A DNA stretch of 54,525 bases from an uncultured Verrucomicrobiota bacterium (GTDB lineage: Bacteria; Verrucomicrobiota; Kiritimatiellia; RFP12; UBA1067). Under the pieces are notes generated by a model. The model saw only the letters and a list, made by a program, of their open reading frames with translations. It had not been told where the DNA came from and made no database searches. Each line of letters opens with the position of its first letter. Within the stretch, counting starts at the first letter, position 1. The translations under genes were made by a program, and so were the position numbers. The stretch lies in contig CAMOCC010000008.1 of assembly GCA_946610035.1 (NCBI GenBank), positions 1 to 54,525 of the forward strand. The letters run 5' to 3'. Below, in pieces: positions 1 through 54,525 of the stretch.

Positions 1-1
1 A

Positions 2-3000
2 CGTGAAGAAGTTCCGCGCGCCGTCGATGAAGTACGAGCCGTAGGTGCCCGATAGCCCTTCTGCGCCCAGCGTCACTTCGCATGCCTCCCCGCCGACGAG
101 CCGAATCGACGTGGGGCCGTCTGCGGCAATCGCCGCCTTGCCCTTTTCGGCACTCTTGAGGGACTTCTTCTTGCCGTCCAACCCGACGACCGTCGCCTTC
201 ACCGCAGCAAGCCCAGTCTTCGCGTTCGCCTTCCCGACCTTTACCTGTATCGACCCGGCAACATTGCCATTTGTGGAAACCAAATACCCGTTATATTCGC
301 TTGCCGCCGTCGCAGGCACCACCCCGGCTATTGCCTCCGTCTCTTCGTAAAGTTCCGGCGTATGCGTTGGTGTCGGGGTGGGTTCTGCATTCTTCGTCCA
401 CTTCGCCAAGGCAATCGAATCTCCAGCCGTCTCATAAAGGATTGTAGCCGTCAGTTTCATGTCGCCGATATACCAACCGTCAAATGTATAGCCATCAAAG
501 GTTGGATTGGGCAATTCCCCAATCTCTTCTCCATACTCCACCTCCACGGATGCAGGCGAACAATCTCCACCCTGCGCATCCAGAAACAGCGTGTATGTGT
601 TGGCGTCGCAGATTGCGTAAACAACCATGTCGCCCGTCACGACCGTATTGGTCGTTATCGCCACCTTTGGATTGGACACTTCTCTCCATCCTGCGAACGA
701 ATAGCCCGCTCCGAATTCAGGCGCATCCGGCAGCGCACCAATGGTCAACCCTTCACCGACGCTGCGGCTTTCGAGCAAGACATGCAATCCTTTGTTGTCG
801 TAAAACGCCACTTCAAACATCTGCCGCCACGAGGCGTACACAGTCATATCCGCCGTTACGATGGTGGATGCCGTCACTTCATCGCCCGACGCCCCGCTAC
901 CCATTCGCCAACCGAGAAATTCGTAGCCATCTCGCGTCGCCGCCGGCAATTCGCCTACTGCACACCCGTTTGTCACCGCCCGCGTCGCTTCGCCCGATGT
1001 CCCATCCTGAGCATCAAATGTCACAGTCCATTCGCAAGATATCCCGCGGTCATTCCAAATCTCTGGAACGGCAGCCGATATGCCGCCCGACCAGCCGATT
1101 GTGCCACCAGTCACATACGAGACGAGCGTGCGCGGCGTTCCCTTGTAGATGTTCTTGCCGGTATCTGGCGCATCACCCAGATAGATGACCGAGGCGAGTG
1201 AACTACAGCCGGCGAACGTCTCGTCGTCAAGCCACACGATCGTGGCTGGAATCGTGACAGATCGCAACCCAGAACAGGATTCAAACGCATGGCCTGCGAT
1301 TGCCGAAACCGTACGCCCCCCGATCGAGGATAAAATATAAATCTCATCCACCGCAATTCCTTTGTATTCCTGCAGTGTCACCGTACCATCGTGGTTTTCA
1401 CTACAATCAAACGGCGGCTCATCATCTACTCTGTCCAAAAGAACAATCGGTCGTCCGTTCCATATCCCCGCAGAAAGCGCATCAGCCCACCCGCTTCTAT
1501 ATCGAGACACATAGGTTGTCAGATTACTTTGCCCGTTTTCATAGATGGTTGACGACACGCTATTGGGATGGTCTCCCTGAAACATTACCGAAGATAAATT
1601 CCGACAACCGACAACTGCATACTGCCCGATGCTCGTAACACTGCTCGGTATCGTCACGCTCGCAAGTCCACTACAGTAGGCGAACGCATAATCCCCAATG
1701 CTCGTCACCGAGCCAGGTATCATCACGTCCGTAAGAGAGCTGCAAGCGTAGAACGCAAAATCCCCGATACTCATCACCGAATCCGGTATCGTCACACTCG
1801 TAAGTCCACGACAGTCCTCAAACGCAAAATCCCCGATGCTCGTCACCGTGTCCGGGATCGTCACATTGCCGTTCACACCCCGCACAAGAGTATTGCCATC
1901 TTTAGACAGCAACAGCCCATTGATCGACTTGTAGTTAGAGTTTCCAGAACCAACAATAAACGCCGTAAGTCTGCCACAACCAGTGAACGCACGATACCCG
2001 ATGCTCATCACCGAGTCGGGTATCGTCACGCTCGTAAGCATATGACAGTCCTCAAACGCAGAATCCCCGATGCTCGTAACGTTATTACCCATCGTCACTC
2101 TCGTAAGAGAACTGCACCAATCGAACGACCTCTCCCCGATGCTCGTCACGCCGTTGCCGATCGTCACACTCGTAAGTGAGTCGCAACCATAGAACGCCTC
2201 CTCCCCGATACTCGTAACCGAGTCAGGGATCGTCACGCTCGTAAGAGAGTTGCAATTAAGGAACGCCCCATCCCCGATGATCGTAACCGAGTCAGGGATC
2301 GTCACGCTCGTAAGACCGTCACAATTGTAGAACGCCCACCCCCCGATGCTCGTCACCGAGTCGGGGATCGTCACGCTCGTAAGACCACGACAGTCCTTAA
2401 ACGCAAAATCCCCAATATTGGTGACCGCTGAAGAACACAAAACATTCGTGATTGACCAATCCGCAGACCAGAAGAAAACATTTCTCAGCTGGCGGTCAAG
2501 AATGTATTGCGAGACAGTCACATCTTTTATGCCGCTACAGGCATAGAACGCATTATTCCCGATACTTGTAACCGAGTCAGGTATCGTTACGTTCGCAAGC
2601 GAGCCGCAACCGTCAAACGCACCATCCCCGATGTTCGCCACGCCTTCGGGTATCATCACACTCGTAAGCCCACGGCAACCCCAGAACGCATAATTCCCGA
2701 TGCTCGTAACGCTGTCAGGTATCGTCACACTCGTAAGACTGTGGCAACCGCTGAACGCATAATTCCCGATGCTCGTAACGCTGTCAGGTATCGTCACACT
2801 CGTAAGACTGTAGCAGTTCTCAAACGCATGTACACCGATATGTGAGATTGTCGTAGAGTACGAGACATTCGTTATTGACGAATAGGCAGACGGGAAAACT
2901 CTTCTCAGCATGACGTCAAACGGGACAGTCACATTCTTTATGCCGCTGCAGCCCTCAAATGCAGAACTTCCGATGCTCGTAACGCCGTTGCCTATCGTCA

Positions 3001-3964
3001 CGTTCGTAAGTCCGTTGCAACCGTAGAACGCATCATCCCCGATACTCATTACTGAATCGGGAATCGTCACGCTCGTAAGTCCACTACACTCGTAAAACGC
3101 ATAAGACTCAATGCTCGTCACCGAATCGGGTATCGTTACGCTCGTAAGCCCGCTGCAATTGTAGAACGCAGAATTCCCGATATTCGTCACACTGTTCGGT
3201 ATCATCACGCTCGTCAATCTGCTGCAGCCGCGGAACGACGCATCCCCGATTGTAGTCACGCTGTCCGGTATCGTCACGCTCGTCAAGCCGCTGCAACCGT
3301 AAAACGCAGAAGACCCGATACTCGTCACGCTGTTCGGTATCGTCACGCTCTTGATCAGAGTGCAGTTGTAGAACGCCCCGTAAGAATAAGGGACCCCACC
3401 ACGGATGCTCGTCGTACCATCACTGATGACAAGATTCGTAACTGCACCAAATGGTATAGTGCATTTCCATCCTGGAACAACAACATCCGTCACGTTCGTG
3501 CAACCGTAGAACGCAGCTTCCCCGATGCTCGTCGCGCTGTCAGGTATCATCACGCTCGTAAGCCCGCTGCAGCCGTAGAACGCCCAATCCCCGATGCTCG
3601 TCACGCTGTCCGGTATCGTCACGCTCGTAAGCCCGCTGCAACCGGCGAACGCAGAATTCCCGATGCTCGTCACGCTGTCCGGTATCGTCACGCTCATAAG
3701 CCCGCTGCAATAGGCGAACGCGCAATCCCCGATGCTCGTCACGGGCTTACCGCCAAGCGTGGAAGGAATCGTCACGGCACCCGTGGGCTTCGGCGAGATG
3801 GCAGGAGTATATGAATATGATGAACGATTCCCGTAAATCTCCGCCGTGTCGCCGTTGATGCGGTATGTCCACGTATAGCCGCCGACCGTATCCTCGTCGG
3901 CCCACGCGCCAAACGCCGCGGCAACCGCCGCAAAAGCCATCATCATCAGTTTCTTCTTCGTCAT
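2..3964 (-). CDS. Secreted BspA-like leucine-rich-repeat surface protein, C-terminus beyond window
   Basis: The reading frame is open from ATG 3964 to the left edge, about 1,321 codons with no stop, so the 3' end is missing. Residues 1-22 (MTKKKLMMM then Ala-rich, ending GAWA before DED) form a signal peptide. From about residue 60 to 790 run some 26 LRR_5 (Treponema/BspA-type) repeats of 23 residues, consensus SVTIPDSVTSIG..AFxxCSGLT. Then come three InlB/Flg_new-type beta repeats (VTFDAQDGT, GYEFLGW, GYSFAGW, GYTFDGW), a PTPTPT linker and the start of a C-terminal domain (YNGYLVSTNG). That last domain matches the one in the LRR protein at 28842-33494. BspA-type proteins bind host or surface ligands; the ligand here is unknown. 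Start chosen on the signal peptide and a GGAA upstream. GC is visibly lower than in neighbouring metabolic genes. Confidence 0.85.
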   Translation of the reverse strand, partial: MTKKKLMMMAFAAVAAAFGAWADEDTVGGYTWTYRINGDTAEIYGNRSSYSYTPAISPKPTGAVTIPSTLGGKPVTSIGDCAFAYCSGLMSVTIPDSVTSIGNSAFAGCSGLTSVTIPDSVTSIGDWAFYGCSGLTSVMIPDSATSIGEAAFYGCTNVTDVVVPGWKCTIPFGAVTNLVISDGTTSIRGGVPYSYGAFYNCTLIKSVTIPNSVTSIGSSAFYGCSGLTSVTIPDSVTTIGDASFRGCSRLTSVMIPNSVTNIGNSAFYNCSGLTSVTIPDSVTSIESYAFYECSGLTSVTIPDSVMSIGDDAFYGCNGLTNVTIGNGVTSIGSSAFEGCSGIKNVTVPFDVMLRRVFPSAYSSITNVSYSTTISHIGVHAFENCYSLTSVTIPDSVTSIGNYAFSGCHSLTSVTIPDSVTSIGNYAFWGCRGLTSVMIPEGVANIGDGAFDGCGSLANVTIPDSVTSIGNNAFYACSGIKDVTVSQYILDRQLRNVFFWSADWSITNVLCSSAVTNIGDFAFKDCRGLTSVTIPDSVTSIGGWAFYNCDGLTSVTIPDSVTIIGDGAFLNCNSLTSVTIPDSVTSIGEEAFYGCDSLTSVTIGNGVTSIGERSFDWCSSLTRVTMGNNVTSIGDSAFEDCHMLTSVTIPDSVMSIGYRAFTGCGRLTAFIVGSGNSNYKSINGLLLSKDGNTLVRGVNGNVTIPDTVTSIGDFAFEDCRGLTSVTIPDSVMSIGDFAFYACSSLTDVMIPGSVTSIGDYAFAYCSGLASVTIPSSVTSIGQYAVVGCRNLSSVMFQGDHPNSVSSTIYENGQSNLTTYVSRYRSGWADALSAGIWNGRPIVLLDRVDDEPPFDCSENHDGTVTLQEYKGIAVDEIYILSSIGGRTVSAIAGHAFESCSGLRSVTIPATIVWLDDETFAGCSSLASVIYLGDAPDTGKNIYKGTPRTLVSYVTGGTIGWSGGISAAVPEIWNDRGISCEWTVTFDAQDGTSGEATRAVTNGCAVGELPAATRDGYEFLGWRMGSGASGDEVTASTIVTADMTVYASWRQMFEVAFYDNKGLHVLLESRSVGEGLTIGALPDAPEFGAGYSFAGWREVSNPKVAITTNTVVTGDMVVYAICDANTYTLFLDAQGGDCSPASVEVEYGEEIGELPNPTFDGYTFDGWYIGDMKLTATILYETAGDSIALAKWTKNAEPTPTPTHTPELYEETEAIAGVVPATAASEYNGYLVSTNGNVAGSIQVKVGKANAKTGLAAVKATVVGLDGKKKSLKSAEKGKAAIAADGPTSIRLVGGEACEVTLGAEGLSGTYGSYFIDGARNFFT
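1590..3790 (-). repeat. Coding tandem array of 69-bp LRR units
   Basis: About 26 copies of a 69-bp unit encode the 23-residue LRR_5 motif. Many copies are nearly identical at the DNA level (for example the stretch reading TCGTCACGCTGT or TCGTCACACTCG recurs on the plus strand). Units with insertions interrupt the array at about 3340-3480, 2810-2950, 2430-2530 and 1870-1970. Boundaries are approximate. Confidence 0.8.
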
Positions 3965-4006
3965 TTCAGCGTTCCTTTCAAATCGTTTTCCGTTTATTCG
4001 CCCGCT

Positions 4007-5185
4007 TCACTTCAACAAATTGCGATTCGTCCGTTTGTGCACGCCGTTCTTTTTGGGCGTTGGCAAGGCGAGATATGTCTCGAATGTTTCCTGCAACACT
4101 TCCTTGGGAATCATCACACGCTTGTATTCGGCGACCATCGCTGGACTCATCGTCCGTGACATCGCATACTCCACAACGCTTCGGTCGGCGTTCTTGCAAA
4201 GCAGTATTCCAATGGATGGATTCTCGTTTTGGCGCCGAACGTCACGATCGAGCGCCTCAAGGTAGAATTCCAGCTGTCCCATGTCCGATGGGCGAAATTC
4301 CCGCGCCTTCAATTCAACCGCAACAAGACACTGCAGCGCCCTATGATAGAACAACAAATCAGCACGGAAATCCTTTCCGCCGACCGTAAGAGTGTATTCC
4401 TCATCCACGAACAAGAAATCTTTTCCGATGGACAGGATGAAGTCCTTCATGTTCTTGACTATGCCCCTGCGAAGACGCTTCTCCGTATGCTTCGCTGGAA
4501 GGTTTAGGAAGTCAACGAACGCCGCATCCTTGAACATCACAGGCGAATCGGGATATATTGTCTTGAGTGCCTTCGAAAAGTTCTTCTTGCCTCCTCCCAG
4601 AAGCGACGCATAGGCGTCGTCAACAATGCATTTGCGAAGCTCCAGCGTTTTCAGCCTCTCACGATGCGCATAAACGATGTAGAATAGACGTTCCTGTGTG
4701 GATTTGACGCGGTTGACTATCTCAACGAGATTGCTGAATGTCGTTAGCGCAAGAACTTCCGGCATAGAACGTAATTGTCCAGACGGCATCTGGACAATTT
4801 CAAGTCCGCCCGGAAATTCAATCGAGGTATCGGTCTCGTGAGAAATTTGTCCAGACGGCATCTGGACAATCAGCTGCCGAGCATGCTTTTCAGTCAAGCA
4901 GATGAATTCTTCCGCTGAAAACGCTTCATAGACACCGACCATGCTATAAAGATTGCTACGTCCATATCCCTTTTCGTCAGGCGCATTCGTATGTATATAA
5001 TCCACCAGCCTATCGATTGTAGATCTGCCCCATCCGTCCTGTTTGATCTTTGACGAAAGGACGCCGCCAATCTGCCAGCATGACAGCAGATGCTCAACAT
5101 TGACCGAGGCAAGTGCACAGGCACGATGCTCCTTGATTATGCCAAGTATCGCCTGAAACCAGTGCTTCTCATCGTTCTTTTTCAT
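4007..5185 (-). CDS. YhcG/DUF1016-family PD-(D/E)XK nuclease
   Basis: The product has 392 residues. The N-terminal DUF1016 helical domain (about 1-170, with LSCWQIGGVLSSKIKQ and RSTIDRLVDYI) precedes a C-terminal YhcG_C domain with PD-(D/E)XK nuclease features: Asp in FRADLLFYHR, then VAVELKAREF, followed by the family-typical GQLEFYLEALDRDVRR and NPSIGILLCK. Family members are predicted DNA endonucleases often found near restriction systems or mobile DNA; the biological role is not settled. The frame is open further upstream to 5287. ATG 5185 is preferred because an extended -10 box lies only 12 nt before it and the upstream residues look non-coding. Two copies of VQMPSGQ lie between the two domains. 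No restriction partner is adjacent, and the preceding gene is the LRR protein. Confidence 0.85.
   Translation of the reverse strand: MKKNDEKHWFQAILGIIKEHRACALASVNVEHLLSCWQIGGVLSSKIKQDGWGRSTIDRLVDYIHTNAPDEKGYGRSNLYSMVGVYEAFSAEEFICLTEKHARQLIVQMPSGQISHETDTSIEFPGGLEIVQMPSGQLRSMPEVLALTTFSNLVEIVNRVKSTQERLFYIVYAHRERLKTLELRKCIVDDAYASLLGGGKKNFSKALKTIYPDSPVMFKDAAFVDFLNLPAKHTEKRLRRGIVKNMKDFILSIGKDFLFVDEEYTLTVGGKDFRADLLFYHRALQCLVAVELKAREFRPSDMGQLEFYLEALDRDVRRQNENPSIGILLCKNADRSVVEYAMSRTMSPAMVAEYKRVMIPKEVLQETFETYLALPTPKKNGVHKRTNRNLLK
4773..4869 (-). repeat. Two identical palindromes inside the DUF1016 gene
   Basis: Copies at 4775-4797 and 4847-4869 share 23 identical bases and lie 72 nt (24 codons) apart. 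Each is a hairpin: arms TTGTCCAGA and TCTGGACAA around the loop CGGCA. The left copy extends to an 11-bp stem (4773-4799). Both are read in the same frame as VQMPSGQ, in the linker between the N-terminal domain and the nuclease domain. Confidence 0.85.
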
Positions 5186-5197
5186 CTGTATTCTTTT

Positions 5198-5206
5198 ATT
5201 ATACCA
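5198..5206 (-). promoter_or_regulatory. Extended -10 promoter of the DUF1016 gene
   Basis: On the minus strand this reads TGGTATAAT, a perfect extended -10 (TGN plus TATAAT). The hexamer ends 12 nt before ATG 5185, so the predicted leader is only about 5 nt. Confidence 0.65.
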
Positions 5207-5486
5207 TATTTCCCGCCGTGTCACCGTTGATGCAGTACGTCCACGTTTATCACGCAGGCAATCAAGCACCAGGCATCGCGGCGGCATTCGCCGTCTTTCA
5301 ACCGAACGCAGACACTATACCACACCGTCCCTGCCAAAGTCAAGGGCTTTGAAACACAAGCTCCGAAATGGGCGCACCGAGAGATTTATGCAAGGATACA
5401 GTAATTTGCCTGCATCTGCGCATCGTACATATAACGCCGTATGCTTTCGGGGTGGGATAGCCGTGGAGAGGTGGAGGAAGAGGGTT

Positions 5487-5575
5487 TTGGAGACGCGGCT
5501 TCCAGCCGCGTCTATCGAGTGAGTGTTATGCGATTACATTATCGCACTTGACGCGGCTGGAAGCCGCGTCTCCAA
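5487..5575. repeat. REP-like inverted pair of GC-rich palindromes
   Basis: A 26-bp arm at 5487-5512 is repeated exactly in inverted orientation at 5550-5575 with 37 bp between. Each arm is itself a hairpin: GACGCGGCT, a 3-nt loop, AGCCGCGTC. The spacer also contains a small GCGAT/ATCGC stem, so the whole can fold into three adjacent hairpins or one long one. It lies about 36 bp past the aconitase stop, where it could stop transcription or protect the mRNA end. The layout resembles REP pairs (BIMEs) or a small MITE. No transposase is nearby. Confidence 0.8.
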
Positions 5576-5610
5576 ATGTGCAGCCTCTCATCCCTGCGGG
5601 GATTGTCCCC

Positions 5611-7530
5611 TCATCCCAGGGATGCGAGGAGGCCGCCGCAGAGGAGGACGTGCCTTTCGCGGGCGGAGAGCGAGGTCTTGAGCGCGACGTCGCCCGACTT
5701 CGTCGAGACGACGAGACGCCCGTCTCCCTCGACGGCCGCCCGGACGCCCTTCAGCTCGATGGCGTCGCCCTGCTCGAACTTCCCGTAGTCATCGGGATTC
5801 TCGAACGTGAACGGAACGATTCCGAAGTTGATGAGGTTCGCGCGGTGTATGCGCTCTATGGACTTAGCGAAGACGGCCTTCACGCCGAGGTACATCGGGC
5901 AAAGCGCCGCGTGTTCGCGCGAGCTGCCCTGCCCGTAGCTCTCCCCTGCGACGATGACGTTGGCAAGGCCCTTCTCCTTGTTCGCCATGCAGTTGTCGTG
6001 GAACCCAGGGTCGCAAGGCTCGAAGACGAACTTCGCGTACTGGGGGATGTTCGAGCGGAACTTGAGCCGCGCACCTGCGGGCATGATGTGGTCCGTCGTG
6101 ATCTTGTCGCCGACCTTGATGGCGACGACCGCCGGAAGGTCCGCCGCGAGCGGAACGCCCTTCGGAACGGGCGCGATGTTGGGTCCGCGGACGATCTCCG
6201 TCCCCTCGACGCCCTTCCCCGCCGTGTCGCGGTAGAGGAACATGGAGTCGTCGACCGGGAACTTCTCGGGCGCGGGAACGTCCGCAACCGGATTGTCCGT
6301 CGGAAGCTCGACGAAGCCGGTGAGCGCGCTCGCCGCCGCCGTCTCGGGGGAGACGAGGTAGACCTGGGCGGACTTCGTGCCGGAGCGTCCCTCGAAGTTG
6401 CGGTTGTTCGTCCTGAGCGAGATCGCGCCCGTCCTGGGCGACATGTGCGCGCCGATGCAGAAGCCGCAGGCGTTTTCGAGCATGCGGCACCCGGCCGCAT
6501 GGAGGATCGCGAGGGACCCGTCCTTGGCGAGCATGTTGATCACCTGGCGCGAACCGCACGCGATGCCGACCTCCACGTCGTCAGCAACATGCCTGCCCTC
6601 AAGGTAGAGGGCGACGGTGCGGATGTCGCGGTAGGACGAGTTGGTGCAGGAGCCAATCATGATCTGGTTGACGCGCGTGCCCTTCATGGACGCGACTGTG
6701 ACGATGTTGCCCGGCGAGTGCGGGGCCGCCATGAGCGGCTCGACCTTGCCGAGGTCGACGGTGAAGGTGTCGTCGTACGTTGCGTCCGCATCGGGGAGTA
6801 TCTCGACGAAGTCGCCGCCGCGTCCCTGCGCCTCGAGGAACTGCCTCGTCACGCCGTCGGACGGGAACACGCTCGTCGTTACGCCCAGTTCCGCGCCCAT
6901 GTTCGTAATTGTCGCGCGCGAGGGGACGTCGAGCGTCGCGACGCCGGGTCCCGTATACTCGAAGATCCAGCCGACGTTGCCCTTCGTGCCGTACTTGGCG
7001 AGGACGGCGAGGATCACGTCCTTGGCGCTAACGCCCTTCCTGAGCCTCCCTTTGAGGACTATTGCGCGGACCTTCGGAGTCGGGATGTGGAAGGCGCCGC
7101 CGGCCATGGCGACTGCAATGTCGATGCCGCCAGCGCCGATGGCGATCTGCCCGATGCCGCCGCCCGTCGGGGTGTGGGAATCGGAGCCGAGGAGCGTGGT
7201 GCCGGGCTTCCCGAAGCGCTCGAGGTGCAGCTGGTGGCAGATGCCGTTGCCGCACTTCGAGTAGACGATGCCGTACTTCTTGGCGACGGACTGGAGGAAG
7301 TCGTGGTCGTCGGCGTTCTCGAATCCGATCTGGACCGTGTTGTGGTCCACATACGAGACCGAGACGTCCGTCTTGACCCTCGGAACGCCCATCGACTCGA
7401 ACTGAAGGTACGCCATCGTGCCGGTGGCGTCCTGCGTCAGCGTCTGGTCGATGTGGATGCCTAGCTCGGGATCCTTCTCCGGATTCCCCTCCACGAGATG
7501 CGCCTTCAGTATCTTCTCAACTACGTTCAT
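5611..7530 (-). CDS. acn: Aconitate hydratase (short, monomeric form)
   Basis: This 639-residue [4Fe-4S] hydro-lyase interconverts citrate and isocitrate in the cytoplasm. Iron-sulfur ligands are visible as Cys in IGSCTNSS (about residue 292) and the pair in CGFCIG (about 355). The N-terminal region has GSDSHTPTGGGIGQ, typical of the aconitase/isopropylmalate isomerase superfamily. The C-terminal swivel domain includes DHIMPAGARLKFRSN and YGQGSSREHAAL. The length and fused swivel domain fit the putative-aconitase subfamily (about 640-650 residues) and exclude two-subunit LeuC/LeuD. Homoaconitase is less likely but cannot be excluded by eye. It follows asd on the same strand after a 66-bp gap filled with heptamer repeats. 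Confidence 0.9.
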   Translation of the reverse strand: MNVVEKILKAHLVEGNPEKDPELGIHIDQTLTQDATGTMAYLQFESMGVPRVKTDVSVSYVDHNTVQIGFENADDHDFLQSVAKKYGIVYSKCGNGICHQLHLERFGKPGTTLLGSDSHTPTGGGIGQIAIGAGGIDIAVAMAGGAFHIPTPKVRAIVLKGRLRKGVSAKDVILAVLAKYGTKGNVGWIFEYTGPGVATLDVPSRATITNMGAELGVTTSVFPSDGVTRQFLEAQGRGGDFVEILPDADATYDDTFTVDLGKVEPLMAAPHSPGNIVTVASMKGTRVNQIMIGSCTNSSYRDIRTVALYLEGRHVADDVEVGIACGSRQVINMLAKDGSLAILHAAGCRMLENACGFCIGAHMSPRTGAISLRTNNRNFEGRSGTKSAQVYLVSPETAAASALTGFVELPTDNPVADVPAPEKFPVDDSMFLYRDTAGKGVEGTEIVRGPNIAPVPKGVPLAADLPAVVAIKVGDKITTDHIMPAGARLKFRSNIPQYAKFVFEPCDPGFHDNCMANKEKGLANVIVAGESYGQGSSREHAALCPMYLGVKAVFAKSIERIHRANLINFGIVPFTFENPDDYGKFEQGDAIELKGVRAAVEGDGRLVVSTKSGDVALKTSLSARERHVLLCGGLLASLG

Positions 7531-7541
7531 CGCCTTGAATC

Positions 7542-7590
7542 CTCAACTCTTCTCTCTCAACTCTTGACTCTTAACTTTTAACTCTTAACT
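7542..7590 (-). repeat. Seven tandem degenerate heptamers (AGTTAAG type)
   Basis: Read on the minus strand, seven consecutive 7-mers follow the pattern AGTTRAG (AGTTAAG, AGTTAAA, AGTTAAG, AGTCAAG, AGTTGAG, AGAGAAG, AGTTGAG). They fill most of the gap between the asd stop and the aconitase start. This resembles the short tandemly repeated heptamers known from cyanobacterial intergenic regions. Confidence 0.85.
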
Positions 7591-7596
7591 CCTACC

Positions 7597-8607
7597 TCAC
7601 ACCAGTCCCCTCTTGATGAGGTGCTCGGCGATCTCGACGGCGTTGAGCGCCGCGCCCCTGAGGAGCTGGTCGCCCGAGACGAACATGTCGAGGCCCTTCT
7701 TGTCGTCGCGCGAGATGTCCTGGCGGATGCGGCCCGCGAGGACGTCGTACTTCGCCGTCGCGTCGAGGGGCATCGGGTAGCCGCCGTTGAGCGGATCGTC
7801 GACGACGCGCACGCCCTCGCTCTTCGCGAGTATTTCGCGCGCCTCCGCCGGGGTGATGTCCTCCTCGAACTCGAGGTTGAGCGACTCGGAGTGGGCGCGG
7901 GCGATCGGTACGCGTACGCAGGTGCAGCTGAGGCGGAGCTCCGGGTGGTGGAGCATCTTGCGCGCCTCGTTGCGCATCTTGAGCTCTTCGAGCGTGTACC
8001 AGTTGGTCTCGTCGAACTTGTCGATGTGGGGGATTAGGTTGTACATGAGCTGGTGCTGAAACGCCTTCACCGTGAGGGGCTTGCCCTCCGCGTACTCGTG
8101 GATCTGGTTCTCGAGTTCCGCGAGGCCGGGCGCGCCAGCGCCGGAAGCCGCCTGGTAGGTCGAGGCGATGAGCCTCTTGAGCTTCTTGGCCTTGTGAAGC
8201 GGGGCGACCGCCTCAAGCATTATGGCCGTCGTGCAGTTCGGGTTCGCGATCACGCCCTTGTTCCAGTCGAGGTCCTCGGCATTGACCTGCGGGACCACGA
8301 GCGGGACCTCCGGGTCCTGGCGGAACGCACGGGAGTTGTCGATCATCTTTGCGCCCGCCTTGACGACCGCGTCCTTGAGCTGGATCGCAACGTCCGTCTT
8401 TCCTGCGAAAAGGACGATGTCGAGCCCGTTGAAGGAATTCTCGGTTGCGGGGAGGACGTGGTACGTCTCGTCCAGGATCTTCTCGTCGCGTTCGCGGCTC
8501 GCGAACACCTGAACCTTGCCGCAAGGGAACTTGCGCTCCTTGAGGACCTTGATCATCTCCGTGCCGACCGCGCCGACACCGACCAACCCGACATTGTACT
8601 GCTTCAT
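7597..8607 (-). CDS. asd: Aspartate-semialdehyde dehydrogenase
   Basis: The 336-residue cytoplasmic enzyme reduces aspartyl phosphate to aspartate semialdehyde with NADPH, a branch point to lysine/diaminopimelate, threonine and methionine. The N-terminal Rossmann motif is VGLVGVGAVGTEM. The catalytic Cys lies in NPNCTT (about residue 125), followed by STYQAASGAG. The C-terminal substrate-binding motif is RVPIARAHSESLNLEF. Length is normal for the family. It has its own promoter about 36 nt upstream and is followed by aconitase on the same strand. Confidence 0.95.
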   Translation of the reverse strand: MKQYNVGLVGVGAVGTEMIKVLKERKFPCGKVQVFASRERDEKILDETYHVLPATENSFNGLDIVLFAGKTDVAIQLKDAVVKAGAKMIDNSRAFRQDPEVPLVVPQVNAEDLDWNKGVIANPNCTTAIMLEAVAPLHKAKKLKRLIASTYQAASGAGAPGLAELENQIHEYAEGKPLTVKAFQHQLMYNLIPHIDKFDETNWYTLEELKMRNEARKMLHHPELRLSCTCVRVPIARAHSESLNLEFEEDITPAEAREILAKSEGVRVVDDPLNGGYPMPLDATAKYDVLAGRIRQDISRDDKKGLDMFVSGDQLLRGAALNAVEIAEHLIKRGLV

Positions 8608-8643
8608 TTCTTTTTTGACTCCTTGGGAGTTGTTTGGCCGTGT

Positions 8644-8652
8644 ATTATACCA
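8644..8652 (-). promoter_or_regulatory. Extended -10 promoter of asd
   Basis: The minus strand reads TGGTATAAT inside the 106-bp gap between malic enzyme and asd, 36 nt before ATG 8607. No convincing -35 hexamer is seen, as expected for an extended -10 promoter. Confidence 0.65.
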
Positions 8653-8713
8653 TATATCGTCCCTTAACGGGGGGATAAAAGCGTTAAAAGACGATATTTT
8701 TCACTCCGGCGCT

Positions 8714-10009
8714 TCAGCCGCGCGTCGCGTTGCGCTCCTCAAGCGACTTGCGGTAGGCCGCGAGGTCCACCCCCGGACGCGCCACGCCAGACTTGACGGC
8801 CGCCTCGGCGACTGCGTAGCTCACCTCGACGAAGAGGCGGCGGTCGAACGCCTTGGGGATGATGTAGTCCGTACCGAAGACGAGCCTCTCGTCGGGATAC
8901 AGCGCCTGCACCTCGGCGGGGACGCTCTCGCGGGCGAGCTTCGCAAGCGCATTCGCGGCTGCGACCTTCATCTCCTTGTTGATCGTCCTTGCGCGGACGT
9001 CCAGTGCGCCGCGGAAGAGGTACGGGAAGCCGAGCACGTTGTTGATCTGGTTCGGGTAGTCGCTGCGGCCAGTGACCATGACGTACTTCCTCCCGGCAAG
9101 GGCCTTCTTCACCTCGTCCGGCGCAATCTCGGGGTCGGGGTTCGCCATCGCGAAGACGGCCGGGAAGTCCGCCATCTTCCTGACGTCCTCGCCCGTCAGG
9201 ACGTTTGCCGCCGAGACGCCGATGAAGACGTCCGCCCCGACAAGAGCCTCCTTGAGCGTGAGCGCCTTCGTGTCGACGGCGTGCTTAGCCTTGTATGGGT
9301 TGAGGTCCGTGCGGTCCTTGCGGATCGTGCCCTTCGTGTCGCACATGGTGACGTCCATGACGCCTGCGGCCTTGAGCATCTCGCAGATTCGGATTCCGGC
9401 CGCGCCAGCGCCGTTCATGACGACCTTGAGTTCGGACATTTCCTTCCCTGCGAGTTCGGCGAAGTTCATGACGCCGGAGAGAGATATGACGGCGGTGCCC
9501 CACTGGTCGTCGTGGAACACGGGGATGTCGAGTTCGCGGTCGAGCGTGTCCTCGATCTCGAAGCAGGCGGGTGAGGCGATGTCCTCGAGGTTCACGCCGC
9601 CGTACTGCGGGGCGAGCGCCTTGACTGCCTCGATGACGCGCTTGGGGTCGGTCTTCCCCGTGCTCGCACCGCCGACGCGGCAGTGGTCGAGCGGGACGGG
9701 CCATGCATCCACGTCGCCGAAGGACTTGAAGAGGACGGCCTTGCCCTCCATGACGGGGATGGACGCGGCCGCGCCGAGGTCGCCGAGTCCGAGGATCGCC
9801 GTGCCGTCCGAGACGACGGCGACCAGGTTCGGCTTCGCCGTGCATGCGTAGACGTTCTCCGGGTTCTCCGCTATGGCCTTCACCGCGTGCGCTACGCCGG
9901 GCGTGTAGGCGAGGCACAGATCGTCCTTCGTCTTGAGTTCGCGCGGAAGCCTCACCGCGACCTTGCCGCCCTTGTGGTAGGACATCACTTCCTCTCTGCC
10001 GTATTTCAT
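8714..10009 (-). CDS. NAD(P)-dependent malic enzyme
   Basis: This 431-residue enzyme decarboxylates malate to pyruvate. The malic N-terminal domain has LAYTPGVAHAVKAI, VAVVSDGTAILGLGDLG and HDDQWGTAVISLSG. The NAD-binding domain begins at KVVMNGAGAAGIRI and includes FAMANPDPEI and TGRSDYPNQINNVL. It lacks the phosphotransacetylase-like tail of the long MaeB enzymes, so it belongs to the short bacterial class. Cofactor preference (NAD or NADP) cannot be read from the sequence. It follows the sugar-phosphate transferase gene after 52 bp and may be cotranscribed with it. A strong promoter motif appears only after it, before asd. Confidence 0.92.
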   Translation of the reverse strand: MKYGREEVMSYHKGGKVAVRLPRELKTKDDLCLAYTPGVAHAVKAIAENPENVYACTAKPNLVAVVSDGTAILGLGDLGAAASIPVMEGKAVLFKSFGDVDAWPVPLDHCRVGGASTGKTDPKRVIEAVKALAPQYGGVNLEDIASPACFEIEDTLDRELDIPVFHDDQWGTAVISLSGVMNFAELAGKEMSELKVVMNGAGAAGIRICEMLKAAGVMDVTMCDTKGTIRKDRTDLNPYKAKHAVDTKALTLKEALVGADVFIGVSAANVLTGEDVRKMADFPAVFAMANPDPEIAPDEVKKALAGRKYVMVTGRSDYPNQINNVLGFPYLFRGALDVRARTINKEMKVAAANALAKLARESVPAEVQALYPDERLVFGTDYIIPKAFDRRLFVEVSYAVAEAAVKSGVARPGVDLAAYRKSLEERNATRG

Positions 10010-10061
10010 GGTATTGTTCCTGTGGTTCCTTGTTTCGTTCTTTTATGAAATCTCCGCCCGC

Positions 10062-11963
10062 CTACACGTCGCTCTCCTGGAAGGTGAAGTGCGTCACCCT
10101 CACGCCCGTCGGGGCGAGCGTGTCCTTTACTATCTTGAGCCATTCGCGTGATATTTCGCACGCGACGACGACCGTGTCGACGTTGAGCCGGTTGATTATC
10201 TCGGGGGCCTCGGCGAGCGTCCCCTCGATGCGAATGCCGCCGATGTAGTGTCCGCGAAGGAGTATGTCGTCGTCCAGGAGCCCGACGATGATGCGGGAGT
10301 TGACGGAAGTCGTGCGGACGAGTTCCCGGCGGAAGGTGCGGTACCTCAGGCCCGCGCCGTAGACGAGGATGCGCGAGACGTCCTTCCTCCCCTTCAGGCG
10401 GGAACAGTCGAGCGCGTAGAAGACGTCCCTGACGACGGACCTCGCAAGCCTCAACGCCGCGAGCAGGCTGAACGAGAGCGCCGCATAGCCGGCTGTGACG
10501 CGGAAGATGGCCGACGGATTGATCGACGGCGCGAAGAAGACGCCGCCGCCGCCGAGGAACGAGCCGAAGAAGCAGGCGAAGGCGAGGCGTATGTAGTTCG
10601 AGAGCATCGCCCTCGACCAGACGGTCCTGTACACCTTGAAGAAGACGAGGAACACGAACACGCTGAAGACGCGAATGAGGAGCCCGAGCCTCAGCACCGG
10701 CGCCGTCAGCGGCTGGTGGACGGCCCACATCATGATGAAGAAGGACGCTATGAGCAGCGCGATGTCGCATCCGAGGTAGAGCGGCACGGCGAGCCTGGCC
10801 CTCCGCCGCCTCGCGGCGGTCGTGCGGTTGTGCGCCACGGAGTTGAGCAGCCGCCCCGCGTCGTACAGCTCGATTCGCGCCATGTTCTTGAAGACGACGA
10901 AGCAGGCGAAGGCGACCGCCAGGAGCCAGAGTCCGCTAGTGTGCGACTTGAGGGCGGCCGCGACAAGACCTATGCCGACGCCCGTCGCGGTGATCAGGTA
11001 GAGCGTCCACGCAGCCTTGCGCTGGTTGAGCCCGGCCGCCCGCAGGATGCGGTGGTGCAGGTGGTCGACGTCAGCCGTCATGACCTTGTCGTTGCCTACG
11101 GCGTCAGCCTTGTCGCGGCGGCGGATTATGTGGCGTATCGAGCGCCTGATGATCGCAAGGGCCGTGTCGAAGATCGGGACGCCCATCGCGAGGAGCGGAA
11201 CGCCGACGGAGACTAGGAACGAGTTAGGCACCTGCGATATGAGCGGCAGTGTCGCGAGGATGAAGCCGATGAACATCGACCCCGAGTCGCCTAGGAACAC
11301 GCTCGCGGGGTTGTAGTTGTAGCGGAGGAACCCGAGGAGCCCGCCTGCGAAGGCGAAGTAGAAGAGCGTCGACTGGGGGTTCTTTATGATGAAGAGCGTC
11401 CCGGCCATGCCGAGCGTCGCGATGAAGGCGATGCCCGAGGCGAGTCCGTCGAGTCCGTCGATCAGGTTGAAGGCGTTGACCGCGCCGACGATCCAGAAGA
11501 CGGTCAGCGGGCAGTCCAGCCAAGCCGGGAGGTTTGGCCAGAGGCGGCCGAAGCCGAGCCCCACACAGCCCCACGCCAATACCGCCGCGACTATCTGGCC
11601 GGCAAGCTTCGCCTTCGGCGAAAGACCGTACTTGTCGTCCGCATACCCGAGCGCGACGACACCCGCCGCGATTGCCGAGAGCTTCCAGAAGGTGTCCGCC
11701 GACACGCCGTCGCCCTGGAGGGGCGGACGCCCCGTGGCAAGCGCGAAGATCGAGTAGGATACCATCACGCCGAGGAAGAGCGCGAGCCCTCCGCCGCGCG
11801 GGATGGGCACCTTGTTTATCCTCCTGGAGTCCGGCCTGTCCACCATCCCGAACCGGCGGTTCATCTCCCGCACGATCGGCGTGAGGATGAATGTCAGCGC
11901 GAGCGCGCCCGCAAAGGCGACGATGTAGTCCACAGCCTTGATCGCGAGCGGCGCGGGATTCAT
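10062..11963 (-). CDS. WecA/TagO-like sugar-1-phosphate transferase fused to FlaA1-type N-terminal domains
   Basis: The product has 633 residues. Residues 1 to about 350 are a multi-membrane-span undecaprenyl-phosphate HexNAc-1-phosphate transferase: YADDKYGL (the Asp pair), NAFNLIDGLDGLASG, FLGDSGSMFIGF and VDHLHHRIL are all present. It should load a sugar phosphate onto undecaprenyl phosphate at the inner membrane. Residues from about 385 to 500 form further membrane spans (VPLYLGCDIALL onward). Residues about 510-633 are a soluble Rossmann-like CoA_binding_3 domain (SRILVYGAGLRYRTFRREL, IIVGLLDDD). That half resembles the N-terminus of FlaA1/CapD/WbpM proteins, but their dehydratase domain is absent. 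The frame is open further upstream, but ATG 11963 overlaps the exosortase stop as ATGA, which indicates translational coupling. Confidence 0.85.
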   Translation of the reverse strand: MNPAPLAIKAVDYIVAFAGALALTFILTPIVREMNRRFGMVDRPDSRRINKVPIPRGGGLALFLGVMVSYSIFALATGRPPLQGDGVSADTFWKLSAIAAGVVALGYADDKYGLSPKAKLAGQIVAAVLAWGCVGLGFGRLWPNLPAWLDCPLTVFWIVGAVNAFNLIDGLDGLASGIAFIATLGMAGTLFIIKNPQSTLFYFAFAGGLLGFLRYNYNPASVFLGDSGSMFIGFILATLPLISQVPNSFLVSVGVPLLAMGVPIFDTALAIIRRSIRHIIRRRDKADAVGNDKVMTADVDHLHHRILRAAGLNQRKAAWTLYLITATGVGIGLVAAALKSHTSGLWLLAVAFACFVVFKNMARIELYDAGRLLNSVAHNRTTAARRRRARLAVPLYLGCDIALLIASFFIMMWAVHQPLTAPVLRLGLLIRVFSVFVFLVFFKVYRTVWSRAMLSNYIRLAFACFFGSFLGGGGVFFAPSINPSAIFRVTAGYAALSFSLLAALRLARSVVRDVFYALDCSRLKGRKDVSRILVYGAGLRYRTFRRELVRTTSVNSRIIVGLLDDDILLRGHYIGGIRIEGTLAEAPEIINRLNVDTVVVACEISREWLKIVKDTLAPTGVRVTHFTFQESDV

Positions 11964-13636
11964 TCGACGACCTCCTTGAGGGACATGAGCACGGACCTGA
12001 GCAGCCGCTCGTCGGGAACGTTGAGCTGGACCGTCACCATCACCCAGCGGTCGACGAGATTGCGGATCGTGCGGTCCCACACGTCGCGCAGGATGCGCGA
12101 CTCGTGAGAGTCCGTGCGGTACCCCTCCTGGTTGAAGAACGTGTAGGCGAAGAGCGCGGCGCCGCGTCCCCCCTTCGCCGAGAGGCCGATGACGTGCCAG
12201 ACGACGTCGCCGACGCGGATGGACGAGTCGGACGCCATGTCCAGCCCCTGCGAGGGGAGGCACAGCTCAGGACGGTGGAGCGACTGCTTGTTGGGCCCGC
12301 TGACCACCGTCGATACGGTGAAGAGCGCCGGCGTGTCGACGTCGACGGCGCCCTGCGTGTAGGAGCGCTTGGAGAGCTTCGCCCCGACGAGGAGGTTCGT
12401 CTCCGCGACGGACGGCTCGATCGGCTCGCCCTTGAACGCGACATTGCCCGCCGGGAGCCTGAGGAACCTTTCTCCGTCAAGATTGATGTTGTATGCGGAG
12501 CCGAGCGGCACGGCGAGTTCGGCGGGGAGCTCGGCATCCGGCGCCTCCGCGATCACCGGCTTCGGCGACATCGCCTGCCACGACATGGCGGCGACGACGA
12601 CCGCGAGCGTCATGTACGGAACCGCCACGGCGGCGTTGGGCCTCCCCTCTTCAGGGGCGGACGCCTTGTCGGCAGGCGCGGGGGCGTCTTCACTCCTGCG
12701 GCCGCCGTCCTTGAATATCGCGTTGATGATTTCGCCCGCGCCCACCAGCAGCCCGATCGCGACGATGAAGACGACGAAGCCGGCGATGTCGTGGTAGAAG
12801 CCGAGCGCGAAGTCCGCATTGCAGAAGCGCGCCACGACGCAGATGGACATGATGCGCAGGACGTTGCCCGCGACCGCAAACGGTATCGCTAGCGCGAAGA
12901 GGATCGCGCGACGGCCCCAGGTGGGCTGGTTGAAGTATCCGTAGCCCGCCGAAAGCGCGAGGAGCGCGAGGATGGACCTGAGCCCGCTGCACGGGTTCGC
13001 TATGTCGATCACGAACTGCTCGCCGCCGATGACGACGGACGGGAGGGATATGAGGTTCCCCTCCCGCACGATGTCCATCCCGACGCCCGAGAGGATGTCA
13101 GCCGACACCGCGCTCACGAGAAGCCTCAGATGGACCGTGATGAGCGAGAGATACGAGTTGAGCGGCATGCAGAAGAGGAGGAACGCCGCAGGGAACAGCA
13201 CCCTTTCGGCCGTGCGTCGGCCGAAGACGGCCCACGGGATGGAGATGAGGAGCCCCACGAAGGCGATCAGCTCGAAGCGTACCTGAAGCCCGCGCGCGCC
13301 GAGGAACCCGAGGAAGATGAACGGCAGCGCGGCGACAAGGCCCGCAAGGGACGGATCGCCGATGGACGCCTTCAGCTTCGCGCGCTCGGAAAAGAGGACG
13401 TATAGCGAGAATATCGGCACGAACCACGCGAAGGACAGGTCCTCCTCCGGCGCTTCGAACATGGCTGGGAGGTGCCCGACGAACATGGCCTTCAATCCAG
13501 CCAGGACATGCCCGTTCGCAGCGTGGTGCCAGAACGCTGAGACATCGACACTCAACATCGCCCTGAAACCCACGGCAACGGCCGCATAGGCCGCTACCAG
13601 GAGTCCAAGTCTAATCGCATTCTTCTGTAGCTTCAT
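11960..13636 (-). CDS. Exosortase with fused EpsI-like C-terminal domain
   Basis: The product has 558 residues. Residues 1 to about 305 form an eight-to-ten-span membrane protein of the exosortase/archaeosortase family. The Cys-Arg-His active-site set is visible: Cys in NPCSGLRS (about 215), Arg in GNVLRIMS (about 260) and His in GFYHDIAGF (about 281). A charged linker and one more hydrophobic segment follow. The EpsI-like domain (about 330-558) has the typical HRPELCLPSQG motif. In characterised or predicted systems EpsI is often fused to or next to the exosortase. The enzyme would cut a PEP-CTERM-like signal and attach the protein to the outer surface. No PEP-CTERM protein is found in this window. 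Overlap with the sugar-phosphate transferase ties anchoring to polysaccharide synthesis. Confidence 0.88.
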   Translation of the reverse strand: MKLQKNAIRLGLLVAAYAAVAVGFRAMLSVDVSAFWHHAANGHVLAGLKAMFVGHLPAMFEAPEEDLSFAWFVPIFSLYVLFSERAKLKASIGDPSLAGLVAALPFIFLGFLGARGLQVRFELIAFVGLLISIPWAVFGRRTAERVLFPAAFLLFCMPLNSYLSLITVHLRLLVSAVSADILSGVGMDIVREGNLISLPSVVIGGEQFVIDIANPCSGLRSILALLALSAGYGYFNQPTWGRRAILFALAIPFAVAGNVLRIMSICVVARFCNADFALGFYHDIAGFVVFIVAIGLLVGAGEIINAIFKDGGRRSEDAPAPADKASAPEEGRPNAAVAVPYMTLAVVVAAMSWQAMSPKPVIAEAPDAELPAELAVPLGSAYNINLDGERFLRLPAGNVAFKGEPIEPSVAETNLLVGAKLSKRSYTQGAVDVDTPALFTVSTVVSGPNKQSLHRPELCLPSQGLDMASDSSIRVGDVVWHVIGLSAKGGRGAALFAYTFFNQEGYRTDSHESRILRDVWDRTIRNLVDRWVMVTVQLNVPDERLLRSVLMSLKEVVE

Positions 13637-13645
13637 CTGAAGGAT

Positions 13646-13654
13646 ATTATATCA
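13646..13654 (-). promoter_or_regulatory. Extended -10 promoter of the exosortase operon
   Basis: The minus strand reads TGATATAAT in the 25-bp gap after the symporter stop. Only 9 nt separate it from ATG 13636, so transcription should begin within about three bases of the start codon. Confidence 0.65.
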
Positions 13655-13661
13655 TATCGCG

Positions 13662-15221
13662 TCAGGAATAGCACTTGAATATCGATTCGACGTGCGACGC
13701 CTTGATCTTCGGGGTTACGAGGCTCACGACGGGGACGACGACGAGTCCGCCGAGCATGGCGACCGCGCCGCAGTCGATCGGGTTGAGCGGATTGCCGGCG
13801 AGCATGTTGACGACGGTTATGCCGACGCCCCAGGCGAACGACGCCCACACGGCGCCGCGCGTTACGCCCTTCCAGTAGAGCCCGTACATGAACGGCGCGA
13901 GGAACGCACCCGCGAGCGCGCCCCACGAAATGCCCATGAGCTGCGCGATGAACTGCGGCGGCTTGAGGGCGATCATCAGCGATATCACGATGAAGAAGAC
14001 GATGAGCACGCGCATGACGACGACCTTGCGGCGCTCGATCCGCGCCGCGACGGTGTCGTCGAGCTTGCCCTCGGAGACCTCCCCCTCGGCGGACTTCCTG
14101 TCTCTGAATATGAGGTCCAGCGTCATCGTCGAGCTCGATGTGAGGACGAGCGAGGCGAGGGTTGACATCGAGGCGGAGAGGACAAGGAGCATCACGAGGG
14201 CCATCAGCGCCTCGGGGAGGCCCGAGAGCATGTTGGGTATGATGGAATCGAATGCGAACCTGCCGCGCTCGGGGTTGAACGCCGTGTCGAGGTAGAGGCG
14301 CCCGAACCCGCCGAGGAAGTAGCAGCCGCCCGCGACGATGAAGGCGAAGAGCGTCGATATCACCGTTCCGCGGCGGATGGCCGACTCGTCCGTGATCGAG
14401 TAGAACTTGCCGACCATCTGCGGAAGGCCCCATGTCCCGAGCGAGGTGAGGACCACCACGCCGAGGAGGCTCAGCGGGGCTGGTCCGAACCATGAGACGA
14501 AATCTCCCTTGCTGAAGTTCGCGTAGACCTCGCCGCCGAATTTCACATCGTCCGCGTTCGGGGCGAGCTCGCCCAGCTTTGCAACGGCGGCGGAGAGTCC
14601 GCCCTGGTGGTTCAGGACGACCCAGATGACGGCCGCTATGCCGAAGATCATTATGACGCCCTGGATGAAGTCGTTGATCGCCGTCGCCTTGTATCCGCCC
14701 AGTATCACGTAGATGGCGGTGAGCACCGCCATCGTCGTCGCCCAGAACTCGTAGGGCACGGCGGACCCGAACCCGAGCTCGAAGAGCTTCGATATGCCCA
14801 TGTACACTCCGGCCGTGTAGGGGATCAGGAACACGAACGCGATTATGGAGGCGACGACCCTGAGAGACTCCGAGTCGTACCGCGTGCCGAAGAAGTCCGG
14901 CATCGTCCGCGACTCGATGTGCTGCGTCATGAGCCTCGTGCGCCTCGCGAGGACGAGCCAGGCGAGGAGCGAGCCGATTACGGCGTTGCCTATCCCGATC
15001 CACGCCGAGGAGAGCCCGTACTTCCACCCGAACTGCCCCGCATACCCCACGAACACGACGGCCGAGAAGTAGCTGGTGCCGAACGCAAAAGCCGTCAGCC
15101 ACGGACCGACGCTGCGTCCGCCCAGCACGAAGCCGTCCACCGATCGCGAGTGCTTGCGGCTGTAGACGCCGATTCCGACCATGACGGCGAGGAACATTAG
15201 TGTCAATGCGAGTTTGAGCAT
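13662..15221 (-). CDS. Sodium:solute symporter (SSS family)
   Basis: The product is a 519-residue inner-membrane carrier with about 13 membrane spans. It has the family's N-terminal segment (FVLGGRSVGPWLTAFAFGTSYFSAVVFVGYAGQ) where one sodium site is formed, and the later GGYKATAINDFIQG and SMSTLASLVLTSSS segments. SSS members take up proline, pantothenate, sugars, nucleosides or other solutes with sodium. The sequence by eye is nearest the proline/pantothenate-like branch, but the substrate cannot be assigned. It stands alone: a terminator hairpin separates it from the upstream small ribosomal protein gene, and the exosortase has its own promoter just after it. GGGAG about 8 nt before ATG 15221 can serve as ribosome-binding site. 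Confidence 0.88.
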   Translation of the reverse strand: MLKLALTLMFLAVMVGIGVYSRKHSRSVDGFVLGGRSVGPWLTAFAFGTSYFSAVVFVGYAGQFGWKYGLSSAWIGIGNAVIGSLLAWLVLARRTRLMTQHIESRTMPDFFGTRYDSESLRVVASIIAFVFLIPYTAGVYMGISKLFELGFGSAVPYEFWATTMAVLTAIYVILGGYKATAINDFIQGVIMIFGIAAVIWVVLNHQGGLSAAVAKLGELAPNADDVKFGGEVYANFSKGDFVSWFGPAPLSLLGVVVLTSLGTWGLPQMVGKFYSITDESAIRRGTVISTLFAFIVAGGCYFLGGFGRLYLDTAFNPERGRFAFDSIIPNMLSGLPEALMALVMLLVLSASMSTLASLVLTSSSTMTLDLIFRDRKSAEGEVSEGKLDDTVAARIERRKVVVMRVLIVFFIVISLMIALKPPQFIAQLMGISWGALAGAFLAPFMYGLYWKGVTRGAVWASFAWGVGITVVNMLAGNPLNPIDCGAVAMLGGLVVVPVVSLVTPKIKASHVESIFKCYS

Positions 15222-15260
15222 TAGGGTTCTCCCAGTACGTTGATTTGACTTTCTGAAGCG

Positions 15261-15289
15261 AAAGGCCCGGTTCAGCGAACCAGGCCTTT
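15261..15289 (-). terminator. Intrinsic terminator after the bS22-like gene
   Basis: The hairpin has arms AAAGGCCTGGTTC and GAACCGGGCCTTT (one mismatch) around a 3-nt loop, with an A-run on one side and a T-run on the other. It starts 3 bp past the stop of the small gene. The T-run is short, so termination may be partial. Confidence 0.7.
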
Positions 15290-15292
15290 GGC

Positions 15293-15382
15293 TTACTTGT
15301 TTTTATGACGCTGCGCCTTCATGCGCTTGTCGTATTTGTGCTTCGACATTTTTTTGCGTCTTTTCTTCTTGATGGAACCCAT
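15293..15382 (-). CDS. AURKAIP1/COX24-type (bS22-like) small ribosomal protein
   Basis: This gene encodes 29 residues: MGSIKKKRRKKMSKHK followed by a Lys/Arg-rich tail ending HKNK. The GSxxKKRRKKMSKxK core is the signature of the bacterial AURKAIP1/COX24 family, whose actinobacterial member bS22 and mitochondrial relative mS38 sit on the small ribosomal subunit. That family knowledge suggests a structural ribosomal role here. The gene has a near-ideal ribosome-binding site, AGGAGT six bases before ATG 15382. It is followed by an intrinsic terminator and lies 45 bp after hisG, with which it probably shares a transcript. It is easily missed because of its size. Confidence 0.85.
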   Translation of the reverse strand: MGSIKKKRRKKMSKHKYDKRMKAQRHKNK

Positions 15383-15427
15383 GGTTTACTCCTTAGTTTG
15401 TTGTCGGCCGGCCAGGCCGTTTTCTGA

Positions 15428-16297
15428 TCAGAAAATGATTTTGTTGAGGGGAAGTTCGATGATTCCCGTCGCCCCCGCCTTCGTGAGCTGGGGGATGATG
15501 TCGCGCACGACGCGCTCCTCGACGACGGACTCCACCGCGTACCACTCGCCGCCGTGCAGGCGGTTCACCGTGGGCGCATGGAGCGCGGGCATGACCTTCA
15601 CGATCTTGTCGAGGCTCTTCTCGGGCGCGTTGCACTTGAGAAGGACGCGGCGCTGGGCCTCGAGCGCACCGGTGAGGAGCATCTTGAGCTGCTCGATCTT
15701 CGCGCGCTTCGCGGCGTTCTTCCAGCTCTTCTTGTTCGCGATCATGCGCGTCGTCGAGGTGAGGATCGTGTCGACGATGCGGAGGTTGTTCGCGCGAAGC
15801 GAGCTGCCCGTCTCGGTCAAATCGACGATCGCGTCGACGAGCTCGGGCGCCTTGACCTCGGTCGCGCCCCAGCTGAACTCGACGTCGGCCTTGACGCCGT
15901 GCTTCTTGAGGTAGCGCTTCGTAAGGCCGATCGCCTCGGTCGAGATGCGCTTGCCCTGGAGGTCCTTCACCGTCTTGATCTTCGAGTCGTTCGGGACCGC
16001 GAGCACCCAGCGGACCGGGTTGGATGTCGCCTTCGAGTAGTTGAGCTCGCAGACCTCCTCGACGTCGCTGCCGTTCTCGAACACCCAGTCGTAGCCGCAG
16101 ATGCCTGCGTCGAGGAGACCGAGCTCCACGTAGCGGCTCATCTCCTGCGGACGCAGAAGACGGCACTTGATTTCCTCGTCGTCGATCGACGGGATGTAGC
16201 TGCGACTCGAGCAGGAGACGTTGAAGCCCGCGCGCTTGAAGAGCGCGAACGTCGACTCCTGCAGACTGCCTTTAGGAAGACCTAGTACGATTGCCAT
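15428..16297 (-). CDS. hisG: ATP phosphoribosyltransferase, long form
   Basis: HisG catalyses the first and feedback-controlled step of histidine synthesis, joining ATP and PRPP. At 289 residues it is the long, homohexameric form with a C-terminal regulatory ACT-like domain (from about residue 210), so HisZ should not be needed. Motifs seen: [14 protein letters not shown] at the N-terminus, [12 protein letters not shown], and the PRPP-binding region [16 protein letters not shown]. No other his genes are adjacent. The start ATG 16297 gives the family's usual N-terminus and has an extended -10 box 31 nt upstream. Confidence 0.95.
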
Positions 16298-16328
16298 TGT
16301 TCTCTCTTTTTGTGGTGAAAACTCGTAA

Positions 16329-16337
16329 AGTATATCA
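16329..16337 (-). promoter_or_regulatory. Extended -10 promoter of hisG
   Basis: The minus strand reads TGATATACT, a one-mismatch -10 with the TGN extension, 31 nt before ATG 16297. Confidence 0.55.
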
Positions 16338-16415
16338 TATTTCGGGTGGTTTTGGCAACCCCGTATGGAGATTATTTTACGGCGGCTGTGTGTCCGGCAG
16401 CGAGATCAACTCGCC

Positions 16416-17351
16416 CTAGGGAACTGATTGAGAAGCCCAGTCGGCAAAGCCATCGGCAATCGCGGCGGCGATCCTGCGGCGACGCGCCGGATTCCATATC
16501 GCCTCCTCGCCCTCGGGCGTGGTGATGAAGTCCGTCTCCACTAGGCAGCTAGGCACCTGCGGATTGCGCGTCACGGCGAAGTTGGCGTGCATGACGCCGT
16601 TGTTCGGGATGTCGCCTTCAAGGACGCCGCCCATGCGGGCGTTGATCGCGGCGGCCAGCGATGCGCCGATGTCGTTCCACTTGTACACGGCGGTGTAGCG
16701 GACGATGCGAGGATCCTTGTCGCAGGCCGTCGCATTGTGGTGGATCGAGATGAAGGCGTCCGCCCTCTTCTCGCAAGCGCCGCGAGCACGGTCGTACAGC
16801 GGAACGGCCACGTCGGACTCGCGCGTCATCTCGACGCGGTAGCCAAGCGCCACGAGCGCCGCCTTCACGTCCCTGGCGAGCGCAAGGTTCGCATCCTTCT
16901 CGAAGAAGCCGTGCGGACTCACCGCGCCCGTGTCCTTCGGTCCGCCGTGCCCGGGATCTATGACGACGAGTACCTCCGCCGGCGACTTGCCAGCCGGCGG
17001 CGTCTGCGCCTCGTCCGCCGCATACGCAAGCTTCTCGTACACCTTCGGCGGAGGCGGCGGAAGCGGATTCCCCTCCGCGTCCAGCTTCGGCTTTGGCTTG
17101 CGCTCGACCATCACAACAACGTTCGTCGCAACGCCGTCCGCCACTATCTCCACTTCGTTCTCCCCTTCCGCAAGGTCCACCATCGTGACCCATCCGCCCG
17201 TCCTGTATATCTCGACGGGTTTCCCCTGTACGACGAGGTTCGTCACCCCGCGCGGGACGGCGCCGCTCATGTACGACGCCGCCACCGGCGGAAGCGTTTG
17301 CCCCGGACGCGGAAACGCGACCGTGACGGCGAGAAGCGCTGAAGCTATCAT
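16416..17351 (-). CDS. N-acetylmuramoyl-L-alanine amidase (Amidase_3)
   Basis: The product has 311 residues. A short hydrophobic N-terminus (MIASALLAVTVAFP) suggests export to the periplasm. Residues about 20-110 are a small beta-rich region with a Pro run (LPPPPPK). The Amidase_3 domain spans about 127-305: zinc ligands in VIDPGHGG (His, about 134), FFEKDANL (Glu) and SIHHNA (His), and the catalytic Glu in LVETDFI (about 273). It should cut the bond between MurNAc and the stem peptide during wall turnover or cell separation. The start codon overlaps the thrH stop as ATGA, so the two are translated together, although no functional link is evident. Confidence 0.9.
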   Translation of the reverse strand: MIASALLAVTVAFPRPGQTLPPVAASYMSGAVPRGVTNLVVQGKPVEIYRTGGWVTMVDLAEGENEVEIVADGVATNVVVMVERKPKPKLDAEGNPLPPPPPKVYEKLAYAADEAQTPPAGKSPAEVLVVIDPGHGGPKDTGAVSPHGFFEKDANLALARDVKAALVALGYRVEMTRESDVAVPLYDRARGACEKRADAFISIHHNATACDKDPRIVRYTAVYKWNDIGASLAAAINARMGGVLEGDIPNNGVMHANFAVTRNPQVPSCLVETDFITTPEGEEAIWNPARRRRIAAAIADGFADWASQSVP

Positions 17352-17953
17352 CTGCTCAGGTTCTTGAAGATGGCGGCGAGGAAGTCGTCGTACGTCTCGA
17401 AGGCAGGGATGTCGGGATTGTCCTTCTTGATCTGCTCAGTGGAGCGGAAGAGGAACCCCGCCTTGGAGGCGCGGATCATCCCGAGGTCGTTGAAGCTGTC
17501 GCCGGCGGCGATGGTTTCGAAGCCGCAGCTCTGAAGCGCACGGACGGTCGTGAGCTTCGACTGCGGGCAGCGCATCTTGTATCCGATGACACGTCCCTCG
17601 GGCGACACTTCAAGCGAATTGCAGAAGATCGCCGGCCAGTTGAGCTTCTTCATGAGCGGACGCGAGAACTGGTCGAAGGTATCCGACAGGATCAGGACCT
17701 GCGTCCTCTCGCGAAGCTGGTCGAGGAACTCCTCTGCGCCGATCAGCGGACGCATCCCGGAAATCACCTCCTGAATCTCCTTCAGCCCGTACCCGTGCTT
17801 GTCAAGCAGGTCGATTCGATAGTGCATCAGCTTGTCGTAATCCGGCTCGTCGCGCGTTGTGCGGCGGAACTCCGGGATGCCGGTGGCTTCGGCGAATGCT
17901 ATCCAGATTTCGGGTACGAGCACCCCTTCAAGGTCGAGGCAGACTATTTCCAT
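17348..17953 (-). CDS. thrH: ThrH: phosphoserine phosphatase / homoserine phosphotransferase
   Basis: This is a 201-residue HAD-family protein very close in pattern to Pseudomonas ThrH. The N-terminus MEIVCLDLEGVLVPEIWIAF has the nucleophile Asp7 followed by Glu9, as in ThrH rather than the usual DxD. ILSDTFDQFSRPLM is motif II and AAGDSFNDLGM is motif IV. ThrH can dephosphorylate phosphoserine and pass the phosphate to homoserine, so it could supply phosphohomoserine to ThrC (25265-26725). It is the first gene of a two-gene unit with the amidase. An A-rich leader precedes ATG 17953. Confidence 0.92.
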   Translation of the reverse strand: MEIVCLDLEGVLVPEIWIAFAEATGIPEFRRTTRDEPDYDKLMHYRIDLLDKHGYGLKEIQEVISGMRPLIGAEEFLDQLRERTQVLILSDTFDQFSRPLMKKLNWPAIFCNSLEVSPEGRVIGYKMRCPQSKLTTVRALQSCGFETIAAGDSFNDLGMIRASKAGFLFRSTEQIKKDNPDIPAFETYDDFLAAIFKNLSR

Positions 17954-17994
17954 TTCTTTGCTCTTTGCGTTGTGATATTTTTTGGTTGGCCGAT

Positions 17995-18003
17995 ATTATA
18001 CCA
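17995..18003 (-). promoter_or_regulatory. Extended -10 promoter of thrH-amidase
   Basis: The minus strand reads TGGTATAAT, 41 nt before ATG 17953, in the gap after the DUF4340 gene stop. Confidence 0.65.
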
Positions 18004-18027
18004 TATTTCGGGGCGCCGGTGTGGAAA

Positions 18028-18912
18028 TCACTCGGGCTTGTCGGACGCGGGATCCTCGGCCTTGGCGGGCGCGGACGCGGGCTCCTCGGCCTTTGCGGGC
18101 TCAGCCGCGGGCTCCTCGGCCTTAGGCTCAGCCTCGGATTTCGCCTTGGGCTCGGCATTCTCCTCCGCCTTGGGCTCTTCCTTGGGCTCGGGCTTGGGGA
18201 GGAGCTTCTCGACGGAGTAGGACGGCACTATGAAGACCCACTTCTCGTTGTCGAGCCTGAGGTAGCGCTCGCTGCCGCCCTTGACGACGTTGCCGACGGT
18301 CGCGACGCGGTTCGTGTCGCCCGCGACGGTGACCTTGGCGACGACGCCCGTCGCAAAGCCGAGTTCCTCCTCGGTCAGCTTCGGGTCCGCAAGCTCGCGG
18401 AACGACACGTAGGGCTCGTCCACGATCTTGGTCTCGACCCAGCGCTTCGAATCGGTCCCGAAGTCGTCCAGGGTGTCCGAGACCAGCACGGACTGGTCCT
18501 TGTACTGCACATACCTGCCGTGTCCCCACTTCTCGTGGCGGTCGCCGAGGACTACGGACGCGAGCTCCTTGCCGGACGAATCCCTGAGGACGACGGGCGT
18601 CTTCTCCTTCAGCTCGCGGCCGCGGACGACCTGGCCGACCTTCAGCTCCTGCAGCTTGAGGAGGTTCTCGCGGATCTTCACGAGGTCGGCGGGATAGTCC
18701 TGCATGGACGGCACTATCCAGCCGTCGGGACTGTCCGCAAGCTTCACCTTGTCGCCGATCTCAACGGACGAGACGAGCGACATGTCGAACTTCGGGACGA
18801 TCTTCTCGCCCGTCAGGCGCGGGGAGCTTGCGCTCCCCTTGCCCATGAACGTCGCGGCAACTGCAAGCGCAACGGCGACTACGCCCAGAACAACCAGATT
18901 CTTCGTTGTCAT
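18028..18912 (-). CDS. DUF4340-type membrane-anchored protein of a Gld-like ABC system
   Basis: The product has 294 residues. A single N-terminal membrane segment (LVVLGVVAVALAVAATFMG) is followed by an extracytoplasmic region with the DUF4340 pattern: EIGDKVKLADSPDGWIV, LVKIRENLLKLQELK and LVSDTLDDFG. The last 70 residues are a low-complexity tail of Pro, Glu, Ala and Lys. DUF4340 proteins commonly follow GldG-type proteins in ABC-2 operons. This gene follows the fused permease-GldG gene by one base, so it should be part of that complex. Its exact role is unknown. Confidence 0.8.
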   Translation of the reverse strand: MTTKNLVVLGVVAVALAVAATFMGKGSASSPRLTGEKIVPKFDMSLVSSVEIGDKVKLADSPDGWIVPSMQDYPADLVKIRENLLKLQELKVGQVVRGRELKEKTPVVLRDSSGKELASVVLGDRHEKWGHGRYVQYKDQSVLVSDTLDDFGTDSKRWVETKIVDEPYVSFRELADPKLTEEELGFATGVVAKVTVAGDTNRVATVGNVVKGGSERYLRLDNEKWVFIVPSYSVEKLLPKPEPKEEPKAEENAEPKAKSEAEPKAEEPAAEPAKAEEPASAPAKAEDPASDKPE

Positions 18913-18913
18913 C

Positions 18914-21493
18914 TTATTTCCTCCCTTTCGACCTCTTGAGCCCGCGCAGGATGCCGAACAGCACCACGAAAAGCGGCACGAGCGCGATGTTCATCCATTT
19001 CAGTTTCGTTCCGAGCGCGCGGATGTCGGCGGTGAGCCCCTTCCGGACCTCCTTCAGCTCCCTCCTCGTATCCGCCGCCGCCTTGCGGGCGTTGGCGATC
19101 TCGTCCTGCTGCTCGCGGGAGAGGATCATGCGCTCCTTGCCGGTCTTCTGGCGCTGGAGCTCGTTGATGCGCTGCTGCGCGGAGTCGAGCTTAGACTGGA
19201 GTTCGGCCTCCTTCTGCTGCCACTTGGACATCGCCTCTGCCTCGAGCTTGTCGACGACGTCGAACGGCCTTGAGCTCGCCCCGCGCGTCCTGAGTCCGAT
19301 CAGCTCCTCGCGCCCCGCGAACTGCTCGATGATGTTCGAGAAGAGGCCGAGGTTGTCGTTGAGCGGCTGGGCGACGTTGCCGAACGGAGTGCGCAGGACC
19401 CTCACGCAGAGCATGTCGGCGAGGAAGTCGGAGTCGGCGATGAGCATCACCGTGCTCCTGCCCGACGAGAGCGCCTTCGAGACGTCGTTCGTCCCGTCCG
19501 GGCCCTTCGGATACGCCGTCTTGAACTCGCCAGCGAGGCGGGCCGCGACGACGCGCGCCCTGCCGTCAGGCACGGCCTCCTTCGAGCCGCCGCCCATCAT
19601 CATCATGGAGCGGTCGGTCTCGGCGGACTTGTCCTTCGACGTCGTCACGACGGGCTCGAACTTGAGTCCCTCGCCCTTCTTCTCGTCGAAGGTGAATGCG
19701 CCCGCGTAGCCGAACATCATCTGCGAGATGTTGGCCGAGAGCATGTCGCCCTTTGCGAGGTTGTCGGGACGAAGCGTGAGAACAGCAGGCTCCAGCTCCG
19801 CGCCGCCGCGTCCGTTGCCGAGCGTCGTCGCCGCCGAGAGGTCGCATGTGACCTTGCCCGTGTCGAAGCCGACCCCCCACGCGTCGAAGAGCTTGCCGAG
19901 CGTGGAGGGCTGGGGGCCGCCCATCATCATCATCTGCTGGTTCTGCTGGCCCTCGACCGCCTCCTTGACGCTCATGGGGTCGACGCACGCGACGAGCCTG
20001 CCGCCGCGCAGGACGAACTGGTCGATCGCGTACAGCGCCTTGTCCGAGAAGTCCTTCGGATGCACCACGACCAGCGTCTTCACGTCGTCGTCGATCTTCT
20101 CGGCGTCGGCGGGGATGGAGCGGACGTCGTAGTCCTTGCCGAGCTCGGTGAACGCGGCCCATCCCTGCGGGGGACGGCGGCCCATCTGCATCATCATCGG
20201 GTTCATCGCGCCGCCGACGATGTCGGGGAACGACGACATGACGCCCACGACCGGTCTCTCGGGCCACGCGACGCGCGTCACGAGGCGCGTGATGTCGTAC
20301 TCGAGCGTCGCCTCGGTCCTGGGCGAGAACGCGCCCAGGGTCTCCTCGCGGTCGCCGCAAACGGCGACCAGCCCGAAGTAGACGGGCGAGCCGAAGGGAT
20401 TGACCGTCTGCGGCTCTACGCCGTAGCGCTGGGCCCACTCCTCCGCGTCCGAGTCGGGGGTCGGGTCGTACTTCTCGAGGACGATGTTGCCCTTTGCGGC
20501 GCGGACGTATTCGTCGATGAGGTCGGAGACGCGCTTCGCATACGTCTTGAGCGCCTGCGGCATTTCGGCGGACTCCTGGCTCACGTAGTACTTGAGGGTG
20601 ACTTCGCCCTCGAGCTGTCCGAGCACGGCCTTCGAGCCGTCGGAGAGCGTGTAGAGCCTCTCCTCCGTGAAGTCGGCCCGAAGCGGGAGCTTCGCGAGGA
20701 TAACGTCAGCCGCGACTGCAATCGCCGCGATCATGACGAGACCGGCGACGCCCCGTGACGCACCGCGGCGTCCGTCCACGACCGTCTTCGCAGCCGCGAG
20801 GAAGAGGACCGAGACTCCGGCGTAGTAGCCGACGTCCGCAAGGTCCACGACGCCGCGTCCGAGGGACGTGAAGTGCGTGAGGAGCGAGCAGTTCGCGATG
20901 CCGTCCACGATCGTCATCGGCACGCCCCAGGACGCTATCGCGCCGACGACGGGGTCGAATCCGATGATAAGAAGGAGGAAAACGAGGACAAGCGAGACGA
21001 CGAATCCGACGACGCTCGAACGCGAGAGGGTGGAGGCGAAAAGGCCCACGGCCGCCGCAGCTCCTGCGAGCAGGAAGGACCCGATGTAGCCGCTGAACAC
21101 CGCGCCCCAGTCGGGCGCGCCGAGGTACCCAGCCGTGATGGCGACGGGGAACGTGAGCGCCAGGGCGATTCCGAGGAACGCCCATGCGGCCAGGAACTTG
21201 CCCACGAGCGCCTCGCACGTGGTGAGCGGGAGGGTGAGGAGCAGCTCGGCCGTTCCGTTCCTGCGCTCATCGGCCCAGAGGCCCATCGTGGCCGCGGGGA
21301 CGAGCAGGAGGTACACCCAGGGGTGCCAGAAGAAGAACATGCCGAGGTCCGCCTGACGCGCCTCGTAGAAGTTGGCGACGCCGAAGGTGAGGAACCCGAC
21401 AAGCACCAGGAACGCCGTGAGGAACACGTACGCGACCGGCGTGTCGAAGTAGGACTTGAACTCGCGCTTGAAGACGCTTATGACGTTTTTCAT
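18914..21493 (-). CDS. ABC-2 permease fused to GldG-type extracytoplasmic protein
   Basis: The product has 859 residues. Residues 1 to about 240 are an ABC-2 permease with six membrane spans (KREFKSYFDTPVAYVFLTAF, WADERRNGTAELLLTLPLT), like GldF or NosY. A further span near 250 leads into a GldG-type domain (about 265-820): FTEERLYTLSDGSKAVL, then LVVVHPKDFSDKALYAIDQF and GGRLVACVDP. A coiled coil (about 750-820, EAELQSKLDSAQQRINELQ) and a last membrane span (IALVPLFVVLFGILRGL) follow. In Bacteroidota GldF and GldG are separate. The frame extends upstream, but ATG 21493 overlaps the ATPase stop as ATGA and begins the permease properly. Three Met clusters lie in the outer domain. The transported substrate is unknown. 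Confidence 0.88.
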   Translation of the reverse strand: MKNVISVFKREFKSYFDTPVAYVFLTAFLVLVGFLTFGVANFYEARQADLGMFFFWHPWVYLLLVPAATMGLWADERRNGTAELLLTLPLTTCEALVGKFLAAWAFLGIALALTFPVAITAGYLGAPDWGAVFSGYIGSFLLAGAAAAVGLFASTLSRSSVVGFVVSLVLVFLLLIIGFDPVVGAIASWGVPMTIVDGIANCSLLTHFTSLGRGVVDLADVGYYAGVSVLFLAAAKTVVDGRRGASRGVAGLVMIAAIAVAADVILAKLPLRADFTEERLYTLSDGSKAVLGQLEGEVTLKYYVSQESAEMPQALKTYAKRVSDLIDEYVRAAKGNIVLEKYDPTPDSDAEEWAQRYGVEPQTVNPFGSPVYFGLVAVCGDREETLGAFSPRTEATLEYDITRLVTRVAWPERPVVGVMSSFPDIVGGAMNPMMMQMGRRPPQGWAAFTELGKDYDVRSIPADAEKIDDDVKTLVVVHPKDFSDKALYAIDQFVLRGGRLVACVDPMSVKEAVEGQQNQQMMMMGGPQPSTLGKLFDAWGVGFDTGKVTCDLSAATTLGNGRGGAELEPAVLTLRPDNLAKGDMLSANISQMMFGYAGAFTFDEKKGEGLKFEPVVTTSKDKSAETDRSMMMMGGGSKEAVPDGRARVVAARLAGEFKTAYPKGPDGTNDVSKALSSGRSTVMLIADSDFLADMLCVRVLRTPFGNVAQPLNDNLGLFSNIIEQFAGREELIGLRTRGASSRPFDVVDKLEAEAMSKWQQKEAELQSKLDSAQQRINELQRQKTGKERMILSREQQDEIANARKAAADTRRELKEVRKGLTADIRALGTKLKWMNIALVPLFVVLFGILRGLKRSKGRK

Positions 21494-22212
21494 TTCTCGC
21501 CTCCGTTGGTAAGGTTGCGGAAGACGACGTCGAGCCTGCCGCTCGCGTCCATCGCCTTGAGTTTGGCGGGCGTGCCGTCGGCCTTGATCTCGCCGTCGGC
21601 GATGATGACCGCCCTGGTGCACACGGCGTCCACCTCCTCTAGGATGTGCGTCGAAATGACGATCGCCTTCTCGGCGGACATCTCCTTGATCATCTCGCGG
21701 ACGGTGTGCTTCTGGTTCGGGTCGAGTCCGTCGGTCGGCTCGTCCATGATGAGGACCTTCGGATCGTGGATGATCGCCTGCGCGAAGCACGTCCTCTGGC
21801 GGTAGCCCTTGGAGAGCGTGTCGATCGCCTTCTTCGCGACGGGCGCGAGGCGAGCCTTCTCAATGACAGCCTCGACCTTCTCCTTCGCGACTTTTCCGTG
21901 GAACCCGCGGATCTCGGCGATGAACTTGAGGTACTCCTCGACGATCATGCCGCGATAGCTGGGGGCGGACTCCGGCAGGTACCCTATGCAACCCTTTGCG
22001 CCCACCGGGTCGGACCCGATGTCGTGCCCGCAGATGACGGCCGTTCCCGACGTCGGCGGGAGAAAGCCCGTTATCATGCGCATTGTCGTCGATTTCCCGG
22101 CGCCGTTCGGCCCCAGGAAGCCCAGCACCTCGCCCTTCGGGACCGTGAAGGAAATCCCCTTCACCGCCTCGAAGTCGCCGAAGCGCTTCTTCAGGTTCTT
22201 TACTTCCAGCAT
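21490..22212 (-). CDS. ABC transporter ATPase, GldA-like
   Basis: This 240-residue cytoplasmic ATPase pairs with the downstream fused permease. Walker A is GPNGAGKSTTM, the Q-loop region is CIGYLPESAPSYRGM, the signature is LSKGYRQRTC, Walker B is VLIMDEPTDGLDP, and the switch His is in ISTHILEEV. The pattern matches ABC-2 (GldA/CcmA/NatA-like) ATPases. It is the first gene of the unit ATPase, permease-GldG, DUF4340, with an extended -10 box 83 nt upstream. Confidence 0.92.
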   Translation of the reverse strand: MLEVKNLKKRFGDFEAVKGISFTVPKGEVLGFLGPNGAGKSTTMRMITGFLPPTSGTAVICGHDIGSDPVGAKGCIGYLPESAPSYRGMIVEEYLKFIAEIRGFHGKVAKEKVEAVIEKARLAPVAKKAIDTLSKGYRQRTCFAQAIIHDPKVLIMDEPTDGLDPNQKHTVREMIKEMSAEKAIVISTHILEEVDAVCTRAVIIADGEIKADGTPAKLKAMDASGRLDVVFRNLTNGGEK

Positions 22213-22295
22213 GGCTCTTTCTTCTCTTTCTCTGTTTGTCGTTTTACCTCAAATGTCGCCGTGTACGGACGCCCCGGCGCCCGCTCTTGACGAAT

Positions 22296-22304
22296 ATCGT
22301 ACCA
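22296..22304 (-). promoter_or_regulatory. Candidate extended -10 promoter of the Gld-like ABC operon
   Basis: The minus strand reads TGGTACGAT directly after the VWA gene stop. The hexamer has one mismatch to TATAAT at a weakly conserved position. It is 83 nt before ATG 22212. Confidence 0.45.
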
Positions 22305-22312
22305 TTCATTTG

Positions 22313-23377
22313 TTAACGGTTTGTTAACGAAGGACGATTTGCCTCCACGGCACCGCGGCGGCGGAAGCGTCCCTTCGACATCATGGCACCCAGCAGAAGC
22401 AGCGCGAGACCGGGGATGAGGAACCACTGGTACTTCTCACCGAGCTTCTCCTCCTCCTCGTTCTGCTCCTTCGTGGCGACCTGACGCAGGAAGTCGCGGT
22501 AGATTACGCCAAGCGTCGTCTCCGCCGTCTGCGCCGTCGCAAGCGGGACGTATCGTCCGCCCGAACGCTCCGCTATCGTGCGCAGGGTCGCGGACTCCAG
22601 CTTCACCTTCACGGGAGCCCCCTGCTCGTCGCGTATCACGCCGCCGTCGGGCGAGGGGATCGTCGACTCCTTCGAGGGGTCGCCGATTCCGACCGTGAAG
22701 ACGGGAACGCCGCGCGACTTCGCCCTGTCCGCAAGCTCAAGCGCCTTGCCCTCGAGGTCGCCGCCGTCCGAAATGAGGATTATCGCGCTGTGGTCCGCCT
22801 TGACGCCGTTGCCGCCGTCCTCCTCTCCGATGAGCGAAAGCGCCCTCTCTATGCCCGCGCCCAGGCTCGTCGCACCCGGCGCGGCGGAAGCCGTGGAGAG
22901 GTCCATCAGCTGCTGCTTCAGGAAGACGCGGTCCGATGTCAGCGGACACACCGTCCGCGCATCGTAGCGGAACGCGACTAGCGCGCAGCGGTCGTTCATG
23001 ACGCGTCCGGACTCGTTCGTCGAAACGAGCGAATCCACGAGGTCCGCGACATCCGTCTTCGCCCTGTCGAGCCTGTTCGGCCTGACGTCGGCCGCAAGCA
23101 TCGACCGCGAAACGTCCACCGCCACGACGACGTTGCGGCTGCGGCGAACGAGAGTCGCGGACTCCTTGCCCCATTGCGGACGCGACGCCGCGAAGAACAC
23201 CAGCGCCAGCCCCAGCAGGAGGCACGTCGCCTGGAGTCCGCCCAACGGCGCCTTCGGCGGCTTGGAGGTGAGCTTTGTAAGCGCCTTCTCCCTCCTCGCC
23301 CTGAGGAACGCCCCGACGAGTCCCGCAAGCGGAACCACTAGAATCAACGCGAGAAGATATGGATAGCCGAAGTTCAT
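22313..23377 (-). CDS. BatA/BatB-like VWA-domain membrane protein
   Basis: The product has 354 residues. Two N-terminal membrane spans (YLLALILVVPLAGLVGAFL and ATCLLLGLALVFFAASR) are followed by a von Willebrand A domain (about 85-290) and a C-terminal span (FLIPGLALLLLGAMM). The metal-ion-dependent adhesion site is intact: DVSRSM (about 89-94), the Thr region GATSLGAGI, and LISDGGDLEG. This is the layout of BatA/BatB proteins of the aerotolerance-type operon, which usually also contains a MoxR ATPase and a DUF58 protein. Neither is next to it here. It lies between the SpoU methyltransferase (51 bp) and the Gld-like operon. Confidence 0.85.
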   Translation of the reverse strand: MNFGYPYLLALILVVPLAGLVGAFLRARREKALTKLTSKPPKAPLGGLQATCLLLGLALVFFAASRPQWGKESATLVRRSRNVVVAVDVSRSMLAADVRPNRLDRAKTDVADLVDSLVSTNESGRVMNDRCALVAFRYDARTVCPLTSDRVFLKQQLMDLSTASAAPGATSLGAGIERALSLIGEEDGGNGVKADHSAIILISDGGDLEGKALELADRAKSRGVPVFTVGIGDPSKESTIPSPDGGVIRDEQGAPVKVKLESATLRTIAERSGGRYVPLATAQTAETTLGVIYRDFLRQVATKEQNEEEEKLGEKYQWFLIPGLALLLLGAMMSKGRFRRRGAVEANRPSLTNR

Positions 23378-23394
23378 TCTAGAATGTCCACACC

Positions 23395-23429
23395 CGCAAT
23401 TTTACATTTTCCATTTTGCATTTTCCATT
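23395..23429 (-). repeat. Five tandem heptamers (AATGSAA type)
   Basis: On the minus strand the gap after the methyltransferase stop reads AATGGAA, AATGCAA, AATGGAA, AATGTAA, AATTGCG, five 7-mers in a row starting within the stop codon. It is one of four repeat patches of this kind in the window. Confidence 0.75.
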
Positions 23430-24286
23430 CACTTGTCGTGTTTTCCCTCGCCGTGCCAGGGGATGAACGCGGGCACCTTGTCCACGCCTGCGGCGATCCT
23501 CTGGCGGACCGCCTCGTAGACGAGGATCGTCGCCGCGGCGGAGACGTTGAGCGAATCGGCAAGGCCGAGCATCGGAATCCTTACGCGCAAATCCGCGCCG
23601 TCCATCCACTTCGCGGTGAGTCCGTACTGCTCCGCGCCGAGCGCGATCGCGACGTTCCCCGTCAGGTCCACCTCGAAGTGCAGCTTCTCGGCGTGCGGGG
23701 TAGCGGCGAGTATCTGGAAGCCGTGTTCCTTCAGGTAGGCAAGGGCCTCTTCGGACGACGCCTCGACTATCGGAACCGAGAACATCGTTCCCGTCGACGC
23801 CCTGACGACGTTCGGGTTGTGGACGTCCGTCGTCCTGTCGCAGACGATGACGGCCGCCGCATTCGCCGCGTCCGCGCTGCGGAGAATCGTCCCGAGATTG
23901 CCCGGCTTCTCGATCGCCTCGGTGACGATGACGAGCGCGTTCTGCGGAAGCTTCAGATTCGAGAGCTTGATGGAGACGTGCGGCCCCACCATGAGCAGTC
24001 CGTCCGGACGCTCCTTGTAGGCGATCTTCTCGAAGCAGATCTTCGAGCAGGTGTACACCTCCGCGCCCAGACTCGCGCACTCGCGCACGAGCTCGGGTTC
24101 GTTCTCGTTCTTCAGGTAGAAGTCGGGGCAGTGGAATATCGCCTTCGGCCTGTAGCCGCGGTCGAGGGCGCGCCTGCATTCGCGGTAGCCCTCGACTATC
24201 ATCTCGCCGAACTCCTCGCGCGTCGCGCAGCTTCTCAGCTTCACGACGTGCTTCAGTTTCGGATTGCTGGGCGAAGTAAGTTCCAT
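23429..24286 (-). CDS. SpoU/TrmH-family RNA 2'-O-ribose methyltransferase
   Basis: The 285-residue protein has an N-terminal RNA-binding substrate domain (about 1-110, SNPKLKHVVKLRS) and a SPOUT methyltransferase domain. Its three motifs are EKPGNLGTILRSADAA (motif 1), ALGAEQYGL (motif 2) and IPMLGLADSLNVSAAA (motif 3), which form the knotted S-adenosylmethionine site. It should methylate a ribose in 23S rRNA or tRNA; the exact site cannot be told from sequence. It is cotranscribed with the parvulin gene, whose stop codon lies one base away. Confidence 0.9.
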   Translation of the reverse strand: MELTSPSNPKLKHVVKLRSCATREEFGEMIVEGYRECRRALDRGYRPKAIFHCPDFYLKNENEPELVRECASLGAEVYTCSKICFEKIAYKERPDGLLMVGPHVSIKLSNLKLPQNALVIVTEAIEKPGNLGTILRSADAANAAAVIVCDRTTDVHNPNVVRASTGTMFSVPIVEASSEEALAYLKEHGFQILAATPHAEKLHFEVDLTGNVAIALGAEQYGLTAKWMDGADLRVRIPMLGLADSLNVSAAATILVYEAVRQRIAAGVDKVPAFIPWHGEGKHDK

Positions 24287-24287
24287 G

Positions 24288-25211
24288 TCAGTGGTGGTGG
24301 TGCCCGCAGGAGCAGTGCTCTTCGACGTCCTTGTATTCGATCTTCGCGTTGGCGCGAAGCTCCGCGACGAAATCGTCCATCGCGCGACCGCGCGCCTCGT
24401 GGCGAAGGAGGTCCTTGATCTGGTCGTGGACGTCCACGAGCGTCTGTGCGCCGCCCGCCTTCTCGTCCGCCTTGTATATGATGTGGTGTCCGAACTGAGT
24501 CGTCACGACGTCCGAAACCTCGCCCTTCTTCATTCCGAAGGCGGCCTTGTCGAACTCGGGGACCATCATGCCCGGACCGAACCAGCCGAGCGAGCCGCCT
24601 TCGCGTCCGGACGGACAGTCGGAGTGCTTGCGCGCCTCCTCGGCGAAGTCGCCGCCAGCGACGATGCGCGCGCGGATTTCCTTGATCTTCGCGAGCGCGG
24701 CGTCCTTCTTCTCCTGCGAGTCGCCCGCCTCGGTCTTCACGAGGATGTGCTGGCAGAGGACCTGCGGCTTCACGACGTACTCGGACTTGTGGGCCGCGTA
24801 GAACTCGGCGACTTCGTCCTCTGTCGGATCCGCGACGTGCGCACACGCCTGGTTGACGAGCATGTTCACGCGAACGCCCTTCTCGAGCTCCTTGCGGAAC
24901 GACTCGTCCGAAATCCCCTGCTGCTCGAGCGCCTTCCTGTAGTTCTCCTCGCCGCCGACCTGCGCGACGACCTTTGCGACCTCGGCGTCGATGTCCTTCG
25001 CCGTCACCGGCAGCTCAAGCTGCGCGGCGCGGTCCAGGAGGAGCTTCGCCCCGATGGCCTGCTCCAAGGCCTTCTCGCGCAGCTTGACCAGGTTCTTCTT
25101 CACCTCGTCGACCGTCATGCCGTGGTTCATGTAGAACTTGACAAGGCGGTCCATCTCGAAGTTAACCGCCTCGTTGGATATGGGCTGTCCGTTTACCGTT
25201 GCTGTCTTCAT
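24288..25211 (-). CDS. Parvulin-type peptidyl-prolyl isomerase with His-rich tail
   Basis: The product has 307 residues. Residues 1-125 are a helical SurA/trigger-like chaperone region (ALEQAIGAKLLLDRAAQ). The PpiC domain spans about 135-245, with LCQHILVKTEA, FAEEARKHSDCPSGREGGSLG and FGHHIIYKADE. No signal peptide is visible, so it may act in the cytoplasm. The extreme C-terminus reads HCSCGHHHH, a natural metal-binding tail. ATG 25211 is preferred over a TTG two codons earlier. It follows thrC after 53 bp of heptamer repeats and precedes the methyltransferase by one base. Confidence 0.88.
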   Translation of the reverse strand: MKTATVNGQPISNEAVNFEMDRLVKFYMNHGMTVDEVKKNLVKLREKALEQAIGAKLLLDRAAQLELPVTAKDIDAEVAKVVAQVGGEENYRKALEQQGISDESFRKELEKGVRVNMLVNQACAHVADPTEDEVAEFYAAHKSEYVVKPQVLCQHILVKTEAGDSQEKKDAALAKIKEIRARIVAGGDFAEEARKHSDCPSGREGGSLGWFGPGMMVPEFDKAAFGMKKGEVSDVVTTQFGHHIIYKADEKAGGAQTLVDVHDQIKDLLRHEARGRAMDDFVAELRANAKIEYKDVEEHCSCGHHHH

Positions 25212-25214
25212 TGG

Positions 25215-25249
25215 CAAGTTGTGAGTTGTGGGTTTGGAGTTGCGGGTTT
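25215..25249 (-). repeat. Five tandem heptamers (AAACCCR / CAACTCM)
   Basis: On the minus strand the thrC-parvulin gap reads AAACCCG, CAACTCC, AAACCCA, CAACTCA, CAACTTG, ending 3 nt before ATG 25211. Confidence 0.75.
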
Positions 25250-25264
25250 ATCGACTTTCCATCT

Positions 25265-26725
25265 TCAGAACAGGTCCTTCACGGCCTGGTCGATGCCGGA
25301 GACGTCGACGACCTTCGTCTGAGCGATGGGGAGCCTTTCGAGGTCCCTGAAGCTGGGCGGCGGATTGTCTAGGACATCCGCGCCGAACGCGCGCCTGCAC
25401 GTCTCGGGGAACTTGTACGGCGTCGCCGTCGCCGCGATGACGACGGGGCGTCCTGACTTCGGATAGCCGAGCTTCCGCGCAACGCATGTTGCGACGGCGG
25501 TGTGCGGATCGAGTACGTAGCCGCTCCTCTCGCGCACTGCGCGCATCTCGGCCTCCGTCTCCTCGGGTGTCGCGACGCCGCCCTCGAAGTCGGCGAGGAG
25601 CTTCGCCTTCGCCTTTTCGTTGAGTTCGTAGCGGCCCTTCTCCGCAAGGTCCTTCATGAGCCTCGCAGTCTCGGCGCACGCGCCTGCGACGTCGCCGTCG
25701 AGTCCGCCGTTGACGAGCCACAGCAGGCGCTCGACGTTGGAGCTCTTTAGGATGTCCATCGAAGGAGAGTTCGTGACGGTGAGCTTCGCGCCCGGATCGT
25801 ACACGCCAGTCTTGACGAAACGCGCGAGCACGTCGTTCACGTTCGACGCGACGACAAACTTCCCTATCGGAGCGCCGAGCATCTTCGCGTAGTAGGCGGC
25901 GAGGATGTTGCCGAAGTTGCCGGAGGGCACTACCAGATCGAACTGCGCGCCGCCGAGCCTGGAGGTCGCCAGGAGGTAGTATCCGATCTGCGGCACAAGG
26001 CGGCCGGTGTTGATCGAATTGGCGCTCGAAAGCGTGATGCCGTGCTGCGCAGCCTCGGCGTTGATCGCCTTGTCCGCGAAGATTCTCTTCACCGCCGCCT
26101 GGGCGTCGTCGAAATTGCCGCGTATCGCTATCGCGTGGACGTTCGCCTCGGACGGCGTCGTCATCTGGAGGCGCTGGATGCGCGACGTGCCGACGTTCGG
26201 GAAGAAGACGGCGACTTCCGTGCCTTCCACGCCGGCGAAGCCCTGCATGGCGGCGGAACCCGTATCGCCCGAGGTGGCGGTGAGGACCAGGACGCGCCTG
26301 CCGCCCGCCGCATGCTTCATGAACACGGGGAGCATCGAGAGCGCGACGTCCTTGAAGGCGCCGGTCTTGCCGTGGAAGAGTTCGAGAATCTGCATGCCGT
26401 CCGCCTCGACGAGCGGAACGGGGTCGCCTTCGGGGAAGCGGGAGAGAAGACGGTCGACGGCGGCCTTGCGCACATCCTCGGGGATGTCGTCGAAGAGACG
26501 CGACAGCACAAACTCCTCGCAGGATCTAAGGTCTTTTAGGGTCAATTTAGGGTCGTTTAGGGTCGAATTAGGGTCAGTTGGGGTCGAGCTGACGCTATTC
26601 GACCCTAAGCTGACACTATTGGACCCTAAGACCGGAACATACAATCCGCCATCGGGCGCAAGACCCTGGAACACCGTCTCCGCGCTCGTCGCCTCAATGC
26701 CTTTTCTTGTCGATACGTACTTCAT
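25265..26725 (-). CDS. thrC: Threonine synthase with a repeat-derived insertion
   Basis: The 486-residue PLP enzyme converts O-phosphohomoserine to threonine. N-terminal MKYVSTRKG is typical of class I ThrC. The PLP Lys is in HGKTGAFKDVAL, with SSANSINTGRLVPQIGYY and VPSGNFGNILAAYYAKMLG further on. Residues 33-66 are unlike the family: LGSNSVS occurs twice in tandem, then a DP(N/K)-rich stretch, all encoded by 21-bp DNA repeats. The site is a surface-exposed N-terminal loop after DGGLYVP, so the enzyme is probably still active. It lies 24 bp after ychF in a long co-oriented gene run. ThrH at 17348 may supply its substrate. Confidence 0.93.
   Translation of the reverse strand: MKYVSTRKGIEATSAETVFQGLAPDGGLYVPVLGSNSVSLGSNSVSSTPTDPNSTLNDPKLTLKDLRSCEEFVLSRLFDDIPEDVRKAAVDRLLSRFPEGDPVPLVEADGMQILELFHGKTGAFKDVALSMLPVFMKHAAGGRRVLVLTATSGDTGSAAMQGFAGVEGTEVAVFFPNVGTSRIQRLQMTTPSEANVHAIAIRGNFDDAQAAVKRIFADKAINAEAAQHGITLSSANSINTGRLVPQIGYYLLATSRLGGAQFDLVVPSGNFGNILAAYYAKMLGAPIGKFVVASNVNDVLARFVKTGVYDPGAKLTVTNSPSMDILKSSNVERLLWLVNGGLDGDVAGACAETARLMKDLAEKGRYELNEKAKAKLLADFEGGVATPEETEAEMRAVRERSGYVLDPHTAVATCVARKLGYPKSGRPVVIAATATPYKFPETCRRAFGADVLDNPPPSFRDLERLPIAQTKVVDVSGIDQAVKDLF
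26528..26629 (-). repeat. 21-bp repeats inside thrC
   Basis: Two 21-bp units (26609-26629 and 26588-26608) are identical at 19 positions and encode LGSNSVS twice. Next comes a run of GACCCTAA-type words spaced alternately 10 and 11 bp (again 21 bp per pair). The first part carries TTAGGGTC and the second part its complement GACCCTAA, so the RNA or single strand could fold back on itself. Three heptamers equal seven codons, which keeps the frame. Confidence 0.85.
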
Positions 26726-26749
26726 CTGAAACCTCTCTCTAGATTTTAA

Positions 26750-27874
26750 TCACTTGCTAAACAGAAACTCCACAACGTCTCCGTCCTTCATCTCGTACTC
26801 CTTGCCCTCCGGCCTGAGCGCACCGGCGGCGCGCGCACCCGAAGTGCCGTTGTGGGCCACGTAGTCCTCGAAGGCGACGACTTCGGCGCGGATGAAGCCC
26901 TTCTCGAAATCCGTGTGGATGACGCCGGCGCACTTCGGCGCCTTCCATCCGCGGCGGAACGTCCATGCGCGGGACTCCTTCGGACCCGACGTGAAGTAGC
27001 TCGCAAGCCCGAGCGTGTGGTACGCGAGCTTGATCGTCCTGTCGAGCGAGGACTCCTCCAGTCCGTAGCTGGAGAGGAACTCCTTCGCCTCCTCGTCGGA
27101 AAGGCCCGCGAGGTCAGCCTCCATCTGCGCACAGATCGCGACCATCTCGCAGCCCTGCTTGTCGGCGTATGCCTTGAGCGCCGCGACGTGCTTGTTCGCG
27201 AATGGATCGCCGAGGTCGTCCTCGGCGACGTTCGCACAGTAGATGACCGACTTGTCCGTGAGGAAATGGAGCTCCTTCAGGACGGGGAGGATCGGGTCGC
27301 CCTCCGCGCGCGGGAAGCTGCGGACGGGGTTGCCGTCCTCCAGGTGCTTCAGGAGCGCCGCGCAGGCGTCCGCCTCGGGACGGAGCGGCGGCTTGGCCTG
27401 GGCCTCCTTCTTGATGCGGTCGTAGCGCTTCTGGAGCTGTTCCATGTCCGCAAGGATAAGCTCGGTCTCGATCACCTCGGCGTCGCCGACGGGGTCGATG
27501 GGGGCGGACTTGTTGCCGCCCTCCTGGACGTGGATGATGTCGTCGTTCTCGAAGCAGCGGACGACGTGCAGCACTGCGTCGCACTCGCGGATGTTGGCGA
27601 GGAACTTGTTTCCGAGGCCCTCGCCCCTGGAGGCGCCCTTGACGAGGCCCGCGATGTCCGTGAACTCGACCGTGGCGCGGATGATCTGCGCGGGATGGTC
27701 GATCGCGGCGAGCTTCTCGAGACGGGAGTCCTTGACCTCGACTATGGACGTATTCGGCTCGATCGTGCAGAACGGATAGTTCTCGGCGGCGGCCTGCTGC
27801 TTCTTTGTGAGCGCGTTGAACAGAGTGGACTTCCCGACGTTGGGGAGTCCTACGATACCTACTGATAGACTCAT
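26750..27874 (-). CDS. ychF: Redox-responsive ATPase/GTPase YchF (OLA1 family)
   Basis: The 374-residue Obg-family P-loop protein has G1 [23 protein letters not shown], the G3 region [22 protein letters not shown], and a C-terminal TGS domain ending [10 protein letters not shown]. YchF proteins prefer ATP and associate with ribosomes; they are nearly universal. Length matches the family (about 363-375). The coiled-coil protein gene upstream ends inside its start codon (ATGA overlap). Confidence 0.95.
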
Positions 27875-28818
27875 TGTTTCACTTCTTCCTTCTTCGGCGG
27901 CGTGTAGACCCAGTCGGGATACAGCCGCTTCAGTTCCTTACGGTAGAAATCAGCATCGGATACGCGGTCCGCCTTGACGGACTCGACGTACAGCCTCTCA
28001 AGCCGTCCCAAGATGTTCGACCGCGCCGTCGCGGTCGCAAGGTCGATGAGCTCCGCCTCCTCGCGGTGCGACTTGGCGAGGGTACGCGATTCGCGCGGGA
28101 GGGTCTTGTCGTTCTCCGGGAGGACGGGACCATCCGCCTTTTCGCCCTCCTTGTCGTCGGCGGCGGTCGTGTCGAGGTCCATGATCGTCTTCTCGGGACG
28201 AAGCGCCGCCTCGCGCTCGTCGAGGTCCTGCTTGAGAAGGAGGAGTTCGCGCTCGGCCTCCTCAAGGTTCATGCGCCTCAACTCGAGCGTCTTCGCCTCG
28301 GCCTCGGCGCGCGCGGCGATCTGCCGCACACGGTCCGCCTCCAGCTCGGCGAGATGTATCTGCGCGGCCGATTCCCGCTCGCGGTCCTTCGCCTCGATCT
28401 TCGCCTTCTCCGCCTCTGCCTTGGCCGTCGCAGCCTTCGCCTGCTCCGCCTCGGCGTCGGACGCCGCCTTCTGCGCATTCGCCTGCGCGGTCGCGCGCTC
28501 GGCCTCAGCCTTCGCACGCTCGTCTGCGGCCCTTGCCGCGGCCGACTTCTCGGCGGCGGCCCTCGCCTCGGCCGCCTTGCGGTCCTCCTCGGCCTTCTTG
28601 AGCGCGGTGGCGTTGGCCGCCTCCGTCCTCTCCGCCGCCTTCTCGGCCTTTATCTGGGCCTCCTCCTCGGCACGCGCCTCCTCGGCCTCGGCCTGCGCCC
28701 TCGAAGCGGCGGCCCTCGCCATGTCCGCCCGGTTGTCCGTAATGCGCATGGCCGCCCACGCGGCGACCACCACCGCGACCGCCACCGCCACTATCGAAAT
28801 CGTCTTTCCTTTATTCAT
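27871..28818 (-). CDS. Membrane-anchored coiled-coil (TolA-like) protein of unknown function
   Basis: The product has 315 residues. One N-terminal membrane segment (ISIVAVAVAVVVAAWAAM) is followed by a long Ala/Glu/Lys/Arg coiled coil (about 35-205, for example AEKAAERTEAANATALKKA). A small C-terminal region (about 245-315, ARSNILGRLERLYVESVK, then DADFYRKELKRLYPDWVY) looks folded. The composition resembles TolA domain II but no TolA C-terminal domain is seen. It lies between the giant LRR protein and ychF. A structural envelope role is possible but unproven. Low-complexity composition makes homology by eye unreliable. Confidence 0.75.
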   Translation of the reverse strand: MNKGKTISIVAVAVAVVVAAWAAMRITDNRADMARAAASRAQAEAEEARAEEEAQIKAEKAAERTEAANATALKKAEEDRKAAEARAAAEKSAAARAADERAKAEAERATAQANAQKAASDAEAEQAKAATAKAEAEKAKIEAKDRERESAAQIHLAELEADRVRQIAARAEAEAKTLELRRMNLEEAERELLLLKQDLDEREAALRPEKTIMDLDTTAADDKEGEKADGPVLPENDKTLPRESRTLAKSHREEAELIDLATATARSNILGRLERLYVESVKADRVSDADFYRKELKRLYPDWVYTPPKKEEVKQ

Positions 28819-28841
28819 TTGAAGAATCCCTGCTTACTTTC

Positions 28842-31800
28842 TCACTCAAGCACAATTGGCACAGCCCCAACCTTTTTGATCAGAGCCGTCCCGTAGCCGA
28901 CACCGTCGACGACGACACCGGCGACAGAGGCGGTCCGCTTCTTGGACCGTCCGGACTCCGTCACCGAATACACCTTGAAGGAGCCCTTGAACGACCCCGT
29001 CTTGGCCGTATAGGAAAGCTTGATTCCGGCGGGATTGCCGTTCTCCACAGTCGTCTCGTACGACTCGTCGTCTCGGACGAACTTCACCCTGTCCGCCTTG
29101 GGGAACGTCCATCTGGACCCCGCGACGGCGAACTCCGTTCCGTCAGGCGACAGGTCATCTTCCACCATCTCGCCTGAGGCTTCCAATGCGGAGATGTCCG
29201 CCGTGACAGAGTGCTCCCCCTGCGAAAGGGCGCCGACTTTGCCTGCGGCCAAATCACCGAAATAAGCTGTCGCCTCCCCCGATGGCCCGATAAGCGCCGA
29301 TATCGATTCCACCGAAACCGTTACTTCATCGTCTTCCCTGCTGAAACGGAGGAGCAGTCCCAAACCGCCCGCCTTCCTATACAGCTGGGCGAACACCGGG
29401 ACAACGACATCGGTATACGAACCCTCCTCGTATCCGTTCAAGACATAGGAAGTGGACGAAAACGAAGTGCCGTCCGGGAGAGTCCCCTTGACCCTTGCCT
29501 TTCCGTTCGAGCGCATTTCAACGGACAGGGCGGCGTAACCAGTGTTGTCATCTGTGGAAAGCACAACCGCATAGTTGCCGGAGAAGTCGTCACCAACCGC
29601 CCTTGCCGCAGATCTTCGGTTGTAGTCGGAAGATTTCAGCCCGTCATCATAAGCCACAAATTCAGCACTGCCGAACGAGCCTTTCAGAAGGCCTCCTTCA
29701 TAATCAAAAGAAAGCGTCGCATCAAGGGAAGAGAACTCAACTTCGCCACCTTCCGATTCGGACATCACTCCCCTGGCCTTGAGCTTTTTCGCGTTCCCAA
29801 GCAACACAACGGATGCATTGACGACGGCATTCGTTTCTTCATCGGTCGAATTCCAGCTGCCCTTGGCGATCTTCACCTCCGCTATGCCGCATAAAGCATC
29901 GTCTTCGACAAGATATCCATGAAACGTCGAGGCCGCTTTAAAATTGTAGGCGTCTTCATCTTCTTCGTCTTCCTCGTCGTCTTCGGCGTCATCGTCGCCA
30001 TCATCACTTCCTCCGGAACCGTCCTTGAGCCAATGAGCGTACAACTTCATGGATGAACCTACTTCATAGTCATCAGTCACCTCAGACCCGCCGTAGGGAG
30101 CCGTGAACCAACCAACGAATGCATACCCCGGCCGGGAGTCCGGCTCAGGAAGATCCTCCAAGAGCCTCCCTCCGTTTGCAACATAGTAGAGATTCGTAGT
30201 CTCGCCGGATCCACCCTGGTACGCCAACGTCACCTTGGCTATATCTGCGCTAGTCCACCAGTGTATCTGACGACCAGGCGGTTTGGGGACAGGCCAACGC
30301 GAAGGAAGTCCGGGCGTTGATTTTTTAACCGTCGTTGCCGTAGCCGTCGAGTTCGTAGCTGCCTCGTCACTGCCATCGTCGTCATCGCCACCCGATGATT
30401 CGTCCACCCAACCACTCCTGAACTTCAGAACGTTTGAACAAAGTGTCGTTTTTGTTCCTACGTATATGTTCGTCGCGACCGTCTCGGGGCAGTCCCCATA
30501 GTAGCAGACGCGAACGAGGTTGGAGCAGTACGCAAAGGCGAAATCGCCAATCGAACCGACGTTCTCGGGTATTACAATACAGTCGTTGAACCCGGTGCAT
30601 CCGTAGAAAGCCTTCTTGCCGATCTCCTCTACGGTGTATGGGATGTCGATGTCGGTGAGTGCGACACATCCTTCAAAGGCGCTGTCGCAGATTTCCGTCG
30701 CGCCGTGGGAAAGTTTCACAGTCGTAATCCTGCGGTATGAGTCGGGGAACACCTCGGAAAGCACTAGTGAAGTTCCGAGCGTCACAGTTGTAACTGAGGT
30801 ACATCCCTTAAAGGCGTTGGTCGCAACGCTTGTTATGTTCGCCGGTATTGTAACGCTCCTGAGCGACTTGCATCCGGCAAAAGCGCCGGCAACAATGTTC
30901 GTGGAATCTCCTGAAACGACAATCTCCTCAATGGAGGCATAGGCAGCCGGATAGGCATTTGACATTATCTCATCGCCGTAGACAAACAACTTGTCCGTTA
31001 TCCCCGTACCATAGAACGCTCCTCTTCCTATGGCAGTGGCCGCCGTGACATCGGCCTTCTTCAACGACGTACAATACGCAAAGGCGTAGTCGCCGACCTC
31101 TTGGACCTTATCCGATATAGCCACCGAAGTCAAGCCAGCCCCGTAGAACGAATACGCGCCAATCGTCCGCAGCGAGGACGGGAATGTGACGGACACAATC
31201 TCCGTCCTGTTGCTGAACAAGCCGTCAGGTATAGCCGCCAGGCCGGATGGAAGAACGAGCGCACTCGGGCACTTCCCTTTGATTCCCAGAATATAGCCAT
31301 CCTTGTACACAACGCCATCGGACTGCGCATTCCAATATCCACCTTGGTAGAACGAACTATCCCCAAGTCTGGAAAGCGCGGCGGGTATCTTGAAATCGAC
31401 AAGAGAGGAAGTGCCCTCGAATGCAGAGACACCTATAGACACGAGATTTGTAGAGAAAGTGACATTGGTAAGCGACGAGCAACCGTAGAAAGCCCTGTCG
31501 GGGATGTTGGTCACTCCTGCCGGGATTGCAATGGACCAAAGCGATGAGCAGCCCTTGAACGCTTCACTGCCAATGGACCTAACAGACGACGGAAGCTCGA
31601 TGGTCTCAAGTTTCGCACAACCCATGAACGCCTCGGCGGCAATGTTCGTCACACCGTCCGCTATGATGATGGTCTTGATCTTGTCATACGATGACGGCTG
31701 AAGGTTGGACATTATGTCGTCGCCGGCATAAAGGACACCGTCGACAAACCCGGTGTTGTAGAAGGCGCGATATCCAACTTGAACCGAATCGCTGCTGTAT

Positions 31801-33494
31801 TCGGCCGATGCGAGACAAGTACACTCGGCGAAAGCGTACTCGCCTATCTTCGTCAATGTATCTGGAAGTTCGATGGCCTTCAACCCCGTATTGTAAAACG
31901 CATACGCACCGATCGACACGAGATTCGTCGGGAATACGACCTCGGTGACGTTTGTGCAGTCCCTAAGAAGACCTTCGGGTATCTCCTTCATCTCACCGGG
32001 GAACTCGACCTTCCCCGATGGCGACCCCTTCATGCCAAGAAAATATCCGTCCTTAAAAACCAGTCCTTCAGGTTCGTTGTTCCAGTACGCCGTATCGGCA
32101 AATGCCGAGGAACCGACGGAGATGTCTTTCGGCAAAGCAAATTTGTCGAGCGACGTTGCACCGTGGAAAGCCGATTTCCGGATTTCCTTGAGCGATTGCG
32201 GAAAAACAATCGATTCAAGAGAGGTACACGACTCAAAGGCCGATTCGGCAATTACGGTCAAATTTGTTGAAAGGTCCACGGAGGCCAGGTTCTGACATCC
32301 GAAGAAGGCAGCTAAACCAACTTCCGAGACGCCGCTTGAAAGCACAAGATTGGTCAGCGAATCACACATGAAAAAGGCATAGTCGCCAATGACTGCGTTA
32401 GATGATTTTCCCTCTGCAAAGCGCACGTCAGACAGTCCCGTGCAATCTCTGAAAGCATCGCGCCCTATAGTCGTCAGGGAACTCGGGAGCGTCAACTTGG
32501 CGAGGCTACTGCATTTGTGGAACGCCAAGTCCCCAATACTCTGTACACTATCGGCTATCGAAACATTTGTCACCGATGTGCAGTTTTCAAACGCCGACGC
32601 TCCAATGGAAGTAACATTTGTCGAAATGTCCAGCGATTCAAGCCCAGAACAGCCCTTAAAGGACGATTCTCCATAGTTCACATCCGCAGATGTTAGAGTG
32701 ACATCTTTGAGATTAACGGCAGACTGAAACGCCGATTTGCCAAAAGAGATGCTCCTGGCGTCGATGGATAGACTTGTGAGGCTGGTACACACGATGCTGT
32801 CAACGGAAACTCTTTCCGCCGAGATGGAAATATTGGTAAGCGAGCTGCAGGCATTAAAGGCCTTTGAACTAATTGTCAATTCAACCTTGGGAGAATTGAG
32901 CGAGACGTCTCCAATGAGACTGCAACCACTGAACGCGTATTCGCCGACATTTCTCAAGGTAGTCGGGAAAGACACCGAGACGAGAGAACGACAACCATGG
33001 AATGCATGTTTCGCAATATTGGTAACTCCCTCAGGAATGGATACAGACGTAATCGCTGTGCAATTGGAGAATGCGAAAGCTCCGATATCAGTGACCTGAA
33101 ATCCATTGATATTAGCAGGAATTTCGATTGGTCCTGAAAGCTTCGACGAATCTTCGACTGCGCTTAGGTTGCCGTCTATTATTCTGACATTCTCTATGGC
33201 CACAGAGCCTTCGCCTACAGAATGGTAGTAGAGAACTGTGTCCATGAAGCGTGTCGCCAACTGGAGCTCCTCCGCATATCCGCAAACGGACAACAGGAGC
33301 ACGGTTGCAATAGCCGCAGCCGACTTGCGGGCGAACCCGGGGATGCGGAATCCGCCGAAGACGGCGCGTTTGTGGCGTTCCGACGTGTTGAAGGACGTGG
33401 CACGGCGGGGCGGAGCGTCAAGCCCCGCCTCGCGCAGGTTGCGCCGCTTCTCTTCCCGGGAAGAGAGCCACTCGTTCCACTTCAACAGTTGCAT
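28842..33494 (-). CDS. Giant BspA-like LRR surface protein
   Basis: The product has 1,550 residues. An unusual N-terminal extension (about 1-55, MQLLKWNEWLSSREEKRR, basic and without a membrane segment) precedes a signal sequence (KSAAAIATVLLLSVCGYA, cleavage near AEE). LRR_5 repeats of about 23 residues fill about 110-1060, and a module of about 250 residues is duplicated in tandem (landmarks YWNNEPEG near 468 and YWNAQSDG near 718). An InlB-type repeat (GYAFVGWFTAPYGG), an Asp/Glu-rich acidic linker and a C-terminal beta-rich domain of about 330 residues (HGYLVEDDAL to the end) follow. The C-terminal domain is homologous to that of the protein at 2-3964. The gene starts 24 bp after the GspD-like secretin, so it may be a T2SS substrate. 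Confidence 0.88.
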   Translation of the reverse strand: MQLLKWNEWLSSREEKRRNLREAGLDAPPRRATSFNTSERHKRAVFGGFRIPGFARKSAAAIATVLLLSVCGYAEELQLATRFMDTVLYYHSVGEGSVAIENVRIIDGNLSAVEDSSKLSGPIEIPANINGFQVTDIGAFAFSNCTAITSVSIPEGVTNIAKHAFHGCRSLVSVSFPTTLRNVGEYAFSGCSLIGDVSLNSPKVELTISSKAFNACSSLTNISISAERVSVDSIVCTSLTSLSIDARSISFGKSAFQSAVNLKDVTLTSADVNYGESSFKGCSGLESLDISTNVTSIGASAFENCTSVTNVSIADSVQSIGDLAFHKCSSLAKLTLPSSLTTIGRDAFRDCTGLSDVRFAEGKSSNAVIGDYAFFMCDSLTNLVLSSGVSEVGLAAFFGCQNLASVDLSTNLTVIAESAFESCTSLESIVFPQSLKEIRKSAFHGATSLDKFALPKDISVGSSAFADTAYWNNEPEGLVFKDGYFLGMKGSPSGKVEFPGEMKEIPEGLLRDCTNVTEVVFPTNLVSIGAYAFYNTGLKAIELPDTLTKIGEYAFAECTCLASAEYSSDSVQVGYRAFYNTGFVDGVLYAGDDIMSNLQPSSYDKIKTIIIADGVTNIAAEAFMGCAKLETIELPSSVRSIGSEAFKGCSSLWSIAIPAGVTNIPDRAFYGCSSLTNVTFSTNLVSIGVSAFEGTSSLVDFKIPAALSRLGDSSFYQGGYWNAQSDGVVYKDGYILGIKGKCPSALVLPSGLAAIPDGLFSNRTEIVSVTFPSSLRTIGAYSFYGAGLTSVAISDKVQEVGDYAFAYCTSLKKADVTAATAIGRGAFYGTGITDKLFVYGDEIMSNAYPAAYASIEEIVVSGDSTNIVAGAFAGCKSLRSVTIPANITSVATNAFKGCTSVTTVTLGTSLVLSEVFPDSYRRITTVKLSHGATEICDSAFEGCVALTDIDIPYTVEEIGKKAFYGCTGFNDCIVIPENVGSIGDFAFAYCSNLVRVCYYGDCPETVATNIYVGTKTTLCSNVLKFRSGWVDESSGGDDDDGSDEAATNSTATATTVKKSTPGLPSRWPVPKPPGRQIHWWTSADIAKVTLAYQGGSGETTNLYYVANGGRLLEDLPEPDSRPGYAFVGWFTAPYGGSEVTDDYEVGSSMKLYAHWLKDGSGGSDDGDDDAEDDEEDEEDEDAYNFKAASTFHGYLVEDDALCGIAEVKIAKGSWNSTDEETNAVVNASVVLLGNAKKLKARGVMSESEGGEVEFSSLDATLSFDYEGGLLKGSFGSAEFVAYDDGLKSSDYNRRSAARAVGDDFSGNYAVVLSTDDNTGYAALSVEMRSNGKARVKGTLPDGTSFSSTSYVLNGYEEGSYTDVVVPVFAQLYRKAGGLGLLLRFSREDDEVTVSVESISALIGPSGEATAYFGDLAAGKVGALSQGEHSVTADISALEASGEMVEDDLSPDGTEFAVAGSRWTFPKADRVKFVRDDESYETTVENGNPAGIKLSYTAKTGSFKGSFKVYSVTESGRSKKRTASVAGVVVDGVGYGTALIKKVGAVPIVLE

Positions 33495-33518
33495 CTCGTC
33501 GGCATAATGTTTCTGACT

Positions 33519-36500
33519 TCAACCTTCGGAAAGTTGCTGGAGGAGCGACGCCGTCGTCTCGGCCGGGGCCTCCTCCGCAGGGGCGGGGGCGGGCTCGGCA
33601 ACAGGCACCTGGACCGCCGGCGCGGGCGCAGGTTCTGCCGCAGGCACCTCAACCGCCGGCACGGGCGTCGGCTCTGCTGGTGTCTCTACCGCAGGTGCAG
33701 GTGCTTGCGGCGCGACCGTATCGCCCTTGAACTCGGCGTTTAGCTTCGCGTCCTCGGTCTTGATTGTCGCGTCCGCCTTGCCGAGCTTGTTCTTCTTGAT
33801 CACCTCGGCAAGCTCCTTCAATTCCTCCTGCGTGTAGTTCTCGACACGCTCATCGAAGGCATCCTTCTCTGACTCCTTGATCAACTCGTCCTTGTGCTGC
33901 TCAAGCCAGAACTTGCGCTCCGCCGCGTTCATCCTGTCCAACTCCTTGGCGCGGTCCATCTTCCACTTCTCGATCGCCAGCTTCGTCTGACGGTCGTCGT
34001 CGCGCTTCTTCGCCTCCTCCTTGAGCTTCCTCAGGCGCTCCTTCTGGGATACGGGGTCGGCGATGGGCGAATCGGACCACCCGTGCGTGTCGAACGGCTT
34101 GGAATCGCTCATCGCATTCTTGCGCCTGAGGGCCTCGGCCTGGGCCATTTCGCCGTCCGTGAGCACGTAGGGCGTCATGAAGACGAGCAGCTCCTTGCGC
34201 GACTCGGACTGGCTGACGTGCCCGAAGAGCCACTTGCCGATCCACGGGATGTCCTTGAGGATCGGGATGCCGGTCTCGGACTCCTGGGTGAACGTCTCGG
34301 TGAGGCCGCCGAGGACGACGGACTCCCTGTTCTCGAGAAGGACGTCGGCGGACATCTTGCGCGTGAGCGCGGTATCGACGTTCTCCTTGCTCGGGTTGCC
34401 GCTCGCGCTGCTCACGAGAATCGTCTGCCCCGCGCCGAGCTGGGAGTATTCCTCCTCGATGTTGAGCATGACCGTCCCGTTCGGGTTGATCTTCGGCGTC
34501 ACCTTGATCTTGATGCCGATGTCCTTGTCGGAATAGCTGTAGCTCGTCGTCGGGTTGTAGCCGCTCGAGGTCGTCGTCGATCCGCTGTAGAACTTGCGGG
34601 ACTCGGTCGCCTCGATCGTCGCCTCCTTGTTGTCCACCGTCATGACGACGGGCGAGGCGACGTACTTCGCGTGGCTGTCCGACTTCGACGCCTGGATGAC
34701 GGCGGCGAGGTTGAGCTTGTCGGACTTCAGGAAGTAGTTGATGCCGCTGCCGATCGGGTTGGCGCCGCCGAAGATCGTGCCGGATACCACGTTCGTTCCG
34801 ACGTCCATGATCGTGTTGAGGACGGACGAAGCGCTGCCGCCGCCGCCGCCGAGCGCGAAGCTGCCGTTGTTGGCGAAGCCGTCGCGCACAACCGTCGTAA
34901 TCGTCTTGTACACAGGCAGACCCGAGCTGTCGTCCGTATAGGAAGTGCCGTTGACGTTGCCGTTGTCGTCGAGCGTGTAGTACGCGGCGCGTCCGTACCG
35001 GTCCGTCACAGGCACACGGGTCGACGTCCTCTGCCTGCCGCGCATCACCCAGTCGATCCCCGTCTGGAGGTCGTCGCCGAGGGTGACTTCGACGATGACC
35101 GTCTCGATGAGGACCTGCGCGAGGCGGACGTCCATCGACTCGATTATGCCGAGGACCGTCGGCATGACGTCCTTGTGGGCCATCACGACGAGCCCGTTGA
35201 TTCGCTTGTCGGCGAGGATGTCCACGTTGTCCTTCGAGAGCTGCCCGGCCTTCGACTCGCCGCTGCCGCCGCGCTGGCCGGCATTGGCCGTATTGCGCGA
35301 AGGCTGGTTGGAGGTGCCGCGCGTGAGGTTGCCGCCCGAGCCGCTCCTGGCCGTCGACGAGGACGGGTTCTGGCTTCCCCTGGAAGAGTTCTTGGAGGCG
35401 GAGGAGTTGCCGATGAGGTCGTTTATCATGTCCGAGACGTCCTCGGCCTCGGCGTACTTGAGGCGGACGACCTTGACCTCGACCTCGGGCGTCGTCTCGA
35501 CGTCGAGCTCGCCGATGACCTTGTCGAAGAAGTCCATGTTCGGCTTTGAGGTGATGACGATGAGCTTGTTCGAGCGCTCGTCGGCCGTGATTAGCACCTT
35601 GCCGCGGATCATGCCGCGGTCGGCGTCCGAGACGCTGGTGACGAGGGATTCGAGATTCGCAGCGGGCGCGGGCTGGTTGTTGTTCTGCCCGGGGCGCCTG
35701 AGGAGAGAGCCATTGGGCGTGCTCGCCAGGAGCCTCCTGGAGCTGTCCTCGCTGTGCCCGGTCTTGGCCGCGTTGCTTGCCTTCTCGAGTTCCTTCTGGG
35801 ACTCCTGGACGATCTGCTCGAGCGCCGTCTTGATGTCTGTCGCGTTGGCGTTCTTGATCTGGCGGACGAACACGTTCTCGTTGATCGGGGTCGCGACGTC
35901 GATTTCGCGGGCGACCTTGCGCATGGCGTTGATGTTGAGTCCCGTGTCGGTTACGAGCACCTTGCCGATGCGCTCGTAGACGAGGAGGAGTCCCTTTGGC
36001 GACTTGAGTCCCTCAAGGACCGTCTTGGCCTCTTCGATGGGGATGTTCTTGAACGGGATCATCACCGAATAGACCGTCGAGGAGTTGGGGATTGCGGCTT
36101 CCTCGTCGATGATCACGGGGACGGCCTCGACGCGCGCCTTGTCGCGGGCGATGGAGCGGACGAACTTCCCCTCTTCGCCGTATGGCTCCATGTGGATTCC
36201 GTTCATCTCGAAGACGGCCTCGAGCGCGGCGATCTGGTCCTCCTTGGTGAGCTTCTGCCCGGGACGCGAGACGAGCGTTATCTTCGCGTCGGGCGTCGAC
36301 GGATCCTTGAGGACCGTCTTGCCGACGAGCTGTCCGTAGATCTTTAGCGCGATGTCGAGCTCGGTCCCCGCCGGGATGTAGATGTCGCTCGCCTGGTCGT
36401 CGTCGGTCGCGCCGGGTGCGGCGGAGGCGCGCGCGTCGGAGGGAGCGGCCGCGGCGGGCGCGGCTGCGGCGGGCGCGGTCGCACCACGACGTGTAGCAAA

Positions 36501-36566
36501 GCGCGACTGCGCGTCGACCGTGGCGGCAGCGGCAAGCGCCATTGCGAAGATAATAAGTTTTTTCAT
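33519..36566 (-). CDS. Type II secretion-like secretin (GspD/PilQ family)
   Basis: The product has 1,015 residues. A signal peptide (MKKLIIFAMALAAAATVDA) and an Ala/Pro-rich linker precede N-domains that line the periplasmic channel (VRLKYAEAEDVSDMINDLIG, then ADKRINGLVVMAHKDVMPTV). The secretin beta-barrel domain covers about 480-815: VLIETVIVEVTLGDD, IKVTPKINPNGTVML, VLLENRESVVLGGLTETF, VPWIGKWLFGH-like IPWIGKWLFGH and LLVFMTPYVLTD. About 200 extra C-terminal residues are charged coiled coil, then a Pro/Ala/Glu repeat tail. Residues 380-450 are Ser/Asn/Gly-rich, as in GspD N-domain linkers. It should form the outer-membrane gate. GspL- and GspM-like genes lie directly upstream. Confidence 0.9.
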   Translation of the reverse strand: MKKLIIFAMALAAAATVDAQSRFATRRGATAPAAAAPAAAAPSDARASAAPGATDDDQASDIYIPAGTELDIALKIYGQLVGKTVLKDPSTPDAKITLVSRPGQKLTKEDQIAALEAVFEMNGIHMEPYGEEGKFVRSIARDKARVEAVPVIIDEEAAIPNSSTVYSVMIPFKNIPIEEAKTVLEGLKSPKGLLLVYERIGKVLVTDTGLNINAMRKVAREIDVATPINENVFVRQIKNANATDIKTALEQIVQESQKELEKASNAAKTGHSEDSSRRLLASTPNGSLLRRPGQNNNQPAPAANLESLVTSVSDADRGMIRGKVLITADERSNKLIVITSKPNMDFFDKVIGELDVETTPEVEVKVVRLKYAEAEDVSDMINDLIGNSSASKNSSRGSQNPSSSTARSGSGGNLTRGTSNQPSRNTANAGQRGGSGESKAGQLSKDNVDILADKRINGLVVMAHKDVMPTVLGIIESMDVRLAQVLIETVIVEVTLGDDLQTGIDWVMRGRQRTSTRVPVTDRYGRAAYYTLDDNGNVNGTSYTDDSSGLPVYKTITTVVRDGFANNGSFALGGGGGSASSVLNTIMDVGTNVVSGTIFGGANPIGSGINYFLKSDKLNLAAVIQASKSDSHAKYVASPVVMTVDNKEATIEATESRKFYSGSTTTSSGYNPTTSYSYSDKDIGIKIKVTPKINPNGTVMLNIEEEYSQLGAGQTILVSSASGNPSKENVDTALTRKMSADVLLENRESVVLGGLTETFTQESETGIPILKDIPWIGKWLFGHVSQSESRKELLVFMTPYVLTDGEMAQAEALRRKNAMSDSKPFDTHGWSDSPIADPVSQKERLRKLKEEAKKRDDDRQTKLAIEKWKMDRAKELDRMNAAERKFWLEQHKDELIKESEKDAFDERVENYTQEELKELAEVIKKNKLGKADATIKTEDAKLNAEFKGDTVAPQAPAPAVETPAEPTPVPAVEVPAAEPAPAPAVQVPVAEPAPAPAEEAPAETTASLLQQLSEG

Positions 36567-36571
36567 CTCGT

Positions 36572-37105
36572 CTACTTTCTCCTATATATGCACGTCAGCG
36601 TCATCTTGCCGGTGAGGAAGCCCGGTCGCTTGCTGTATGGATTGAAGTTTATAGCCTGGATGTCGAACTTGCCCTCGTCAGTCGTCTCGAGTTCGTAGAG
36701 GAACTTGACGAGAGTCTCCAGAGCACCGATCCACTCGACGTCGACCGTCATCTTCTTCATTTCGTCAGCCACGCCCTCGCGGCTCGACTTCTGGTTCGTG
36801 ATCGTGATGTGGTTCTTCTGGGCGATGGACTGGATGAGCCCGTACCAGAACGTATCCGCACCCTTTCCGTCCTCGATCTCCGGGATCTGAAGCACCTCGT
36901 CCCTGTACGCCTTGTCCCAGGTGTCCTTCTCGGCGATGATCCGCCTTTCGCGGGCGACGCGCTTGAGCGCATTGTCGTAGCGGCGTGTCGCGTCCTTCCA
37001 CGACCCGCTGAACGACGTGAACCACAGGAGGACTGTCACCGCATAGAGGGCGATCATCCCCAGGATGCCGAGAACGGCCTTCTCCTTCAACGATACGCCG
37101 CCCAT
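36572..37105 (-). CDS. GspM/PilO-like inner-membrane platform protein
   Basis: The product has 177 residues. One N-terminal membrane span (AVLGILGMIALYAVTVLLWF) is followed by a short coiled coil (YDNALKRVARERRIIAEK) and a ferredoxin-like periplasmic domain with KKMTVDVEWIGALETLVKFLYELE, as in PilO or GspM. The frame is open for 11 further codons upstream, but ATG 37105 shares one base with the stop of the GspL-like gene (TGATG) and begins just before the membrane span. The assignment rests on layout and context more than on sequence identity. Confidence 0.72.
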   Translation of the reverse strand: MGGVSLKEKAVLGILGMIALYAVTVLLWFTSFSGSWKDATRRYDNALKRVARERRIIAEKDTWDKAYRDEVLQIPEIEDGKGADTFWYGLIQSIAQKNHITITNQKSSREGVADEMKKMTVDVEWIGALETLVKFLYELETTDEGKFDIQAINFNPYSKRPGFLTGKMTLTCIYRRK

Positions 37106-38367
37106 CACTCGTCCTCCTCTGGTTGCCTGAAGCTGCATTCGACGTCGAACGTCGCCGCCCTGCCGCTTCTCGTGTTGATCCCCTTCGGCAGCGTCACCTC
37201 CGCGAAGAACGGCGTCTCGCCGTCCTCCTCGAGTCCGCTGATCTGCGAAAGCATCAGCGCGTCCAGCTTGTCCTTGAACATCAATATCGCCGCCTGGTCG
37301 CCGCTCGCGGCAGTCCCGCTGAACGTAAGGCGGTCGTTTCGCCTGAAGTTCCAGCGCGAAAGCTCCACATCCTCCGGCGGCAGCGCGGATACTACCGCCC
37401 TCAGAGTCTCAAGGCCGCCCTGGTCGTGGTTGGAGATGGCCTTCACGGCCTTGACCTGCTCGACCTTGGCGTTCACCTTGTTGTACATCGCCTTCTGCTC
37501 CTTCTGGTCGTTCAGGCGGTCCGTACGGTAGTCGTAGATCTTCGGCACGCCGATGAGCACGGCCATCGCAAGCGCCCATACCGCCCCCGCGACGCCGAAG
37601 CCGATCTTCATCTTCCGCTTGAAGCGAGTCTCCTCGAGAACCTCGCGCCAGCTGTCCGGCAGGGCGTTGAGCGTCCCCGCGTCGAGCGTCCGCTCCGCAA
37701 CTCCCCCGATGGCGTCGCCCGAGTCCTCCAGCGCCCTCACCGGCGCGAAGAGGTCGAGGCCTTCGGACGGGACCTCGCCCACCGTGACGACGCACTTCAG
37801 TTCGCGCGCTCCCGCGAACTCCTCGGCCTCCAGGAGCGAAAGCATCACCTCGCGGCGCATGTCGCCGCCGGGCGAGATTGCGCGGACCGCCACGGGAAGG
37901 TCGTCGTCCAGGACGAAGACTGCTATGTCGTCCGCCCCGCCGACGAGGAGTATCCGCCTGACGATCTCGCCGCCCACGTGAACGAACTGCGGAAGTATGG
38001 CGACAAGGCGTCCGAGCGGCAGCGCGTCTATCCGCGTTATGTTCAGACCCGCGCCGTCCAGGGCCGTCGCAATGTCGTCCGCCGACCCCTCCGGGAGCGC
38101 CGCCGCAAGGACTATGCGGCCACTTTCCGTCTCGCGAAGCGTCTCGCAGGACACGGTAAGCGGCTCGTCCGGGTACGGGGACATGGCCTTCAGCAACGGT
38201 GTCGCGTAGCCGACCGGATCCTCGAGGTTCTCTCCGGGGATCCGGACGATCTTCACGATAAGTCTGCTCAAAGGCAGGGCGAGCACGGCCTCGCGGAGCT
38301 TTCCGCCCGCCTCGGGGACCTTCAGTTCGCCGCCTTCCAACCAGGCAATCTGGACGCTTTCAGCCAT
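37105..38367 (-). CDS. GspL-like (PilM-PilN fused) secretion platform protein
   Basis: The product has 420 residues. The N-terminal half (1 to about 255) looks like the actin-like cytoplasmic domain of GspL/PilM, with LPLSRLIVKIVRIPGENL, NITRIDALPLGRLVAI and the degraded nucleotide-site strand RRILLVGGADDIAVFVLD. A single membrane span follows (VAGAVWALAMAVLIGVP, about 270), then a coiled coil and a PilN-like periplasmic domain (LSRWNFRRNDRLTFSGTA). In T2SS this protein links the GspE ATPase to the periplasmic part. GspE, GspF and pseudopilins are not in this window. It follows glycyl-tRNA synthetase by 15 bp. Confidence 0.75.
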   Translation of the reverse strand: MAESVQIAWLEGGELKVPEAGGKLREAVLALPLSRLIVKIVRIPGENLEDPVGYATPLLKAMSPYPDEPLTVSCETLRETESGRIVLAAALPEGSADDIATALDGAGLNITRIDALPLGRLVAILPQFVHVGGEIVRRILLVGGADDIAVFVLDDDLPVAVRAISPGGDMRREVMLSLLEAEEFAGARELKCVVTVGEVPSEGLDLFAPVRALEDSGDAIGGVAERTLDAGTLNALPDSWREVLEETRFKRKMKIGFGVAGAVWALAMAVLIGVPKIYDYRTDRLNDQKEQKAMYNKVNAKVEQVKAVKAISNHDQGGLETLRAVVSALPPEDVELSRWNFRRNDRLTFSGTAASGDQAAILMFKDKLDALMLSQISGLEEDGETPFFAEVTLPKGINTRSGRAATFDVECSFRQPEEDE

Positions 38368-38382
38368 GTGTCCGCATCAACT

Positions 38383-40026
38383 TCAGAATTCCAGCGCCTC
38401 GTACGCCATCGCCAGGAACTCGGCGGTGGTCATGCGCTTCTGTTCCATCGAGTCGCGCTCGCGCACGGTGAAGGTTCCGTCCTTCGTCGTCTGCTCGTCG
38501 ACCGTTATGCACCACGGGGTGCCCGCCTCGTCCTGACGGCGGTAGCGGCGCCCGATCGCGCCCGAGACGTCCCACTGCACGTTGAACTTGCGGCGGAGTT
38601 TCTCGAAGAGGTCGCGCGCGAACTTCATCTGCGCCTCGTCCTTCTTGATGAGCGGGAAGACGGCCGCCTTGACGGGGGCGACCTTCGGACTTAGGTGCAG
38701 GACCGTGCGGATGTCGTCCTTGCCCTTCTCGTCCGTCAGCCTCTGCTCCTCGTACGCCTCGCAGAGAAGCGCGAGCATGAGGCGGTCGACGCCGGCGGAG
38801 GGCTCGATGACGTGCGGAATGTACTTGCCGTCGAAGAGGTTGAGGCAGAACTTCTGCGCTGCGGACTTGATCTCCTCGACCTCCTCGGCCGAGAGGACGA
38901 TCTCCCTGCCCGCCTTGGCGGACAGCGCCTTCTGCCTGCGGTCGACCCATTCCGACTTCGTCTTCTCGATGAAGGCGCTGCGCGCCGCGTCGTCGAGCTT
39001 CTTCGCCGCCTGCTTGAGCGGATCGTCGAAGACCATCTGCGAGACGCCGGAGTGCTTCTGGTGCTGCGAAAGGTCGAAGTCGCTACGGGCCGCGATGCCC
39101 TCGAGCTCCTGGCGGCCGAACGGGAAGTCGTATTCGATGTCCACGCACGCGCGGGCGTAGTGGGCTAGCTCGTCCGGCTTCTGCCAGTACTCTACGAAGT
39201 GCTCGGTCGGGAGGCCGACGGCGTTGAGGAAGCGCTTGCGCTGCTCGACCCAGTACTTGTGCCAGACCTCCCAGCCCCAGTCGTCCTGCACCGGACCGTC
39301 GATGTCGGGATTGTCGGCGAGCGTCACGACATGCCCGTACTGAAGCTCGATCGCCTCGTCCGGACGGATGAAGAACTCGAGCTCCATCTGCTCGAACTCG
39401 CGCGAGCGGAACGTGTAGTTGCGGGGCGTCACCTCGTTGCGGAAGCTCTTGCCCATCTGCGCGATGCCGAAGGGAACCGCCTGGCGCGAGGTCGACAGGA
39501 CGTTCAGGAACTGAGCGAAGATCGCCTGCGCCGTCTCGGGACGGAGGTATGCGACGTTGGACGGGTCGTCGATGGGGCCGACAACTGTCTTGAACATGAG
39601 GTTGAACGGCTTGGGCTCGGTGAGCTCGCCGCCGCAGTAGGGGCAGAAGAAGTCGCTCCCCGCGACCTTGGGCTGGGGCTTCTTCTTCTGGTCGGCGTAT
39701 ATGTCCTTGATCTGGTCCGCGCGCATGAGCTTCTTGCAGTCCTTGCACATGGTCATCGGGTCCGCAAACGTGTCAAGATGGCCCGACGCCTTCCAGATCT
39801 TCGGATGCATGATGATCGTCGCGTCAAGGCCCGCGACGTCCTCGCGGCCGCGGACGGTGAACTGCCACCACGCCTGCTTTACGTTCTGCTTCAGTTCGCA
39901 ACCGAGCGGACCGTAGTCCCAGAACCCCGGCATGCCGCCGTATATCTCGGAGCTGTGATAGATGAAACCGCGGCGCTTGCACAGCGCGCTGAGTGCATCA
40001 AGTGACGATTTGTTTTCTTCTGCCAT
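38383..40026 (-). CDS. glyQS: Glycyl-tRNA synthetase, eukaryotic/archaeal-type dimer
   Basis: The 547-residue class II synthetase charges tRNA-Gly. It is the single-chain alpha2 type rather than the alpha2beta2 bacterial type: RRGFIYHSSEIYGGMPGFWDYGPLG, YLRPETAQAIFAQF, GIAQMGKSFRNEVTPRNYTFRSREF (motif 2) and EPSAGVDRLMLALL (motif 3) are visible, with the C-terminal anticodon domain after about residue 440. Two Cys pairs (MCKDCKK and FCPYCGG) suggest a zinc site. It heads a long co-oriented run of genes. A promoter box ends 9 nt before ATG 40026, which predicts an almost leaderless transcript. Confidence 0.95.
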   Translation of the reverse strand: MAEENKSSLDALSALCKRRGFIYHSSEIYGGMPGFWDYGPLGCELKQNVKQAWWQFTVRGREDVAGLDATIIMHPKIWKASGHLDTFADPMTMCKDCKKLMRADQIKDIYADQKKKPQPKVAGSDFFCPYCGGELTEPKPFNLMFKTVVGPIDDPSNVAYLRPETAQAIFAQFLNVLSTSRQAVPFGIAQMGKSFRNEVTPRNYTFRSREFEQMELEFFIRPDEAIELQYGHVVTLADNPDIDGPVQDDWGWEVWHKYWVEQRKRFLNAVGLPTEHFVEYWQKPDELAHYARACVDIEYDFPFGRQELEGIAARSDFDLSQHQKHSGVSQMVFDDPLKQAAKKLDDAARSAFIEKTKSEWVDRRQKALSAKAGREIVLSAEEVEEIKSAAQKFCLNLFDGKYIPHVIEPSAGVDRLMLALLCEAYEEQRLTDEKGKDDIRTVLHLSPKVAPVKAAVFPLIKKDEAQMKFARDLFEKLRRKFNVQWDVSGAIGRRYRRQDEAGTPWCITVDEQTTKDGTFTVRERDSMEQKRMTTAEFLAMAYEALEF

Positions 40027-40035
40027 AGTTTGAAT

Positions 40036-40044
40036 ATTATATCA
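40036..40044 (-). promoter_or_regulatory. Extended -10 promoter of glyQS and the following gene run
   Basis: The minus strand reads TGATATAAT with 9 nt to ATG 40026, so the expected transcript start is about 1-3 nt before the start codon. Confidence 0.65.
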
Positions 40045-40120
40045 CACTTTGGCCTGTGGGGACAAGCCGCAGAAGACGGGAATTTGGCCCGCCGTTGCAT
40101 TTCGGTGACAATTGAAAAGC

Positions 40121-40990
40121 CTAGCGGAGCGCGAGGATCTGTTCGCGGACGAACTTGCACGAAAGCGCCGTGGAGCGTCCGGTCGGATCGAGCGGCGGCG
40201 AAAGCTCCACGTTGTCCAGGGCGACCACCCGGAAGCGCGAGAGGATGTCCATGACCGCTCTGCGAAGTTCGTCGTAGCGAAGCCCCCCGGCCTCGGGCGT
40301 GCCCGTCCCGGGGAACTCGGAGGGATCCAGGACATCCATGTCGATTGTGAGGTAGACGGGAGTCCCCTTCGGCAGCTCGAGCGATCCGAGCGTGCGGCAG
40401 GAGAATGGCTCGGTCTGGACGTGCCCCGCCTTCATGAAGGCGAATTCGTCCTTCGTCCCAGACCTGATGCCGAACTGATGTATCCTTCCGTCGCCCAGTA
40501 TGTCGTACGAGCGGCGCAGGACGGAGGCGTGCGAAAGACGCTCTCCGAGATAGTCCTCCCGGAGGTCCGCATGGGCGTCGAAGTGGATGATGTGGAGGTC
40601 GGGATGGACCTTTGCGACGGCGCGGACCGCCCCGAGCGTCACGAGGTGCTCTCCGCCGAGCATGAACGGGACCTTCCCGTCCGCCAGTATCTGCGCGGTG
40701 CGCTCCTCGATCATCGCAAGCTGACGCTCGGGGGAGCCGAACGGAAACTCCAGGTCTCCCGAATCGAAGAACGAAACGTCCTCGAGGTCGCGGTCCAGGT
40801 ACGGGGAATACGTCTCGATCCCGTAGCTCTCCGCCCTGATGGCCGCAGGCCCGAAGCGCGTCCCCGGACGGTACGACGTGGTGGAGTCGGCGCCGGCGCC
40901 GAACAACACGACCCTGGACGCCTCGTAGTCCTCCGACGCCCCTATGAATGAATTTCTCGCCGCTTTGTCCATGCCTTTTCCGCCTTTCAT
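40121..40990 (-). CDS. speB: Agmatinase
   Basis: The 289-residue (283 if started at the second ATG, 40972) ureohydrolase splits agmatine to putrescine and urea. The binuclear manganese ligands are in GGEHLVTLG, HFDAHADLRED and LTIDMDVLDPS, the arginase-family set. SYRPGTRFGPAAIRAESYG near the N-terminus is typical of agmatinases. It is the last gene of the decarboxylase, spermidine synthase, agmatinase unit, 6 bp after spermidine synthase. The second Met has a better purine-rich region (GGCGGAAAAGG) in front. Confidence 0.93.
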   Translation of the reverse strand: MKGGKGMDKAARNSFIGASEDYEASRVVLFGAGADSTTSYRPGTRFGPAAIRAESYGIETYSPYLDRDLEDVSFFDSGDLEFPFGSPERQLAMIEERTAQILADGKVPFMLGGEHLVTLGAVRAVAKVHPDLHIIHFDAHADLREDYLGERLSHASVLRRSYDILGDGRIHQFGIRSGTKDEFAFMKAGHVQTEPFSCRTLGSLELPKGTPVYLTIDMDVLDPSEFPGTGTPEAGGLRYDELRRAVMDILSRFRVVALDNVELSPPLDPTGRSTALSCKFVREQILALR

Positions 40991-40996
40991 CGCCTG

Positions 40997-41860
40997 CTAC
41001 CGGACCTCTTCCTCCTTCAGGATGTCGAGGACGTAGTTCGGCAGGGCGAAGGCGCCGCGATGCAGCGCCGTGTTGTAGTAGCGTGTGTTGATGCGCAGCT
41101 TGTTCCAGCGCGCCTCGTCGAGGTTGCCTATCGGATGGTACTTCTTCGAGGCAAAGCCGAAGAGCCAGTGTCCCGACGGATAGCTCGGGATGTGGCACTG
41201 GTAGACGGTCGAGACGGGGAACTCCACGGCGATGTGCCGGTGGGCGTCGCGGACGGACTTCTGGTGCTCGGCGTAGAACGGCGACTCGTGCTGGTTGATG
41301 AGGATGCCGTCGTCCCTCAGCGCCTTGAAGCAGGTTCCATAGAACTCGCGCGTGAAGAAGCCCTCGGCGGGTCCGTACGGATCGGACGAGTCGACGATGA
41401 TGAGGTCGTACTCGCCCTTCTTGCCGCGCACGTAGCGAAGCCCCTCCTCGAACCAGACCTTGACGCGCTTGTCCTTCAGCTTGCACGAGGTGAACGGAAG
41501 GAACTTCTTCGCAAGGAGGACGACCTGCTTGTCAACCTCGACGAGGTCTATCGTCTCGATCGTGCGGTACTTCGTGAGCTCGCGGACGGTTCCGCCGTCG
41601 CCGCCGCCGATGACGAGGACGTTCTTCACCCGCGGGTGGACCGCCATCGGGACGTGCGTTATCATCTCGTGGTAGATGAACTCGTCCTTCTCGGTGATCA
41701 TCAGTCCGCCGTCGAGCACAAGTACGCGTCCGTACGCCGTCGTATCGAGGATGTCTATCTGCTGAACCGCGCTCTTCTTGGAGGCTATCTGCTCCGACAC
41801 CTTCATAGAGAAGCGGACGTCGCGCGTGTGTTCGTCGGTATACCAGAGTTCGGTCTGCAT
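40997..41860 (-). CDS. speE: Spermidine synthase
   Basis: The 287-residue aminopropyltransferase adds an aminopropyl group from decarboxylated S-adenosylmethionine to putrescine. N-terminal MQTELWYTDEHTRDVRFS, the nucleotide-binding VLVIGGGDGGTVREL and the catalytic YDLIIVDSSDPYGPAEGFF (Asp residues) are all conserved. ATG 41860 is chosen over an upstream TTG since it gives the family N-terminus and sits 4 bp after the decarboxylase stop. S-adenosylmethionine decarboxylase is not in this window and must be elsewhere if spermidine is made. Confidence 0.94.
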   Translation of the reverse strand: MQTELWYTDEHTRDVRFSMKVSEQIASKKSAVQQIDILDTTAYGRVLVLDGGLMITEKDEFIYHEMITHVPMAVHPRVKNVLVIGGGDGGTVRELTKYRTIETIDLVEVDKQVVLLAKKFLPFTSCKLKDKRVKVWFEEGLRYVRGKKGEYDLIIVDSSDPYGPAEGFFTREFYGTCFKALRDDGILINQHESPFYAEHQKSVRDAHRHIAVEFPVSTVYQCHIPSYPSGHWLFGFASKKYHPIGNLDEARWNKLRINTRYYNTALHRGAFALPNYVLDILKEEEVR

Positions 41861-41864
41861 TTGT

Positions 41865-43340
41865 TCACTCCACAACCTGGATGTAGTCGAGGTTCATGTC
41901 TTCGGTACCGGTCATGAAGCACCCCTTCTCCTTCGCGAAGAGGATGTGCTCGAGGATGTCCGGCGTTATGCGCTCGCCCGGGGCGACGATCGGGATGCCG
42001 GGCGGATAGCTCATGACGAACTCGCCCGCGATGTGACCGACCGACTCCGTCATCGCGATGCGGCGCTTCGGCGCGTAGAACGCGTCCTGCGGGCCCATCG
42101 CAATCTCCGGGTCGATGTATTCGTGGTCGAAGAGTCCGGCCGGGCTGCGCTCGTGCAGGCGCTTGATCTCGGCAAGGGCGGATATGAGGCGCTCGACGTC
42201 CATCATGCGGTCGCCCGCCGAAAGGATCGCGAGGAGGTTGCCGACGTCGCCGAACTCGATCTGAATGCCGTAGTCGTCGCGGAGGTGGTCGTAGACCTCG
42301 ATGCCGGCGAGGCCGATCTCTCGCGTATGGACCGAGAGCTTCGTCCTGTCGAACGCGAACGCCGCGTCGCCGTCAACGAGCTCCGGACCGAACGCGTAGT
42401 AGCCGCCCAGCTCGTTGATCTCCTCGCGGGCGTAGTCCGCAAAGCCCATCGTCTTCTCGTAGTCGGCGTGGCCCTTGTAGAAGAGGTGGCGGCGCGCGAT
42501 GTCGAGGGACGAGAGGAGGAGGTAGTTGGCGCTAGTGGACTGGGTGAGCGTGATCACCTGACGGACGTAGTCCGGGTTCACCGGCTTCCTTGTGATGAGG
42601 ATGGAGCTTTGCGTGAGCGAACCGCCCGTCTTGTGGATGGAGCACGCCGCCATGTCGGCCCCCGCCGCCATCGCGGAGCAGGGAAGCTCCTCGTGGAAGT
42701 AGAAGTGCGTGCCGTGCGCCTCGTCCGCAAGTACGAGCATGCCCGCCGCGTGGGCGAGCTTCACGATCTCAACTATGTCGGAGCAGATGCCGTAGTAGGT
42801 CGGATTGTTAACGAGGATGGCCTTCGCCTCGGGATGGTCCTCGATGGCCTTCTTCACGTCCGCAAGACGCATACCGAGCGGGATGCCGAGCCGGTGGTCC
42901 TGGCCGGGGTTGATGTAGATCGGCACCGCGCCGTTCACAACGAGGGCGTTGATGGCGCTGCGGTGGACGTTGCGCGGCAGGATTATCTTGTCCCCCCTTC
43001 CCGTCGCGGCCCAGATCATCGTCTGGACGGCGGACGTGGTGCCGTTCACCATGAAGAACGCATTGTCAGCGCCGAACGCCTCCGCCGCGAGCGCCTGCGC
43101 GTCGCGGATCACGGATACAGGGTGACCGAGATTGTCGAGCGGCTTCATGGAGTTGACGTCCAACTCCATGCAGAGTTTGCCGAAGTACTCGGGCAGTTCG
43201 GGGTTCATCCTGCCGCCCTTGTGGGCGGGCACGTCGAAATGCGCGAGGCGGTTGATCCGCTGCGCGTTCAAGGCCTCTGCTAGAGGCACGGAAGACTGCT
43301 GAAGGTCCAACTCATCTAACCCACGAAGATGTTGTTCCAT
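41865..43340 (-). CDS. speA: Arginine decarboxylase of the Orn/Lys/Arg class (aspartate aminotransferase fold)
   Basis: The 491-residue PLP enzyme has FDVPAHKGGR at the N-terminus, FMVNGTTSAVQTMIWA, LADEAHGTHFYFHEELP, and the PLP Lys in CSIHKTGGSLTQSS. The C-terminal domain (after about 370) includes SVGHIAGEFVMSYPPGIPIVAPGE. Length is that of the short biosynthetic class (Bacillus SpeA type). Because agmatinase and spermidine synthase follow immediately, arginine to agmatine is the likely reaction; lysine or ornithine cannot be excluded from sequence alone. The frame opens further upstream to 43418, but that ATG lies inside the promoter box, so ATG 43340 is used. Confidence 0.88.
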   Translation of the reverse strand: MEQHLRGLDELDLQQSSVPLAEALNAQRINRLAHFDVPAHKGGRMNPELPEYFGKLCMELDVNSMKPLDNLGHPVSVIRDAQALAAEAFGADNAFFMVNGTTSAVQTMIWAATGRGDKIILPRNVHRSAINALVVNGAVPIYINPGQDHRLGIPLGMRLADVKKAIEDHPEAKAILVNNPTYYGICSDIVEIVKLAHAAGMLVLADEAHGTHFYFHEELPCSAMAAGADMAACSIHKTGGSLTQSSILITRKPVNPDYVRQVITLTQSTSANYLLLSSLDIARRHLFYKGHADYEKTMGFADYAREEINELGGYYAFGPELVDGDAAFAFDRTKLSVHTREIGLAGIEVYDHLRDDYGIQIEFGDVGNLLAILSAGDRMMDVERLISALAEIKRLHERSPAGLFDHEYIDPEIAMGPQDAFYAPKRRIAMTESVGHIAGEFVMSYPPGIPIVAPGERITPDILEHILFAKEKGCFMTGTEDMNLDYIQVVE

Positions 43341-43408
43341 CGGAGGCGTTGCTTCCTGTCGTGCACCCGCACGCGGAGAGTCGTCTTCTACGGAATGAAC
43401 GGGAATGG

Positions 43409-43417
43409 ATTTTACCA
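43409..43417 (-). promoter_or_regulatory. Extended -10 promoter of the polyamine operon
   Basis: The minus strand reads TGGTAAAAT, one mismatch from the consensus, 68 nt before ATG 43340. It is the only good candidate in the gap to the beta-helix gene. Confidence 0.5.
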
Positions 43418-43465
43418 TAGACCCCCGCCCATTTCAAGTGCAAATTTAGGCTGCTCAGGCACGGA

Positions 43466-46189
43466 TCAGCGAACGGACAAGGCGAATCCATCCTTGCGGA
43501 AGCGCCACCCAAGGCCGTCCAGCGTCCGCTCCAGGCGCCATCCGCCGGACGGCGGCGAACTGAACAGGAGCGACGCCTCCGACGGCAGCGCAGACGCATT
43601 CGACGCCGTAACGCGGATGATCGGCACGTTTCTCCTCCCGGACCACTCGACGCCGCTCAAGTCGAATCGGACGGACCCGCTCCACGCGAAGTCCCCCGCA
43701 AGCGTCACACACCCCGATCCATCCAGCAACACGACGGCGTCCGCACCGAGGGAAAGCGAGCACGTCCTGCCGGACCCCGCAAGCGAGCGGGTGACGGCCA
43801 CGACACCTCCCTTCGCCGTCTGCGATATCTCGCCGTGGAGCACAAGGTCCGCAAGCGTGTACGACGGCATGCCGGACGCACCATCGGGAGTCATGACCAG
43901 CCTCGCACCCCGTTCGACAGTGAGACTCTGGAAATCGACCAGCCCGGGAGACACAAGCGCAGTGCCTTCGGCGATGCGGGCCGATTGCGCCGAGACGGCT
44001 CCCCCGCCCGAGAATACGGCCGTGCCGCCGCCATCGACCGTCAGCCGCCCCTGCCTGTACACACCCTCGACCGCTATCTCCGTGTAGAGGCCGGAGGCGA
44101 CGCGCACCACGACATCCTGCCAGTCGCACGGAAGCTCGTCGCCGGACCAGTTGCCCGGATCGTCGAACGACGGATTCATCGCCCCTTTCGTCCACATGAC
44201 GGACGGCGCAGTCGTCGTTCCCGCACCCAACAGCTGTATCGCCGCAACCGCCCCGCATGCATTCGCCGTCGCGCCCGACGCCGTCGAGACAAGCGTCAGC
44301 GCACCGGAGAGAGCGTTGATGCGAATCGCATTGACGCCGTATCCGACACCGTCCGACGCCGCGCTGCCCCACAGTGCGGACGCGTTGTTCGTCACGACTG
44401 CGGTGCGCATCGCCCCGGACCACGAATAGCGTCTTCCGTTCGCCGTCTTCACCGTGAAACGCGCGTCCGCATTCGTGGACGAACAGTAGACGACAAGGTC
44501 GTATGCGTCGTACGGAACGGCCGAGAGCGATATGGAGGCTTCACCGTCGGCATCGCCCAGCGCACCGTCCATGAACCCTCCGCCCGGGGCGCATGCAATG
44601 CCGGACGAACGCCATGACAAGACTGACATGCCGTCCGCGAAAAGTCCGCCCAGCTCCCCTTCCGCCGCGTCCGTATGATGCCAGACGCCCTCCTCGAGCG
44701 CAGATTCAACGTCCGTCCCGGCAGAAGCGCCGAAGTTGAAGCCGATCACTCCCGGATCGGGAAGCCACGACCGGACGACCGACCCGTTCACAGCGGCGAA
44801 GTCGACGCGGTCGAGTCCGTGCGATTCGGGAAGCCCTTCGGCCACAAGGGAAAGGCGTCCGCGGCAGTCGGCCGCGACCGGCACGGCGGAGGCGAGAGGC
44901 TCGTCGACGAAGACCTCGGCGCCACGGTCGAAGATGAAGACCACCGCGCTCGCTCCGTCCGGCATCGACGCGTTCATCGCGCTCACCGTCGTGTCGTTCG
45001 TCACGGTGACGGTCGCGATTGCGTTCACGTCCACGGACTGCGGGGCGCGGCCCGCATAGCGCGCACGCGCGGCGGCGGCGGTCTTCCGCGGGCCGAACCC
45101 GGAGTCGAAGCATCCGAAGTCGGGAAGCCCGTCGTCGCGCACGGCGACGGAAGATACATCCGCCGCCGTAAAGTCGGCAGTGAGGTTGGCGTTCGACGTA
45201 ATCGCGTATGAGACAGTCTCGTCCAGGGATACGTATACGCGCTCGGGGACCTGTGCGGCCGTCGCCCTTCCGCGATCGGCGATCACGGCGAGGAGCCCGT
45301 CCTTGCGTCCGTTGGTGAGCGGGGAAACAGAGGTCGTGGCGCCGAAGAAGTCGTTTATCGCGCATGTGTATCTTTCCGCCACCAGCGTGTCGTGCGAGGA
45401 CGTCCAGTATTTCGACTCGCCCGTTTCGACCACGAAAAGGCAGTTGGACGACGTCAGGTAGTGGGAGAGCCTGTGGACCAGGCCGAAGTCGTTGCCGTAG
45501 ACACGGCATCCGTAGAGCCTGCACGACAGCAAATCGCGTGGATCCCCGAAGACGGTCTCCGCGATGTCCTCGAACCATTCCCCTCCCTGGAACGACGGAA
45601 TCCCGGCGACCCTGTTGCCGGTCACAATGCAGTTCTCGAGCGTACTCGATGCAATCCATCCGTGATGGACGCGTGTATCGTTGCCGGTTATCACGCAATT
45701 GCGGCAGACAACGCCGCGCAGGATGCCCGTGTCCCATTCTGCGCTGCTCGTTCTGTTCGTGCCGTTGAAGCCTGTAATGGTGAAGCCCTCGAAGGCGACA
45801 ATGCTCCGCCCGTCGCCACGGGGGCCCCTGTTGCCGAGGAAGGTGTTCCAATACGTCGCTGAGAGAGGATGGTCTGCGGGATTCCCCTTTATGGCCGTCT
45901 TTTCGCTACCCCCGACTGACCTGAACACTATTTCATTCTCGTGTTCCACCGATGGCACCCACGTCCCTGAAGGATATTCGCCATCCGCTACCGCAACGAC
46001 CACGTCGCCTGTCGCGACCATTCCCTCGGCGATTGCATACGCGTTTGTTATCGATGCAACCGGAGACTCGGGAGCGAGACCGTCGTTCTCGTCGCTCCCG
46101 TCGACGGAAAGATACAAATCGGCGTCAACCCCGTTGAAATCGGCCGCCGACGAGGGGAATGCAACAAGCACGGAAAAATAGAGCGTCAT
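43466..46189 (-). CDS. Secreted right-handed beta-helix protein of unknown function
   Basis: The product has 907 residues. ATG 46189 starts a signal peptide (MTLYFSVLVAFPSSAADF). The next part (about 25-330) looks like a parallel beta-helix of the pectate-lyase/DUF1565 type: LYLSVDGSDENDGLAPESPVAS, then short turns such as GVVCRNCVITGND, STLENCIVTGN and CRLYGCRVYGND. The middle (about 480-640) includes a possible carbohydrate-binding beta sandwich. The C-terminal region (about 650-870) holds autotransporter-like strands (RQGRLTVDGGGTAVFSGGG) but no clear barrel. No catalytic residues can be named. It is divergent from an XylR-type regulator, which may control it. The frame continues upstream to 46294 but that part precedes the promoter box. 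Confidence 0.75.
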   Translation of the reverse strand: MTLYFSVLVAFPSSAADFNGVDADLYLSVDGSDENDGLAPESPVASITNAYAIAEGMVATGDVVVAVADGEYPSGTWVPSVEHENEIVFRSVGGSEKTAIKGNPADHPLSATYWNTFLGNRGPRGDGRSIVAFEGFTITGFNGTNRTSSAEWDTGILRGVVCRNCVITGNDTRVHHGWIASSTLENCIVTGNRVAGIPSFQGGEWFEDIAETVFGDPRDLLSCRLYGCRVYGNDFGLVHRLSHYLTSSNCLFVVETGESKYWTSSHDTLVAERYTCAINDFFGATTSVSPLTNGRKDGLLAVIADRGRATAAQVPERVYVSLDETVSYAITSNANLTADFTAADVSSVAVRDDGLPDFGCFDSGFGPRKTAAAARARYAGRAPQSVDVNAIATVTVTNDTTVSAMNASMPDGASAVVFIFDRGAEVFVDEPLASAVPVAADCRGRLSLVAEGLPESHGLDRVDFAAVNGSVVRSWLPDPGVIGFNFGASAGTDVESALEEGVWHHTDAAEGELGGLFADGMSVLSWRSSGIACAPGGGFMDGALGDADGEASISLSAVPYDAYDLVVYCSSTNADARFTVKTANGRRYSWSGAMRTAVVTNNASALWGSAASDGVGYGVNAIRINALSGALTLVSTASGATANACGAVAAIQLLGAGTTTAPSVMWTKGAMNPSFDDPGNWSGDELPCDWQDVVVRVASGLYTEIAVEGVYRQGRLTVDGGGTAVFSGGGAVSAQSARIAEGTALVSPGLVDFQSLTVERGARLVMTPDGASGMPSYTLADLVLHGEISQTAKGGVVAVTRSLAGSGRTCSLSLGADAVVLLDGSGCVTLAGDFAWSGSVRFDLSGVEWSGRRNVPIIRVTASNASALPSEASLLFSSPPSGGWRLERTLDGLGWRFRKDGFALSVR

Positions 46190-46209
46190 CCACTTCACGA
46201 CAACGCCTA

Positions 46210-46218
46210 TTTTACCAT
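46210..46218 (-). promoter_or_regulatory. Extended -10 promoter of the beta-helix gene
   Basis: The minus strand reads TGGTAAAAT, 20 nt before ATG 46189. Confidence 0.5.
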
Positions 46219-46229
46219 TAACCGCTGCC

Positions 46230-46239
46230 TTGCGCAAGT
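46230..46239. promoter_or_regulatory. Palindrome near the beta-helix promoter, possible operator
   Basis: CTTGCGCAAG is a perfect 10-bp palindrome starting 11 bp upstream of the extended -10 box, in the region where a regulator would touch the -35. It lies in the 228-bp divergent interval shared with the XylR-type regulator. Binding by that regulator is a guess. Confidence 0.3.
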
Positions 46240-46402
46240 CCACCACGGTTGCGCGGATGAGCACAATCCCGTCTGCGACATCGAACGACGGCATCGCGAA
46301 GAGGTCCTTGCGCCATCCACCGAAGCGACGGCCTTAGCCGTGTACAGCGGCTGCGTTTTTCGGCGAAGAATTTTTACTTCCGCACACAAAGGCGGCACGA
46401 TA

Positions 46403-46411
46403 TGGTACAAT
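46403..46411 (+). promoter_or_regulatory. Extended -10 promoter of the XylR-type regulator
   Basis: TGGTACAAT on the plus strand ends 6 nt before ATG 46418, which predicts a leaderless transcript starting at or next to the A of the start codon. Confidence 0.6.
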
Positions 46412-46417
46412 ATCGCC

Positions 46418-47560
46418 ATGAAGGAAATTCTGTTTTTCACTCCGTTCATCTCCCCTCCCGTCGCGGAGAAGCTCGCTGGCGTCTACGACGCCGCACGGAC
46501 GCTAGACTGGCGCATTCGTCCCGTCGAGCTGGGGAGGAGCGGACGCCGCGCCGCCGACTTCGTACGCCTATGGCGTCCCGCCGGAGCGATCGTCGAGTGT
46601 GCGGACTACCTGCCCCTCTCGCCCGCGGACATCAGGGGCGTCCCGGTCGTATGGCTCGACCGCGATCCGGACGCCAAGGGCGGTCTCTCCGTGAACCTCG
46701 ACGCGGCGCTCTCTGCGGACCTCGCCGTCGCCGAGCTCGTGACGACTTCCCCCTCCGCCATTGCATTCGTCGGCTGGCATGAGGACGTCTGGTGGTCGCG
46801 CATACGCAGGGACCGGACGCTCCAGTGCGCCAAGTCGCACTCGCTCCCCTTCCACGCCGCGCCGGCCGGATGCTGGTCGCCAGACGCCTTTGCCGGCGAG
46901 GACGAGCCCTTGAAGGCGTTTCTCAAATCGCTTCCCAGGAGATGCGGAATCTTCGCCGCCAACGACCGCACCGCCGAACGCGTCATCGCCGCCGCCGAGC
47001 AGTGCCGGCTTTCAGTCCCTGCGGACCTCACCGTCGTTGGCGCGGACAACGACCTCTTCCTTTGCGAGAATTCGCGGCCCACCATCTCCAGCGTCGTCCC
47101 CGACTTTCGCAAGATCGGCGAAATAAGCGTAAGAATGCTCGAAAGGCGCCTCGCCGATCCCTCCTTCAACCGCTCCCGCGACTCCGCCCCGCCGAAACGC
47201 GTAGTCAGGCGAGAGTCGAGCCGACCATTCCGGGCAATGGACGCCTCCATAGTCAAGGCGTTGGAATTGATCAGGCGGGAATCGGTCAACGGGCTCGACG
47301 TATCCGCCGTCGTCGACGCCATGGGCTGCTCGCGACGCACGGCGGAGATGCGGTTCAAGTCCGCACTGGGGCACACAATCCTGGACGAAATCCGCGAAGA
47401 GCGGCTCAATGCCGCCATGGACCTCCTGTCGCGTCCGGGACAGGCCATAGAGCCCATCGCCAACCTGTGCGGATGGGATTCGCCAGTGACGCTCAAGCGC
47501 CTTTTCAAGGCCCGCACCGGCCAGACCATGCGCGAATGGCGCAACAGCCGCAGGGCATGA
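46418..47560 (+). CDS. XylR-type transcription regulator (LacI-like sensor plus AraC DNA-binding domain)
   Basis: This is the only plus-strand gene found. Its 380 residues comprise a periplasmic-binding-protein-like sensor (about 1-265: GVPVVWLDRDP, SAIAFVGWHED, GIFAANDRTAERVIAAAEQC, VPADLTVVGADND, ISSVVPDFRKIG) and a C-terminal AraC double helix-turn-helix (about 285-380: LDVSAVVDAMGCSRRTAEMRF, then PIANLCGWDSPVTLKRLFKARTG). The Escherichia coli XylR has this order. In Lentisphaerae and related phyla such hybrids are numerous and usually sense sugars. The divergent secreted beta-helix gene is the obvious target candidate. It converges on smc with 32 bp between stops. Confidence 0.88.
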   Translation: MKEILFFTPFISPPVAEKLAGVYDAARTLDWRIRPVELGRSGRRAADFVRLWRPAGAIVECADYLPLSPADIRGVPVVWLDRDPDAKGGLSVNLDAALSADLAVAELVTTSPSAIAFVGWHEDVWWSRIRRDRTLQCAKSHSLPFHAAPAGCWSPDAFAGEDEPLKAFLKSLPRRCGIFAANDRTAERVIAAAEQCRLSVPADLTVVGADNDLFLCENSRPTISSVVPDFRKIGEISVRMLERRLADPSFNRSRDSAPPKRVVRRESSRPFRAMDASIVKALELIRRESVNGLDVSAVVDAMGCSRRTAEMRFKSALGHTILDEIREERLNAAMDLLSRPGQAIEPIANLCGWDSPVTLKRLFKARTGQTMREWRNSRRA

Positions 47561-47592
47561 CGTGCGGTCGCACCGCCAACCGATACAAGCGC

Positions 47593-50500
47593 CTACTTCT
47601 TCTCCTTCACGCCGAGGTCGGCGAGGCGCATGGAGATTATGCGGCTTACGCCCTTCTCCTGCTGCGAGACGCCGTACACGAGGTCGCTGCCCGCGATCGT
47701 GTGCTGGTTGTGCGTGATGATGAGGAACTGCGACTGGACGAGGAACTCCTTGAGCTGCTCCACGAAGCGTCCGATGTTCGCGTCGTCGAGAGCCGCGTCC
47801 AGTTCGTCCAGCATGCAGAATGGAGCCGGCTTGATCATGAAGATCGAGAAGAGTAGCGCCACGGCCGTCATCGTGCGCTCGCCGCCCGAGAGCAGAGTCA
47901 CGGACTGCGGACGCTTGCCCGGGGGGCGCGCGATGATGTCGATGCCGCACTCCAGCGGATCCTCCTCGTTCTCCAGGAGGACGAGCCTCGCCTCGCCGCC
48001 GCCGAAGAGCTTCGTGAACATCGTCTGGAAGTTCTTGTTCGCCTGCTCGAACGTCGTGCGGAACATGTCTCCCGACGTCGTGTTGAGGTTGTTGATGAGG
48101 TCGAGTATCTGCGTCTTCGCCGCAAGGAGATCCTCCTCCTGCGCCTTCTCGCGCGCATACCGCTCCTCCAGCTCGCGGCACTCGTCTATGGCCACCATGT
48201 TAACGGGGCCCAGCGCCGCGATGTCGCCCTGCAGCTTCGCGACCTTCGGCTCCAGCTCCTCCATGGACGGCACCACTCCGTGCTTCCACTCGGGATCCGG
48301 CTCGCGCAGGACAGCGTCGGCAAACAGACCGTACTCGTCCTGAAGATGGTCGTAGATGTTCTGCCGCCTCATCGTCGCCTCGGCCGCCTGGACCTCCAGC
48401 TTGCCGCGGAAGTCGCGCGCCCTGTCAAGGTCCGCACGCTTCGACGCGACCGCCTGGTCCGCCGCGGAAATGCGCTCCATCATCCCGACCCTCTTCGCGC
48501 GCTCGTCGTCCATCCTTCTGTGGCAGTCCGCCGCGCGCTCCTTGAGCTCCTCGAGGCTGTCGATGAGGTCCCCGCTCTCCTCCGTCAACCGGCGAATCGA
48601 GTCCTCGTAGCCCTTGATTCCGCTTTCGCGTCCCTCGATCGCCCTTTCAAGCTCCTCGCGGCGCTGCGCGGCCGTTTCGGACTGCTGGCCGACGAACGAA
48701 AGCTCCTGCTCCATCTGGCTCGCCGCGATCCGGCGCTCCGTAAGGCGCTGGGAGGACGCGACGTTGCCCGTCTCAAGGGCCTGCAGCTCCTCCTGCATCG
48801 TCGATATGGAATCGAGGAGCGCGTCGCGCTTGGCGATGACGGACTCCAAATCCTCCGCCAGCGACTTGCGCTTCTCGACGTCCGCCGAATTCGCCTCCGT
48901 GACGACCTGCAGCTCCGCGGTGACCGCCTCGAGCCTCGACCTGACGCCCGCCGCGTCGCGCGACACCATCGCCTCCTCGCCCTCGGCCTGCGCCGCCGCG
49001 CGGCGCGCCTCCGCTAGACGCGTCTCGGCGCGGGAAAGCTCCTCCGAAAGCGCGGCGCTTCTCTCCGCGCCAGTTTCAAGCGTCTCCTTTGCGGACACTA
49101 TCTTCGACCTCAGCTCCTCAAGCGTCAACTCCGCCTCGGTGATTGGCGACTTGTGCCCTGAAATCGGCTCGATGGACGTCGAAGGCGACCAGACGCCGTT
49201 CGCACCGCCGGCAAGGACCATGTCGCCGAGAAGCTGCTCGGCCGTCTCCACCTGGTCCTCCTTGAGCGCAAGGTGCTCCACAAGGCGGTCGCCCTCCCTG
49301 ATCGCGGCGCCCTCGCGCCCCGTCTCGACCGCGGCGATCCTGACGTCGCCGTCCGTCGCCTCGAAGATGTTCTCAAGGATCGTCTTGGCCTTCGCCTCGT
49401 CCTTGAGCATCGCAAGCTGCGCCTCCTTCGCGGCGGCGGCGGCCTGCATTTCGCCAAGGTGGTCGCGAGCGTCCTGTATCTCGTCGCGCAACGTCTCCAG
49501 GGCGGACTTCGCATTCGCAAACGCCTCGCCCGCCCCGCGCTCGACAGCTCGCGCCGCGTCAGCGCGCTCCTTGATCTCCGCGAGGTTCCTGTCCGCCGCC
49601 TCGACCGCCTCCTTGAGGCCGGCCTGCTCGGACGCCAACCGCTCGTTGCGGATTATCGCCTCGCGCGCGGCCGCCTCCAGCCGCGCGATCTCGTCGCGAT
49701 CAGCCGCCGCGCGGCGGTCGCACTGCACGGACTCCATGCGCGCGTTCTGCGCGTTGGTCCTCAAGGCGTCTATCTTCTGCTGGGACTCGTTGAAGACGGC
49801 CTCGGCCTCCTCCAGCGCCTCGCGCGCCGCGGCGAGCGAGTCGCCTAGGAGCCGGGTCTTCTGCGCCAGGGACTCGGACTGCATCTTCACCTCTTCGAGC
49901 TGACGGCGTGTGTCGGCTATTTCGCGTCCGTCCCTGTCCGCAAAGGCGCGGTACTCCTCGATGCGCTGGCGGTTGACGCCGATCACCTCGGTTGCGCGCT
50001 GGTACGCGCCGTCCGCCGCCGCCTGCTCCTGCGCGAGCTGCTGGAGGCGCTCCTCAAGCTCGTGGACCTCCTGATGGAGCCTCTGCTGCTCGGCTTCGGC
50101 CTCCGTCACGATGTCCGTCGCCTCGGCGATCGCCTTCTCGACCTCCTGTCGGTTCGCCGCGTTCTGTTCGAGGACGCCGTCGAAATCGTGGATCTTCTGC
50201 TTCGATACGTATATGTCGAGTCCGCGCAGTTCGTCACGCAGCTCCTTGTACCTCTGGGCCTTGCCGACCTGACGCTGCAAGGAGCCGATCTGACGCTTCA
50301 TTTCGCGCAGGATGTCAGCCTCTCGCAGCAGGTTCTGCTCCGTCTGGTCGATCTTGCGGAGCGCCTCCTTGCGGTCGGCCTTGAACTTGGTGATGCCTGC
50401 GGCCTCTTCGAATACCGCACGGCGGTCCTCGGGCTTGGACGACAGAATCGCATCGATCTGGCCCTGCGCCATCACGGAGTAGGACGATGTGCCGATGCCC

Positions 50501-50892
50501 GTGCCCATGAAGAGGTGCTGGACGTCCTTGAGGCGGCTCGACTGCTTGTTGATGAAGTACTCGCCCGTGCCGTCCCTGTAGACGCGGCGCGTGATGGTGA
50601 CCTCGTGGTACTCGGTGCCAAGCTCCTTCTCGCAGTCGGCGAACGTGATGGACACCTCCGCAAGGCCGAGGGGCTTGCGCGTGTCCGTTCCGTTGAAGAC
50701 GACGTCGACGAGCTTCGAGCAGCGGAGCGCCGTCGGACGCTGCTCGCCGAGCACCCAGCGGATTGCGTCCGAGACGTTGGACTTTCCGCATCCGTTCGGG
50801 CCGACGATGGCTATCAGGCCGGGGTCGAACGTGAGCCGCGTCTTGTCCGCAAAGCTCTTGAAGCCTACTATGTCAAGCTGTTTGAGGTACAT
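47593..50892 (-). CDS. smc: Chromosome segregation protein SMC, with reduced hinge
   Basis: The product has 1,099 residues; typical bacterial SMC has about 1,150-1,190. The N-terminal ATPase half has GFKSFADKTRL, Walker A VGPNGCGKSNVSDAIRWVLGE and the Q-loop region VMAQGQIDAILSSKPEDRR. Two long coiled-coil arms flank a middle segment at about 505-575. The C-terminal half has signature LLSGGERTMTAVALLFSIF and Walker B FCMLDELDAALDDANI. The middle segment matches only the second half of an SMC hinge (HLALKEDQVETAEQLLGDMVLAGG). SMC compacts and separates chromosomes together with ScpA and ScpB. It follows lysS by 12 bp. Confidence 0.93.
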   Translation of the reverse strand: MYLKQLDIVGFKSFADKTRLTFDPGLIAIVGPNGCGKSNVSDAIRWVLGEQRPTALRCSKLVDVVFNGTDTRKPLGLAEVSITFADCEKELGTEYHEVTITRRVYRDGTGEYFINKQSSRLKDVQHLFMGTGIGTSSYSVMAQGQIDAILSSKPEDRRAVFEEAAGITKFKADRKEALRKIDQTEQNLLREADILREMKRQIGSLQRQVGKAQRYKELRDELRGLDIYVSKQKIHDFDGVLEQNAANRQEVEKAIAEATDIVTEAEAEQQRLHQEVHELEERLQQLAQEQAAADGAYQRATEVIGVNRQRIEEYRAFADRDGREIADTRRQLEEVKMQSESLAQKTRLLGDSLAAAREALEEAEAVFNESQQKIDALRTNAQNARMESVQCDRRAAADRDEIARLEAAAREAIIRNERLASEQAGLKEAVEAADRNLAEIKERADAARAVERGAGEAFANAKSALETLRDEIQDARDHLGEMQAAAAAKEAQLAMLKDEAKAKTILENIFEATDGDVRIAAVETGREGAAIREGDRLVEHLALKEDQVETAEQLLGDMVLAGGANGVWSPSTSIEPISGHKSPITEAELTLEELRSKIVSAKETLETGAERSAALSEELSRAETRLAEARRAAAQAEGEEAMVSRDAAGVRSRLEAVTAELQVVTEANSADVEKRKSLAEDLESVIAKRDALLDSISTMQEELQALETGNVASSQRLTERRIAASQMEQELSFVGQQSETAAQRREELERAIEGRESGIKGYEDSIRRLTEESGDLIDSLEELKERAADCHRRMDDERAKRVGMMERISAADQAVASKRADLDRARDFRGKLEVQAAEATMRRQNIYDHLQDEYGLFADAVLREPDPEWKHGVVPSMEELEPKVAKLQGDIAALGPVNMVAIDECRELEERYAREKAQEEDLLAAKTQILDLINNLNTTSGDMFRTTFEQANKNFQTMFTKLFGGGEARLVLLENEEDPLECGIDIIARPPGKRPQSVTLLSGGERTMTAVALLFSIFMIKPAPFCMLDELDAALDDANIGRFVEQLKEFLVQSQFLIITHNQHTIAGSDLVYGVSQQEKGVSRIISMRLADLGVKEKK

Positions 50893-50904
50893 CGCGTCCG
50901 GCCC

Positions 50905-52353
50905 TTACGCCCTCTTGAGCTGGGGGAACAGGACGACGTCGCGGATCGAGTCGCATCCCGTAAGGAACATGACGAGTCGGTCAACGCCGAAGCCGAGACC
51001 GCCTGTGGGCGGCATTCCGCATTCGAGCGCCGAGATGAAGTCCTCGTCGATCTTCTCCGTGTCCTCGCCGGCCTGGTTCTCGAGCGCCTTGCGCTGTTCG
51101 ATTGGGTCGTTCTGCTCGGTGTAGCCCGGGCAGAGTTCGCGTCCGGCGACGACGAACTCGAAGACGTCCACGAGCGACGGATCGTCCTTGCACGCCTTGG
51201 CGAGCGGGACGAATTCGTGCGGGATTCGTGTCACGAAGGTGGGCTGCATGAGGTTACGCTCTATTAGCTTGTCGTAGACCTCGTGCGTGAGCATGAGCTC
51301 GGTCGTGACTCCGTCGAGCTCGAGGTTCGTGTCGGTCTCGCGTCCCTTCGCCTTGGCCTTCTCGAGCTGGGTCGGGAAGTCGAGCTCGAACCAGTCGTCG
51401 CCCATCAGCTCCTTCACGAGGTCCTTGTACGCGACGCGGCGATAGGGCGGGTTGAAGTCGATCGGGACCTTCTTCTCCCCGTATTCGATGACGCGGCTTC
51501 CGATGACGGTGTCGCAGAGGTGCGGGAGGAGTCCCTCCATGATCGCCTCCATCGAAGTGCGGTCGCCGTATGCCTCGTAGATCTCGCAGACTGTGAACTC
51601 GGGGTTGTGCGTGCGGTCGATTCCCTCGTTGCGGAAGTCCTTGCCGAGCTCGAAGACCTTGTTCATGCCGCCGACGAGGAGCCTCTTGAGGTACAGCTCC
51701 GGGGCGATGCGCATGACGCAGTCCTTGTCCAGCGCGTTGAAGTGGCTGAAGAACGGCTTCGCGGCCGCGCCGCCCGCCTGGTCCTGGAGGATGGGCGTCT
51801 CGACTTCGACGAAGCCCTTGCCCCAGAGGTACTTGCGAATCTCCATGAGGAGCTTCGAGCGGGTGAAGAAACGCTGTCGGGACTCGTCGTTCGTCATCAG
51901 GTCGACATAGCGGCGGCGGTAGCACTCCTCCTGGTCCGCAAGGCCGTGGAACTTCTCCGGCGGCTGCTCGAGCGCCTTCGCAAGCAGCGCCCATTCCTTC
52001 ACGACAAGCGACTTCTCGCCCTTCTGGGTCGTGAAAAGCGTCCCCTCCGCGCCGATGATGTCCCCGAGGTTCAGCTGCTTGAAACCGGCGAACATGGTCT
52101 CGGAAAGCTCGTCGCGCTTGAAGATGACCTGGAACTTGTCGGTCCCGTCGTTCATAGTGGCGAAATTCATCTTGCCCATGCGGCGGATCATGAGCAGACG
52201 ACCGGCGATGCGGACGCTCCTGCCCTCCTCGAAGGTCTCGCGGACCTTTGCGAGGTCCTCGTGGTCGTACTTGAACCCGTAGGGCGTGAAGCCCAGTTCC
52301 TTGAGCGCCTGCATGGACGCAAGGCGCTGCTCGCGATATTCATTCGTCTCCAT
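50905..52353 (-). CDS. lysS: Lysyl-tRNA synthetase, class II
   Basis: The 482-residue enzyme charges tRNA-Lys. The N-terminal OB-fold anticodon domain (about 45-150: VRIAGRLLMIRRMGKMNFA) precedes the class II core: KGFVEVETPIL (motif 1), FRNEGIDRTHNPEFT (motif 2) and GLGFGVDRLVMFLTG (motif 3). Length is slightly shorter than the usual 490-510. The frame ends 12 bp before smc, so the two genes are probably cotranscribed. The promoter box lies 7 nt before ATG 52353. Confidence 0.96.
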   Translation of the reverse strand: METNEYREQRLASMQALKELGFTPYGFKYDHEDLAKVRETFEEGRSVRIAGRLLMIRRMGKMNFATMNDGTDKFQVIFKRDELSETMFAGFKQLNLGDIIGAEGTLFTTQKGEKSLVVKEWALLAKALEQPPEKFHGLADQEECYRRRYVDLMTNDESRQRFFTRSKLLMEIRKYLWGKGFVEVETPILQDQAGGAAAKPFFSHFNALDKDCVMRIAPELYLKRLLVGGMNKVFELGKDFRNEGIDRTHNPEFTVCEIYEAYGDRTSMEAIMEGLLPHLCDTVIGSRVIEYGEKKVPIDFNPPYRRVAYKDLVKELMGDDWFELDFPTQLEKAKAKGRETDTNLELDGVTTELMLTHEVYDKLIERNLMQPTFVTRIPHEFVPLAKACKDDPSLVDVFEFVVAGRELCPGYTEQNDPIEQRKALENQAGEDTEKIDEDFISALECGMPPTGGLGFGVDRLVMFLTGCDSIRDVVLFPQLKRA

Positions 52354-52360
52354 GGGGAAT

Positions 52361-52369
52361 ATTATACCA
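52361..52369 (-). promoter_or_regulatory. Extended -10 promoter of lysS-smc
   Basis: The minus strand reads TGGTATAAT with only 7 nt between the hexamer and ATG 52353. No room is left for a ribosome-binding site, so the mRNA should be leaderless. Confidence 0.68.
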
Positions 52370-52412
52370 AATCGCCGCCCCTGTAGGCAATGGCAAGTTG
52401 GCTCAAAAACAA

Positions 52413-52441
52413 CGTCCGGGGACGAAAAAAGCCCCCGGACG
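52413..52441 (-). terminator. Intrinsic terminator after purM
   Basis: The arms CGTCCGGGG and CCCCGGACG enclose an 11-nt T-rich loop. On the minus strand the hairpin is followed by TTGTTTTTG. It lies 24 bp past the purM stop and upstream of the lysS promoter, so it separates the two units. Confidence 0.82.
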
Positions 52442-52465
52442 CGTTTGCCCTGCTCTGGAAGAGCG

Positions 52466-53506
52466 TCAGTTCTTGTACGTGACGATGCCCGTACCCTTGC
52501 GGATGACGCCGATCACGCTGTACTGCTGGTGCTGGGCCTTGAGGATGTTCGTCGCCTTCTCGAGCTGGTTCTTCGGGATGATGACTACATAGCCGATGCC
52601 CATGTTGAAAACGCGGTACATCTCGTCGCGATCGACCTTGCCCTGGTTCTGGATGAACTTGAAGATCGTCGGCACCTCCCAGCTCGCACGGTCGATCTCG
52701 GCGTTCACGGCCTTCGGCAGGACGCGCGGAATGTTGTCCGGGAAGCCGCCGCCCGTGATGTGGGCCATGCCGGAGATCTTGATCTTGCGCTCGAGGAGCT
52801 TGGCGACCGGACGGAGGAAGCTCTTGTGGACGGCGAGAAGCGCGTCGCCGAACGTCTGGTTCGTTCCGGGGAGCTTATCCTGCCACGAATACTGGCAGAG
52901 GTCGAAGATCACCCTGCGGGCGAGGGAGAAGCCGTTCGTCTGGAGTCCGCCGGACGGGAAGCCGATGATGACGTCTCCGGCGCGGATGGACTTGCCGGTG
53001 ATGAGCTGGCTCTTCTTGACGCAGCCGACAATCGTCCCGACGAGGTCGTACTCGCCTGCGGGATAGAGGCCGGGCATTTCCGCCGTCTCGCCGCCGAGGA
53101 GCGCCATGTGGTTCTCCTTGCAGGCCTTGCAGAGGCCGCTGACGACATTCTTGAACTGATTCGGGTCGACCTTCGCGGTGCCGACGTAGTCCATGAAGAA
53201 GAGCGGCTTCGCGCCCTGCACGAGAATGTCGTTCACGCAGTGGTTGACGATGTCCTGGCCGACGGTGTCGTGCTTGTTCATCATGGCAGCGACCTTGAGC
53301 TTGGTGCCTACGCCGTCCGTGGACGCCACGAGAATCATGTCCTTACCCGTCGGGATCTTGTGAAGCCCGCCGAACGCTCCGATGTTGCCGATCACGTTCG
53401 CGGTCTTTGTTGCGGCGACCATCTGCTTGATGGAGCTCACCGCGTTCATCTTGACGTCGATGTTGACTCCAGCCTGCGCATAGGCCGACTTCGCTTCTTT
53501 GGGCAT
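52466..53506 (-). CDS. purM: Phosphoribosylformylglycinamidine cyclo-ligase (AIR synthetase)
   Basis: The 346-residue enzyme closes the imidazole ring in purine synthesis using ATP. VASTDGVGTKLKVA, VNHCVNDILVQGAKPLFFMDY, LLGGETAEMPGLY and AHITGGGFPDNIPRVL are the family motifs. Lys/Asn content is higher than in neighbouring genes but not enough to suggest transfer. GGAG about 9 nt before ATG 53506 is the likely ribosome-binding site. It is a single-gene unit between two terminators. No clear -10 box is seen upstream. Confidence 0.95.
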   Translation of the reverse strand: MPKEAKSAYAQAGVNIDVKMNAVSSIKQMVAATKTANVIGNIGAFGGLHKIPTGKDMILVASTDGVGTKLKVAAMMNKHDTVGQDIVNHCVNDILVQGAKPLFFMDYVGTAKVDPNQFKNVVSGLCKACKENHMALLGGETAEMPGLYPAGEYDLVGTIVGCVKKSQLITGKSIRAGDVIIGFPSGGLQTNGFSLARRVIFDLCQYSWQDKLPGTNQTFGDALLAVHKSFLRPVAKLLERKIKISGMAHITGGGFPDNIPRVLPKAVNAEIDRASWEVPTIFKFIQNQGKVDRDEMYRVFNMGIGYVVIIPKNQLEKATNILKAQHQQYSVIGVIRKGTGIVTYKN

Positions 53507-53562
53507 TTAATTACTCCGGATGAGAGTGTGGTGTGATGTAGTTGGGAAACAGAATTGCGCAA

Positions 53563-53592
53563 GGGGGCGCGTGAGCATTCACGCGCCCCCTG
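53563..53592 (-). terminator. Strong hairpin after the aldolase gene
   Basis: A perfect 13-bp stem (AGGGGGCGCGTGA with its complement) encloses a 4-nt loop, 7 bp past the aldolase stop. The T-run after it is weak, so it may act as a 3'-end protector or a partial terminator. Confidence 0.7.
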
Positions 53593-53599
53593 GTGGCTC

Positions 53600-54525
53600 T
53601 TAGAGCTTGTTGTTGGATCCGAGGACCTTGATGATCTTGTGGATGTACATCTCCTTCATCGCTTCACGCGCCGGGGTGAGGTACTGGCGGGGGTCGAAGT
53701 GACCCGGATTCTCGGCGAGGTGCTTGCGAATCGCGGCCGTCATCGCGAGACGCGAGTCGGAGTCGATGTTGATCTTGCACACCGCGCTCTTCGCGGCCTT
53801 GCGGAGCTGCTCCTCCGGAATGCCGACCGCGTCGGGAAGCTTGCCGCCGTACTTGTTGATCGTGTCGACGCAGTCCTGCGGGACGCTGGACGAACCGTGG
53901 AGGACGATCGGGAAGCCCGGGAGCTTCTTCTCGATTGCCTTGAGGACGTCGAACGCGAGCGGCGGCGGGATGAGCTTGCCGGTCTTGGGATCGCGCGTGC
54001 ACTGCTCGGGCGTGAACTTGTACGCGCCGTGGCTCGTGCCGATGGAGATCGCGAGGGAGTCGCAGCCGGTCTTGGTCGCGAACTCGATCACTTCCTCGGG
54101 CTTCGTGTAGTGGCTCTCGGCGGAGCTGACCTCGTCCTCGACGCCGGCGAGAACGCCGAGCTCGGCCTCGACGGTGACATCGTGCTTGTGGGCGTAGTTG
54201 ACGACCTTCTTGGTGAGCTTGATGTTCTCCTTGAAGGGAAGAGCCGAGCCGTCGATCATGACGGACGAGAAACCAGTGTCGATGCAGCTCTTGCAAGTCT
54301 CGAAGCTGTCGCCGTGGTCGAGGTGGAGGACGATCTGGGGCTTCTTGCAGCCGAGCTCCTTGGCGTACGCAACAGCGCCCTCCGCCATGTAGCGGAGGAT
54401 CGTGGGGTTCGCGTACTTGCGCGCACCCTTGGAAACCTGCATGATCACGGGAGACTTCGTCTCGACCGCTGCCTGGACGATGGCCTGCATCTGCTCCATC
54501 GTGTTGAAGTTGAAAGCGGGGATGG
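53600..54525 (-). CDS. fba: Class II fructose-bisphosphate aldolase, 5' end beyond window
   Basis: The frame runs off the right edge; about 308 codons are visible. The first visible residues, IPAFNFNTMEQMQAIV, show that the true N-terminus lies only some 20-25 codons outside, so the internal ATG at 54499 is not the start. Zinc ligands and catalytic residues of class II aldolases are visible: VLHLDHGDS, EAELGVLAG, IGTSHGAYKF and IVLHGSSSVP, with the phosphate-binding KINIDSDSRLAMTAAIR. The enzyme cleaves fructose-1,6-bisphosphate in glycolysis and works in reverse in gluconeogenesis. The form with a long GIPEEQLRKAAKSAVCKIN region fits the zinc-dependent ketose-bisphosphate aldolase family. 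A tagatose-type substrate is a less likely alternative. Confidence 0.93.
   Translation of the reverse strand, partial: IPAFNFNTMEQMQAIVQAAVETKSPVIMQVSKGARKYANPTILRYMAEGAVAYAKELGCKKPQIVLHLDHGDSFETCKSCIDTGFSSVMIDGSALPFKENIKLTKKVVNYAHKHDVTVEAELGVLAGVEDEVSSAESHYTKPEEVIEFATKTGCDSLAISIGTSHGAYKFTPEQCTRDPKTGKLIPPPLAFDVLKAIEKKLPGFPIVLHGSSSVPQDCVDTINKYGGKLPDAVGIPEEQLRKAAKSAVCKINIDSDSRLAMTAAIRKHLAENPGHFDPRQYLTPAREAMKEMYIHKIIKVLGSNNKL

Follow-up and report, generated by a model that had tools for sequence, protein, structure and literature searches.

Two LRR proteins with a common C-terminal domain

The window, 54,525 nucleotides long, is the entire contig C8 of a MAG (3.03 Mb, 88% complete) from an uncultured member of the Kiritimatiellia, and it raises the question of what purpose is served by the C-terminal domain (CTD) common to two of its large LRR proteins, P0001 and P0002 (Table 1). 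A preliminary description of this DNA had placed both open reading frames (ORFs) correctly, and both lie on the minus strand. It had described LRR arrays that run into InlB-type repeats, and Pfam assigns LRR_5 and Flg_new repeats, the latter of the Listeria-Bacteroides type, to each protein. The motifs FHGYLV and YNGYLV reported for the shared domain are present, and an HMM built from the CTD of P0001 matches the corresponding part of P0002 with an E value of 5e-30, which is above chance. The complete copy does carry a long C-terminal domain, but its length is 364 aa and not the ~330 proposed. The C-terminal parts of the two proteins gave no Pfam match at an E value of ≤1 and no NCBIfam match. 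The signal peptide of P0001 (window 33273-33494, minus strand) has an unusually long n-region, with about 55 residues ahead of the hydrophobic stretch.

The answer preferred here, with a probability of roughly 0.5, is that the CTD would be a lineage-specific, modular C-terminal sorting or anchoring tag of one Kiritimatiellia family, served by a putative receptor or translocon.

Table 1. Features of the window, with positions counted from its first nucleotide
Feature	Position	Strand	Description
P0001	28842..33494	-	1550 aa, complete; signal peptide, LRR_5 array, one Flg_new repeat, acidic linker, CTD
P0002	2..3964	-	1321 aa, 3' end open at contig edge; signal peptide, LRR_5 array, Flg_new repeats, start of CTD
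CTD of P0001	28845..29936	-	residues 1187-1550, 364 aa, runs to the stop codon
CTD module A	29634..29936	-	predicted 8-stranded barrel, resembles fHbp/TbpB C-terminal barrels
CTD module B	29229..29588	-	optional middle beta module; absent from the short A+C form
CTD module C	28845..29228	-	last module, universal
P0002 CTD module A	2..307	-	first ~102 CTD residues; remainder beyond contig edge
Coiled-coil protein	27871..28818	-	adjoins the P0001 gene downstream
Secretin (PF00263, PF03958)	33519..36566	-	directly upstream of the P0001 gene; adjacency kept in 10 genomes
GspM/PilO-like small protein	36572..37138	-	from gene order and appearance of the sequence, without Pfam match
GspL/PilM-like protein	37105..38367	-	from gene order and appearance of the sequence, without Pfam match
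Exosortase (PF09721)	11960-13636 (domain 12731-13483)	-	E 9e-45

Modules and predicted structure of the CTD

The CTD occurs in three forms, as follows: A+B+C (~320-365 aa), A+C (~230-255 aa), and nearly C alone. Module C is marked by the motif NPsGLKLtYkaKxGxFKGSFKvY...KK...V.GVVV.GVGYGtAt.KK...PV.[IV][EKR]-COOH, and the C terminus of the CTD is a beta strand, e.g., GVGYGTALIKKVGAVPIVLE. The domain is strongly basic, with a median pI of 9.7 versus 4.7 for the remainder of the protein, and it is the more basic part in 68 of 70 proteins; lysine makes up 10.9% of the CTD versus 3.9% elsewhere, and several lysines of module C are near-invariant. Sequence homology among modules A, B, and C could not be demonstrated with hhalign.

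The preliminary description had proposed a structure prediction, and AF2 modeling of the P0001 CTD with 34 relatives (pLDDT 93.4, pTM 0.88) returned three consecutive beta modules forming tandem barrels. Module A aligns with the C-terminal barrel of fHbp with a Z score of 10.9 (2.4 Å over 88 aa) and with the TbpB/LbpB barrels with Z scores of ~9. Module C, modeled alone with a pLDDT of 93.6, finds its best match in HphA (Z 6.2, 2.9 Å, 87 aa), followed by hemophilin (5.9), a surface lipoprotein barrel (5.7), and TbpB (5.3-5.4), all of these Z scores lying below the fold-specific level of the tool. The six best rows for module C are all Slam-cargo barrels, in alignments that extend to the C terminus of the model. 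The domain had been said to match no recognized signal of this kind, which holds for its sequence; in predicted structure, module A is close to T11SS/Slam cargo barrels. A sequence profile of the CTD retrieved a single weak match among PDB chains (E 0.045). Foldseek searches of BFVD and PDB with the whole CTD or module C gave low probabilities, TM-scores of ~0.3 or lower, and nothing usable; the sliding clamps and FABPs among these matches are likely due to chance.

C-terminal domains with the pattern W..G.F.G...G...VAKSGRISGKW, found in L054 (C104:2349-7637) and L071 (7492-10134), could be distantly related to the CTD barrels; the L054 domain has an E value of 0.002.

Distribution, position, and passengers

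A profile of the last 364 residues of P0001 matched 17 ORFs, P0002 included, in own-genome loci that had been fetched for such matches, and one of module C (the last ~104 residues) found 16 strong sites across the whole genome. Across 84,980 species genomes, a scan yielded 75 CTD loci. Every one of them bears the title of a Kiritimatiellae/Kiritimatiellia, Verrucomicrobia, Lentisphaerae, or uncultured-bacterium MAG, and many come from ruminant or horse gut. Matches occur in 58 of the 162 genomes of the order, many with 5 to 30 copies, and the CTD is absent from other genomes of the same genus that are at least 90% complete. Outside the family a single genome has a match, a weak one, and class- and phylum-wide searches retrieved no further CTD outside the order. 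A literature search did not find a domain of this kind in Kiritimatiellia.

A profile search and a count had been suggested in the preliminary description. The 75 loci contain 90 closed ORFs with module C, and in 88 of these it lies within 25 residues of the protein end, usually within 0 to 4; all strong own-genome copies are C-terminal. Among the 60 ORFs whose 5' end is closed, a crude test recognized a signal peptide in 51; the nine negatives include three fragments of less than 130 aa. Internal copies, which the preliminary description had taken to speak against a sorting role, occur in two ORFs, where the CTD is followed by a FISUMP-like domain (L124) or by another domain of ~130 aa (L071), so that the C-terminal position is strongly preferred and not absolute.

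The N-terminal parts belong to unrelated families. Among 56 such parts upstream of a CTD are Flg_new (30), LRR_5 (23), Thioredoxin_7 (9), Peptidase_C10 (6), reprolysin-type (2), and FGE-sulfatase (2) domains, together with beta-helix and pectate-lyase types; FISUMP is a further example. This diversity of passengers and the position of the CTD favor a role as a signal. The presence of several secreted LRR/Flg_new proteins with other C-terminal ends in the same genome indicates that the CTD is not needed by all of them. Three large secreted repeat proteins, L044 (C1:2454-5954), L057 (C20:33723-36593), and L058 (C47:172-5289), have another motif at their C termini (RFFRVEVQLP, AFLRIRK, and GFYRVVVAPYAPSK), which is perhaps a second C-terminal module.

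Exchange of the CTD between genes

In three own gene pairs (C7/C54, both C46 genes, and both C113 genes), the linker and CTD are nearly identical at the DNA level, with ~97% identity over 1041 nt, 96% over 914 nt, and 93% over 1073 nt. This cassette ends at the stop codon or a few bases away from it. On its 5' side, in all three pairs, ungapped identity drops to ~0.3, either inside the linker or where the CTD begins; 3' of the stop codon it is 0.27 in the C46 pair, the pair checked. The passengers within pairs differ, e.g., an LRR protein versus a beta-helix-like protein or a FISUMP-like protein versus another. Near-identical cassettes under different passengers indicate that the CTD passes from gene to gene as a single unit, by movement or conversion. 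They would also explain why contigs C8, C86, and C73 each start within a CTD, and P0002 is probably truncated because its CTD is a near-identical repeat that breaks assembly.

Cassette exchange alone speaks for modularity only, and the same pattern could be left by an ordinary C-terminal passenger domain for ligand binding or oligomerization that had spread by recombination among paralogues and plays no part in sorting. Barrels of the fHbp/TbpB type also carry ligand sites, in keeping with such a domain. This explanation is nevertheless quite improbable, as the CTD is found alike on proteases, thioredoxins, LRR proteins, and beta-helix proteins, and its terminal position is nearly fixed.

Linkage to a secretin and to a Wzy_C/PPIase locus

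The P0001 gene follows GspL-like, GspM-like, and secretin genes in an operon-like order. A CTD gene lies directly 3' of a homologous T2SS-like secretin in 10 of the 21 readable CTD-positive genomes, from several genera, a frequency far above chance in a rough binomial estimate that is uncorrected for shared ancestry. Nine of these 10 CTDs form an exclusive clade with a support of 0.98. The N-terminal parts of the secretin-linked proteins vary, being long LRR arrays in P0001 and L059 and mainly Flg_new with another beta domain in others. Relatives of the coiled-coil protein downstream of P0001 often directly follow the secretin in genomes that have no CTD gene there.

The conserved order, the adjacency, and the single clade with its varying N-terminal parts would fit a CTD that is the substrate-recognition domain of this T2SS-like machine, or a P0001 lineage that is itself a CTD-bearing part of the machine, as PorU and PorZ are CTD-bearing components of the T9SS. 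Either role is unlikely, since the secretin is present in 133 of the 162 genomes of the order, with or without CTDs, and many CTD-positive genomes have no CTD gene at the secretin. The check for co-occurrence with T2SS or exosortase that had been suggested has no discriminating power at the level of whole genomes, since both are very common throughout the order, but the CTD gene of P0001 does sit in a secretin operon.

A second linkage is found at C1:79.6-92.8 kb of the own genome (L046:1603-14764), where a SurA-like PPIase, a Wzy_C-family membrane protein, and a HEAT protein are encoded together with a small secreted module C protein, CTD-thioredoxins (one with a Cys-rich tail), and a CTD reprolysin-like protein; many relatives add a sugar transferase. 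CTD genes surround Wzy_C homologues in 19 genomes. Within the family, a close relative of this Wzy_C protein is present in 15 of 39 CTD-positive versus 3 of 76 CTD-negative genomes (Fisher p 4e-6, uncorrected for shared ancestry). The locus is probably devoted to exopolysaccharide or protein glycosylation.

The locus is conserved in L046, L118, L122, and L234-L243, and it has a secreted family with the motif KGLIWGCDC. Cys-rich tails (CDACED, CGSCND, CNACSD, and GSCGGGC) follow the CTD in CTD-thioredoxins of the locus at L118:6445-8277, L259:6860-9181, L262:3337-5214, and L046:8912-10765.

The charge of the CTD and its exopolysaccharide linkage favor an anchor. They could be accounted for by a polysaccharide anchor alone, with export by the T2SS or another general route and basic barrels, devoid of export information, that hold onto a putative acidic exopolysaccharide made by the Wzy_C/sugar-transferase locus. 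Besides the conserved lysines and the linkage to Wzy_C, sugar transferase, and PPIase genes, the one to three barrels in tandem, the two internal placements, and the free-standing module C protein within the locus agree with it; the near-solo module C as a small secreted protein is as compatible with binding or scaffolding as with a signal role. It is doubtful that anchoring is the whole role, because nothing in plain binding would call for a position flush with the C terminus, as seen in 88 of 90 ORFs.

Proposed role of the CTD

The preferred reading, a C-terminal sorting or anchoring tag as the preliminary description had suggested, is in line with the multiple copies, the almost invariably C-terminal position, the unrelated signal-peptide-bearing passengers, the cassette transfer, the predicted barrel fold, the basic charge, and the linkage to envelope loci, but no dedicated transporter was found. 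With such a tag, passenger proteins would cross the inner membrane by means of their Sec signal peptides. In the periplasm, the CTD would be a string of basic 8-stranded beta barrels, flush with the C terminus, and would be the part that is recognized. Recognition would lead to delivery across the outer membrane to the outer surface, and/or the CTD would retain the protein in a surface polysaccharide that the linked Wzy_C/sugar-transferase locus would produce. The CTD may act in the manner of the C-terminal T11SS cargo barrel or of the T9SS CTD, with a putative receptor or translocon. By analogy with the T9SS, the signal and anchor roles are compatible.

Little is known of how proteins are placed at the surface in the PVC phyla. 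In uncultured rumen and gut bacteria, the CTD labels a defined exo-proteome made up of proteases, LRR adhesin-like proteins, and thioredoxins, and it is a starting point in the search for the machinery that sorts these proteins.

Comparison with known secretion systems

None of the known secretion systems accounts for the CTD. The type V autotransporter barrel (PF03797) gave no Pfam match on it. The PEP-CTERM/exosortase (EpsH) system provides a precedent for a C-terminal sorting domain tied to exopolysaccharide genes, and the CTD resembles it in being C-terminal, multicopy, present on diverse signal-peptide proteins, and linked to exopolysaccharide genes (PMC1569441). In contrast to PEP-CTERM, the CTD ends in a beta strand and lacks the PEP motif, the transmembrane helix, and the basic tail. 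Exosortase is encoded in the window and in 151 of the 162 genomes, with or without CTDs, and it was set aside as a partner since its near-universal presence in the order does not discriminate.

The T9SS is described for Bacteroidota. Its CTD (Por_Secre_tail/TIGR04183) is likewise C-terminal, multicopy, and carried by proteases, LRR proteins, and other Sec-exported proteins. The preliminary description had drawn this comparison, which is not supported: the CTD has no Pfam or NCBIfam match to the T9SS CTD families, and its predicted fold is one of tandem barrels. Whereas the T9SS CTD is an Ig-like 3+4 sandwich (PMC11285876), the CTD here is 230 to 364 aa long and its modules are predicted by AF2 to be barrel-like; an Ig-like sandwich is absent among the structural matches listed, which is no proof of absence. 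SprA (PF14349) had no match in the 162 genomes, with control genomes equally silent. As a further parallel, T9SS proteins are linked to a surface glycan (PMC8545088).

The closest likeness is to T11SS (Slam) cargo (fHbp, TbpB/LbpB, hemophilin/HphA, and HpuA), which combines variable N-terminal effectors with an 8-stranded C-terminal barrel (TbpBBD/Lipoprotein C fold) thought to steer the cargo to Slam (PMC12282271), an architecture that the CTD proteins, with their predicted barrels, would share. Unlike this cargo, the CTD has no match to its sequence families (TbpB_B_D and Lipoprot_C; Pfam E ≤ 1), forms up to three barrels in tandem, is strongly basic, and occurs outside Proteobacteria. A search for Slam (PF04575, DUF560/SlipAM) found none over the cutoff in the 162 genomes, the CTD-rich ones included, in a search without a positive control genome that a very divergent Slam could escape, and Slam was set aside as a partner. 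An undescribed secretion and anchoring system in one gut Kiritimatiellia family can tentatively be put forward, in which a C-terminal export signal with the T11SS cargo fold would act without Slam, through the T2SS-like secretin or another translocon, and be coupled to the Wzy_C/PPIase exopolysaccharide locus. The likeness to T11SS cargo is one of a possible working mode and not of membership; should the similar fold stem from a common mechanism, outer-membrane export signals of the barrel type would not be confined to Proteobacteria and Slam.
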